A DNA stretch of 38,836 bases from a virus. Under the pieces are notes generated by a model that saw nothing but the letters and a program-made list of their open reading frames with translations, was not told the DNA's origin and searched no databases. Positions 1 to 38,836 of this stretch are shown here, in pieces; position 1 is the stretch's first letter; each line of letters begins with the position of its first letter. The stretch spans positions 1 to 38,836 of the IMG/VR virus record IMGVR_UViG_3300004369_000668, one strand, 5' to 3'. A program made the position numbers and the translations under genes.

Positions 1-259
1 AAATTATTTGAATAGATTTATCTTTACAATAATCTGCTAATTCAACAATATGTTTATATTCTAAAGGGTCTCCAAAAACACTTTCAAGTATTATTTGTTC
101 AGGATTTTGATTATCTAAAAAAATTTTTAATTTAGATATATCTAAATGCTCTTGTGTAATTTCTCTTTTGCCAAATCGATGAAATAGAAAACTTCCTTGC
201 GGTTCAAGAGAACTAAACATACAATTTTTAGATGTAGGATCTACGAAGATCTGTTTCAT
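1..259 (-). CDS. N-terminal part of a possible radical-SAM-like protein (runs off the window)
   Basis: An 86-codon open frame starts with ATG at 259 and leaves the window at base 1 without a stop. It begins MKQIFVDPTSKN and contains GDPLEYKHI near residue 70, followed by a helix and a SIQII strand. That resembles the GGEPL region of radical SAM/SPASM proteins, but no CX3CX2C cluster is visible in this fragment, so the family call is tentative. There is no ribosome-binding site; a TTAAATA element (265-271) lies 5 nt before the start, the same spacing seen at a dozen other genes here. It is the downstream neighbour of the subtilase on the same strand. Confidence 0.5.
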   Translation of the reverse strand, partial: MKQIFVDPTSKNCMFSSLEPQGSFLFHRFGKREITQEHLDISKLKIFLDNQNPEQIILESVFGDPLEYKHIVELADYCKDKSIQII

Positions 260-264
260 ACAAC

Positions 265-271
265 TATTTAA
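265..271 (-). promoter_or_regulatory. Late-promoter-like TTAAATA, 5 nt before start codon
   Basis: On the minus strand TTAAATA, then GTTGT, then ATG at 259. It is a one-base variant of ATAAATA with the 5-nt spacing of the leaderless class. Confidence 0.5.
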
Positions 272-288
272 TAGTTGCGTAAAATCAA

Positions 289-1791
289 TTACTCTTTTGT
301 GGCATTAAAATTAACAACTTGGTCGTAGTCTGAATTATCTGCATCATAGTAAAATTCTGGAGATGTGTCTAATTCATTTACATTTGTGGTATATATTCCA
401 ATGGAATATTCCTCAACCAGTACTGTTCCACTAACTTCACCTCTTACAGCAAAGTGGTATATACCAGGTACAGTAACATTACTCATGTTAGCAGATGTAT
501 CTACACTAATTGTTCCTATACTTGCACCTGTGTTGGCAAATGTTGCCCAAGGTGGTACAGGACTAAAGTTCATAACACTTACATTACTTGCACTAGCATT
601 AATTTGAACATTTACGTTTGCACTTTGCCCACTTGCAACTGTGAGTACTAATCCTGATGGAACTGCTGATAACTGTAAGTCTCCAATCTGCGTACTTACA
701 CCTACTGATTTTTTAAGGTTTGCTTCTACTTGGCCACATGCTGTAAGCAAATTAGCATCATATGTCATTGCCATGCCTCTACCAGTAACTGCACCTTCGG
801 CTACCAAGTATGATTTAATTGTTCTGGCATCTGCACTTGGATATAAGTCAATATACTGAAGTGAAAGTCCTGCAATCTGAGCCGTGGCTACTGAAGTACC
901 ATTTGATGTGGTGTATGCGGCATTGTCAGAAAAGTTTATAATTGAAACATTTTCTGCCATTCCAAATATATCAACTTCTGGTCCTAAGTTTGAACCTGTG
1001 GTTGCTGTAAAATATCCAACATTTAAATTAGCATCGTGACCGCCAACAGTCATTACTCTGTCTAAACCTGCTGGTGAATAGTAATCAACATCTCTTGCAT
1101 TGTTACCTGCAGAACAAATAACTATCAAATTGTTTTCTTCTAGTTCTTGAAATTTAGCATCTAATAAATTGTTTTTATCTGTAGTCCAACAACAACATAC
1201 TGTTTTTGTTTGGCTAGGAGTATTTGCATTATGATGCACCAGAATGGCGTCTAAGGCATCTACCATTGCGGCTATAGTACCTGTATAAGGGTTTGCATTT
1301 AAGGCCTTTACGTTATGTAAAGTGGCACTTGAAGCAGTACCTATGTTTTGACCAACTATTAAACTGGCCATTGATGTACCATGACCATCAGTATCTGAAT
1401 AGTCTGTGCCAAATCCTGTGTAAAGATTATTAACAGTTGCACCTGTAAATTCTGCATGAGTTGTATTTACTCCAGTATCAACTAAGTAAATATGCTCACC
1501 TGCACCCGAACTACTTGGATTATAGGCTGTTGCCGAAGAACCAGCATCATTACATAACATTTTTAAATGATTTGTATTAAAACTAGGTGTTATCGTTGCT
1601 GTAACATCTGTACCTTCTGAATACAGTTTGCCCACAATAGCGTCAAACTGAGCTGTTTCGCATTCGATTCCGTAAGTTAAATTAAAACTATAAGTTTTGT
1701 TAATTGTTGCACCGGCATTTGTAATAGCCGTTTCAGCGGCAGTAGAATCTGCATATACTGAAGGATCCATGCTTACGATATAAGTCGCCAT
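289..1791 (-). CDS. Subtilisin-like serine protease (S8) with I9-like propeptide and C-terminal beta domain
   Basis: 500 aa. Residues 1-70 look like an inhibitor-I9 type propeptide (YIVSM start, GATI, SEGTDVTATITPSF end). The catalytic domain has Asp105 (VDTGVN), His137 (DGHGTSMAS), oxyanion Asn230 (CSAGNN) and Ser300 (SNGTSVATA), so the triad is complete. From about residue 355 onward the chain is Ser/Thr/Val-rich and looks like an Ig- or cadherin-like beta domain, a plausible docking module. There is no signal peptide, so action would be in the virion, during assembly or after lysis. An AGGAG ribosome site precedes the ATG, and a late element lies at 1838-1844 with a leader like that of the structural gene at 32270. 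Processing or penetration of host surface protein is inferred. Protease assignment is firm; role is not. Confidence 0.88.
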   Translation of the reverse strand: MATYIVSMDPSVYADSTAAETAITNAGATINKTYSFNLTYGIECETAQFDAIVGKLYSEGTDVTATITPSFNTNHLKMLCNDAGSSATAYNPSSSGAGEHIYLVDTGVNTTHAEFTGATVNNLYTGFGTDYSDTDGHGTSMASLIVGQNIGTASSATLHNVKALNANPYTGTIAAMVDALDAILVHHNANTPSQTKTVCCCWTTDKNNLLDAKFQELEENNLIVICSAGNNARDVDYYSPAGLDRVMTVGGHDANLNVGYFTATTGSNLGPEVDIFGMAENVSIINFSDNAAYTTSNGTSVATAQIAGLSLQYIDLYPSADARTIKSYLVAEGAVTGRGMAMTYDANLLTACGQVEANLKKSVGVSTQIGDLQLSAVPSGLVLTVASGQSANVNVQINASASNVSVMNFSPVPPWATFANTGASIGTISVDTSANMSNVTVPGIYHFAVRGEVSGTVLVEEYSIGIYTTNVNELDTSPEFYYDADNSDYDQVVNFNATKE

Positions 1792-1837
1792 TTTGTAATC
1801 TCCTAAATATCTTTATTAGATAACTAATTTATATATG

Positions 1838-1844
1838 TATTTAT
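1838..1844 (-). promoter_or_regulatory. Late promoter ATAAATA with ~46-nt leader for the subtilase
   Basis: The minus strand reads GATAAATACATATATAAATT, then an AGGAG site about 46 nt downstream. The first 20 bases closely resemble the element before the virion protein at 32270, linking the protease to the virion genes. Confidence 0.6.
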
Positions 1845-1871
1845 CATTATTATCAAATTTGTAATCAAAGT

Positions 1872-2987
1872 ATGAGTAACTATAGAATAAATTTAGGTGA
1901 TCCACCTGGTATGATAGTGGATTGCTCTATGGACCATTTTGTACAAGTTTTTGCTGAAAAAACAGATAAACCTCTTATAGAATGTATAGGTGATATCCTT
2001 TATGATAAAGAGCATATTCATCTGGCATTAAGTGGTGGATTAGACAGTCAGTTTAGTTTAAGATATTGTCTAGAATTAAACAAAAATATAACAGCATATA
2101 CTTATAGATCAATATGGAAAGACACTATTATAAATGTAGAGGATGTTTATCTAGCAGAACAACTTGCTAAAAAATTTAAATTTAAGCATCATGTAATTGA
2201 TATAGATTTATTTAATTTTTACAGTAACAACAAACATTATGAATATGGCCCAAAGTATTTGAACAATACTCCTCAATTATCACTACATTTTTATTTTATA
2301 GAATTATTAAAAGAGAAATTTAATATTGATCATATCTTAATGGGTGGAGATCCTCCTTTGATAAGGTACAACCCTAACCTAATAACACAAAAAAATATTT
2401 CTATAACAGGAGATATTTTTTTGCAAGACATTATGGCACCTTATTATTTTTTTTGTGAAAGTATAGGTGTTGAGTGTTTAAGAGATGTTTATTATCATAG
2501 CCCACAAGCAATCTATCAAAGTTATATGAACAATATAGATGTTATAAAAAAACAAGGTAAGTATGCTAAAACTACAGATTGGTACATTACGAGCGAAAGA
2601 CAAAGAAATGATTTATACATTTACAAATATGAATATTATAAAAACATAATTAATGATCTTGTCCCACAAAAGAGCGAAACAACAGGCTTTGAAAACCTTA
2701 AAAAAATATTAGCTCAGGAATCAGGTATTTACAATCAGTTTGATATCCAATACAAAAACAATTTAATAGACCTTGATACAAATTCTGTTAAAGCAAGACA
2801 AAGAGCAAGAAAACTAAAATACACTGAACTGTCAGCACAACCATTAGAAGGAAAAAATAATGAGCTAGGAAGATTCAATAGAAATATTAAATATCCACAA
2901 CTTATAAAAAATATCTATAAAGATTTTCATCAATATATACAGGAAAATGACTTAACCTGTGTTAATAGATTTAACTTCGATTTCTAA
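1872..2987 (+). CDS. PP-loop ATPase, asparagine-synthase-like
   Basis: 371 aa. Residues around 50-62 carry LALSGGLDSQFSLRY, the SGGxDS pyrophosphate loop of N-type ATP pyrophosphatases; a later GGDPPLIRY segment fits the second conserved loop of asparagine-synthase-like enzymes. Such enzymes adenylate a carbonyl or carboxyl group and release PPi, often for amide formation or tRNA/nucleoside modification. There is no N-terminal glutaminase domain, so this is not a full AsnB. The C-terminal 120 residues are lysine-rich and unassigned. It is divergent from the subtilase and has no clear ribosome site. An AT-only hairpin (3050-3067) lies behind the stop. The substrate is unknown. Confidence 0.75.
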   Translation: MSNYRINLGDPPGMIVDCSMDHFVQVFAEKTDKPLIECIGDILYDKEHIHLALSGGLDSQFSLRYCLELNKNITAYTYRSIWKDTIINVEDVYLAEQLAKKFKFKHHVIDIDLFNFYSNNKHYEYGPKYLNNTPQLSLHFYFIELLKEKFNIDHILMGGDPPLIRYNPNLITQKNISITGDIFLQDIMAPYYFFCESIGVECLRDVYYHSPQAIYQSYMNNIDVIKKQGKYAKTTDWYITSERQRNDLYIYKYEYYKNIINDLVPQKSETTGFENLKKILAQESGIYNQFDIQYKNNLIDLDTNSVKARQRARKLKYTELSAQPLEGKNNELGRFNRNIKYPQLIKNIYKDFHQYIQENDLTCVNRFNFDF

Positions 2988-3033
2988 ATTTATCAAAATT
3001 ACCCTATAATCAACACTATTCGAACACCATAAC

Positions 3034-3040
3034 ATAAATA
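3034..3040 (+). promoter_or_regulatory. Possible late element ATAAATA upstream of the tiny-ORF chain
   Basis: CATAAATAATAG lies 53 nt before the first tiny reading frame (3093). No good ribosome site follows, so the assignment is weak. Confidence 0.25.
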
Positions 3041-3092
3041 ATAGTTATAAAATATCATAAGATATTTATATATAACCTCCATTACACAGATT

Positions 3093-3218
3093 ATGAAAAA
3101 TATTGTGACATTTTGGTTAATTTGCTCCATCCAAGTAAATGACCAACTTTACGGTGCTCTGAGAAGTGTAAGGGAAATCACGAATTGGAGTATAGTAAGT
3201 GAGCCAAAAACAAGTTGA
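3093..3218 (+). CDS. Possible 41-aa small protein with hydrophobic N-terminus
   Basis: ATG frame starting MKNIVTFWLICSI, then a polar tail ending in SEPKTS. It overlaps the GTG-started membrane ORF at 3199 in another frame. No ribosome site is visible. It could be a real first gene of the small-ORF chain or a chance frame. Confidence 0.3.
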   Translation: MKNIVTFWLICSIQVNDQLYGALRSVREITNWSIVSEPKTS

Positions 3219-3300
3219 AAAAATAAAAGACAAATTAGAAGTTTTTACGTTAGTTACAATGTTTGTGGTTTCTGTTCTTTTGGTATCTCCAACGACATAA
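3199..3300 (+). CDS. 33-aa small membrane protein (GTG start)
   Basis: A GTG start sits 8 nt after GGAG (3187-3190). The product begins MSQKQVEKIKDKLEVF, a charged helix, followed by a single hydrophobic helix (about residues 16-31) ending VSPTT. It is probably a one-helix membrane protein. It leads a string of tiny same-strand frames that overlap or nearly touch up to the ferredoxin. Function unknown. Confidence 0.5.
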   Translation: MSQKQVEKIKDKLEVFTLVTMFVVSVLLVSPTT

Positions 3301-3309
3301 TGGAAGATA

Positions 3310-3441
3310 ATGACAGAAATAGTACATAAAATTATAGATAAATCAGGAATTGCTAAAAAGATCCCACAAAAGATAGAATTTTTTACATACATATTGTTAT
3401 GGTATGTATTTTTTATTAATGTGGTAAATTTATTAACATGA
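3310..3441 (+). CDS. 43-aa single-helix membrane protein
   Basis: It starts MTEIVHKIIDKSGIAKKI, a basic amphipathic segment, then an aromatic-rich membrane helix (EFFTYILLWYVFFINVV). The stop overlaps the next ATG as ATGA (3438-3441), the sign of translational coupling. Function unknown. Confidence 0.5.
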   Translation: MTEIVHKIIDKSGIAKKIPQKIEFFTYILLWYVFFINVVNLLT

Positions 3442-3503
3442 AAAAATTTTTAAAAGTATTTTTTAAATATTGGATAGCACCCTGGCACCCTAAAGAAGTA
3501 TAA
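3438..3503 (+). CDS. 21-aa basic aromatic peptide, translationally coupled
   Basis: An ATGA overlap with the preceding gene opens a frame starting MKKFLKVFFKYWIAP and ending HPKEV. It is very short and aromatic/lysine-rich, and could be membrane-associated. It is kept only because of the overlap pattern of the chain. Confidence 0.35.
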   Translation: MKKFLKVFFKYWIAPWHPKEV

Positions 3504-3507
3504 GATA

Positions 3508-3630
3508 ATGGAAATTATAGCATTTGGAATAATTTCGATATTTTTAAGTTGGCTGTATTTAAGTTTTGCACCTATGCACGAAATCAGAGATGCAATTATT
3601 TTTGAGGCTCAAAAAGATGTCAGAGACTAA
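3508..3630 (+). CDS. 40-aa single-helix membrane protein
   Basis: MEIIAFGIISIFLSWLYLSF forms one membrane helix, followed by a charged tail ending QKDVRD. It starts 4 nt after the previous stop and overlaps the next gene (3617) by 14 nt. Function unknown. Confidence 0.5.
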   Translation: MEIIAFGIISIFLSWLYLSFAPMHEIRDAIIFEAQKDVRD

Positions 3631-3805
3631 AAACTACACAGAAGCAACTCCGCAAGAAGTTCAAGAATGGCAAAACGGCGGTGACTTTTTTATGACAGGC
3701 GACTTTGATGTAATGAAAATGTTTGTTGTAATACCCGCAGTGATTCAGATTGTTGTTTTTGGTATGATGTTAGCAGTTTTTAAACTTAATACATTTATAT
3801 TTTGA
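3617..3805 (+). CDS. 62-aa membrane protein with acidic N-terminus
   Basis: The ATG at 3617 gives MSETKNYTEATPQEV, an acidic soluble part with EWQNGGDFFMTGDFDV, then a membrane helix (residues ~36-60). An earlier in-frame ATG at 3566 would add 17 residues inside the preceding gene and is less likely. The stop overlaps the next start as TTGA. Function unknown. Confidence 0.55.
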   Translation: MSETKNYTEATPQEVQEWQNGGDFFMTGDFDVMKMFVVIPAVIQIVVFGMMLAVFKLNTFIF

Positions 3806-3960
3806 TACAGGAAGCATTAAAGGCCGTTGTTGGTGTAGGAACTAATAATGGTAAATTTAAAATCACACCCTTGCGAATTATTCTATTCGCTTTTCTAGTA
3901 GCAGGATTATTTTTAGGCTTTATATCATTATTGCTACTCTTGACAAGTAAAATAATATAA
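3802..3960 (+). CDS. 52-aa membrane protein (TTG start, overlapping)
   Basis: A TTG start overlaps the previous stop (TTGA). The N-terminal segment (MIQEALKAVVGVGTNNGKFK) is soluble, followed by one long hydrophobic helix (about residues 26-48) ending TSKII. The early-type promoter of the ferredoxin lies inside the 3' end of this frame. Function unknown. Confidence 0.45.
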   Translation: MIQEALKAVVGVGTNNGKFKITPLRIILFAFLVAGLFLGFISLLLLLTSKII

Positions 3961-3967
3961 GTATAAT
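3940..3967 (+). promoter_or_regulatory. Early sigma70-like promoter for the ferredoxin
   Basis: TTGACA (3940-3945), 16-bp spacer, TATAAT (3962-3967), both consensus. The expected start lies about 17 nt before the ATG at 3991. Confidence 0.75.
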
Positions 3968-3978
3968 ATTATTTTTAG

Positions 3979-3985
3979 ATAAGTA
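3979..3985 (+). promoter_or_regulatory. Late-like element ATAAGTA, 5 nt before the ferredoxin ATG
   Basis: GATAAGTACAGTT then ATG. ATAAGTA with 5-nt spacing also precedes the gene at 23928. The ferredoxin may thus have both an early and a leaderless late transcript. Confidence 0.4.
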
Positions 3986-3990
3986 CAGTT

Positions 3991-4326
3991 ATGAGTTTCG
4001 TAGTAGGTAGTCCCTGTGTTGGGTGTAAAGACACAAAATGTGTAGAGGTTTGCCCTGTAGATTGTTTCTATGAGGGTCCAGATATGCTGGTTATAAATCC
4101 AGATGAGTGTATAGACTGTGCATTATGTGAGCCAGAATGTCCTGTTGAAGCAATTTGGAGTGATGACGAACTACCTACAGATCAGATTCCTTTTATAGAA
4201 ATAAATGCAAAGATGTCTGAAATATGGCCTAACATAGCAGAAACAAAAGAACCAATGGCACACGAAAGTCCATATAGTACAGAAGAGGCAATAGCAATAG
4301 GTGAGAAACATGTCGAAGAAAACTAA
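3991..4326 (+). CDS. fdxA: 7Fe-8S ferredoxin (FdxA-like)
   Basis: 111 aa. Cysteines at 9, 12, 17, 21, 25 ([16 protein letters not shown]) and 40, 43, 46, 50 ([12 protein letters not shown]) match the bacterial seven-iron ferredoxin pattern: one [3Fe-4S] and one [4Fe-4S] cluster. The C-terminal 55 residues are the acidic, helical tail usual in FdxA. It is a soluble one-electron carrier; the partner enzyme is unknown, though radical-SAM and oxygenase genes in the window could use reduced ferredoxin (inference). It has its own consensus promoter within the preceding frame. The stop region overlaps the next small gene by 17 nt. Confidence 0.92.
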
Positions 4327-4453
4327 TAAACCAGCAACAAGGTCACACTTGCAACTGTTTACTCACGACTCACCTTTCGGACACAAAGTACAAAAGGATA
4401 AAACAAAAATTATACCTCGCAAAGAAAAGTATAAGGATAAAGAAAATGATTGA
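4310..4453 (+). CDS. 47-aa basic conserved phage protein
   Basis: [17 protein letters not shown] followed by [14 protein letters not shown] and a lysine-rich tail. The [11 protein letters not shown] segment is one I recognise from small hypothetical proteins of T4-like marine phages. It has no membrane segment or cysteines and is highly basic, so nucleic-acid binding is possible. It overlaps the ferredoxin end by 17 nt and the next start by 8 nt. Function unknown. Confidence 0.65.
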
Positions 4454-4628
4454 TGGCGTAATACTTATGGCAATAATTATACCTGCTTTAATAGGATTAT
4501 TTTCTATAATGTTTAACATTATTAACAGCGAAGGCGGAACAAAAGGTATAAGCAAAGAAGTATATTATGGTAGAAAAACAGGCAAACAATATACTGCAGA
4601 AAAAACCAGAGACCAACATATAGTATGA
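4446..4628 (+). CDS. 60-aa small membrane protein
   Basis: One strong N-terminal membrane helix (residues ~3-27, GVILMAIIIPALIGLF), then a basic cytoplasmic tail with GISKEVYYGRKTGKQY. It overlaps the genes on both sides by 4-8 nt, pointing to a coupled operon that runs into the oxygenase. Function unknown. Confidence 0.6.
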   Translation: MIDGVILMAIIIPALIGLFSIMFNIINSEGGTKGISKEVYYGRKTGKQYTAEKTRDQHIV

Positions 4629-5287
4629 TTGACAGGGAAATACAATACTTTGATGACCCTTTTAGATATGCTGTAATAGACGACTTCTTTAATAAAGAAG
4701 ATTTAGAATTTGTAAAAAGTAAATTAGATCACATACAAGAAAATAAAGATTTTAATAGCATTTTAGACACAGATAAAATAAGGAAAAGAATTCTTAAAAA
4801 GAATTTGCACGACTTTAATAAAAATCCTAACGAAAGATTTGCAAAATATTTTGAATTATTAGATAGTTTAGATATTAAAAATGATCCTGAAAAAGAATAT
4901 ACATCAGAATATGCATACTTTTTTAGAGTAAAAAAACTTAAAGAAGATTATCCTGTGCATACAGAAAACATTTATAAGGCTATATCCTTGGTAGTATATT
5001 TAGGTGAAGAACAAAACTTTGGTACAGAACTATATGATAATAACAAAAATTTTGTTAAAGAAGTAGAATGGAAATATAATAGAGCATTTGTTATGTCTGG
5101 ATTTAATAATCAAAAAGGTACATTACCAGGTAATAGCACTTGGCATACATATAAAACAAAACCAGGAACACTTAGAAGAACATTTTTTGGTTACACAACA
5201 TCTAGTATTAAAAGCATAAAAGAGCACAGTTTATATCAAGATTATTATGTAGATGGCTGGGGCAATAAAGCAATTAAACTGAAATAA
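4625..5287 (+). CDS. 2OG-Fe(II) oxygenase-like protein with HxE variant
   Basis: 220 aa. It starts YFDDPFRYAVIDDFF, typical of small phage prolyl-4-hydroxylase-like proteins. The expected HxD metal pair is replaced by H112-T-E114 (YPVHTENIYKA), with distal His174 (STWHTY) and Arg184/185 (LRRTFFGYT) for 2-oxoglutarate. GTELYD at 133-138 is the usual strand after the first metal ligands. A Glu in place of the Asp may alter chemistry or metal use. The start overlaps the preceding gene by 4 nt (ATGA-like). Substrate unknown; a modified sugar, nucleobase or protein side chain are options. Confidence 0.7.
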   Translation: MIDREIQYFDDPFRYAVIDDFFNKEDLEFVKSKLDHIQENKDFNSILDTDKIRKRILKKNLHDFNKNPNERFAKYFELLDSLDIKNDPEKEYTSEYAYFFRVKKLKEDYPVHTENIYKAISLVVYLGEEQNFGTELYDNNKNFVKEVEWKYNRAFVMSGFNNQKGTLPGNSTWHTYKTKPGTLRRTFFGYTTSSIKSIKEHSLYQDYYVDGWGNKAIKLK

Positions 5288-5290
5288 ACG

Positions 5291-5297
5291 ATAAATA
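5291..5297 (+). promoter_or_regulatory. Late promoter ATAAATA with short AGGAG leader for the lipase
   Basis: GATAAATACTACTATAATT is followed by AGGAG (5315-5319) and ATG 5326. Its leader is almost identical to that at 25757 (GATAAGTACTACTATAATA). Confidence 0.6.
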
Positions 5298-5325
5298 CTA
5301 CTATAATTATTAGTAGGAGTAACTC

Positions 5326-6132
5326 ATGTCAGTAAAAGATATGAACTATCGTGAGCGAGGTTTATTGCTCAGTATGTTCGCTCATCAATGTTATTGTGAG
5401 CCTAAAGATTTATTAAAAAAGAGACAAGGCATAAAAGACTTGTCACCTCTTAAAAAGTTTTTAAACAAACCACTTCCACCAACATTTATAGATGTTGATG
5501 GTGCTCAAGCCTATGTAATGAGTGATAGCAAAGATGTCCTTATTGCATGTAGAGGCACTGAACCCACAGAATTAAATGATATTTTAGCAGATTTAAAAAT
5601 GTTCCCTGTTAAACATCATATATCAGGAAGAGTACACAGGGGATTTTATGCAGAGTATGACAAAGTTATTCCTGGTATCAAAGAAGCATTAACAAAACAC
5701 GACAAAAAAGGTGACAAAACTGTATGGGTTACAGGACATAGTTTAGGTGGAGCAATGGCTGTATTAGTAGCGGCTGAGTTAAGACCAAATGGTGGCTTAC
5801 ATACATTTGGGCAACCTAGAGTTGGTAATGCAGAATTTCTTAAAGCATTAGATGGCATAAAGTATTATAGATATAGAAATAATAATGATGCTGTAACGGC
5901 TGTACCACCTTCGTTCTTATTGTTTAGGCACGGTGGTGTGTTGAGATATATTGATACATACGGCAACATAAGACCTGCAACATGGCTTCAACGTTTTAAA
6001 GACAAATGTAGAGGACATTGGATGGCACTTAAATCTTTTAATTTAATAGATGGTTTTGCTGATCACAGTATGGGTTTATATCATGAGTACTTGTACAACA
6101 TGGACGACAACGGCGAACAATTACCTAAATAA
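5326..6132 (+). CDS. Class 3 lipase (alpha/beta hydrolase)
   Basis: 268 aa. Nucleophile elbow VTGHSLGGAM with Ser139, Asp188 in NNNDAVTAVPP, and His247 in ADHSMGLY complete the Lipase_3 triad; the RGTEP segment near residue 76 is the usual oxyanion-side motif of the family (fRGT). FGQPRVGN (161-168) is also typical. No signal peptide is present, so the enzyme would reach membranes from the cytoplasm, at lysis or as a virion passenger. A lysis or membrane-remodelling role is inferred. The following gene (6143) encodes a membrane-anchored coiled-coil protein only 10 nt away, so the two may work together. Confidence 0.88.
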   Translation: MSVKDMNYRERGLLLSMFAHQCYCEPKDLLKKRQGIKDLSPLKKFLNKPLPPTFIDVDGAQAYVMSDSKDVLIACRGTEPTELNDILADLKMFPVKHHISGRVHRGFYAEYDKVIPGIKEALTKHDKKGDKTVWVTGHSLGGAMAVLVAAELRPNGGLHTFGQPRVGNAEFLKALDGIKYYRYRNNNDAVTAVPPSFLLFRHGGVLRYIDTYGNIRPATWLQRFKDKCRGHWMALKSFNLIDGFADHSMGLYHEYLYNMDDNGEQLPK

Positions 6133-6142
6133 GGAAATATAA

Positions 6143-6397
6143 ATGAATTGGTTAATAATATTAGCACTAAAAAGCATACTATCAAGTATAATTGGTAGTA
6201 GTTTTTATCAGTGGTTTAAGAATACTAAAATGGGTGTTTGGTTCCAAGTAAAAATGGATAACACAATGGAGTGGGTAGCAAACAGATATGATTTAGAAAT
6301 TGCTAGTCGAGAAGAGAAATGGTTAGCTCAATACCCATTACTTGCAAAAAGAATTGTAGATCTAGAACAGGAAGTAAAAAAGTTAAAAAAAAGATAA
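6143..6397 (+). CDS. 84-aa membrane-anchored coiled-coil protein
   Basis: An N-terminal hydrophobic stretch (MNWLIILALKSILSSIIG) anchors the protein; residues 25-50 are soluble, and the end (LLAKRIVDLEQEVKKLKKR) is a short coiled coil. An AAGGA ribosome site precedes it, 10 nt behind the lipase stop. The late element of the next gene overlaps its stop codon. Function unknown; a spanin- or holin-like helper of lysis is one possibility without direct support. Confidence 0.6.
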   Translation: MNWLIILALKSILSSIIGSSFYQWFKNTKMGVWFQVKMDNTMEWVANRYDLEIASREEKWLAQYPLLAKRIVDLEQEVKKLKKR

Positions 6398-6400
6398 ATA
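6394..6400 (+). promoter_or_regulatory. Late promoter ATAAATA with ~42-nt leader
   Basis: GATAAATACTTG overlaps the stop of the previous gene; GGAG (6433-6436) precedes ATG 6443. Confidence 0.6.
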
Positions 6401-6442
6401 CTTGTAAGCAATAAACATGCAAATATTTATTCGGAGTTTTTA

Positions 6443-7087
6443 ATGGAAATAGCAGAATTACATCAGCATTGCAAAGAAGTGTTAGAGAATGAAAATCTTA
6501 ATGCTTTGGAAAAAGTGAGATCGATAGACAATGTTGTTAAAAGCCACTTTGGAAGCCTAGGCTTCGGAAACAGATCAAATGTAATGATTGATTTAAGCCC
6601 GTCAGAAAACATTTCAGATTTTAAAGCAGATCCTTTAAATGAAAAATTGCCTACATACGGTGCCAATAATGAAGAAAATGGTGGGGCTGAAGTATTTACA
6701 GACCTTGCAAACAGCATTAGAAAACTTGTACGAGAAGACGCATGGGGAGGTGAAAATCCTATTTCTTTTAAAGAAGCAGTAAAAATTGACGATCTTTTGG
6801 AAGATGATCAATGGAACTTGCTAGAGAATTGGATTGATCATGACAGAGACTTTAACTGGAATTATATTAATTTAATACAATTTAATCTTAAGTATAATAA
6901 AAAAGACGATGATTCAGGTTTTTGGTTGTCTCCTCAACATTTTAGAATGTTAGCAATTTTAGATATGGCATCTAGAGAGGCAGATTATGGTATAGATTTT
7001 GATTTAGTGAAAAGAACGTATCAGAATAAAAATCAAATACCTAATTCTATTTCTAGTTCTTTGGCTACATTAAGACATAAATCCTAA
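6443..7087 (+). CDS. 214-aa unknown phage protein
   Basis: Acidic soluble protein starting MEIAELHQHCKEVLENENL. The middle (NIRKLVREDAWGGENPISF, then DDLLEDDQWNLLENWIDHD) is helical. No catalytic motif, signal peptide or membrane segment is visible. It is preceded by a late element and a GGAG site, so it is probably made late. Not recognised; a minor structural or assembly role is a guess from timing only. Confidence 0.6.
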   Translation: MEIAELHQHCKEVLENENLNALEKVRSIDNVVKSHFGSLGFGNRSNVMIDLSPSENISDFKADPLNEKLPTYGANNEENGGAEVFTDLANSIRKLVREDAWGGENPISFKEAVKIDDLLEDDQWNLLENWIDHDRDFNWNYINLIQFNLKYNKKDDDSGFWLSPQHFRMLAILDMASREADYGIDFDLVKRTYQNKNQIPNSISSSLATLRHKS

Positions 7088-7120
7088 GTTATAGTATAAC
7101 TTATTAATAGATATTAGTTT

Positions 7121-7128
7121 TATAAATA
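7121..7128 (+). promoter_or_regulatory. Consensus late promoter TATAAATA
   Basis: Perfect TATAAATA, 25 nt before the ATG at 7154. Confidence 0.65.
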
Positions 7129-7153
7129 TTGCTGTAACAGGGGTAACAAAATA

Positions 7154-7324
7154 ATGTCAAGTAAAACACCGTATGAGATACGATTGGACCTAGTAAGAGA
7201 GGCCAGAGAGATACTTCAGGCTAAAGCCAAGAATCCAGAGGACATGCCTACAACTGAAGACGTTTTAAAAGAAGCAGAAAGACTCAACGAGTTTGTGTCA
7301 AAAAAACCTTTTGATAAAAATTAA
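7154..7324 (+). CDS. 56-aa conserved T4-like marine-phage protein
   Basis: The product begins MSSKTPYEIRLDLVREAREIL and has TTEDVLKEAERLNEFV near the end. KTPYEIRLDL is familiar from short conserved proteins of T4-like cyanophages and related marine phages. It is helical and charged, without cysteines or membrane segments. It has its own consensus late promoter and is followed at once by a terminator hairpin, so it is a single-gene late unit. Function unknown. Confidence 0.7.
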   Translation: MSSKTPYEIRLDLVREAREILQAKAKNPEDMPTTEDVLKEAERLNEFVSKKPFDKN

Positions 7325-7325
7325 A

Positions 7326-7347
7326 AAAAGCACCTAAGGATGCTTTT
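7326..7347 (+). terminator. Rho-independent terminator after the 56-aa gene
   Basis: AAAAGCA pairs with TGCTTTT, extended by CC/GG with one bulged A and a TAA loop. The A-tract makes it partly bidirectional. Confidence 0.55.
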
Positions 7348-7350
7348 CAC

Positions 7351-7467
7351 ATCACAGCACATACATTCACAAATTTGCAAAAGTTTAAAAGGCTCCTGTT
7401 CAAAGTGACGACAATCCTCCAGTAGTTTAGTCAAATTAAATAAGAAGGGCGGTTATCCGCCCTTTTT
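7351..7467 (+). ncRNA. Possible small RNA ending in a strong terminator
   Basis: No open frame lies between the 56-aa gene and the tRNA. The stretch holds two unpaired anti-Shine-Dalgarno-like runs (GGCTCCTG near 7392 and ATCCTCCAG near 7414) and ends in the terminator at 7445-7467. No promoter is visible, so it could equally be readthrough from 7121. Weak call. Confidence 0.22.
7445..7467 (+). terminator. Strong rho-independent terminator before the tRNA region
   Basis: AAGGGCGG, TTAT loop, CCGCCCTT, then T-rich tail. It is a GC-rich 8-bp stem, unusual in this AT-rich sequence. Confidence 0.88.
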
Positions 7468-7491
7468 CATCTTTTAATCACATACCCTATC

Positions 7492-7499
7492 TATAAATA
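7492..7499 (+). promoter_or_regulatory. Consensus late-type TATAAATA upstream of tRNA-Thr
   Basis: CTATAAATAG ends 21 nt before the tRNA 5' end. It suggests that the tRNA-ORF-tRNA unit is transcribed late. Confidence 0.55.
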
Positions 7500-7520
7500 G
7501 TTCTGAACAATAATAAAAAG

Positions 7521-7597
7521 GCCACCTTAGCTCAGTTGGCCAGAGCAGGGGTTTTGTAAACCTCAGGTCGTCAGTTCGAATCTGACAGGTGGCTCCA
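7521..7597 (+). tRNA. tRNA-Thr (anticodon TGT), CCA encoded
   Basis: 77 nt. Acceptor GCCACCT/AGGTGGC, D stem GCTC/GAGC, anticodon stem GGGGT/ACCTC with loop TTTGTAA (anticodon TGT), T arm GTCAG-TTCGAAT-CTGAC, and a genomic CCA. All stems close. It reads ACA codons, common in AT-rich genes. The next gene starts 11 nt later, so the tRNA is cut out of a transcript shared with the small repeat protein and tRNA-Ala. Confidence 0.95.
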
Positions 7598-7608
7598 GAG
7601 GAAATAAA

Positions 7609-7845
7609 ATGGCAAAAACAACAAAAGCAAAAGCAAAACCTGTAAAGGCAAAGGCTCCAACAAAGAAAAAGGTAACCAAAGTAACACCTAATCCATGGAG
7701 TGGTGAAGTTATTGCGGCAAACATTCAAAAGAATGCAGAACAGATTGCTAAAAACATTCAAAAGAATGCAGAACAGATTGCTAAAAACATTCATGCAAAT
7801 GCAGAAAGAATAAGTGCAAATATTAAAGCACTGATGAATAGATAA
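7609..7845 (+). CDS. 78-aa lysine/alanine-rich repeat protein between two tRNAs
   Basis: The N-terminal 30 residues are a histone-H1-like tail (MAKTTKAKAKPVKAKAPTKK). Residues 36-74 consist of an 11-residue repeat: ANIQKNAEQIA, KNIQKNAEQIA, KNIHANAERIS. Undecad repeats of this kind form extended amphipathic or coiled-coil helices. The repeat is also a 33-bp tandem DNA repeat (two perfect units from 7721). A ribosome site GAGG lies just before the ATG. DNA or polyanion binding with self-association is inferred from composition. It sits in one transcription unit with tRNAs on either side, an odd position for a protein gene. Confidence 0.7.
   Translation: MAKTTKAKAKPVKAKAPTKKKVTKVTPNPWSGEVIAANIQKNAEQIAKNIQKNAEQIAKNIHANAERISANIKALMNR
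7721..7786 (+). repeat. 33-bp tandem repeat, two perfect copies plus partial third
   Basis: Units begin ACATTCAAAAGAATGC at 7721 and 7754, with a diverged third at 7787. The period equals 11 codons and stays in frame. Confidence 0.85.
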
Positions 7846-7852
7846 TAATTTA

Positions 7853-7928
7853 GGGGCCATAGCTCAGCCGAGAGAGCGCCTGGTTTGCAACCAGGAGGTC
7901 GGGAGTTTGATCCTCCCTGGCTCCACCA
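7853..7928 (+). tRNA. tRNA-Ala (anticodon TGC), CCA encoded
   Basis: 76 nt. Acceptor GGGGCCA/TGGCTCC with one G-T pair, D stem GCTC/GAGC, anticodon stem CCTGG/CCAGG with loop TTTGCAA (anticodon TGC), T stem GGGAG/CTCCC with loop TTTGATC, and a genomic CCA. TTT replaces the usual TTC at the start of the T loop. It starts 7 nt after the repeat-protein stop and ends 14 nt before the next ATG. Confidence 0.93.
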
Positions 7929-7942
7929 TTTAAGAGGACATA

Positions 7943-9079
7943 ATGGAATTAAATAAACTAGACCACAGGTGGGATAACCAATTAATAGATCATGATCATG
8001 AAAAGTATAATTGGCGTCAATATTTTATAGACGCAGTTCAAGAAAAATATCCACAAGTTACAGAATTAGAAAAATTACATGAGGTTATGCAACCTAATGA
8101 GATTAATGACTTTGTATGGGATATACAACGTATTTGTAAAACAGAAGAGTTTGCTAAAAAGTTAGATGACTTTATGGACGATGTTGCAAGGCCTCGTCTA
8201 GATGGTGCAGACTTTATGGTACAAGATGTTGTAGGTGTAAGAGTAGTAATACCAAACCAAGCAAAACATGGTAGAACACTTAACTTTCATCAAGGTATTT
8301 GGTTTGGGCATGGCCCAGGTATGTTTAGTATTTGGAGTCCGATAACAGAGGCATATGATTCTAATACTATGCAAATTTTACCATGGGAAGAAAGTAGAAT
8401 GATAACTCAAAAGGCATACGATGAACAATTAAGTTATCAGGAAATACAAAAACTATGTTTAGAACATAGTATTCCTTGTAATGCATCACCAGGACAGAGT
8501 TGGTTGTTCCAGCAAGGTCATTTACATGGCAATATAAACAATGATACTGACATTACACGTTGGAGTTTTGATACCAGAGTATTAGTAAAAGGTGGTAACT
8601 ATGGCAGACGCAGACCAGGTGGATACTTTAGACTACATAGAACATATAGACAACCTTTAACAAATATAGATACAAATAAAACCTGGATAAACTATATTGA
8701 TATGAACAGTAGGTTTTGTGAAACAACTCCTTTCTTTGTAACAAGTATGATTATGCAACAGTTTTGTAAGGATGTTGGCATAGAGCCAGCAGACTATCCA
8801 TTAGAACTAAGTTTTTGTCATTGGGAACCTATGTTAGAAGACTTTATACGTGATCCAAATATTCAAGGTATTTTGTTCCCGAGTATTTTAGGAATGACAT
8901 ACGATAAGGAACGTAGAGACGAACTTATAGACCTTGCATTTGAAAATAACACTGATCTTTTATTCGTTGATGAAAGAATATTGTTAAATAATGACAAGGA
9001 AAGAAAGTACTTAGATAAAATATTTGAGTATATTAACGATGAAGAAGACCCAGACTTATTATTAGGACACACAAGGTAA
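7943..9079 (+). CDS. Fusion: 2OG-Fe(II) oxygenase + LIC12192-type sporadic carbohydrate cluster domain
   Basis: 378 aa. Residues ~90-235 resemble the 2OG-Fe(II)/phytanoyl-like oxygenase of the 'sporadic carbohydrate cluster' (TIGR04324 type): FHQGIWFGHGPGMFS with His116, QGHLHGN with His195, and TRWSFDTRV for 2OG binding. Residues ~247-355 match the separate LIC12192 family (TIGR04323 type): SFCHWEPMLEDFI, QGILFPSILGM, LLFVDERILL. In bacteria these are usually separate neighbouring genes of surface-carbohydrate clusters; here they are fused. The gene leads a run with two glycosyltransferases (2-nt gap, then overlap). A ribosome site AGAGG precedes the start. Family names are from memory; the fusion itself is a clear two-part protein. 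Confidence 0.72.
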   Translation: MELNKLDHRWDNQLIDHDHEKYNWRQYFIDAVQEKYPQVTELEKLHEVMQPNEINDFVWDIQRICKTEEFAKKLDDFMDDVARPRLDGADFMVQDVVGVRVVIPNQAKHGRTLNFHQGIWFGHGPGMFSIWSPITEAYDSNTMQILPWEESRMITQKAYDEQLSYQEIQKLCLEHSIPCNASPGQSWLFQQGHLHGNINNDTDITRWSFDTRVLVKGGNYGRRRPGGYFRLHRTYRQPLTNIDTNKTWINYIDMNSRFCETTPFFVTSMIMQQFCKDVGIEPADYPLELSFCHWEPMLEDFIRDPNIQGILFPSILGMTYDKERRDELIDLAFENNTDLLFVDERILLNNDKERKYLDKIFEYINDEEDPDLLLGHTR

Positions 9080-9081
9080 AC

Positions 9082-10029
9082 ATGACAAAGAAAAAAACTC
9101 AAAAACAAAAAACATTACCTACTCAAGTTCAGGATAATAACAAAGATGTAATGTTTAATTTGCTTGATAGCAAAATTGAAATACCGTTAGGACTGCTTAG
9201 GCAAAAACATATCTTTATTGCTACACCTTGTTATGGTGGGCAGATTGGTGAGCCATACTTTAGAAGCATGATGAGGTTTGCTATACTATGTAACAAGTAT
9301 AATATTAAATACACAATAAGTACGTTAGCAAACGAAAGTTTAGTTACTAGAGGTAGAAATACATTAACAAGTTTCTTTATGGAAAATAAAGATGCAACAC
9401 ATCTGTTCTTTATTGATGCAGACATAGAGTTTAATCCAGAAGACATTTTAAGAATGGTAGCATACAACAAACCTGTTATTGTAGGTGCATATCCTAAAAA
9501 AGCAATAAATTGGACAAGCATTATTAATGCCGCCAGAGCAGAGGATTTAGAAACTGCAGAAACAATAGAAGGGCATAGTTCAAACTATGTTGTAAATTTT
9601 GATTTTATCAAAGATGCAGAAGGAAAAAATACTCCTCAAGTTCAAATACAAGACAACCTTGTAAAATTAAAAGACGCTGGTACTGGATTTATGTGTATTG
9701 AAAAAAGTGTAATACAAAGTATGTTTGATAAACACCCAGAATACAAATATGTAAATGACATCAATGTGGATCAGAAGTTTGAACCATTTATGTATGCACT
9801 TTTTGACACAATGATTGATCCTGAAAGCAGACGTTATCTATCAGAGGATTATATGTTCTGTAGAACATGGCAAAACATGGGCGGTGATGTTTGGTTAGAC
9901 CCAAGAACAGCACTTAGCCATGTTGGTCATTATACATTTAGAGGAAATATTAGAAAGTTATTTACAGGTGAGAACAAATATCACAGAGAGCAAGAGGTTA
10001 AAAGTGGCCAATCAAAAACAACAACATAA
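9082..10029 (+). CDS. Glycosyltransferase, GT-A fold
   Basis: 315 aa. After a basic N-terminal tail, the fold begins HIFIATPCYGGQ (residues ~42-53); LFFIDADIEF gives the DxD-like metal site; LSEDYMFCRTW and GDVWLDPRTALSHVG form the acceptor-side motifs typical of phage GT2-like enzymes. Such enzymes move a sugar from a nucleotide sugar to an acceptor. It starts 2 nt after the fusion gene and overlaps the next glycosyltransferase by 26 nt, so the three form one operon. The acceptor (phage DNA, virion protein or host glycan) cannot be told. Confidence 0.8.
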   Translation: MTKKKTQKQKTLPTQVQDNNKDVMFNLLDSKIEIPLGLLRQKHIFIATPCYGGQIGEPYFRSMMRFAILCNKYNIKYTISTLANESLVTRGRNTLTSFFMENKDATHLFFIDADIEFNPEDILRMVAYNKPVIVGAYPKKAINWTSIINAARAEDLETAETIEGHSSNYVVNFDFIKDAEGKNTPQVQIQDNLVKLKDAGTGFMCIEKSVIQSMFDKHPEYKYVNDINVDQKFEPFMYALFDTMIDPESRRYLSEDYMFCRTWQNMGGDVWLDPRTALSHVGHYTFRGNIRKLFTGENKYHREQEVKSGQSKTTT

Positions 10030-10894
10030 AGAAAAAAGCGAATCTCTAATATCTATTTTACTTCCTACAAGAGGTAGAAGAGAAGTATTAAAGAAAAGTA
10101 TTGAATCTGTTATCAGTAAAGCAAACCAGAAAAACAAATTAGAAATATTATTTGGTATTGATGAAGACGATGTAGGAATTTCAGAATATATTAAAGAAGA
10201 ACTAGCACCTTTATTTAAAGAGAACGGAATAGAGGCAAGAGCCAGTGTGTTTAAACCATTAGGATATGAGCAATTACATATTTACATCAATACACTTGCA
10301 GGAGCGGCCACAGGCGAATGGTTATTCTTCTGGAACGATGATTGTTTAATGGTGTCTGAAGGTTGGGACGATGTTATCAGACAATACGACGGTCAATTTA
10401 AGTTATTAGGACCTAAAGATAATCATGAAGGACATCCTTACGCAATACTACCAATCGTTCCAAAAGATTGGTTTATACTGTTAGGGCATTTAAGTCAAAA
10501 TCCTCAAAATGATGCATGGCTAAGTCATATAGCATACATGCTAGATATATTTGAAAGAGTGGATTTTGAATTTATACATGACAGAGCAGACATCACCGGA
10601 AACAATGATGACGAAACATTCAAGAATCGCAAATATATGGAAGGTAATCCAAGTGACCCTAAAGATTTTGGACATCCAGACCAACAAAATGCCAGAGTAA
10701 GCTCAGCATCTAAAATAGCATGGTTTTTAAATAAAACTGGACAAGGTGACCTCACATGGTGGAACAACGTTGTAGCAGGTACTCAAAATCCATTTGAGAA
10801 AATGAAATGGGCAGAAGGTGTTAAAGGTGCTGGTCAATTGAATGCAATTAATGAAGAGCCTGAACTTCCAGACGACACAGTTATTTCACTATAG
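10004..10894 (+). CDS. Glycosyltransferase family 2-like protein (GTG start)
   Basis: 296 aa from GTG 10004, preceded by GAGG; an upstream ATG (9920) lies too deep in the previous gene and gives a poor N-terminus. LISILLPTRGR opens the GT2 fold, LEILFGIDEDD follows, and WLFFWNDDC is the metal-binding motif. The C-terminal half has PKDWF, and DQQNARVSS with WWNNVV segments. The final stretch (EEPELPDD) is acidic. It is probably the partner of the preceding glycosyltransferase on the same modification path. Confidence 0.75.
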   Translation: MANQKQQHKEKSESLISILLPTRGRREVLKKSIESVISKANQKNKLEILFGIDEDDVGISEYIKEELAPLFKENGIEARASVFKPLGYEQLHIYINTLAGAATGEWLFFWNDDCLMVSEGWDDVIRQYDGQFKLLGPKDNHEGHPYAILPIVPKDWFILLGHLSQNPQNDAWLSHIAYMLDIFERVDFEFIHDRADITGNNDDETFKNRKYMEGNPSDPKDFGHPDQQNARVSSASKIAWFLNKTGQGDLTWWNNVVAGTQNPFEKMKWAEGVKGAGQLNAINEEPELPDDTVISL

Positions 10895-10897
10895 TAC

Positions 10898-10925
10898 TTG
10901 ACATAAGTACATCTTTTGTTATAAT
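10898..10925 (+). promoter_or_regulatory. Early promoter with extended -10 and an inverted repeat over the -35
   Basis: TTGACA (10898-10903), 16 bp, TATAAT (10920-10925) preceded by TG-T. GTACTT-GACAT-AAGTAC (10894-10910) is an inverted repeat covering the -35 box and could be an operator. Confidence 0.78.
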
Positions 10926-10948
10926 ATTACTTTTAATGGAGTAATCTT

Positions 10949-11497
10949 ATGGCCATACACGCAATGGTAGATATAGAAACACTAGGCACAAAGCCTGATA
11001 GTGTGGTATTAACTGTGGGCGGTTGTAAGTTTAATCCATTTAGTATGGCAGACCCGTATGATCATTTCATAATGAGACTGGATGTAGATGAGCAGACTGC
11101 TAAAGGTAGATTTGTAGATGAAAGAACACTTGCATGGTGGGGGCAACAGGCACCAGAAATACAAGAGGAAGCATTTAGTTTAGAGGACAGAGTAGATATA
11201 AAAGCATTCTGTACTGCATTTAATAAATGGCTAGTAGGTGTTGATATAAAATGGGCTCAAGGACCCAGGTTTGATTTCGGAATCCTGCAAAGTCTATACG
11301 AAGATTTTGAACATCATATAAATTGGTTTTACTGGCAAGAAGCAGATAGCAGAACTATATTTAATCTTATGCCTGGTGACCCGAGAAAAGACGCTCAGGG
11401 TAATCAAACAGGTCACCATGATGCACTTGCTGATGCTATTGTACAGGCTATTGCTGTACAAAAATCATTCGAGCATTTTAAAATACACTCTACCTAA
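10949..11497 (+). CDS. dexA: DEDDh 3'-5' exonuclease, DexA/RNase T-like
   Basis: 182 aa. Exo I motif Asp8/Glu10 (VDIETLG), Exo II Asp109 (GPRFDFGIL) and Exo III His157...Asp162 (GHHDALADA) give a complete DEDDh active site. The length and WWGQQAPE segment resemble T4-like exonuclease A/exodeoxyribonuclease-VIII-like proteins (known to degrade DNA or RNA from the 3' end). It is expressed from a consensus early promoter with GGAG before the start. T4 DexA acts in nucleic-acid turnover; the symbol is by similarity. Confidence 0.82.
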   Translation: MAIHAMVDIETLGTKPDSVVLTVGGCKFNPFSMADPYDHFIMRLDVDEQTAKGRFVDERTLAWWGQQAPEIQEEAFSLEDRVDIKAFCTAFNKWLVGVDIKWAQGPRFDFGILQSLYEDFEHHINWFYWQEADSRTIFNLMPGDPRKDAQGNQTGHHDALADAIVQAIAVQKSFEHFKIHST

Positions 11498-11570
11498 GAA
11501 ATAATTTAGAAACCTTTGTAATTCTACCAGATTTCATTATTTTATTAAATTTTTTCCATACTTTCTTCAT
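11490..11570 (-). CDS. 26-aa basic peptide coupled to the secreted protein gene
   Basis: It opens at an ATGA overlap with the stop of the secreted protein and reads MKKVWKKFNKIMKSGR... ending FLR. It is strongly basic and helical. Its end overlaps the exonuclease gene by 8 nt on the other strand. Translation is supported only by the overlap. Confidence 0.35.
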   Translation of the reverse strand: MKKVWKKFNKIMKSGRITKVSKLFLR

Positions 11571-11872
11571 GCTAGTTTCTCCAAGTTTGTGAATCTACAT
11601 GTTGAAAAGCCTTGATTGTGTTGAACTCCAAAGGAGTTGTGTATTCTGTCGTTGAATACATATCTGTAGTGTTGTTTTCGTTTGAAGTCACATCTATTAG
11701 ATCTAATGATATCTCCTTTATAGAAAGAATCGTCTTTCATTTGGAAGATGATTTCATTTGATTTAGTAAAAATAACTTTATCCACATCAGATTTATCGAT
11801 GTGATTGTCAGCCAATGCTGGACCGCTAATGAGTAGGGTTAGCATGGCTACTATTCCTAGTGGTTTCACCAT
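11567..11872 (-). CDS. Small secreted/periplasmic protein with signal peptide
   Basis: 101 aa. MVKPLGIVAMLTLLISGPALA followed by DN is a clear signal peptide with an Ala-x-Ala site; the mature protein is about 80 residues, basic, with two cysteines (NRCDF and STCRF) that could form a disulfide. CAGGAG precedes the ATG. It faces the 12063 gene across a divergent region with three TGTTACA repeats. Export to the host periplasm suggests interference with the envelope or superinfection (inference). Not recognised. Confidence 0.7.
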   Translation of the reverse strand: MVKPLGIVAMLTLLISGPALADNHIDKSDVDKVIFTKSNEIIFQMKDDSFYKGDIIRSNRCDFKRKQHYRYVFNDRIHNSFGVQHNQGFSTCRFTNLEKLA

Positions 11873-11935
11873 ATTTTTCTCCTGTAATGTAGTAACGATT
11901 GTACTAAATTTGCATAACTCAACTCTAATGAGTAC

Positions 11936-11973
11936 TGTTACAAAAGCAACATTTATGTTACAATCCTGTTACA
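11936..11973. repeat. Three TGTTACA direct repeats in a divergent promoter region
   Basis: TGTTACA at 11936-11942, 11956-11962 and 11967-11973, between the two divergent genes. Possible regulator-binding sites; spacing is irregular (20 and 11). Confidence 0.4.
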
Positions 11974-12000
11974 TGATTATTTATCTTTTATACAAAATAC

Positions 12001-12028
12001 TTGACACATTGTTGAAAAATGCTACAAT
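12001..12028 (+). promoter_or_regulatory. Early promoter for the 75-aa membrane protein
   Basis: TTGACA (12001-12006), 16 bp, TACAAT (12023-12028) preceded by TG-C. Confidence 0.72.
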
Positions 12029-12062
12029 ATATCTTACATTAATTAAAAACCGAGGAGGTTAT

Positions 12063-12290
12063 ATGAATAATGTAATAAGCATGGTACAAGATTTTGTAGT
12101 TGGAATTACAAAAATCTTTGTAGCATTAATACCGTTAGGTGTAGTTGCTGGATTAGTATTTGGCGATACACTTATTATAGGCGATGTAGTAGGTAACTTG
12201 GTTGCTCTAGTACAAGGTTTAGGTGAAGCAGGTATAGTTGGACTTATTGTAGTTTTACTATTAGCATCTGTTTTCAGTAACGGTAAGTAA
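12063..12290 (+). CDS. 75-aa two-helix membrane protein, paralogue of the 37327 gene
   Basis: The start at 12063 is fixed by a near-perfect GAGGAGGT ribosome site; the longer open frame from 11805 would run through the promoter. The product starts MNNVISMVQDFVVG and has two membrane helices around IPLGVVAGLVFG and AGIVGLIVVLLLASVF joined by a short loop. It shares LGVV, VLFG/LVFG, a VxxNLxALxxGL-like middle and GLLGLI/GIVGLI with the protein at 37097-37327. The gene is a stand-alone unit with a strong promoter, strong ribosome site and strong terminator, so it should be abundant. Function unknown; holin-like size but no known holin signature. Confidence 0.75.
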   Translation: MNNVISMVQDFVVGITKIFVALIPLGVVAGLVFGDTLIIGDVVGNLVALVQGLGEAGIVGLIVVLLLASVFSNGK

Positions 12291-12297
12291 AGTAATT

Positions 12298-12322
12298 AGG
12301 GCATATTTAATATGCCCTTTTT
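12298..12322 (+). terminator. Strong rho-independent terminator
   Basis: AGGGCATAT, TTA loop, ATATGCCCT, then TTTT. It is a perfect 9-bp stem. Confidence 0.9.
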
Positions 12323-12334
12323 CTGAAAGAAGGC

Positions 12335-12362
12335 TTGACATATCTGAGTTTGGTGTTATACT
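12335..12362 (+). promoter_or_regulatory. Early promoter with extended -10
   Basis: TTGACA (12335-12340), 16 bp, TATACT (12357-12362) preceded by TG-T. It follows directly on a terminator. Confidence 0.75.
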
Positions 12363-12397
12363 ATATGTATAGTTTAAATAATTAGGTAGGAGTAAAT

Positions 12398-12910
12398 ATG
12401 CAAACTTTAGTAATAAACACTCAATATAGAGAGAACTATGCGGCTCATAACGAAGGTTATGAGCATGGTGTAGATGAAGCACATTGGAAATTTAAGGGTG
12501 GTAGCACTTATTTTGTTACTGACTTAACTGAAGCCAATGTAAATAGCATTGTTGCTAATGGTATTCCAACTTTAACTAAACTCATTGAAGACAAGAACGA
12601 GGCTTTCGAAGAGTATATTATCGACTGGGAGATACGTGATCTTGGTAAAAATGGCGACGGTAAAGGCCCAATTTGTGAGAGTTGGGAAATTCCTGTTCAG
12701 TTCTATTATGAGGACAAGCAATGGAAATGTCGTACCCATCACACCCCAGGCGATGAATCTTATTGGAACTCTGCTATTATCAGCAGAGCGGAACAGTGGA
12801 TACCTGGTGAGGGTGGTACTAGAAATGACTACCAATGTCAGTATAAAACTAAAAATGGTTGGTTTGATCAGAAAGATCCTCAACTAAAAACTGAAGTGGA
12901 GGCGGCTTAA
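12398..12910 (+). CDS. 170-aa unknown protein, early
   Basis: Soluble protein starting MQTLVINTQYRENYAAHNEGY, rich in Trp and acidic residues. The C-terminal half has CESWEIPVQFYYED, CRTHHTPG and NDYQCQYKTKNGWFD, with scattered Cys/His that might bind metal. No known motif is recognised. AGGAG precedes the ATG, and it has its own early promoter between a terminator and another promoter. This is typical of host-takeover genes, but the role is unknown. Confidence 0.6.
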   Translation: MQTLVINTQYRENYAAHNEGYEHGVDEAHWKFKGGSTYFVTDLTEANVNSIVANGIPTLTKLIEDKNEAFEEYIIDWEIRDLGKNGDGKGPICESWEIPVQFYYEDKQWKCRTHHTPGDESYWNSAIISRAEQWIPGEGGTRNDYQCQYKTKNGWFDQKDPQLKTEVEAA

Positions 12911-12927
12911 AAAGTTGTCAAAAAGGC

Positions 12928-12955
12928 TTGACAGATCACAGGAATTTGTTATAAT
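12928..12955 (+). promoter_or_regulatory. Early promoter, extended -10, ahead of the ligase operon
   Basis: TTGACA (12928-12933), 16 bp, TATAAT (12950-12955) preceded by TG-T; both boxes are consensus. Confidence 0.82.
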
Positions 12956-12990
12956 ATTAGTATAATTTAAATAAAAAGGTAGGAGTTTTT

Positions 12991-13503
12991 ATGTTACAAT
13001 ATAGAATTTTAGGAAATCAACCAGAGCCAACAGGCTTACTTAAAGGTCATGAAATACATGACTTCCAATACAGAACTAGAGATGCTGAAGCATTTGAAAA
13101 AGGTAAAAAACTTGTAGAAAAGTTTGTTGCTGATTTAGATTTTGTTCCAGCAGACGATGAGTATTATGTAATTGATGATCCAATGCAAATTACTTTAGGT
13201 GAGTATGAAGATACTGGTAAATTCCCAGGTATGAACAGTTTGGTATTACAACTTGAGAAATTAGGTTTCTATACTAAAAGTGCAAGTTACAGAACTGCTG
13301 AATACAGACCTGAATTTGCAAGAGCATTTAACAGAGCAGTTAGTGATGAAGGTAACACTAACAGAGACGGTTCAATAGACTGGAACTTTGTTGATGCTGA
13401 CCTTTATGGTAGTGAGCACAGACCTAATAGCGATAAAGAATATTATGCTATATACGAAAGTATTGCTATCCAATATGATTTAGCAAATGGGATTATACAA
13501 TAA
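12991..13503 (+). CDS. 170-aa unknown protein upstream of DNA ligase
   Basis: Soluble acidic protein starting MLQYRILGNQPEPTG. It has MQITLGEYEDTGKFPGMNSL in the middle and NRDGSIDWNFVDADLYG further on. No motif is recognised. AGGAG precedes the start. Its stop overlaps the ligase start by 1 nt (TAATG), so the two are co-transcribed from the 12928 promoter. A DNA-metabolism role is suggested only by this coupling. Confidence 0.6.
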   Translation: MLQYRILGNQPEPTGLLKGHEIHDFQYRTRDAEAFEKGKKLVEKFVADLDFVPADDEYYVIDDPMQITLGEYEDTGKFPGMNSLVLQLEKLGFYTKSASYRTAEYRPEFARAFNRAVSDEGNTNRDGSIDWNFVDADLYGSEHRPNSDKEYYAIYESIAIQYDLANGIIQ

Positions 13504-14771
13504 TGAGACCTTGGGAAATCATACAAAAATTAGAATCAGATAACAGCAGACTCTTTAAGGAGTCTGTTGTTGCTGATAATATTATAAGTGAAGAATTTAC
13601 TGTAGGCTTACAGTATGCTTTAGACAGTTTAGTAACATTTGGTGTTCAGCAAGTTCCATTTAGTGAAACAGATGGTAAAGGCATTCTAGATAAAGAGTTT
13701 TATGCAGTTGCAGACAAACTGGTTGCTAGAGAACTCACAGGACATGCGGCTCGTGATGCTATCCAAGAATTATGTAATACTGCTACTAATGAGCAATGGA
13801 ACGATTGGTACAGAAGAATATTAATCAAAGATCTTCGTTGTGGTGTCAGTGTAAAAACAGTTAATGGTGTTGCACCAGGAACTGTGCCTGTATTTGGTTG
13901 TATGTTAGCACATGACGGAGCAAAACATCCTAAAAAGATTAAAGGACAATGTATAGTAGAATACAAATATGATGGTGTAAGAGTTATTGCTATTGTGCAA
14001 AATGGTAGTGCTACTTTATACTCGCGTAATGGAAAGTTACTCAGTAACTTCCCTCACATTGAAGAGGCTCTGAGTAAGCCAGAATACAACGATACTGTAT
14101 TTGATGGTGAGGTTATGAGTGATGACTTCCAAACATTAATGAAGCAAGTTCATAGAAAAGAAGGTGCTCAAACACAAGACGCCTACTTGGCACTATTTGA
14201 TGTGCTGTCGTTAGATGAGTTTCAGGAAGGAGAGACTAGTGCCAACACATTGGAAAGAAAATTACAACTAGAAGAATACAGAGACAAAGAAGACTGTATT
14301 AAGGTTGTAGATTACTGGCAAATGGACATGGACACAGAGCAAGGACAGGAGTTATTTGCTGATCTAAACAAAATTGCTTTAGACAAAGGATACGAAGGTC
14401 TTATGATAAAACCAATACACGAAGTATATAAGTGTAAGAGAAGTCATGCTTGGTTAAAAATAAAGCCTTTTATTGAAGTTACACTTAAAGTTATTGCATT
14501 AGAAGAAGGCACAGGCAAAAACGAAGGCATGTTAGGTGCTCTTGTAGTTGAAGGTGAAGACGATGGCAAGTTTTTCCATGTTAATGTGGGTAGTGGCTTA
14601 ACTGATGAAAACAGAGAGCAGATTTGGGCTAACCAAAATGCTGTTATTGGACAGTTAGTTGAGATTAGAGCCGATGCGGCTACACAATCGCAAGACGCAA
14701 AAGACACTTGGAGTTTAAGGTTCCCTAGATTTAAAACATTTAGAGGGTTTGAACTAGGAGAAAAATTATAA
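13503..14771 (+). CDS. ATP-dependent DNA ligase
   Basis: 422 aa. Motif I EYKYDGVR with adenylated Lys155, then SRNGK (motif Ia), FDGEVMS (motif III), EGLMIKP (motif IV) and LKIKPF (motif V) define the nucleotidyltransferase core; the C-terminal OB domain follows (LGALVVEGEDDGKFFHVNVGSG). It seals nicks in duplex DNA using ATP, needed for lagging strands and repair. Slightly shorter than T4 gp30. It overlaps the upstream gene by 1 nt and the next small membrane gene by 1 nt. Confidence 0.93.
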   Translation: MRPWEIIQKLESDNSRLFKESVVADNIISEEFTVGLQYALDSLVTFGVQQVPFSETDGKGILDKEFYAVADKLVARELTGHAARDAIQELCNTATNEQWNDWYRRILIKDLRCGVSVKTVNGVAPGTVPVFGCMLAHDGAKHPKKIKGQCIVEYKYDGVRVIAIVQNGSATLYSRNGKLLSNFPHIEEALSKPEYNDTVFDGEVMSDDFQTLMKQVHRKEGAQTQDAYLALFDVLSLDEFQEGETSANTLERKLQLEEYRDKEDCIKVVDYWQMDMDTEQGQELFADLNKIALDKGYEGLMIKPIHEVYKCKRSHAWLKIKPFIEVTLKVIALEEGTGKNEGMLGALVVEGEDDGKFFHVNVGSGLTDENREQIWANQNAVIGQLVEIRADAATQSQDAKDTWSLRFPRFKTFRGFELGEKL

Positions 14772-14941
14772 TGACAGGTTATATACTATTTGTAGCAGTA
14801 TTTGTATGGATAGTTTCGTATGTGAGACTGCCTAAATGGACGTTCCCACAAGTAAATGTAGTGCAACGAAGTAATTTTGCTACTCTTAACAGTATATTTG
14901 TTATAGTGGTTTATATAATGTTTATGTTGGCGAACGGATGA
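14771..14941 (+). CDS. 56-aa two-helix membrane protein
   Basis: TAATG overlap with the ligase stop. The two hydrophobic helices (GYILFVAVFVWIV and NSIFVIVVYIMFML) are separated by a basic/polar loop with LPKWTFPQVNVVQRS. Translational coupling to the ligase is likely. Function unknown. Confidence 0.55.
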   Translation: MTGYILFVAVFVWIVSYVRLPKWTFPQVNVVQRSNFATLNSIFVIVVYIMFMLANG

Positions 14942-15027
14942 TAGAGTTTATGCAAACAATATTTACAAGTGCCTTGTTTTTAACAATAACACGTTTTGGT
15001 GTTAGGGACGGATTTTATCGTGATTAA
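14938..15027 (+). CDS. 29-aa hydrophobic peptide, coupled
   Basis: ATGA overlap with the preceding gene; MIEFMQTIFTSALFLTIT then RFGVRDGFYRD, a single short helix with a charged tail. Supported by the overlap chain only. Confidence 0.35.
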   Translation: MIEFMQTIFTSALFLTITRFGVRDGFYRD

Positions 15028-15112
15028 TTGGGTATTCGGTTGGATAAGCATAGATTACCTTATTGAAAAAGGAGTGATTAAAAATGACAAGCAAACAGAA
15101 AAAGCAAATTAA
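15020..15112 (+). CDS. Possible 30-aa peptide (GTG start)
   Basis: A GTG start overlaps the preceding stop by 8 nt: MINWVFGWISIDYLIEKG, then a polar tail. It overlaps the next gene by 29 nt, and the ribosome site of that gene lies inside it. Low confidence. Confidence 0.28.
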   Translation: MINWVFGWISIDYLIEKGVIKNDKQTEKAN

Positions 15113-15443
15113 TAACTTTATTCAATCTACATTAAAAATTTTAGGGTGCTCTGCATTGTTTATAGGTATGACAGTAGCATTAGGTGAAAGTGCAGACATG
15201 GAAATATTTGCTTATTTGTCTATGATATTAGGTACTACTTTTATTATAATCCATAGTTTTAGGCAAAATGATCATATGTATCTTTTAGTATCTAGTGCAG
15301 GGTTTTTATTAATTGGTAATGCATTTTTAGGTACAGAAACAGCTCTAATGTTGATGCCTGAATTGGCAATGGCAGAAGACCAAGGTTGGTTTGCAAAGTA
15401 TGGCAAAGTTATTGTTGAAGTTCTTAAAACAGTTATAAATTAA
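15084..15443 (+). CDS. 119-aa membrane protein, three predicted helices
   Basis: MTSKQKKQINNF is a basic N-terminus. Hydrophobic helices follow at about 18-35 (LGCSALFIGMTVAL), 41-57 (EIFAYLSMILGTTFIII) and 65-88 (MYLLVSSAGFLLIGNAF), then a C-terminal amphipathic segment (WFAKYGKVIVEVLKTVIN). AAGGAG precedes the ATG. The late element of the next gene overlaps its stop. Function unknown. Confidence 0.6.
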   Translation: MTSKQKKQINNFIQSTLKILGCSALFIGMTVALGESADMEIFAYLSMILGTTFIIIHSFRQNDHMYLLVSSAGFLLIGNAFLGTETALMLMPELAMAEDQGWFAKYGKVIVEVLKTVIN

Positions 15444-15449
15444 TAAATA
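15443..15449 (+). promoter_or_regulatory. Late element ATAAATA, 5 nt before a GTG start
   Basis: TAATAAATA, then TAAAC, then GTG 15455. Confidence 0.55.
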
Positions 15450-15454
15450 TAAAC

Positions 15455-15787
15455 GTGGGACAATACACAGACAAAATAAACAAAATAGCAAAAGATTTTG
15501 CTGAAATAGAATATTACGAAAAAATAAGTGCTCTTGAAGCCTATAACGGAAAGTTCATTAAACATTATAATCATCGTGGCAAAACAATAGAGTTTAGTAA
15601 GGATGGAGAACACGAAGGAATAGAAGGAAAGGCAGGAGATATTATAGATACTCCCCCACAAGATGAAGAGTATATAAAATTAAAGGCATTGTACAATACT
15701 GGAGATTCTTGGCAAGATCAAATTGCCAGATGGTGGAAAAAAATTACTAAAATCAAATACGACCCAAAATATAAATTTTTTAAATAA
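15455..15787 (+). CDS. 110-aa unknown protein (GTG start, leaderless class)
   Basis: A soluble charged protein starting MGQYTDKINKIAKDFAEIEYY; the middle has YNHRGKTIEFSKDGEH and the end is lysine/aromatic-rich (WWKKITKIKYDPKYKFF). No motif is recognised. The GTG is chosen because ATAAATA sits 5 nt before it, the same geometry as its ATG-started neighbours. The next gene begins 1 nt after the stop. Confidence 0.55.
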   Translation: MGQYTDKINKIAKDFAEIEYYEKISALEAYNGKFIKHYNHRGKTIEFSKDGEHEGIEGKAGDIIDTPPQDEEYIKLKALYNTGDSWQDQIARWWKKITKIKYDPKYKFFK

Positions 15788-15788
15788 T

Positions 15789-16040
15789 ATGGATTACAAC
15801 GACGAAAAATTTGCTTATCAGGTAGATATTCAAAAACTATCTTCAAAACACAATGTTGGAAGGCATGACTTGATTATAATTGCTACATTTATAGCCAGGG
15901 AGGAAATGCTTACTTCACATGAGGCATTAAAAAAATTGCTTTCTATAGATGATTTAGATGTTTATTATAATCAAATAAAAGAAAAACGTATTTCCAAAGA
16001 GTTTGATAGAAGTTTGAGGGGCTCGAGTGGCGTTTCGTAA
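15789..16040 (+). CDS. 83-aa unknown protein
   Basis: It starts MDYNDEKFAYQVDIQKLSSK; the body is helical with TFIAREEMLTSHEALKKLL. The ATG at 15789 lies 1 nt after the previous stop and is preferred over an in-frame ATG at 15723 inside that gene. No motif is recognised. It probably shares the transcript of the preceding gene. Confidence 0.5.
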   Translation: MDYNDEKFAYQVDIQKLSSKHNVGRHDLIIIATFIAREEMLTSHEALKKLLSIDDLDVYYNQIKEKRISKEFDRSLRGSSGVS

Positions 16041-16125
16041 ATAGGGTTTGGGTAAATAGACAAGTTTAGACATAGTCGTTCCCCATGTTAAATTCCCAAT
16101 GTGTGCCGCCCCTCAATTTCTAACA

Positions 16126-16133
16126 TATAAATA
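16126..16133 (+). promoter_or_regulatory. Perfect late promoter TATAAATA, 5 nt before ATG
   Basis: TATAAATA, then CTTAC, then ATG 16139. In T4 late promoters TATAAATA lies at about -13 to -6, which puts +1 on the A of this ATG. No ribosome site is present. Confidence 0.72.
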
Positions 16134-16138
16134 CTTAC

Positions 16139-17140
16139 ATGATTTATATAATCCAACCTGCTGGAACTTTTAGAAATATTCATACTAATCATTTTGCATC
16201 TGTATTAGAAAGTTTGTCGTATCAGGAAGAAATAAAATTTATGCCTCACACAGAATTGTTAGAAAAACACGTTTCTGAATATCCTGATAACAGCAAGTTT
16301 TTAATTAGGTTAGGTGCTTATACAATATCTGAAGTTTTAAATGTACTAAAAAAATTAGAAAACATTGGGCATATAGTATTTCCAAATTATCAATCAATTA
16401 GAAGATGTTTGTATAAAGATACATTTTATCAACTTTGTAGCGAAAATAATATACCTATTCCAAAAACAGTAACATTTACAAGAGAAAGTGAATATAAAAA
16501 ATGGTATTTTCCAGAGTTTGGTGAAAAATGTATTATTAAACCAAGTAAAGGTTCGCTAGGACGTGGAATAAAACTTGTTAAAAGTTTATTTGTAGCAGAT
16601 GAATTGGAAAACTTATTTGCAACTAACGAATTTTATGAAGATTGTGATGCAATAGTTCAGAGTTATATCACTAAATTTGATGATAAATCTCAACACATAA
16701 GAATATTTTGTTTTTTAGGTGAGCCCACAGCATCTATAACAATTACAAATGGAGATAGTTTAATAGCATCAGATCAAAGAATGTATGTTGGAAAGCAAAA
16801 AGTATTATATGACGAAAATGGTGACATAAAAGAGACATACATAGAAGATAAAAATTTAAATAATTTAGTGTCTAATGTACATGCTGGTGGTGTTGCCGCT
16901 CCTTATTTTCCAGATGAAAAATTAAAACAATTATGTAGAGATGTTTGCAAACTTACAGGAATAGAATTTACGGCGATAGATGTAATTGAGGATAAACAAG
17001 GTAACTATTATGTTTTAGAAAGTAATATTGCTCCACATTTATACAAAGCATTTGTATTGCATCATGGAAGAGTAAATCATCCTGAAATGATATATAATTA
17101 TTTACTTGACATGTCTAATAAAGATAGTATAATGTTATGA
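16139..17140 (+). CDS. ATP-grasp ligase, RimK-like
   Basis: 333 aa. The central domain carries EKCIIKPSKGSLGRGIKL (residues 129-146), the ATP-binding lysine and glycine-rich loop of ATP-grasp enzymes; HIRIFCFLGEPTASI and EFTAIDVIED follow, and YYVLESNIAPHLYKAF supplies the Mg ligands (Glu and Asn). These enzymes make an amide or peptide bond via an acyl phosphate. The N-terminal 100 residues are a pre-ATP-grasp fold. It overlaps the zinc peptidase gene by 4 nt, and a small basic protein follows, suggesting a peptide-tagging or maturation cassette (inference). Confidence 0.8.
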   Translation: MIYIIQPAGTFRNIHTNHFASVLESLSYQEEIKFMPHTELLEKHVSEYPDNSKFLIRLGAYTISEVLNVLKKLENIGHIVFPNYQSIRRCLYKDTFYQLCSENNIPIPKTVTFTRESEYKKWYFPEFGEKCIIKPSKGSLGRGIKLVKSLFVADELENLFATNEFYEDCDAIVQSYITKFDDKSQHIRIFCFLGEPTASITITNGDSLIASDQRMYVGKQKVLYDENGDIKETYIEDKNLNNLVSNVHAGGVAAPYFPDEKLKQLCRDVCKLTGIEFTAIDVIEDKQGNYYVLESNIAPHLYKAFVLHHGRVNHPEMIYNYLLDMSNKDSIML

Positions 17141-17547
17141 TGAGCATTGTAATAAATGGCAGAATAAAACAAAAGAAAGAAGTTTTAGATTTTGCATACA
17201 ATATAATGTTTTATCTTATGCCCAGACTTAAAAGGAATGTGTATATAGATATAAATGTTGTGACAAAATGCGATGGAGAAAATTCTGCATTATGTTATGG
17301 CGATAGAGAAAGTGTGGAAATAGAACTAGCAAGAGAGTCTTTTGACCATAAATTTTTATTAGAAGAAATGATGGTAAATTTAGCTCACGAATTAGTTCAT
17401 GCCAAACAATTTATCAGAGGCGATTTACATCCTAGATTATACAAATGGAAAAAACAGGATTGTAAAAATATGTCATATGGTAAAAGACCTTGGGAAAAAG
17501 AAGCATACTTATTAGAAAACGAACTTTATAATAAATTTTGGAATTAA
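17137..17547 (+). CDS. Zinc metallopeptidase-like protein (HExxH, SprT-like)
   Basis: 136 aa. NLAHELVHAKQF gives His84-Glu85-His88; the third ligand could lie in RPWEKEAYLLENEL, where a Glu follows as in SprT/gluzincin folds. It is compact, without signal peptide or membrane segments. It overlaps the ATP-grasp gene by 4 nt, so the two are translationally coupled. It could cleave a peptide that the ligase builds, or act as a DNA-protein-crosslink protease like SprT. The zincin fold is likely; substrate unknown. Confidence 0.72.
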   Translation: MMSIVINGRIKQKKEVLDFAYNIMFYLMPRLKRNVYIDINVVTKCDGENSALCYGDRESVEIELARESFDHKFLLEEMMVNLAHELVHAKQFIRGDLHPRLYKWKKQDCKNMSYGKRPWEKEAYLLENELYNKFWN

Positions 17548-17709
17548 ATGGCAAAAATATATAATAAAACAACAACAGCAATAACACCCACAAGAAAGGC
17601 TAGTTCTATTGGACAAGGCGGCAGAGGCAGAAGTGTCAAAATTGCCTTATCAACTATGAACAAACACAAAAAAAGGTGTCACAAAAAATACAGAGGACAG
17701 GGCAGATAA
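17548..17709 (+). CDS. 53-aa basic conserved T4-like phage protein
   Basis: The ATG follows the metallopeptidase stop without a gap. The product begins MAKIYNKTTTAITPTRKASS and carries IGQGGRGRSVKIALS, then NKHKKRCHKKYRGQGR at the end. The KKYRGQGR ending is one I recognise from small proteins of T4-like marine phages. It is very basic and probably binds nucleic acid. In this operon it could be a substrate of the ligase/peptidase pair, which is speculation. Confidence 0.7.
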   Translation: MAKIYNKTTTAITPTRKASSIGQGGRGRSVKIALSTMNKHKKRCHKKYRGQGR

Positions 17710-17796
17710 GTTTTGATTGGGCACATTTTTTGTTCTCCTAATACAACTATATTACCCAATCATGCTCCGCAGTTTAAACTGCGGAGCAACTTTTTA
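17710..17796 (+). ncRNA. Candidate small RNA with anti-ribosome-site loop and intrinsic terminator
   Basis: TGATTGGG (17714-17721) pairs perfectly with CCCAATCA (17755-17762) around a 33-nt loop, and a 24-nt palindrome plus T-run terminator follows at once. The loop holds TTGTTCTCCTAAT (17730-17742), which is complementary over 13 nt to the ribosome-binding region of the gene starting at 25757. This is the build of a regulatory RNA: a seed in a loop, then a terminator. It may be processed from the end of the preceding operon, as no separate promoter is clear. Confidence 0.42.
17764..17796 (+). terminator. Very strong rho-independent terminator
   Basis: GCTCCGCAGTTT and its reverse complement form a 24-nt perfect palindrome, then AACTTTTT. 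It lies directly before the late element of the deformylase. Confidence 0.9.
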
Positions 17797-17797
17797 A

Positions 17798-17804
17798 ATA
17801 AATA
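17798..17804 (+). promoter_or_regulatory. Late element ATAAATA, 5 nt before the deformylase ATG
   Basis: AAATAAATA, then CAAGT, then ATG 17810; no ribosome site. Confidence 0.65.
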
Positions 17805-17809
17805 CAAGT

Positions 17810-18400
17810 ATGAGTACTTATAATCCTTATAACAACTATATGACAACTGATGTAATCACTACATCACTCACAGAAGAATGGGTATGCGAATTAGTAGAGC
17901 CTAAGCATCAAGCACTTCATACCAGAGCAAATATAGATCCTTTTGGTACCGATATAGATTGGCGAGAAAAGGAAAAAGAAATGTTCCAACTTATGCACGA
18001 TAAATTTGGTATAGGTTTAGCCGCACCACAGATAGGTTATAGTTATAATATGTTTGTTATGAATCATGAGCATTTGGGAGACATAGGTGTTTTTAGACCT
18101 GAGATATTAGAATACAGTGAAGAAACATGCAGATATGAAGAAGGCTGTTTAAGTTTCCCTATGTTGTATTTAGATGTAACCAGACCAGAAAAAGTCAAAG
18201 TCAGATATTATAAATCAGATGGTGAAACACAGGTAGAAACCTGGATGGACGGCAGAGATGCCAGATGTTTTCAGCACGAATTTGATCATTTATATGGTGA
18301 TTTATTCATAGACAAAGTAAGTGATTTAAAATTACAAAGAGCATTTAAAAAGAGAGAGAAGTTTTTTAAAAAATTAGAAAGACAAATGAAAAATGCTTGA
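17810..18400 (+). CDS. def: Peptide deformylase
   Basis: 196 aa. GIGLAAPQIG (67-76), EEGCLSFP with Cys113, and QHEFDHLYG with His156-Glu157-His160 are the three PDF motifs; the metal is bound by the Cys and both His. It removes the N-formyl group from new proteins. Phage-encoded deformylases are known in marine T4-like phages. A 40-residue N-terminal extension precedes the core. The transcript is predicted to be leaderless, and the end overlaps the GH6 gene by 8 nt. Confidence 0.93.
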   Translation: MSTYNPYNNYMTTDVITTSLTEEWVCELVEPKHQALHTRANIDPFGTDIDWREKEKEMFQLMHDKFGIGLAAPQIGYSYNMFVMNHEHLGDIGVFRPEILEYSEETCRYEEGCLSFPMLYLDVTRPEKVKVRYYKSDGETQVETWMDGRDARCFQHEFDHLYGDLFIDKVSDLKLQRAFKKREKFFKKLERQMKNA

Positions 18401-19241
18401 TTATCCTTTTTGGGTAAATGATTTTGACAGAGTAAAAGATCACAGACTTACCCACCCAGAAGTAGCCAAAATATTTGACCACCCTGTAGCATTTTGGTAT
18501 GGTGCTAAACGTAACAAAAATGCCTACACAAAATTAGAAAAAAGTCTTAAAAGGCTGTTAAATCGTACAGCACCAAAACTACCATACTTTGTGATATACA
18601 ACTTACCTAACAGAGACCTAGGGCATTACAGCAAAGGAGGAGCCTCTGACGCAACAGAATACCTGTTATTCTTACAGGAGTTCTGTGCAGGTATTAAAGG
18701 GCATAAGCCTATAGTTATAGTAGAACCAGATGCCTTACCGCATACCACACTAATGGAACCAGATCAAGCAGAATATCGCAAAAATTTACTTATGTCAGGC
18801 TTAGAAATACTTACAGAAGAAAGCGAAGCATTAGTATATGTAGATATAGGTCACAGTAATTGGCTTAGTCCAGAAGAGGCATCAGAGCTAATTTCCAGTG
18901 TGTCTAACGCAGATATAAGAGGGTTTAGTGTTAATGTAAGTAATTATAGAAGCACAGAAGAGAGCATGAAATGGGCTTTAAAGGTGTGTGAATACAATGA
19001 AGACTGGCATTTTGTTATAGATACCAGCCGTAATGGTAATGGCCCACATGGCAACGATTGGTGTAATCCTCCTGGCAGACATGTAGGTAAAGTGCCTAGT
19101 TGCAATACTGGAGAGCCTAAATGTGATGCCTTCTTATGGGTAAAAATACCGGGGGAGTCAGACGGAAAAGGTAATGGTGGTCCTAGAGCAGGTAGATTTT
19201 GGCCTGAGATGGGTGCAGAGTTAGTTAAGGATTTTAACTAA
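18393..19241 (+). CDS. Glycoside hydrolase family 6 (cellulase-type)
   Basis: 282 aa. FVIYNLPNRDLGHYSKGG holds the conserved Asp75, VIVEPDALPHT the catalytic-acid Asp113, and WVKIPGESDG the third conserved Asp257; YVDIGHSNWL, SVNVSNY, DTSRNGNGP and the WCNPPGRH loop are hallmark GH6 segments. GH6 enzymes invert beta-1,4-glucosidic bonds (endoglucanase or cellobiohydrolase). No signal peptide or carbohydrate-binding module is present, so release at lysis or packaging would be needed for an outer substrate. It overlaps def by 8 nt and converges with the next gene (8-nt overlap). A phage-coded GH6 is unusual. Confidence 0.9.
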   Translation: MLDYPFWVNDFDRVKDHRLTHPEVAKIFDHPVAFWYGAKRNKNAYTKLEKSLKRLLNRTAPKLPYFVIYNLPNRDLGHYSKGGASDATEYLLFLQEFCAGIKGHKPIVIVEPDALPHTTLMEPDQAEYRKNLLMSGLEILTEESEALVYVDIGHSNWLSPEEASELISSVSNADIRGFSVNVSNYRSTEESMKWALKVCEYNEDWHFVIDTSRNGNGPHGNDWCNPPGRHVGKVPSCNTGEPKCDAFLWVKIPGESDGKGNGGPRAGRFWPEMGAELVKDFN

Positions 19242-19614
19242 CGCCACTAGGGTCGTCATCAACTTCAGGTTTGTTATCTGGTAGCTCTGGATAATCACCT
19301 CTAGGTGCATTCAATTCAGCATCTAAATAGTTTCTAGCACCATCTAAATAATTTTGTGCCTTAACTATTTTGCTTTGCCACCAGTGTGGAAAGTCTGCAT
19401 CTGGTAAGTCTTTAATCATTTTATGTAGTTCAATTGAAGATTTTCCAATCAGGTATAAGTTTTTCATTATCATACCTCTTTCGTTATCTACGTGACCTAC
19501 AGCAACTTTCTTGACTTCACCTTCTCCAGTATCTGATTTATAATCTACACCAGGAGCGCCATCGTCTTCATTGACTATGCCTGCTAGTTGTTGTAATCTT
19601 TCTATTTCGTTCAT
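19234..19614 (-). CDS. 126-aa head-block protein with N-terminal LAGI motif
   Basis: It starts MNEIERLQQLAGIVNED, the LxxLAG(I/L) peptide shared with the proteins at 20927 and 23960. The middle segment DFPHWWQSKIVKAQNYLDGA is familiar from structural-type proteins of T4-like marine phages. The tail is acidic and proline-rich. It has no catalytic motif. A late element sits 5 nt before the ATG. Probably virion or scaffold related (inference from the shared motif and block). Confidence 0.62.
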   Translation of the reverse strand: MNEIERLQQLAGIVNEDDGAPGVDYKSDTGEGEVKKVAVGHVDNERGMIMKNLYLIGKSSIELHKMIKDLPDADFPHWWQSKIVKAQNYLDGARNYLDAELNAPRGDYPELPDNKPEVDDDPSGVS

Positions 19615-19615
19615 A

Positions 19616-20797
19616 TTAGTATTTATCTAAATTTATAACTAAATTTCTTAATGGTAACATTCTACTTAACATTTTTCTATTGTGTTTTATAAAACCTATC
19701 ACATCAGGTTTATTGAGAATGTTCATTATTTCGCTAACACTCATATTTGATAATTTTTCAATTAACTTCATATCATTTTTGAAACCCTGAAAATTTGTGT
19801 CTATTGAATAAACTGGATCTTCAAACAAATGCCTAAATGTTTTATATCCTTGATCATTTAATCTTTCATTTATATAAGGCATACCTAAATGAATAAAAGG
19901 AATTCCATACCAGAAATTCTTATAAGTTTTTTCAGATAAAAAATAATTTTTTCTGTGATGAAAAGTTTCTGAATAAAACGAATTAGGATCATCTCTTGTA
20001 GATGAAGTTTCTACCACAATAGATAAAGCACAATCATCTAAAATTTCCTGTGGTGTTGCCCACTCATCTGTTTGATATATATCATCATAAAAAATGGGTT
20101 GTTTGTATTTGTTTATATCCACAGTTATGTTTAGAGATTCCAATGCTTTAATATCTTCCTTGCCCCATTCTGAATCGTTTCCTTCATTGTGCCAAGAATA
20201 TACTGATTGTTTATCGTATCCATTATCTATAAAATACGCATGAACTAATTTTCTTAAAAATCTGGAATTTTTTTGTAATAAACCAAAATGTTTAGTACAG
20301 CGTCTGGCGACAATTTCATTTAGTTCAGCATTTTTGCCTTGCTGATTCAGTACAAAACTTGTAGAAAATCCATTATAGGAAATAATATCAATATTTGCAT
20401 ATTTTTTATTTAAACTTAAAAATCTTGTTACAAACATATTATTAGGATTAAATGATGTAACTATTTTTATTTTTTCTGAATTTACTCCACTGGATAAAAT
20501 TTTATCTAAACATGCCATAAAAGGAGGATTTACATAATCTTCAATTATGGTGTCTAATATTAAAACATTATCTTTGTTTGATTTAACTACATCTAAAACT
20601 TCCTGAATAAGATCGTTATCTACGTGTTCGTCTATTTGGTTTCCTGCATAAAAGAATACCATGCAGGGTTTAGAATTATCATTAGTATATTCGCAATTTA
20701 TATCGAGTTTATCGTTACAGGCTTTTATATGACCAAAACAGGTTTTGTGCTGAATAATATCGGGAGTAGCATAAAAATGATCATATATAGGCAACAT
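19616..20797 (-). CDS. Putative glycosyltransferase-like protein
   Basis: 393 aa. The C-terminal half has ALSIVVETSS followed by YFLSEKTYKNFWYGIPFIHLG and LNDQGYKTF. That E-K-T ... G-I-P-F order is typical of phage and bacterial proteins related to fucosyltransferase-like GT-B enzymes, where the Glu/Lys bind the nucleotide sugar. The N-terminal half has no clear motif. The start is 5 nt behind TTAAATA. It stops 2 nt before the start codon of the 126-aa gene downstream. Assignment is by motif only. Confidence 0.5.
   Translation of the reverse strand: MLPIYDHFYATPDIIQHKTCFGHIKACNDKLDINCEYTNDNSKPCMVFFYAGNQIDEHVDNDLIQEVLDVVKSNKDNVLILDTIIEDYVNPPFMACLDKILSSGVNSEKIKIVTSFNPNNMFVTRFLSLNKKYANIDIISYNGFSTSFVLNQQGKNAELNEIVARRCTKHFGLLQKNSRFLRKLVHAYFIDNGYDKQSVYSWHNEGNDSEWGKEDIKALESLNITVDINKYKQPIFYDDIYQTDEWATPQEILDDCALSIVVETSSTRDDPNSFYSETFHHRKNYFLSEKTYKNFWYGIPFIHLGMPYINERLNDQGYKTFRHLFEDPVYSIDTNFQGFKNDMKLIEKLSNMSVSEIMNILNKPDVIGFIKHNRKMLSRMLPLRNLVINLDKY
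19620..19626 (-). promoter_or_regulatory. Late element ATAAATA, 5 nt before ATG 19614
   Basis: Minus strand: GATAAATA, then CTAAT, then ATG. It overlaps the end of the upstream gene. Confidence 0.6.
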
Positions 20798-20802
20798 GCT
20801 AC

Positions 20803-20809
20803 TATTTAA
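20803..20809 (-). promoter_or_regulatory. Late-like TTAAATA, 5 nt before ATG 20797
   Basis: Minus strand: TTAAATAGTAGC then ATG, nearly identical to TTAAATAGTTGT before ATG 259. Confidence 0.5.
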
Positions 20810-20842
20810 TGAATTTAAAACAGAATGTTAAGAATGTCTGGC

Positions 20843-20926
20843 TTAACTACAACCGCAACTTGCACAGGTTTTTAAAACATGCCTTGTTTTACCACATTTA
20901 GGACAAGGCTCAGTTTTTTTATCTTC
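20843..20926 (-). other. Zinc-ribbon reading frame directly in frame behind a TAA stop
   Basis: 27 codons run from the codon after the TAA of the 592-aa gene to a TAA at 20843-20845. They encode EDKKTEPCPKCGKTRH then VLKTCASCGCS: CPxC and CAxC pairs spaced as in a zinc ribbon. There is no ATG, GTG or TTG in frame between the two stops. Either it is read by suppression of the first TAA, extending the head protein with a zinc ribbon, or it is the remnant of an extension cut off by a nonsense mutation. A separate gene would lack a start. Confidence 0.55.
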
Positions 20927-22705
20927 TTATAACCCCGCTAACTTTTTAAGTTCTTCCATTGCGGCTTCTAATGCCTTGTTTGAAGTGTCTTCTATAGACT
21001 CCTCTGCATCAACGTCTTCACGATCACTATCCATATTCATCATTGCATAGTCCATATTGAGATCATGTGCGGCTGGTTCTAATACTTCTGTTCTGTACTT
21101 CATAAACATTTCATCATAATTATCTTTATGTAAATGGTCTGGAGCGATATGTTGCTGAATGTCATCTACTATATCTTCTTCTTTTTGTCCTACATAGTCC
21201 ATAAGTTCTTCGTCACTCATTTCACTTGGTGTAGGACCATCTCTGTCTTCAGATACAGATTCGTCTTTTTTGTGTTTGCCAATATATTTTTTGTATGCGG
21301 CTTCGTTGTTGTCTATTTCATCTTGGCTTGGCTCTTGTGGGTCGTCATCAAATTTTACATAGCCGTCACCATCACAATGTTCACAGTCTGGATCATCGCC
21401 TTTACAGTGATAGCAGTCACCACCTTCTGAAATATCTTCTTCTTTTACGAGTTCTAAATATGTTTTGTATGCTTCTTCAGAACCATCACCACCTTCCTTT
21501 TTGTTTTCATAACTCCAGTCTGAGAAACTTAGTGGGTTACCGTTACTGTAAACTAAAAATCCTTTGCTGTTCGTTTTTAGTGCTTCTTCAACACCATAAT
21601 CAGATCTGATATCTGATAAGTTTAAACTTTCCTTTTCAAAATCGTCTTCTTCTGGCTCGTATTCTGACTCATCTCCTGCATCTAAATCCATTTCATTAAT
21701 TGCTTTTTTAACTAAATCTAATGTAAATTTTTTGTCATCGTCTGAAAGATCTGCAATACTGGAACCTTCTTTTTCTAAAATGTTTATAACTGCAGATAGT
21801 TTTTCACCTGCGGCCAATCCATTGTCGTCTGCAGGTGAAATTCTTTCATTTATTTCTGACAAAAGACTTGCAGGTGCTTTCAACAATGCATTGATAAATT
21901 CCTCTCTTTTAGTATCTTTATCATTTACATCAGAACCTTTTGGAAATCTGTTTGCAATACTATGTACTGATGAGCTCTTGCTTGGAGGCGTAAATTGAAC
22001 GTCTTTTACCTCAACGTTGTTCTCAAATTCTACAGGACCACTTTCACCAAGTCCTGCTAATTTTCTTAAAATGTTTAAATCTTCACTCATTTTTTCACCT
22101 ACTATTTTTCTATAAACTAAATCAAATACGTCTTCTCTGTAATCTACGAATTGCTTAGTAAAAACTTCCTTGGCCGCTTCTTTGCTTGGACTATTTAATA
22201 ATGCTTCTCTAAATGCACTAGCACTAGAAACTTCATTATCTGAATCTACTATATTTTCTATATTGTAAATATATCCCCTTTCACTCATTGGCTTAGGATT
22301 ATCGTTATTATATGTATTTATCATTTGATAATATTTTGGACGTGGTTCTCCGCGTACAGTCATGTCTAATCCTGTCTCTTTATCTACATTAGTCATTGGA
22401 AATCTATTAGAATCTTTTTCACCAACAGCAAAAATTACTATGGTATTGTCATGATCAAACTGGGTATAGAATGTATGTACATAGGGTGAATTAGCCTCAA
22501 GTACATTGTCAGGGTTAATACCCTGTGCCTGTGCTATTAATTGTTTTTCCTTAAAATTAAAAGGAGAAGTACCAGGTTCTGTTTTATTAGATGTGCCTAT
22601 ATAAACTTTTGCATTAGGAAATAATACTTTAAGATTATAATAAACTTTTGCATGATGCAAAAGCATAGGTTGGAACCTTCCAGGATATATTACTATCTGT
22701 TTCAT
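20927..22705 (-). CDS. Nucleotidyltransferase (NadM-like) fused to a head-block protein
   Basis: 592 aa. Residues 1-205 form a cytidylyl/NMN-adenylyltransferase-like domain: IYPGRFQPMLLHHAKVY (GRFQP plus HxxH-like), FNFKEKQLI and SSASAFREAL. Residues 206-219 (MSEDLNILRKLAGLG) repeat the LxxLAGL peptide and may once have been an N-terminus. Residues 220-592 are acidic; CYHCKGDDPDCEHC (C431, C434, C441, C444) is a DnaJ-type zinc-knuckle. The chain ends MEELKKLAGL, a second copy of the motif. Related fusions occur in T4-like marine phages. A late element lies 6 nt before the ATG. Catalysis in the capsid or cell is open. Confidence 0.75.
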   Translation of the reverse strand: MKQIVIYPGRFQPMLLHHAKVYYNLKVLFPNAKVYIGTSNKTEPGTSPFNFKEKQLIAQAQGINPDNVLEANSPYVHTFYTQFDHDNTIVIFAVGEKDSNRFPMTNVDKETGLDMTVRGEPRPKYYQMINTYNNDNPKPMSERGYIYNIENIVDSDNEVSSASAFREALLNSPSKEAAKEVFTKQFVDYREDVFDLVYRKIVGEKMSEDLNILRKLAGLGESGPVEFENNVEVKDVQFTPPSKSSSVHSIANRFPKGSDVNDKDTKREEFINALLKAPASLLSEINERISPADDNGLAAGEKLSAVINILEKEGSSIADLSDDDKKFTLDLVKKAINEMDLDAGDESEYEPEEDDFEKESLNLSDIRSDYGVEEALKTNSKGFLVYSNGNPLSFSDWSYENKKEGGDGSEEAYKTYLELVKEEDISEGGDCYHCKGDDPDCEHCDGDGYVKFDDDPQEPSQDEIDNNEAAYKKYIGKHKKDESVSEDRDGPTPSEMSDEELMDYVGQKEEDIVDDIQQHIAPDHLHKDNYDEMFMKYRTEVLEPAAHDLNMDYAMMNMDSDREDVDAEESIEDTSNKALEAAMEELKKLAGL

Positions 22706-22711
22706 ATGTAC

Positions 22712-22718
22712 TATTTAT
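22712..22718 (-). promoter_or_regulatory. Late element ATAAATA, 6 nt before ATG 22705
   Basis: Minus strand: GATAAATA, then GTACAT, then ATG. Confidence 0.6.
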
Positions 22719-23296
22719 CATCTTTCTGAAGGATGCCAAATACCTAGGTCGCCTACTTCAATGTGTTTTGGCTGTTCTATAACCCATTTTACAGTATTAG
22801 CAATATCTAAGGGAGACAGCATATTTACTTGATTTACAAGCCTTGCTACTAGATCTGTATCTGTATAACCTGGATTTATAGTTGTAATTCTACACTTTTT
22901 GGAATTAAACAGTTGTTTCTCATATATAAATTCAGATAGTTCAGTCTTATGTTTGTTATAATCTTTACTACTTCTGGTTTTTTCAGTTAAAACAGGATAA
23001 TTTGGATTATGTGGATAATATTTACTTTTACTACCTATATTCACAATAAACTTATCTATATTATCTTTCCATTCATTGTAGAATAAATTAAATAAGTTTA
23101 ATTGATGGTCAGTATTTATAATGTAGGCATTGTTTATGAATACATCACAGCCTACACTAGCACTAAATATTTTTTTAGGTTGTGTAATATTGAATCCATT
23201 ACTTCTGCTAAACCCTAAAACATTATGATCCTGTGATAATAAATCATAACAGGCTTTGCCTATACCTTTAGTATGTCCTGTAATTGCAATTTTCAT
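22718..23296 (-). CDS. Short-chain dehydrogenase/reductase
   Basis: 192 aa. ITGHTKGIGKA (4-14) is the TGxxxGxG NAD(P)-binding motif, DVFINNAY matches NNAG, and YNKHK is the active-site YxxxK; INPGYTDTD follows as in SDRs. It is shorter than the usual 250 aa, lacking part of the substrate region. It overlaps the sulfotransferase-like gene by 4 nt (ATGA), forming a two-gene unit. It likely oxidises or reduces a sugar or nucleotide-sugar (inference). Confidence 0.8.
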   Translation of the reverse strand: MKIAITGHTKGIGKACYDLLSQDHNVLGFSRSNGFNITQPKKIFSASVGCDVFINNAYIINTDHQLNLFNLFYNEWKDNIDKFIVNIGSKSKYYPHNPNYPVLTEKTRSSKDYNKHKTELSEFIYEKQLFNSKKCRITTINPGYTDTDLVARLVNQVNMLSPLDIANTVKWVIEQPKHIEVGDLGIWHPSER

Positions 23297-23928
23297 TTAA
23301 ATAAATCTTGTATATTCTGCAAGTCATATGTAAAACTTTTGTCATAATCATATACATCTGCATACGGTTTATGTGGAAAATCCTCCTCTAAACAGTAAAT
23401 CTTACCAGGGTATTTTTCTATCATGTTTTTAATTAACATATAACCATTTAGTAAGTCTTGAGACTGATGCTCGAACTCTTCCTGGGTTATATGCACAAAA
23501 GTTCTATTTTTATTAACATCTCTATTAAGATAATGTTTTAACTTTTTACTTATTATAGCACTATAGACTTGAGCTGTCGAGTTTTTTCTATATAGATATG
23601 CAATATGATCTGCATTTTGCAATATATTGTTTATTATTTTATTTTCGGTTTTTATAATTTGATGATCTAAAAGTTTGCAGGAGGCAACATCTGATTTTGA
23701 CCATGCTAATGATTGTATCTCGCTAAAATCAGACGTATTGTATTTAAGTTTAACTAATTTATTATTTTTTACATAAACAGGAATACCACCATTTCTGTTC
23801 CAGAAATCAGACATTCTGTCTTTGTGTAAAATTTCATAAAAATGAAAGTTTATGTTAAATTGCTCTGCTAAAAATTTAACTGCAAATTGTGAGCCAGATC
23901 TAGCAGTAGATACTAATACAAATTTCAT
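23293..23928 (-). CDS. Sulfotransferase-like protein
   Basis: 211 aa. FVLVSTARSGSQF (3-15) resembles the 5'-phosphosulfate loop of sulfotransferases; HIAYLYRKNSTAQVYS matches the 3'-phosphate-binding region, and PGKIYCLEEDFPHKPY is near the C-terminus. It shares the loop, LYR and YCxEDFPH blocks with the gene at 33395, so the two are paralogues. PAPS would be the donor if the family call holds. ATAAGTA precedes the ATG by 5 nt. The substrate may be a sugar made by neighbouring enzymes. Confidence 0.7.
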   Translation of the reverse strand: MKFVLVSTARSGSQFAVKFLAEQFNINFHFYEILHKDRMSDFWNRNGGIPVYVKNNKLVKLKYNTSDFSEIQSLAWSKSDVASCKLLDHQIIKTENKIINNILQNADHIAYLYRKNSTAQVYSAIISKKLKHYLNRDVNKNRTFVHITQEEFEHQSQDLLNGYMLIKNMIEKYPGKIYCLEEDFPHKPYADVYDYDKSFTYDLQNIQDLFK

Positions 23929-23933
23929 ACTGT

Positions 23934-23940
23934 TACTTAT
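23934..23940 (-). promoter_or_regulatory. Late-like ATAAGTA, 5 nt before ATG 23928
   Basis: Minus strand: CATAAGTA, then ACAGT, then ATG. Same variant as before the ferredoxin. Confidence 0.45.
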
Positions 23941-23959
23941 GTAATTTTAAATGTGGTGA

Positions 23960-25528
23960 TTACCACTTTCGGCAAGACCAATATCTGGCTTTGGTCTTTG
24001 GACCTGGATTGTCACAATTATGTCTTGCTCTGAAACTCTTTCTGGCTTTGGGATTGCTTTTTCTGATACGCATTGTAGGTCGTTTTGCTGATGTTCCGCC
24101 GTGTCCAAAATTGACCTTTTTAACGTTTCCTGTTTTAGGATCTCTAACATAAACTTTAAACTTTTTAACGTCACCACGCATAGGTTTATTGAGTTTTACT
24201 TTACGACCCTGATACTCTGCTTCAAACATATCATTTTCATCTATGCTGTAGCCTAATATACCAAACTCTTCAGTAAAGTCTTGATCATCTTCTAATGTAA
24301 TTTCTTGATATACTATGCTTTCTGATAATTGAACACCATAAATCATTTTAGCAACATCTTTAACCATGTCTGCCATTTCTGTATTTTGACTTTCTAGTTC
24401 TGCATATAGTTCTGCGGCTGACATTTCTGTCCAACGATTTTCGTCACCTAATGCTTTGGCAATCATTTTTGCTACTGCTGATTCTGATGCATCTGACTCT
24501 GAATCTTCTGAGTACATGCTATTTTTAAGTTTTGCTTGATAACTTTGTGTTGTTTTAGCAAGTTGCTGAGCTCTTTTCTTTTTAAGTTGCTGTCCTAAAG
24601 GAGTATTTAATCCTGCTTCTTCTCCGTCTAGTGCTACAAAAACATTTCTTTTTGTATCTAGTTTGAACTCTTTGCCTCTGGCGTCTTTTACCATTTGGGC
24701 CGCACCTGCTTGATCAGGAGCGTCAGTGTAAAAAGGACGACCTTCAGTCTTTATACCAGATAGTTTTTTTAGTCTGTTTATTTCAACGTCTGTATTTTCA
24801 TTATATACATCTGTATTAAGATATCCCATCACATCATCTATAAGACCGCCGCCATCCTTATCTTCAGTTAGGCCTGCTTTTTTCATTGCTTTTGCAACTA
24901 TGCCGGCTCTTTGTGCTTTGCCCATGTTAGGATAATCTGCTTGTAATTGAAATACAGCATCTCTGGGATCGTCCATGTTCTTAACCATGTTAGCAACTTG
25001 GTTTATAACCTCATCATCACCTGGGTAGTTGTCTTTGGCTTTTTGTCTTTCTGCATTACGTTTATCATGTTTAACAATTTCAACCCAACTAGCATTTTCC
25101 ATCTCGCCTTGATCACATCCATAATTGCCCCAACCATAACAACTGTCTTCATCATTGTCATAGTCGCCGTCCATGTATGACGTTCCGCTACACTCTGGAC
25201 ATACACCATCTATAACACTTTCTTTTTCCCAATCGTTCCTAACACCATCTAAAGCAGTCTGTAAATCATCATATGCTTCACGTCTCTGTTCTTCATCATA
25301 GTATTTGTCTGGCTGACCTATCATTTTGTCATTTAGATCAACTTCCTCATGAACTGATTCTTTTTTTGCCATCTTGGTAGCAGTGGCGTACATAACTGAT
25401 TTGGCGTCTTTACCATAACGGTTTTCAAAGTCGCCTTTGGCACTTTTCATGCCTTTGACATACTTCTCTTTCTTACCTTTTTCTTTTTTAGTAAGTGGTC
25501 GCTCTGTTAAAAATTCAAATAGTTTCAT
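23960..25528 (-). CDS. Capsid-targeted head protein with conserved basic C-terminus
   Basis: 522 aa. MKLFEFLTE resembles the T4 capsid-targeting sequence of internal head proteins; LTE is a fit to the (L/I)xE site cut by the T4 prohead protease. KKEKYVKGMKSAKGDFENRY (19-38) and SVMYATATKMAKKE are conserved in T4-like marine phages. Cysteines 110, 113, 130 and 138 (VCPECSG, SCYGWGNYGC) may bind zinc. INRLKKLSGIKTE (250-262) repeats the shared LxxLAG-type peptide. The end, from KKSNPKARKSFRARHNCD to YWSCRKW, is a basic module I know from several marine-phage proteins. Late element at -6. Confidence 0.72.
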   Translation of the reverse strand: MKLFEFLTERPLTKKEKGKKEKYVKGMKSAKGDFENRYGKDAKSVMYATATKMAKKESVHEEVDLNDKMIGQPDKYYDEEQRREAYDDLQTALDGVRNDWEKESVIDGVCPECSGTSYMDGDYDNDEDSCYGWGNYGCDQGEMENASWVEIVKHDKRNAERQKAKDNYPGDDEVINQVANMVKNMDDPRDAVFQLQADYPNMGKAQRAGIVAKAMKKAGLTEDKDGGGLIDDVMGYLNTDVYNENTDVEINRLKKLSGIKTEGRPFYTDAPDQAGAAQMVKDARGKEFKLDTKRNVFVALDGEEAGLNTPLGQQLKKKRAQQLAKTTQSYQAKLKNSMYSEDSESDASESAVAKMIAKALGDENRWTEMSAAELYAELESQNTEMADMVKDVAKMIYGVQLSESIVYQEITLEDDQDFTEEFGILGYSIDENDMFEAEYQGRKVKLNKPMRGDVKKFKVYVRDPKTGNVKKVNFGHGGTSAKRPTMRIRKSNPKARKSFRARHNCDNPGPKTKARYWSCRKW

Positions 25529-25534
25529 ACAAAC

Positions 25535-25541
25535 TATTTAT
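25535..25541 (-). promoter_or_regulatory. Late element ATAAATA, 6 nt before ATG 25528
   Basis: Minus strand: GATAAATA, then GTTTGT, then ATG. Confidence 0.6.
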
Positions 25542-25550
25542 CACTTTTTG

Positions 25551-25757
25551 TTATTCGGCTTCTGGTGTTTTATATACGATTTTTATTCCGCGTCTAACTA
25601 ATTCATTTCTGCATTTTTGTTTGACTTTGTTTTTTTGTCCTTTATTCAGATAATCTATTAGCTCTTCTTTTGGAGTATTTTTAATATAAAAATGTTCTGT
25701 CTTAGTGCCTTGCCCTTTAACAAAAGTTTTCTGTGAGGGTTTAAATTTTACTGGCAT
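25551..25757 (-). CDS. 68-aa basic conserved phage protein
   Basis: MPVKFKPSQKTFVKGQG then HFYIKNTPKEELIDYL and RNELVRRGIKIVY; the MPVKFKPSQ start is common among small proteins of T4-like marine phages. It is highly basic with a helix-rich C-terminus. The leader has AGGAG and is the best match (13 nt) to the loop of the candidate RNA at 17710-17796. A late-like ATAAGTA lies 25 nt before the start. Function unknown. Confidence 0.7.
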   Translation of the reverse strand: MPVKFKPSQKTFVKGQGTKTEHFYIKNTPKEELIDYLNKGQKNKVKQKCRNELVRRGIKIVYKTPEAE

Positions 25758-25782
25758 ATTGTTCTCCTAATTATTATAGTAG

Positions 25783-25789
25783 TACTTAT
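25783..25789 (-). promoter_or_regulatory. Late-like ATAAGTA with AGGAG leader
   Basis: Minus strand GATAAGTACTACTATAATA, then AGGAG before ATG 25757. Almost the same as the lipase leader. Confidence 0.5.
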
Positions 25790-26305
25790 CTAATCAATAA
25801 AGTTAAAGCCACGTTTTACATATTTTTGGACTCTATTCTGCATTCTTACAGGGTCATAGATTCCTGTAGTATTACCAGTCAAACAACAGGTATTATTTTT
25901 AATACTTTCTAATGCTGAACTGCTTACATAAAAATTAGAATCATCACAGCCTATCTGGCAGATATTTATATCATGATAATACAATCTAAATCTAATATCC
26001 TCATATTGTTGAAGACCTATTTGTACATTATCAAATTTAAATACAGTATCAAATTTTTGTATTTCTTTTCTGTTGGTTTTTCTAAAATAATCTAGAAGTT
26101 TCTGGCCTTGCTCTTCTGAATGTACAACATAATCTATATCACCATACTGCCAATCTGGCTTCTTGCCAGTTAAAAAAGTCTTAAAGTGCCACAACACAAA
26201 ACTGCCTACTATCCAAGGTCCTTTTGAAGAAACTAAATTAAATGGATCAATATTAGAATGAGGTATTATTCTATAGTCATCAAAAATGTCTTTAACTATA
26301 TTCAT
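25790..26305 (-). CDS. Putative nucleotidyltransferase-fold protein
   Basis: 171 aa. IVGSFVLWHF (GS motif), then 15 residues, and YGDIDYVVHS (DxD) is the pattern of Pol-beta-type nucleotidyltransferases; FDTVFKFDNVQIGL could hold the third acid. The end, MQNRVQKYVKRGFNF, is a basic helix found in similar phage proteins. It overlaps the radical SAM gene by 14 nt. Transfer of a nucleotide to a sugar, RNA or protein is possible; catalytic status unproven. Confidence 0.55.
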   Translation of the reverse strand: MNIVKDIFDDYRIIPHSNIDPFNLVSSKGPWIVGSFVLWHFKTFLTGKKPDWQYGDIDYVVHSEEQGQKLLDYFRKTNRKEIQKFDTVFKFDNVQIGLQQYEDIRFRLYYHDINICQIGCDDSNFYVSSSALESIKNNTCCLTGNTTGIYDPVRMQNRVQKYVKRGFNFID

Positions 26306-27839
26306 TTTGTTTTACTTTTATGTACGTTTGTATTGCTTTATCTACAGGAGAATTCATAAGTGTATGTTCAGGTTTAAAGCCAATATTGTCTCTAAACTTT
26401 TCATGCCAGGTTGGTACATCATCTACCACACCTAATGCTTTTAAACATGTATAAGACCAATTACCTATCATTGAACTGTATCCAAATCTTTTTAAATTAT
26501 GATGAAATAAGTCGTCTCTTAGTTGTATAGCACCTGAATAATCTGTCCAATCATTACTCCAAAAGGCATTACTACTACTTCTAAAAGCTCTTTTTTTATT
26601 ATGCCCTTCATGAATGGTATAGCCATATTTGTTAGGATTTTTATCTATAAGTGACTGCCAGTCCCACATTGTTTCGTCTTCCATTATCCTAAGTGGCATA
26701 TACCCTATGCCATCTAGTAATCTTTCTGATAGCAATAAATCATTGTAATGTCTAATACTAGATTCGCTATCATGTGTAAGGCCAATAATCATGCCTGAAA
26801 ATAGGAAAAAGTTTGGATTATGACTTTTTATTTGTGTAAGTGTTTCAATTATTCTTTCTGGGGAAGAACCCTTTCTAATCATTTTATTTGCTTTGAAATT
26901 CACAGTTTCGATACCAAAAAATAATGATGTAAGTCCTGCTTCGGACATTTTTTCAATTCTATCTGGTCTTTTATACAATACATCTTGCCTTGCAAAGGAG
27001 GCTATGTTTGGCGTAAAGTCTAATTCTTTAACTGCCTGATGGATCACATCTATTTTGTCATCGGTTTCATTTATTGTATCATCTGCAGAGTAAAAATGTG
27101 TAATACCAAATGCATTTGCTTGATTAAAAAATTTTATTAATGAATCTATTGCTGTAATTTTAGGGTCTTTAATATTTCTAAAATCATAATTACAAAATGT
27201 ACAATTAAACTTACATCCTATACCAGTTTCAAATATAGGAACATCATGTGACATCCAGGTATCATTATCATAAAATTTATGAACTACAGGTGTATCCATT
27301 AGATTTTCTTTATTAGGATATGTAACTTCTATAGAATCGAATTTTTTACCAATATAATCTTCAAATACCCTATTATGAATATCTCTCATAAGCAATGGCA
27401 TACTTCTACCTATATAAAGAAAATCTCCTATACTTTTATACCTTTCTGTATTTTCAAAATTTCTTATGCCTCCCAATATTGTAATACTGCCTGGTATATA
27501 TTCTTTTATTAGTTTAGTAAAGTCTGCAAGTCTTTTTAAATAGGAATCACCGTTATTGAGAGTCACACTAAAAGCAATGAGTAGAGGATAACCTTCACTA
27601 TACTTTACTAATGTGTCTATTATATCCTGCTGTTCCCATTGAGAAAAGTAATTAAATACAGTTGATGTGTATCCATGCTCTCTAAAGAGCTCTGATACTT
27701 TATAAGGGGCACTTGGTTTAGCATGTTGTAAGTTATTGCCATGTATGAAAGATGTTGGATTATTTTTTAAGTCAGAATTACTGATAGCCATACTATCAGA
27801 AAGTACAGCAATTTTAAAGGTATTCTTTTGTGTAGCCAT
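26292..27839 (-). CDS. Radical SAM enzyme with B12-binding-like N-terminus
   Basis: 515 aa from ATG 27839. The N-terminal 150 residues alternate beta/alpha with ITILGGIRNFEN, like cobalamin-binding domains of B12 radical SAM proteins, but no DxHxxG is obvious. CKFNCTFC (C209, C213, C216) binds the [4Fe-4S] cluster; GIETVNFKANKMIRKG and FLFSGMIIGL follow in the usual order. ATG 27839 is preferred over an in-frame ATG at 27866 further inside the oxygenase gene. It overlaps that gene by 26 nt. It may use the phage ferredoxin. Substrate unknown. Confidence 0.85.
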   Translation of the reverse strand: MATQKNTFKIAVLSDSMAISNSDLKNNPTSFIHGNNLQHAKPSAPYKVSELFREHGYTSTVFNYFSQWEQQDIIDTLVKYSEGYPLLIAFSVTLNNGDSYLKRLADFTKLIKEYIPGSITILGGIRNFENTERYKSIGDFLYIGRSMPLLMRDIHNRVFEDYIGKKFDSIEVTYPNKENLMDTPVVHKFYDNDTWMSHDVPIFETGIGCKFNCTFCNYDFRNIKDPKITAIDSLIKFFNQANAFGITHFYSADDTINETDDKIDVIHQAVKELDFTPNIASFARQDVLYKRPDRIEKMSEAGLTSLFFGIETVNFKANKMIRKGSSPERIIETLTQIKSHNPNFFLFSGMIIGLTHDSESSIRHYNDLLLSERLLDGIGYMPLRIMEDETMWDWQSLIDKNPNKYGYTIHEGHNKKRAFRSSSNAFWSNDWTDYSGAIQLRDDLFHHNLKRFGYSSMIGNWSYTCLKALGVVDDVPTWHEKFRDNIGFKPEHTLMNSPVDKAIQTYIKVKQNEYS

Positions 27840-28449
27840 TTTTATAAACCGTTTCTGTAACTGCAATACGCAAACTAAGTTTAGGCTGAGTTCCTAAAAT
27901 AGGTGTAGTACGATGTAGTACCGCTTTATCACTACGATTTAAAAAAATTGCTCTATTGAATTTAGGCTCAACTTTAATTATTTTTTTATCTGATGTATGT
28001 TTGTAAAATTCACTATCCAATAACACTTTACGTTGTTTAAGTTGATGCTTATCCCAAAAATCTTCGTAGTGTTCAAAAATACCACCTTGAGTATCTCCGT
28101 TCCATTCTGGATTTAAATAAATTACACATACTTTATGCCCTAATTCGTCTGTGTGCCATTTAAGATAAGAGCCGATTGGATATCTATTTATAAAAACTCT
28201 AGTATTTCTATGTTTAATAGGAAATTGTTCTTGTAAATTATATCCGCTTTCAGAAATAAATTCTTTGATTGGTATTTGAAATAAGTCTATCCATTGCTCT
28301 GGTAGATCTTCATCTCTATCTCTGTGTGTATTAAATCTAGGCCTATATTTACTTGCCCAATACTCATGTGTATCGTCTGCATCTTTAAATGTTTGCCATA
28401 GATGTTTGCAGTATTGTGGATCTAATGCAGTTTCTGATATATTGAACAT
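27814..28449 (-). CDS. 2OG-Fe(II) oxygenase (complete HxD...H...R)
   Basis: 211 aa from ATG 28449. KWHTDELGHKV gives His99/Asp101, KAVLHRTTP gives His179, and LSLRIAVTE gives Arg194: a full facial triad plus 2OG anchor. The ATG at 28449 is chosen because ATAAATA lies 5 nt ahead of it; an in-frame ATG at 28512 would overlap the upstream gene. The first residues, FNISETALDPQYCKHL, start the fold normally. Second oxygenase of a tandem pair followed by the radical SAM gene. Substrate unknown. Confidence 0.82.
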   Translation of the reverse strand: MFNISETALDPQYCKHLWQTFKDADDTHEYWASKYRPRFNTHRDRDEDLPEQWIDLFQIPIKEFISESGYNLQEQFPIKHRNTRVFINRYPIGSYLKWHTDELGHKVCVIYLNPEWNGDTQGGIFEHYEDFWDKHQLKQRKVLLDSEFYKHTSDKKIIKVEPKFNRAIFLNRSDKAVLHRTTPILGTQPKLSLRIAVTETVYKNGYTKEYL

Positions 28450-28454
28450 GCCAA

Positions 28455-28461
28455 TATTTAT
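28455..28461 (-). promoter_or_regulatory. Late element ATAAATA, 5 nt before ATG 28449
   Basis: Minus strand: CGATAAATA, then TTGGC, then ATG. It decides the start of the oxygenase gene. Confidence 0.62.
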
Positions 28462-28493
28462 CGGAGTATATTTACTATAAAATTTTTTATTGG

Positions 28494-29042
28494 TTATATG
28501 TGTTTGCCCCAAATAACAAGGGTATGCCTTTCGCCTTCAGTTATTTCAGTTACTAGATGTGATGTTGATCTGCCATTAAATATAACCATGTCGCCTACAT
28601 TCATATCAATAGGCATATCTCTATTACCAGCCTTTAATACTCCGCCTTGATAATTGTCATTTAATAAAATTATTGCAGTATAATAATCTGTGCCTTTTGC
28701 TACAGAGTCCTGTCTGCCTTTGGTATTTAAATCAACATGTCTTAAACACTCGTCGCCCACAAAATATGAGTTTACATAAACCATATCAAGAGCCCAATCA
28801 TTGTAATTGTAAGGGGTATTATTATTAATTGATTCTGACAGAAAGTCAAATTTGTTTTTTTGGAATCTAAACCTGTTAGGTATTACATTTATACCGTACC
28901 ATTTTTCGTTGGGGACATCTCCGTATTCATTTTTGATGTTTACTACATTCCCTTTTGGTACGGCACAAACATAATCTAAAATAGTTCTACAATCCTCTAA
29001 CGAGAAAACATTTTTAAAATGCTTTAATGTTAAACTATTCAT
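28494..29042 (-). CDS. 2OG-Fe(II) oxygenase, prolyl-4-hydroxylase-like
   Basis: 182 aa. LRHVDLNT gives His102/Asp104, STSHLVTEI gives His162 and GERHTLVIW gives Arg172; GGVLKAGN and VGDMVIFNGRS are typical P4H strands. Complete active site. It belongs to a different branch from the next oxygenase, so the pair is not a simple duplication. The ATG lies 6 nt behind ATAAATA. Hydroxylation of a protein, sugar or base is possible. Confidence 0.82.
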   Translation of the reverse strand: MNSLTLKHFKNVFSLEDCRTILDYVCAVPKGNVVNIKNEYGDVPNEKWYGINVIPNRFRFQKNKFDFLSESINNNTPYNYNDWALDMVYVNSYFVGDECLRHVDLNTKGRQDSVAKGTDYYTAIILLNDNYQGGVLKAGNRDMPIDMNVGDMVIFNGRSTSHLVTEITEGERHTLVIWGKHI

Positions 29043-29048
29043 ATGGAC

Positions 29049-29055
29049 TATTTAT
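29049..29055 (-). promoter_or_regulatory. Late element ATAAATA, 6 nt before ATG 29042
   Basis: Minus strand: CATAAATA, then GTCCAT, then ATG. Confidence 0.6.
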
Positions 29056-29087
29056 GAGTATAGTCCTGTGTATGATAAGACTTTTGA

Positions 29088-29243
29088 TTAGTCCTCTTCT
29101 TTCCAAATAGTCCATGCACCGTAGGCAATCATGCCATATGCAATAAGATTTACAGGTGTAAGTATCATTAAGATACCGCCAACAATTAGGACACCACCGT
29201 CCCAACTGGTTCTTTCTTTTAGTCTTGCTTTTATAAAGTCCAT
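29088..29243 (-). CDS. 51-aa membrane protein, conserved in T4-like marine phages
   Basis: MDFIKARLKERTSWDGG, then a hairpin of two short hydrophobic stretches (VLIVGGILMILTP and LIAYGMIAYGAW) ending TIWKEED. The KARLKERTSWDG start and IAYGAWTIWK end are familiar from small proteins in T4-like cyanophage genomes, where they lie near structural genes. AGGAG precedes the ATG, 15 nt behind the stop of the 405-aa gene. Function unknown. Confidence 0.72.
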   Translation of the reverse strand: MDFIKARLKERTSWDGGVLIVGGILMILTPVNLIAYGMIAYGAWTIWKEED

Positions 29244-29258
29244 ATCAACTCCTATTAT

Positions 29259-30476
29259 TTAACTCTTGCGAGTAGTATTACTTACGTTTTTAGCCTTACC
29301 CTTTCTGTTTTTATTGGGATCTTCTCTACGTTTCTTTCTTACTGCGGCCGCTATTGCTTTCTTACCACCTTTGGCTCTTAAACTAGCCGCTCTGCTTTTG
29401 CTTAGACACTTAGGTTTACCTTCGCCTTTCTTAGCATCTCCACATTTGCCAATACGTTCGCCTTTGGTGTTGTATCTATCCCAACCACCGCCTCCGGCTC
29501 CGCCTTTTTTACCTTTACCGAACCAGGCTCTTAAATCTTCTTCAACTTTTACTAACTTGTCTTCTTTGACTAACGTTAATGGATTATAAATTTGTCTTGC
29601 TCTCTTATATAGTTTTGCAAAATCTACGTGTTCTACTGCTGGGTATTCAGGTAATCCAGGTCTTTGTTTTGCTCTCCATTCTGGATTAAGCCAGTTCATT
29701 ATTAATGGTCTGACATCATCTTCTGGTGCTAAGTCATCTAGCATGTCATGGAAACTATCATCACCGATGATGTTATTTAACACATCTGCGGCATCATGTT
29801 CTTTAGTCTTGTTCCATTCTCTATGTTTCTTTTTAGACATTCCAGCAGAGCAATCAATGTTATCAGGTATTCCATTTGGATACTTTTGAACTAGGATTTT
29901 TAGTTTTTTTATTTTCTTTTGAATGTCATCGTTTGTAAGATGTTCAGGTCTATTATCATTATTTGGATTTAACATTTCTGTCCATCGTGCTAAGTCATTT
30001 TTGATGTCATTGTACCCTGACCCACATCCAGTTCCACCGCACATGTCACAACTTAAATCAGGATCATCATCTCTTCCACCTCGTAGTAGTGGTTCTTTTA
30101 ATAACTCTAATGCTTTCTCTGCATCAAAGGCCCAAACATTTTCATGGACTTTCTTTTGATAGCCTTTCCAACATTTTTCAACTATTGTTTCTACAATGCT
30201 TGGGTCTATTTCTTGTGCTGTGAATTGTTGCATTAGTTCAACAATGTCATCATCGTGATCCAATATTTTATAATCAGCATCAACTATTAGTGCTACATTA
30301 TCATCATAGCCGTGATTCTCACCACTGAGTACATGCATTCCATTACTTAATTCTATATGGTCTTCTTGATTGACCCATTGATGAATAACTGACTCTACTT
30401 CTTCATGTGGAAGTTTACCTAACTTAGGTTCTGTATTAAGAGTAGTTATGTCTTCTATGATTTCTCTGATAAGCAT
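29259..30476 (-). CDS. Head-block protein with acidic body and basic Cys-containing C-terminus
   Basis: 405 aa. MLIREIIED resembles a capsid-targeting N-terminus with an IxE-type cut site. CDMCGGTGCG (C143, C146, C151) is a zinc-knuckle-like segment. From about residue 310 the chain turns strongly basic: WFGKGKKGGAGGGGWDRYN, GERIGKCGDAKKGEGKPKC and an Arg/Lys/Ala-rich tail, a module I recognise from T4-like phage proteins (DUF6321-like by memory). No enzyme motif. It starts 2 nt after the upstream head protein stop. Probably packaged, possibly DNA-contacting (inference). Confidence 0.66.
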   Translation of the reverse strand: MLIREIIEDITTLNTEPKLGKLPHEEVESVIHQWVNQEDHIELSNGMHVLSGENHGYDDNVALIVDADYKILDHDDDIVELMQQFTAQEIDPSIVETIVEKCWKGYQKKVHENVWAFDAEKALELLKEPLLRGGRDDDPDLSCDMCGGTGCGSGYNDIKNDLARWTEMLNPNNDNRPEHLTNDDIQKKIKKLKILVQKYPNGIPDNIDCSAGMSKKKHREWNKTKEHDAADVLNNIIGDDSFHDMLDDLAPEDDVRPLIMNWLNPEWRAKQRPGLPEYPAVEHVDFAKLYKRARQIYNPLTLVKEDKLVKVEEDLRAWFGKGKKGGAGGGGWDRYNTKGERIGKCGDAKKGEGKPKCLSKSRAASLRAKGGKKAIAAAVRKKRREDPNKNRKGKAKNVSNTTRKS

Positions 30477-30478
30477 AT

Positions 30479-31114
30479 TTACTTACCCTTGCTTTTGCCC
30501 CAATTCTTAGCACCTACTTTGCGGCACTTGACTAAGGCTCCACTGGCGTAAGCACTGGGCCATACTTTGTATCTGGATTTTACTTTGTGATAACAGGCAT
30601 CCTGTTTTTCTGCTAGTTGGTCAAATTCTTCTTCTGTTATAAATTCTCCAACTGATTCTTCTAATGAGTTATACTTTAAACTTTCTTGTGGTTGTCTTTG
30701 AGTAATAGGTGCATCTAATTTTTTGTATTCTGCTTTGTCTTGGTCATGTTGCTTAAATGACTGATTAGCACTGAATTGATTATATACTAATTTGATATTA
30801 TCACCAAATCTTGCTAGTGGCAATTTACCAAATTTGGGATCATTCATTGCAAATGATAAAAATTCTAAAAGATTGGATGCCAATTCCTGAGCACTACCTT
30901 GACCTCTGCCTTTCATAAGTTTGACTAAATCCATAAAATCTTGGTCTATGTATTTGCCACCAAAGTCCATCATTTTTTCATTAACATTATCTTCGCCTAC
31001 AAATCCTCTGCTTTGCCCAGGGTGTGGGCTTTGATGGCCAGGATTAGGCTTTGTTAATTTGGGCTTCTTGCTATTAGCCTCCCAGTATTTTTCTGTAATG
31101 TGTTGTATTTTCAT
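30479..31114 (-). CDS. Head-block protein with capsid-targeting-like start and YHKVKSRY basic C-terminus
   Basis: 211 aa from ATG 31114, right behind the upstream stop; an in-frame ATG at 31141 would overlap that gene. MKIQHITEKY matches the targeting pattern MK-x-x-x-(F/I)-x-E with an ITE cut site. The last 40 residues (DACYHKVKSRYKVWPSAYAS, then LVKCRKVGAKNWG) are a basic module with two Cys found at the ends of several marine T4-like phage proteins. FMDLVKLMKGRGQGSAQEL lies in the middle. No enzyme motif. Probably an internal head protein. Confidence 0.68.
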   Translation of the reverse strand: MKIQHITEKYWEANSKKPKLTKPNPGHQSPHPGQSRGFVGEDNVNEKMMDFGGKYIDQDFMDLVKLMKGRGQGSAQELASNLLEFLSFAMNDPKFGKLPLARFGDNIKLVYNQFSANQSFKQHDQDKAEYKKLDAPITQRQPQESLKYNSLEESVGEFITEEEFDQLAEKQDACYHKVKSRYKVWPSAYASGALVKCRKVGAKNWGKSKGK

Positions 31115-31116
31115 TA

Positions 31117-31653
31117 TTAAGATAGTGTTCCACTGTACCAAATTCTGACTTTGGCCGTTCCTGCACTTGCACCACCTTGGGTTACATAAACATAAACTTC
31201 TGTATCTGCACTATAAGTATGGTCATTATCAAATGCAATTTGACCACCTGCTGGATCAAATCCTGCAAAAAGCCTATCAACGTCACCTGAATCACCCACA
31301 GTTATTTCTGTGGTACTATTATAGTCTGTCCAGTTGCCAACACCTTTTTCCACAACTACGGATTGTATTGTTGAGTTGGATGCAAATGTACCCACAGATG
31401 TGTTTCCACTATTGTAATTTACGGTTGTTTCAACAAATTTGAGTTTTTGACTACCAGTGGCATCCATTTGACCTTTAGTTACAGCATGACTACTTGCTGT
31501 ACCGTTTGCTATTGCAATTTCTTCTAAAGCACCGTCTTTGTCTTTGAGACTTATTATAGCACTATCACTAGCATCTATAACTGCACCTTGTTTACCAAGT
31601 TCTATAGTTGTACTAGCACCTGCTATACCGTAGTTCTTTACTGAATCTACCAT
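31117..31653 (-). CDS. Virion structural protein, paralogue of the next gene
   Basis: 178 aa. It starts MVDSVKNYGIAGASTTIELG, then AVTKGQMDATGSQKL and a beta-rich, Ser/Thr/Gly-rich C-terminal half (TYSADTEVYVYVTQ, GTAKVRIWY). The NYGIAG..LGKQG start and AVTK(A/G)Q(L/M)D linker are shared with 31665-32270, so the pair arose by tandem duplication. Such proteins occur as surface or fibre-related virion components of marine phages. AGGAG precedes the ATG. Confidence 0.7.
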   Translation of the reverse strand: MVDSVKNYGIAGASTTIELGKQGAVIDASDSAIISLKDKDGALEEIAIANGTASSHAVTKGQMDATGSQKLKFVETTVNYNSGNTSVGTFASNSTIQSVVVEKGVGNWTDYNSTTEITVGDSGDVDRLFAGFDPAGGQIAFDNDHTYSADTEVYVYVTQGGASAGTAKVRIWYSGTLS

Positions 31654-31664
31654 ATTAACTCCTA

Positions 31665-32270
31665 TTAACTTATGTTACCTAAGTCGCTGTTACTGTTTTG
31701 TGAATTATTTATTGAACCGTAATCTGTTACATTTACACTATCGGCGGCAACTAATACACTAATAGTAGCAGTACCGGCACTTGCGGCACCGTTGGTTACT
31801 TCTGCTGTAAGTACAGTTTCTGAACCATATTCATACTGATATTGTGAATGGTATTGACCTGCTTTTGTAACATCTACGTCTGAACTTCTAATAAATCTTG
31901 AGCCGTTTGAGGAATCTCCTACTTCAACATAATCACCTGCACCACCAGAACTCCAAGGGGTAGGTATATCAACTGTTACTGAAATAACTCTACTACCTGC
32001 GGCAATAGTAGCCACATTACTTGAACCTGATGTATTATAATCAACATCTAAAGTAATGTGCTGTACTAAGTCTGAGGCAATGTCGTCTAACTGAGCCTTT
32101 GTTACAGCACCTGTGGCCGCTGTAGCATTCGCTATTGCAATTTTCTGTAACTCGTCACCTGATGTGTAGAACCCAATAGCATCTGAATTACCACTGATAT
32201 ATGAACCTTGTTTACCAAGTTCTAAACTAGTACTAACACCTGCTAAGTTGTATTTTTTAACTGTAGCCAT
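31665..32270 (-). CDS. Virion structural protein, first of a tandem pair
   Basis: 201 aa. It starts MATVKKYNLAGVSTSLELGK and has GAVTKAQLDDIASDL, then an all-beta C-terminal domain (ISVTVDIPTPWSSG, TVLTAEVTNGAASAGT) and a Ser/Asn tail. Similarity to the downstream gene covers the first 80 residues and the final AG-TA-V strand. GGAG precedes the ATG, and a late element lies 41 nt ahead. It starts the late minus-strand block. A fibre or capsid-decoration role is inferred. Confidence 0.72.
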   Translation of the reverse strand: MATVKKYNLAGVSTSLELGKQGSYISGNSDAIGFYTSGDELQKIAIANATAATGAVTKAQLDDIASDLVQHITLDVDYNTSGSSNVATIAAGSRVISVTVDIPTPWSSGGAGDYVEVGDSSNGSRFIRSSDVDVTKAGQYHSQYQYEYGSETVLTAEVTNGAASAGTATISVLVAADSVNVTDYGSINNSQNSNSDLGNIS

Positions 32271-32311
32271 CTAAATCTCCGGATTATATAAACTTTGCAA
32301 TTATACAAATG

Positions 32312-32318
32312 TATTTAT
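32312..32318 (-). promoter_or_regulatory. Late promoter ATAAATA with ~41-nt leader for virion proteins
   Basis: Minus strand: GATAAATACATTTGTATAAT, then GGAG before ATG 32270. It overlaps the UvsE promoter region on the other strand. Confidence 0.62.
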
Positions 32319-32324
32319 CTTATC

Positions 32325-32352
32325 TTGACAATCATTGTTCATATGTTATACT
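32325..32352 (+). promoter_or_regulatory. Early promoter for UvsE, start at the ATG
   Basis: TTGACA (32325-32330), 16 bp, TATACT (32347-32352) preceded by TG-T. A start 7 nt on would be at the A of ATG 32359, so this transcript may also be leaderless. Confidence 0.72.
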
Positions 32353-32358
32353 AATATC

Positions 32359-33402
32359 ATGTTTGACGACTCTATAAAACGTATTGGTTTCTGCTGTAAG
32401 TATCTGGAACAAGATCAGACACAGAAGCCTAAAATTCTACAGGAAAAACAGCAACAATATACGGAAAAATCTACTACTGTGGCTTGGTGTAACAGGCAGG
32501 AAGACAAATCTGTAGCAGAGCAAAAACTGTTTGATTGTGTGGAACACAATATGCAGAGTGCATACAATCTGGTAGAGTATGTTGGCAGTTTGCCTGCTGA
32601 GATGAGGATGGTACGTCTAGGTAGCAATCAGATACCTATGGCTACTGAGCCAACCTGGAGGTACGTTTGGGAAGATGAAACGGTTAAAAATAGACTTGAG
32701 CAGGGTTTCGCCAAAGTTGGTGATCTTGCTAGGGCTCTTGATGTTCGTATCAGTTTTCATCCTGGCCAGTTTTGTGTCTTAGCAAGTGACAAGCCAGATG
32801 TAGTTGAGCGAAGTATTGATGAATTTGAGTACCATTGCAACATGATACGTTGGATGGGATTTGGTAAAGAGTTTATGGACATGAAGTGTAATGTGCATAT
32901 CTCAGGTAGGCAAGGCTATCAGGGCATTATAGATGTACTGCCTAAACTTTCTCCTGAAGCTCGTAACACTATTGCTATCGAAAATGACGAAATGTGTTGG
33001 GGACTTGATGAAAGTCTTAAATTGGAAAAACACGTTGCACTTGTTTTAGATATACACCATCACTGGATACGTGATGAAGAATACATACAAGCAGACGATG
33101 ATCGTGTAAAGCGAATTATAGACAGTTGGAGAGGTGTAAGACCAACATTACATTACAGTTACAGTAGAGATGAATGGATGCCTGAAGGTTATGATCATAA
33201 CACTATGCATAACATAAATACTATGTTGGAAAGTGGTGCAAAAAAACAAAAACTAAGAGCCCATAGTGATATGTATCCAAATTATCATACTAACGAATGG
33301 GCATTAAGTTTTTGGGACGACTTTGATATACAATGTGAAGCCAAAGCAAAAAACCTGGCCAGCACACAATTATACAAACAGGCTCTCAAAATAAGTGGAT
33401 AA
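32359..33402 (+). CDS. uvsE: UV damage endonuclease (UvsE/UVDE family)
   Basis: 347 aa from ATG 32359; an upstream in-frame ATG at 32335 lies inside the promoter. RIGFCCKY, RISFHPGQFCVL, TIAIENDEMCWG, LVLDIHHHW and RAHSDMY are the metal-binding barrel segments of UVDE, which nicks DNA 5' to UV photoproducts and some other lesions. It suits a surface-water phage. It is followed by a GTG-started sulfotransferase-like gene overlapping by 8 nt. Confidence 0.92.
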   Translation: MFDDSIKRIGFCCKYLEQDQTQKPKILQEKQQQYTEKSTTVAWCNRQEDKSVAEQKLFDCVEHNMQSAYNLVEYVGSLPAEMRMVRLGSNQIPMATEPTWRYVWEDETVKNRLEQGFAKVGDLARALDVRISFHPGQFCVLASDKPDVVERSIDEFEYHCNMIRWMGFGKEFMDMKCNVHISGRQGYQGIIDVLPKLSPEARNTIAIENDEMCWGLDESLKLEKHVALVLDIHHHWIRDEEYIQADDDRVKRIIDSWRGVRPTLHYSYSRDEWMPEGYDHNTMHNINTMLESGAKKQKLRAHSDMYPNYHTNEWALSFWDDFDIQCEAKAKNLASTQLYKQALKISG

Positions 33403-34003
33403 AGACAAATACAGGAAATCTCTTTTACCAGATATAAAATTTAAAGGTAAAAAAATATGTGTTCTAACAAATTACAGAACAGGTAGTACATTTTTTATCA
33501 GGGAAACATTTCTTACTAACAGAATCATGCCCATGGGAGAATGGGAACATTTCAACTCAAATCAAAACTTTAATTTTTTAATACAACAACTCACAGAAAG
33601 ATCAGCATTTGTGTTTAAACTTATGCCTGATCAAATTAATTTTAGTTATAACAAATATAATGACATATTAGGAGAGTGTGACGAAATCGTGTATCTATAT
33701 AGAAGAGATTTTGAGGCACAGGCTAAAGGTTGGATTGCATGGAATATAGCAGGTGATCACGATCATCATTATGGTGAAATAAAAACATATGATGTCAAGG
33801 TATCTCAAGAACAAGCAGACAAGTATTCTCAACAATTAATAGAAAACTATATGTTTATGAAAAATTCCTACAAAAAATTTCCAGGTAATGTTTATTGTGT
33901 AGAAGATTTCCCACATCAAATACCATATGCAAGAAGATATACCTGGGACAAAGATATAAAAATTCCTGAATTTAACACTCACAAAGAAGTGTTCAGATCT
34001 TAA
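33395..34003 (+). CDS. Sulfotransferase-like protein (GTG start)
   Basis: 202 aa from GTG 33395. ICVLTNYRTGSTFF is the P-loop-like PAPS site; EIVYLYRRDFEAQAKGW the second site; PGNVYCVEDFPHQIPYARRY matches the end of the 23928 paralogue. The two copies sit in different modification clusters. It overlaps the uvsE stop by 8 nt, so it can be translated from the early uvsE transcript. Sulfation of a sugar or surface group is inferred. Confidence 0.7.
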   Translation: MDKDKYRKSLLPDIKFKGKKICVLTNYRTGSTFFIRETFLTNRIMPMGEWEHFNSNQNFNFLIQQLTERSAFVFKLMPDQINFSYNKYNDILGECDEIVYLYRRDFEAQAKGWIAWNIAGDHDHHYGEIKTYDVKVSQEQADKYSQQLIENYMFMKNSYKKFPGNVYCVEDFPHQIPYARRYTWDKDIKIPEFNTHKEVFRS

Positions 34004-34024
34004 TTGTTTATATAATTCAATCTG

Positions 34025-34031
34025 GTAAATA
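34025..34031 (+). promoter_or_regulatory. Late-like GTAAATA, 5 nt before ATG 34037
   Basis: GGTAAATA, then GGTGC, then ATG; one mismatch to ATAAATA. Confidence 0.42.
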
Positions 34032-34036
34032 GGTGC

Positions 34037-34963
34037 ATGAAAGTATTAATTATCGGTGGTTGTGGCTATGCTGGTTCGGCAATTGATAAACATTTGTCTA
34101 ATAAGCATGAAATTACCAACGTTGATTTAGAATGGTTTGGTAATTATTCTAATTCAATAAATGTAAATGTCGATTTTAATAACTTAACAGAAAAATTTTT
34201 AGACAGTTTTAATGTGGTAATTCTTACAGCAGGTCATAGTAGTGTAAAAATGTGCGATCATGACCTTGCTAGTAGTTTTAATAATAATGTAAGAAATTTT
34301 GTAAATCTCACAAACAAATTAAAAGATCAAAAATTTATATATGCCAGTAGTGCTAGTGTGTATGGTAACACATCTGCTAGTGAAATAGCAGAAGATAATG
34401 TAAATTTTAGTCCTATAAATTACTATGATATGACTAAACTACACATAGATCATATTATGCAACTTAGCAATTTAGATTATTATGGTTTAAGATTTGGTAC
34501 AGTAAATGGACCAGCACCAAATATTAGAACAGACGTAATGATTAACGCAATGGTTAATACTGCTATGCAGAAAGGTGAGATACATGTCTTTAATAAAGAT
34601 ACACGCAGAAGTATTTTAGGTATAAACGATTTATGTAGAGCAATAGAAACAATTATAGACAGTAATAAAAAAGCAAACAGAGGTGTTTATAATATTGCTA
34701 GTTTTACAAATACTGCAGGAGAAATAGCAGAAGCAGTTGGTAGAATAGCAGGTGTGTCTGTGATTGATAAAGATCCACCAGCAGTAATCTTTAACGAGAA
34801 ATTACAAAATAAAACATATGACTTTGGTATTAGCACGACAAAGTTTGAAAACACATTTAATTTTAAATTTACAGACACCCTAGATAGTATTACACAGGAG
34901 ATGGTAGATAATTATGCAAATTGCAACAGAGATCACAGGGCAGAACTCGTACATTACACTTGA
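34037..34963 (+). CDS. NAD-dependent epimerase/dehydratase
   Basis: 308 aa. LIIGGCGYAGSAI (4-16) is the GxxGxxG dinucleotide loop; YASSASVYGN holds the catalytic Ser/Thr and YYDMTKLH the YxxxK; LRFGTVNGPAP and RRSILGINDL are typical of extended-SDR sugar epimerases. It converts nucleotide sugars. It overlaps the methyltransferase gene by 50 nt, so the two probably act on one sugar path. Confidence 0.85.
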   Translation: MKVLIIGGCGYAGSAIDKHLSNKHEITNVDLEWFGNYSNSINVNVDFNNLTEKFLDSFNVVILTAGHSSVKMCDHDLASSFNNNVRNFVNLTNKLKDQKFIYASSASVYGNTSASEIAEDNVNFSPINYYDMTKLHIDHIMQLSNLDYYGLRFGTVNGPAPNIRTDVMINAMVNTAMQKGEIHVFNKDTRRSILGINDLCRAIETIIDSNKKANRGVYNIASFTNTAGEIAEAVGRIAGVSVIDKDPPAVIFNEKLQNKTYDFGISTTKFENTFNFKFTDTLDSITQEMVDNYANCNRDHRAELVHYT

Positions 34964-36134
34964 TAGATGTGTAGCATGTGACGGAGATAATCTAGAAGAA
35001 TTTTTAAATCTTGCTGAACAACCTTTAGCAAACAACTATCACGATGGCAGTGGTGCAGGAGAAAGTTTTAAGTTAGGTCTTAATGTATGTAAAGATTGTT
35101 GGCATACTCAATTACCAGTAAGTGTGAATCCTGCCATTATGTTTGAAAACTATCTTTATGTTACAGGTACAAGTCAAACATTAAGAGATTATTGTGATTG
35201 GTTTGCAAGTCATATTACAGATAAAGACGGCATAAACAAAGGCATGATATTAGATATAGCATCTAATGATGGAACTCAGTTAGACAGTTTTAAGAAATTA
35301 GGTTGGGATACCTTTGGTGTTGATCCTGCTAAAAATTTATTTGAGCAAAGTGTCAAGAAAGGACACAATGTAACAAACAGTTTTTGGCCTACCAATTTAT
35401 ACAGACAGTTTGATGTTATTACTGCACAAAATGTTTGTGCTCATACTCCAGAGCCTTTAGAGTTTCTATGGGGAGTACGCAAACATCTCAAAGCAGATGG
35501 TAAGGCATTTATACAGACAAGTCAAAGTCAGATGTATCAACGTAATGAATTCGATACTACATACCATGAGCATATAAGTTTCTTTAGTGCAAACAGTATG
35601 CGTAAATTGGCTGATAGGGCAGGACTTGTTTTAACAGATATAGAAATTACTCCTATTCATGGAGACAGTTATGTATTTACATTAGAGCATAAAGGAGCAA
35701 CAGTAAAAAATACAGTTCAAGAAACAATAGACAAAGAAAATAGTGAGGGCAGACACATGATAACATTTTATCATTTGTTTGGCAATAATGCAAAACTAAT
35801 ACTTAATCAATTAAAAGATTTAATAAGCAGGTGCAAACAACAAGGGACACCTGTAGTAGGTTATGGTGCGGCGGCTAAAGGCATGACAGTTCTAAATGCC
35901 AATAACATCATATTAGATTGGATTGTAGATGACAATGAACTTAAACAAGGACTACTTACGCCAGGCACTAACATACCTATTAAAGACAGAAGCAGTTTAG
36001 ATGTAGATGAACACATAGTTGTTATACCGTTAGCATGGAACTTTTTTAATGAAATAAAATCAAACGTAGAAAAAATAAGAAACGGCAAGCCTACACAATA
36101 TGTTCAATATTTTCCCAGAGTAATGTTTGTATGA
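34914..36134 (+). CDS. Sugar C-methyltransferase (zinc-binding N-terminus)
   Basis: 406 aa. CVACDGDN with C19/C22 and CKDCWH with C59/C62 is the zinc domain of the TylCIII/CloU-type C-methyltransferases; FLNLAEQPLANNYHD is also typical. LDIASNDGTQLDSF is the SAM site. C-terminal VVGYGAAAKGMTVLN, VDDNELKQG and PGTNIPI match the family's last domain. These enzymes methylate a ketosugar carbon. The long overlap with the epimerase suggests coupling. Confidence 0.85.
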   Translation: MQIATEITGQNSYITLDRCVACDGDNLEEFLNLAEQPLANNYHDGSGAGESFKLGLNVCKDCWHTQLPVSVNPAIMFENYLYVTGTSQTLRDYCDWFASHITDKDGINKGMILDIASNDGTQLDSFKKLGWDTFGVDPAKNLFEQSVKKGHNVTNSFWPTNLYRQFDVITAQNVCAHTPEPLEFLWGVRKHLKADGKAFIQTSQSQMYQRNEFDTTYHEHISFFSANSMRKLADRAGLVLTDIEITPIHGDSYVFTLEHKGATVKNTVQETIDKENSEGRHMITFYHLFGNNAKLILNQLKDLISRCKQQGTPVVGYGAAAKGMTVLNANNIILDWIVDDNELKQGLLTPGTNIPIKDRSSLDVDEHIVVIPLAWNFFNEIKSNVEKIRNGKPTQYVQYFPRVMFV

Positions 36135-36865
36135 AAAACTATCTGATAAGAAGTTTATATAAAATTAAATCTCCAATATGGTTTGACGACCGAAGTAATG
36201 AGGGAGACTTATATGACTGGTATATGAAAATGCACGATATCAGTTTAAGAACTTTTAATAAACATTTACAGGGAGATTGGGAGTTTATATTTTTTAACAA
36301 GGAAGTAGAAAAGATACAGGAAGTTTTTAAAGATCATTTCTTTGAAATATATGATATATGGAAACAGGAAGACTGTAATATACTTTATTGTGGTCCTGAC
36401 AACGTCATGATGAAACCCACAGAAATTTTTGGTAAGTATGATGACTTTATGATGTTTAATTACACTGATCCTAAAAGTAGTGTAGAGCGTAACCATTACA
36501 ACATACAACACGAACATTTCTTTAATGCAGATGTTAGATACTATCCTAACACAATGAGTCAAGACATTTGGGACATGGGATTAGAGATGGCACATAATTG
36601 GGACTTTTATAGTTGGAATACAGAACAGTTTATCTTAAATAAAATGTTATGGGATCAGAAAGGCAGAACATTAACCAACACACTTGACCCAACTGTAGCA
36701 TATCAAGGACATCAGTTATATATAGAAAATTGGGAACAAGGAAAACTTTGGTCTAATAATTGGAACGGATGTGATATCAAAGATGCACAAATTATACACC
36801 TACATGGAAGTAGGAATGCACCCAGAAAGTATTCTCTAATGGAACAATTAGAGAAACTATCCTAA
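36131..36865 (+). CDS. GT-A glycosyltransferase-like protein
   Basis: 244 aa. LIRSLYKIKSPIWFDDR starts the fold; ILYCGPDNVMMKP is a DxD-like donor site and FFNADVRYYPNTM the following strand; WNTEQFILNKMLWDQ fits the acceptor side. It overlaps the methyltransferase by 4 nt (ATGA). It may attach the epimerised, C-methylated sugar (inference). Related proteins are seen in marine-phage sugar clusters. Confidence 0.68.
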   Translation: MKNYLIRSLYKIKSPIWFDDRSNEGDLYDWYMKMHDISLRTFNKHLQGDWEFIFFNKEVEKIQEVFKDHFFEIYDIWKQEDCNILYCGPDNVMMKPTEIFGKYDDFMMFNYTDPKSSVERNHYNIQHEHFFNADVRYYPNTMSQDIWDMGLEMAHNWDFYSWNTEQFILNKMLWDQKGRTLTNTLDPTVAYQGHQLYIENWEQGKLWSNNWNGCDIKDAQIIHLHGSRNAPRKYSLMEQLEKLS

Positions 36866-37049
36866 TTAAAATGCTTGGTGGCCACCTTGCATAACGTTGG
36901 AACAGTCATTTTGCAGTTCTCCTGCTCTATATAGCCTTTACTACGAGGGAGGCACTTTATTAATTACTGTTAGACTGAAATCTATTCTGTCCAACAATAT
37001 TATTTAACAAAAACCTTTCAAAACAGGCAGAAATAAGGTAAAATAGCCA
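36866..37049. other. Non-coding interval, no gene recognised
   Basis: No open frame of note on either strand. It contains GGTGGCCACC (36879-36888) and a small hairpin GCAG-TTCTC-CTGC (36913-36925) that shows a CTCC anti-ribosome-site loop. No terminator in the plus direction is clear. A structured transcript is possible but not shown. Confidence 0.2.
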
Positions 37050-37077
37050 AAAAAAAGCCCTAAAAGTATCAGGGCTC
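37050..37077 (-). terminator. Rho-independent terminator of the 76-aa membrane protein
   Basis: Minus strand: AGCCCT, 9-nt loop, AGGGCT, then a run of T. It lies 20 nt behind the stop codon. Confidence 0.88.
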
Positions 37078-37096
37078 CTTTATCGTGACGTGTATG

Positions 37097-37327
37097 TTAC
37101 TTCTTGTTAAAGACGTGGTATAGTATCCAAACACCTATTAATCCTAATAAGCCTTCGTTACTTAATCCTCCTAGGATAGCCATGATGTTATCAACAACTT
37201 GGAAATCTCCTAGGAAAGGAACTGCTCCACCGAATAAAACCTCCAGTACTACTCCGAGAGCGATTACACTAATACCGACTTCAGTTAAACCTTTGGCCCA
37301 TCCGCCAATTAGTTTTAGAATATCCAT
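37097..37327 (-). CDS. 76-aa two-helix membrane protein, paralogue of the 12063 gene
   Basis: ATG 37327 is preferred: GGAGGT lies just before it, and the ATG at 37339 would place this ribosome site inside the gene. It starts MDILKLIGGWAKGL; helices at VIALGVVLEVLFGG and GLLGLIGVWILYHVF. The aligned length, loop position and LGVV, G(L/I)xGLI blocks match the 75-aa protein of 12063. It has a strong ribosome site and a strong terminator, again a single-gene unit. A leader hairpin TGAATC/GATTCA precedes the ribosome site. Function unknown. Confidence 0.72.
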   Translation of the reverse strand: MDILKLIGGWAKGLTEVGISVIALGVVLEVLFGGAVPFLGDFQVVDNIMAILGGLSNEGLLGLIGVWILYHVFNKK

Positions 37328-37452
37328 ATATACCTCCATGAATCAACTTAATTGTAGATTCAGATATTACTTAACTCTCCGTTTTAACAGATTAAACTAT
37401 ACTATAACAATTAAATACAGTTATAAACTACAAAATTAGGCAGATAAAACCC

Positions 37453-37746
37453 ATGTTAATACAAAAACCAGTTGAAAAAAATGACGTTGTTACAGTAAAA
37501 TTAATTACTGGAGAAGAAATTTTAGGACGTTTTGAAGGTGAAGATGAAAATGGTCTTCATGTTTCAAGAGCTAGTGTGGTGGCGGCAAATCCAGAAGGAG
37601 GACTAGGCTTAGTACCTTGGATGATGAGTTCAGCACCTGAGAAAATTACGATAAATAAAAGTACTGTAGTAACTTATGCTCCTACAGTTGAACAAATTGC
37701 AGACAAATTTACAGAAGCAACTTCAAGCATACAAGTTGTAAAATAG
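37453..37746 (+). CDS. Sm/LSm-like protein, conserved phage family
   Basis: 97 aa. DVVTVKLITGEEILGRFEGE followed by GLHVSRASVVAA is the first strand pattern of an Sm fold (strand-turn-strand with GEEIxG), then KITINKSTVVTYAP as the closing strands and a helical tail. Relatives are common in T4-like marine phages. RNA binding, as by Hfq, would be in keeping with the fold; nothing in the sequence proves it. It has no convincing promoter of its own. Confidence 0.55.
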   Translation: MLIQKPVEKNDVVTVKLITGEEILGRFEGEDENGLHVSRASVVAANPEGGLGLVPWMMSSAPEKITINKSTVVTYAPTVEQIADKFTEATSSIQVVK

Positions 37747-37750
37747 ACAC

Positions 37751-37778
37751 TTGACACAGACACTATATTTTGTATAAT
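37751..37778 (+). promoter_or_regulatory. Early promoter for the SleB lysin
   Basis: TTGACA (37751-37756), 16 bp, TATAAT (37773-37778), both consensus. The ATG lies 13 nt behind the -10 box. Confidence 0.8.
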
Positions 37779-37790
37779 ATAGGTTAATTT

Positions 37791-38339
37791 ATGAAAAGAG
37801 TCATTATAAGTTTATTCTTTTCTGTTAGTTTATTTGCAGAAAAGATAGATGCAAACGTGCTACAAGTTGATATGTCCTTAGATGACGATGTAACTTGTTT
37901 AGCATTAAATATGTATCATGAAGCCAGAAGTGAAAGTACTGCTGGTATGTGGGCCGTTAGTGACGTTGTAATCAATAGAGTGAAAAGCTCAGTATTCCCA
38001 AATAGTATTTGTGAAGTAATCAAACAAGGACCAATTAGAGAAAGTTGGAAAACTTTTAACAAACCATTTCTTACCGAAGATCAAAGAATTTATTATCCAG
38101 TAAGGGGTCAATGTCAATTCAGTTGGTATTGTGACGGTAGATCGGATGTACCCACAGAGCTATTCAGTTGGCAAAGAGCATTAGAACTTGCTAGGCTAAT
38201 GTTAGAATATGATAAAGGTATAGGTATCACAGATGGTGCTGACCATTATCACGCAGACTACATAAATCCCAAATGGAACCAGAGCATGTTGCTCACAGCC
38301 AGGATAGACAACCACGTATTCTATAAAGATATCAGATAA
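37791..38339 (+). CDS. SleB-type cell wall hydrolase with signal peptide
   Basis: 182 aa. MKRVIISLFFSVSLFAEK is a signal peptide or signal-anchor. NMYHEARSES, GQCQFSWYCDGR and DHYHADYINPKW are the Hydrolase_2/SleB motifs, with Glu in the YHEAR segment as the likely catalytic acid of a lytic transglycosylase/amidase-type lysin. The signal suggests Sec export without a holin. Despite its lysin nature it has a consensus early-type promoter. Confidence 0.88.
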   Translation: MKRVIISLFFSVSLFAEKIDANVLQVDMSLDDDVTCLALNMYHEARSESTAGMWAVSDVVINRVKSSVFPNSICEVIKQGPIRESWKTFNKPFLTEDQRIYYPVRGQCQFSWYCDGRSDVPTELFSWQRALELARLMLEYDKGIGITDGADHYHADYINPKWNQSMLLTARIDNHVFYKDIR

Positions 38340-38342
38340 ATA
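38336..38342 (+). promoter_or_regulatory. Late element ATAAATA with AGGAG leader
   Basis: AGATAAATATAT overlaps the lysin stop; AGGAG lies 7 nt before ATG 38378. Confidence 0.5.
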
Positions 38343-38377
38343 TATACTGTTATAATACACACATTAGGAGTAACAGT

Positions 38378-38836
38378 ATGTATGAATATAGATGTAAAGT
38401 CTTAAAAATAGTTGATGGTGACACAGTAGATGTTGATATCGATTTGGGATTTGGTATAGTGTTAAAAAGCGAACGTGTCAGAATCATGGGCATAGATACA
38501 CCAGAAAGTAGAACTAAGGACAAAGTAGAAAAACAATTTGGCTTAGCCGCAAAGAAAAGGCTAAAAGAAATGCTTGATAACAAATCAGGTCCAATCCTAA
38601 AGACACAGATCAATAAGAAAGGCGAGGACATGAAAGGTAAGTTTGGCCGTATATTAGGCGACTTTACTGTTTATCATGCACCAACAGACAGTTGGAGAAT
38701 GGTAACTGACATTTTAGTTGAAGAGGGTCATGCTGTGGCATACTTTGGTGGTAGCAAAGAAGAAGTACAAGCAAAACATATGGCCAATAGAAGTAAACTG
38801 ATTCGTGAAGGTGTGGTAAATATGACACTAGAAGAA
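38378..38836 (+). CDS. Thermonuclease-like (SNase) protein, 3' end outside the window
   Basis: 153 codons are present. VLKIVDGDTVDVDIDLGF and VRIMGIDTPESR are the SNase hallmark; KKGEDMKGKFGRILG and LVEEGHAVAYFGG follow. The fold is an OB domain cutting DNA or RNA with calcium. Met 38378 with AGGAG 7 nt ahead is chosen over the ATG at 38382, which is out of frame. No signal peptide. It would help host nucleic-acid breakdown or act on packaged DNA. Confidence 0.88.
   Translation, partial: MYEYRCKVLKIVDGDTVDVDIDLGFGIVLKSERVRIMGIDTPESRTKDKVEKQFGLAAKKRLKEMLDNKSGPILKTQINKKGEDMKGKFGRILGDFTVYHAPTDSWRMVTDILVEEGHAVAYFGGSKEEVQAKHMANRSKLIREGVVNMTLEE

Follow-up and report, generated by a model that had tools for sequence, protein, structure and literature searches.

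T4-type late-promoter boxes abut start codons in a group of marine phages and may give rise to leaderless late mRNAs

Background

SAR11 and other streamlined marine bacteria are infected by T4-like phages of ecological importance, whose late gene expression has been assumed to resemble that of T4. The T4 late promoter is an 8-bp box located about one helical turn before the transcription start, without a -35 element (PMC2988020), and the late-promoter box of T4 and cyanophages matches the box that we describe here in marine phages (PMC2988020, PMC2984593). Leaderless mRNAs, which begin at the start codon, are known from other systems; the lambda mRNA is given as the first such case (as cited in PMC3160421), and in bacteria a -10-like box about 10 to 12 nt before the start codon has been taken as a mark of leaderless genes (Zheng et al. 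2011, PMC3160421). Leaderless mRNAs are spared by kasugamycin (PMC5230787). In addition, the bS21 protein encoded by the Pelagibacter phage HTVC008M enters Escherichia coli ribosomes (PMC6375957, PMC9723584).

The marine phage genes considered here resemble these systems only in part. As in lambda, phage mRNAs are predicted to begin at AUG, but the lambda case, as cited, concerns a single gene, whereas we count 89 leaderless gene families across the marine phage group. Like the TA-led leaderless genes of bacteria, the marine genes carry a -10-like box about 10 to 12 nt before the start codon, with a distance peak over background, no Shine-Dalgarno sequence, and a start codon that is almost always AUG. 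Unlike the TA-led genes, their box is a predicted phage late-sigma element that lacks a -35 and occurs alongside Shine-Dalgarno-led genes of the same promoter type. Although both leaderless mRNAs and T4 late promoters have been described before, the literature searched, which omits most subscription journals, yielded neither their fusion as a class in a T4-type program nor leaderless late mRNAs in T4-like phages.

Late-promoter boxes in the window

The window is a whole public virus record, a fragment of 38,836 nt. No near match to a 9.8-kb stretch of it was found among 50,697 phage records, and no T4 core genes, including those for gp55, gp33, and gp45, were seen in its 38,836 nt; its probable kinship with T4 rests on relatives such as contigs G004 and G015.

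A first-pass annotation had listed 13 genes with a late-promoter box fused to the start codon and a second set of seven genes with a longer leader, and both sets held on recounting. At all 13 starts, [ATG]TAA[AG]TA ends exactly 5 nt (10 sites) or 6 nt (3 sites) before the start codon, with no Shine-Dalgarno sequence in between. In the second set, the motif lies 25 to 46 nt upstream, and GGAG, AGGAG, or CGGAG precedes the ATG in most cases.

Boxes 5 or 6 nt before the start codon:
265..271, minus strand, TTAAATA, 5 nt before ATG 259 (the ORF runs past the window edge)
3979..3985, plus strand, ATAAGTA, 5 nt before ATG 3991 (FdxA-type ferredoxin)
15443..15449, plus strand, ATAAATA, 5 nt before GTG 15455
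16127..16133, plus strand, ATAAATA, 5 nt before ATG 16139 (RimK-like ATP-grasp protein)
17798..17804, plus strand, ATAAATA, 5 nt before ATG 17810 (peptide deformylase)
19620..19626, minus strand, ATAAATA, 5 nt before ATG 19614
20803..20809, minus strand, TTAAATA, 5 nt before ATG 20797
22712..22718, minus strand, ATAAATA, 6 nt before ATG 22705 (nucleotidyltransferase-like)
23934..23940, minus strand, ATAAGTA, 5 nt before ATG 23928 (sulfotransferase-like)
25535..25541, minus strand, ATAAATA, 6 nt before ATG 25528
28455..28461, minus strand, ATAAATA, 5 nt before ATG 28449 (2OG-Fe(II) oxygenase)
29049..29055, minus strand, ATAAATA, 6 nt before ATG 29042 (2OG-Fe(II) oxygenase-like)
34025..34031, plus strand, GTAAATA, 5 nt before ATG 34037 (NAD-dependent epimerase)

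Candidate leadered late promoters:
1838..1844, minus strand, spacing 46 nt, AGGAG, ATG 1791 (protease-like protein)
5291..5297, plus strand, spacing 28 nt, AGGAG, ATG 5326 (lipase)
6394..6400, plus strand, spacing 42 nt, CGGAG, ATG 6443
7122..7128, plus strand, spacing 25 nt, ATG 7154
25783..25789, minus strand, ATAAGTA, spacing 25 nt, AGGAG, ATG 25757
32312..32318, minus strand, spacing 41 nt, CGGAG, ATG 32270
38336..38342, plus strand, spacing 35 nt, AGGAG, ATG 38378

Homologues of the gene at 15455 also start with GTG at 5 nt in G001, and with ATG at 5 nt after CTAAATA in G009, G010, and G011. The box lies 5 to 6 nt before homologues of the 25528 ORF in five relatives (G001, G002, G004, G008, and G009).

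Several other features of the window were recorded. The ferredoxin (3991-4326) finds its top cellular matches in marine Gammaproteobacteria (SAR86, 73%; Luminiphilus, 71%), which may point to a host or gene donor of that kind. Genes for tRNA-Thr(tgt) (7521-7597) and tRNA-Ala(tgc) (7853-7928) are neighbors, and the tandem proteins encoded at 31117-31653 and 31665-32270 have similar N termini and resemble paralogous decoration proteins.

Motif-to-start distances

To describe spacing in the window, we counted distances of up to 60 nt from [ATG]TAA[AG]TA to the ATG of ORFs of at least 60 amino acids, with the GTG site tallied apart. Ten matches fell at 5 nt and three at 6 nt (one of these 13, at 30338 on the minus strand, is an internal false positive), compared with no more than four, and mostly zero to two, at other distances. 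Among 21 permutations of ATAAATA, the true motif occurred seven times at 5 to 6 nt and any other at most once.

As this record covers only part of a genome, relatives and complete isolates were used for the whole-genome distance scan. Homologues of the peptide deformylase and of ORF 20797 led to 75 IMG/VR loci, and contigs and complete isolates were scored gene by gene; the resulting marine set comprises 17 related genomes or contigs, including the Pelagibacter phages HTVC008M and Mosig and the Methylophilales phage (methylophage) Melnitz. The sharp peak at 5 to 6 nt that the first-pass annotation had named as its genome-wide check is present across these 17 relatives and not in the window alone. 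ATAA[AG]TA precedes ATG by 5 nt at 106 sites and by 6 nt at 18, whereas each distance from 7 to 15 nt has 0 to 5 sites, followed by a broad leadered hump at 16 to 50 nt. These counts are not independent, as several contigs are closely related, yet they represent 89 leaderless gene families. Permuted motifs reached at most 5 sites in the relatives versus 99 for the true motif, and substitutions in the motif core abolished the peak. GTG was found at 5 nt only twice and TTG never, against the 106 ATG codons.

The peak is specific to certain phages. A gene-level count in T4, KVP40, Cr30, Syn9, and S-PM2 gave zero ATG codons 4 to 9 nt after the motif and a similar leadered hump, and matches to a 15-base pattern were close to those of its reversed control, without clear enrichment, in P-SSM2, P-SSM4, P-RSM6, S-SSM7, S-BM3, phiM12, phiM9, DLP6, and pf16. 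We also drew an IMG/VR sample of any origin, fetched by one bait site and scored at non-bait sites only; among the matches listed, 36 such sites lay at 5 nt versus 1 to 11 (mean near 4.5) at other distances. Overall, about a third to half of the late-promoter boxes examined in the marine group abut a start codon, unlike those of T4, KVP40, and the cyanophages tested.

Predicted transcription start

We propose that host RNA polymerase carrying a phage late sigma factor (gp55 type) would start on the A of AUG at box-fused genes, giving a leaderless mRNA that would be translated without a Shine-Dalgarno sequence, presumably by 70S ribosomes or a specialized 30S subunit recognizing the 5'-terminal AUG. 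An identical box 16 to 60 nt upstream would give an ordinary Shine-Dalgarno-led mRNA, and a single late program would use both translation modes, with the leaderless mode perhaps setting low output. We assign a probability of roughly 0.78 to the reading that T4-type late promoters produce leaderless mRNAs in these phages alongside late mRNAs of the ordinary Shine-Dalgarno kind.

Leadered promoters provide an estimate of the transcription start (+1) that is independent of the position of the ATG. At these promoters, a pyrimidine-purine step occurs at the sixth base after the box at a frequency of 0.47 in marine phages and 0.50 in T4 and cyanophages, compared with 0.14 to 0.36 elsewhere, and the preference for a purine at this base is shared with T4 late promoters. 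With +1 at the sixth base, a spacing of 5 nt would therefore put it on the A of ATG. In the box-fused class, the ATG is immediately preceded by T in 75%, C in 21%, A in 4%, and G in 1% of cases; a pyrimidine occupies this position in 96%, versus 46% at other genes. The earlier proposal that +1 falls on or within 1 nt of the start codon thus gains support from both the pyrimidine-purine step and the -1 pyrimidine, with its exact position estimated by analogy with T4 and from this statistical start-site signal. In the leaderless promoters of all relatives, the 5-nt spacer shows a preference for S-T-A-G-T that is absent after leadered boxes and that may sharpen start-site choice.

It is unlikely, given these base preferences, that the boxes are real promoters from which transcription starts 1 to 5 nt upstream of AUG, which would leave a very short leader and a Shine-Dalgarno-independent mRNA that is not strictly leaderless. 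Such slippage would fit the fairly common 6-nt spacing (18 sites), the spacing of 8 nt at Mosig gp25, and a related clade (L026, L029, L030, L032, L038, L043, and relatives) that has, about 3.4 kb downstream of the deformylase gene, one gene family whose box is kept at 4 nt rather than 5; these cases suggest that the choice of start site is somewhat flexible. However, the 5-nt spacing is about six times commoner than the 6-nt spacing, the -1 pyrimidine favors a start on the A of ATG, and T at -1 is retained in 76% of the 6-nt class, as expected if initiation shifts one base along with the ATG.

Conservation of the spacing and credibility of the start codons

Orthologues retain the box spacing while the flanking sequence diverges. 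For example, the nucleotidyltransferase gene (22705) has a spacing of 5 to 6 nt in 9 of 10 homologues at 33 to 63% identity with unrelated flanks, the exception being G001 (64% identity), and the deformylase gene stays in the class in most closer relatives despite N termini that differ by 16 to 26 residues. The gp2 genes of HTVC008M, Mosig, and Melnitz share the spacing at 39% identity, whereas those of T4, S-PM2, Cr30, and KVP40 lack it. By gene family, 89 are leaderless and 79 leadered, with 12 of 156 mixed; Melnitz gp3 and Mosig gp48 have switched mode relative to their orthologues.

The annotated starts of the box-fused genes are credible because three lines of evidence agree: the window proteins show nucleotidyltransferase, Rossmann, ferredoxin, and sulfotransferase-like motifs that start within a few residues of the N terminus, orthologue alignments begin at residue 1, and all 13 sites called in HTVC008M coincide with RefSeq-annotated starts. 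In HTVC008M, gp2 and gp4 (NC_020484, 18916-18943) are divergent, with 26 nt between their start codons and a late box for each; the gp4 start is ambiguous, and Met15 may be an alternative.

Box-fused genes may also be carried on read-through mRNAs: of 169 boxes, 20 fall within an ORF that lies upstream on the same strand, and the same-strand stop codon upstream is a median of about 20 nt away. These figures would also suit a scheme in which upstream read-through mRNAs are the main template, translated by coupling or by non-Shine-Dalgarno initiation, and the fused promoter is minor or vestigial. We consider that scheme improbable, since it does not predict a spacing that is retained while flanks diverge, sites that follow divergent genes (e.g., HTVC008M gp2/gp4), or the absence of TTG and near absence of GTG starts. 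Mimicry of the motif by the stop codon of the upstream gene was ruled out, as the majority of sites neither fall within an upstream ORF nor coincide with its end.

A probable single promoter type resembling the T4 late promoter

The box consensus in marine phages is gATAAATA, a single box close to TATAAATA in which the NTAAATA core is required and the first base is free but mostly A; the GATAAATA variant is common to leaderless and leadered promoters. A G precedes the box in 46 to 57% of leaderless and 50% of leadered marine promoters, in contrast to the T (56%) of T4 and cyanophages. We found no -35 element at the boxes, the best match scoring 3.16 versus 3.25 in shuffled sequence, which rules out a host sigma-70 promoter (-35 TTGACA at about 15 to 19 bp). 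The shared preceding G and the absence of a -35 make leaderless and leadered boxes look like one promoter type, and the two gene classes differ in their Shine-Dalgarno sequences, which are present in 4% of leaderless versus 73% of leadered genes. Like the late promoters of T4 (TATAAATA, gp55/gp33/gp45), the marine promoters have a single AT-rich box about one turn before the predicted +1, and gp55, gp33, and gp45 are encoded in HTVC008M, Mosig, and Melnitz, as is gp55 in G015.

A fixed distance to the start codon could mark TAAATA as a translational enhancer or non-Shine-Dalgarno ribosome site, but this is very improbable, as the identical box and flanking G occur 16 to 60 nt upstream of Shine-Dalgarno-led genes, the box agrees with the late promoter of T4 and cyanophages (PMC2988020, PMC2984593), and TTG and GTG starts are nearly excluded. 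Chance, A+T-rich composition (these genomes have 33 to 39% GC), and coding artifacts were ruled out by the permuted motifs, the reversed patterns, and the cyanophage and equally A+T-rich T4 (35% GC) controls, which lack the peak. The fusion of late promoters to start codons, as originally proposed, is supported by all of the sequence tests, which agree.

Distribution and co-occurrence with bS21

By gp23, isolates with the class are nearest each other (72 to 75% identity) and then nearest cyanophages (59 to 60%). The window group branches more deeply, with gp17, gp41, and uvsX of G004 and G015 at 24 to 32% identity and gp55 of G015 at 28%. The presence of the class in marine isolates and in this deeper group, together with its absence from the cyanophages tested, implies that it arose more than once or that cyanophages lost it. 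We ruled out that the class is shared by T4-like or alphaproteobacterial phages at large, as it is absent or unenriched in the control genomes tested. The suggestion of two translation modes within one late program is well supported by sequence for the marine group but does not extend to T4-like phages generally.

Genes for bS21 are present in each of the three complete isolates that have the class, in none of 14 that lack it, and in seven related contigs. G015 (270 kb, not shown to be complete) has the class, and S21 was not detected in it, which rules out bS21 as a strict requirement. The co-occurrence is a correlation confounded by kinship and is suggestive only, a lead. Phage bS21 has been considered as a late translation modifier (PMC6375957, PMC9723584), and bS21 is encoded by most of the phages that have the class; leaderless mRNA is not mentioned in those papers, and the link is correlative. 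We offer only as a doubtful possibility that phage bS21, together with the peptide deformylase and RimK-like genes, changes the platform of the 30S subunit such that Shine-Dalgarno-led capsid genes and leaderless low-copy genes would be differentially translated late in infection.

Gene content and implications

Leaderless genes encode the PAAR spike tip (a family leaderless in all eight contigs), gp2, gp3, gp25, gp48, tape measure, CsgF, oxygenases, deformylase, and nucleotidyltransferase, and leadered genes encode tail sheath, virion structural proteins, and protease-like and decoration-like proteins. The placement of low-copy virion parts and enzymes in the leaderless class, judged from the few genes that could be named, suggests dosage control, i.e., keeping output low.

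Overall, the T4 late promoter appears to have been reused in these phages as a combined transcription and translation start signal. The box-fused class offers a start-site rule that gene callers can use and suggests how low-copy virion parts may stay low. It also allows the puzzling presence of S21 genes in these phages to be tested directly in culture, with HTVC008M or Mosig on Pelagibacter HTCC1062.
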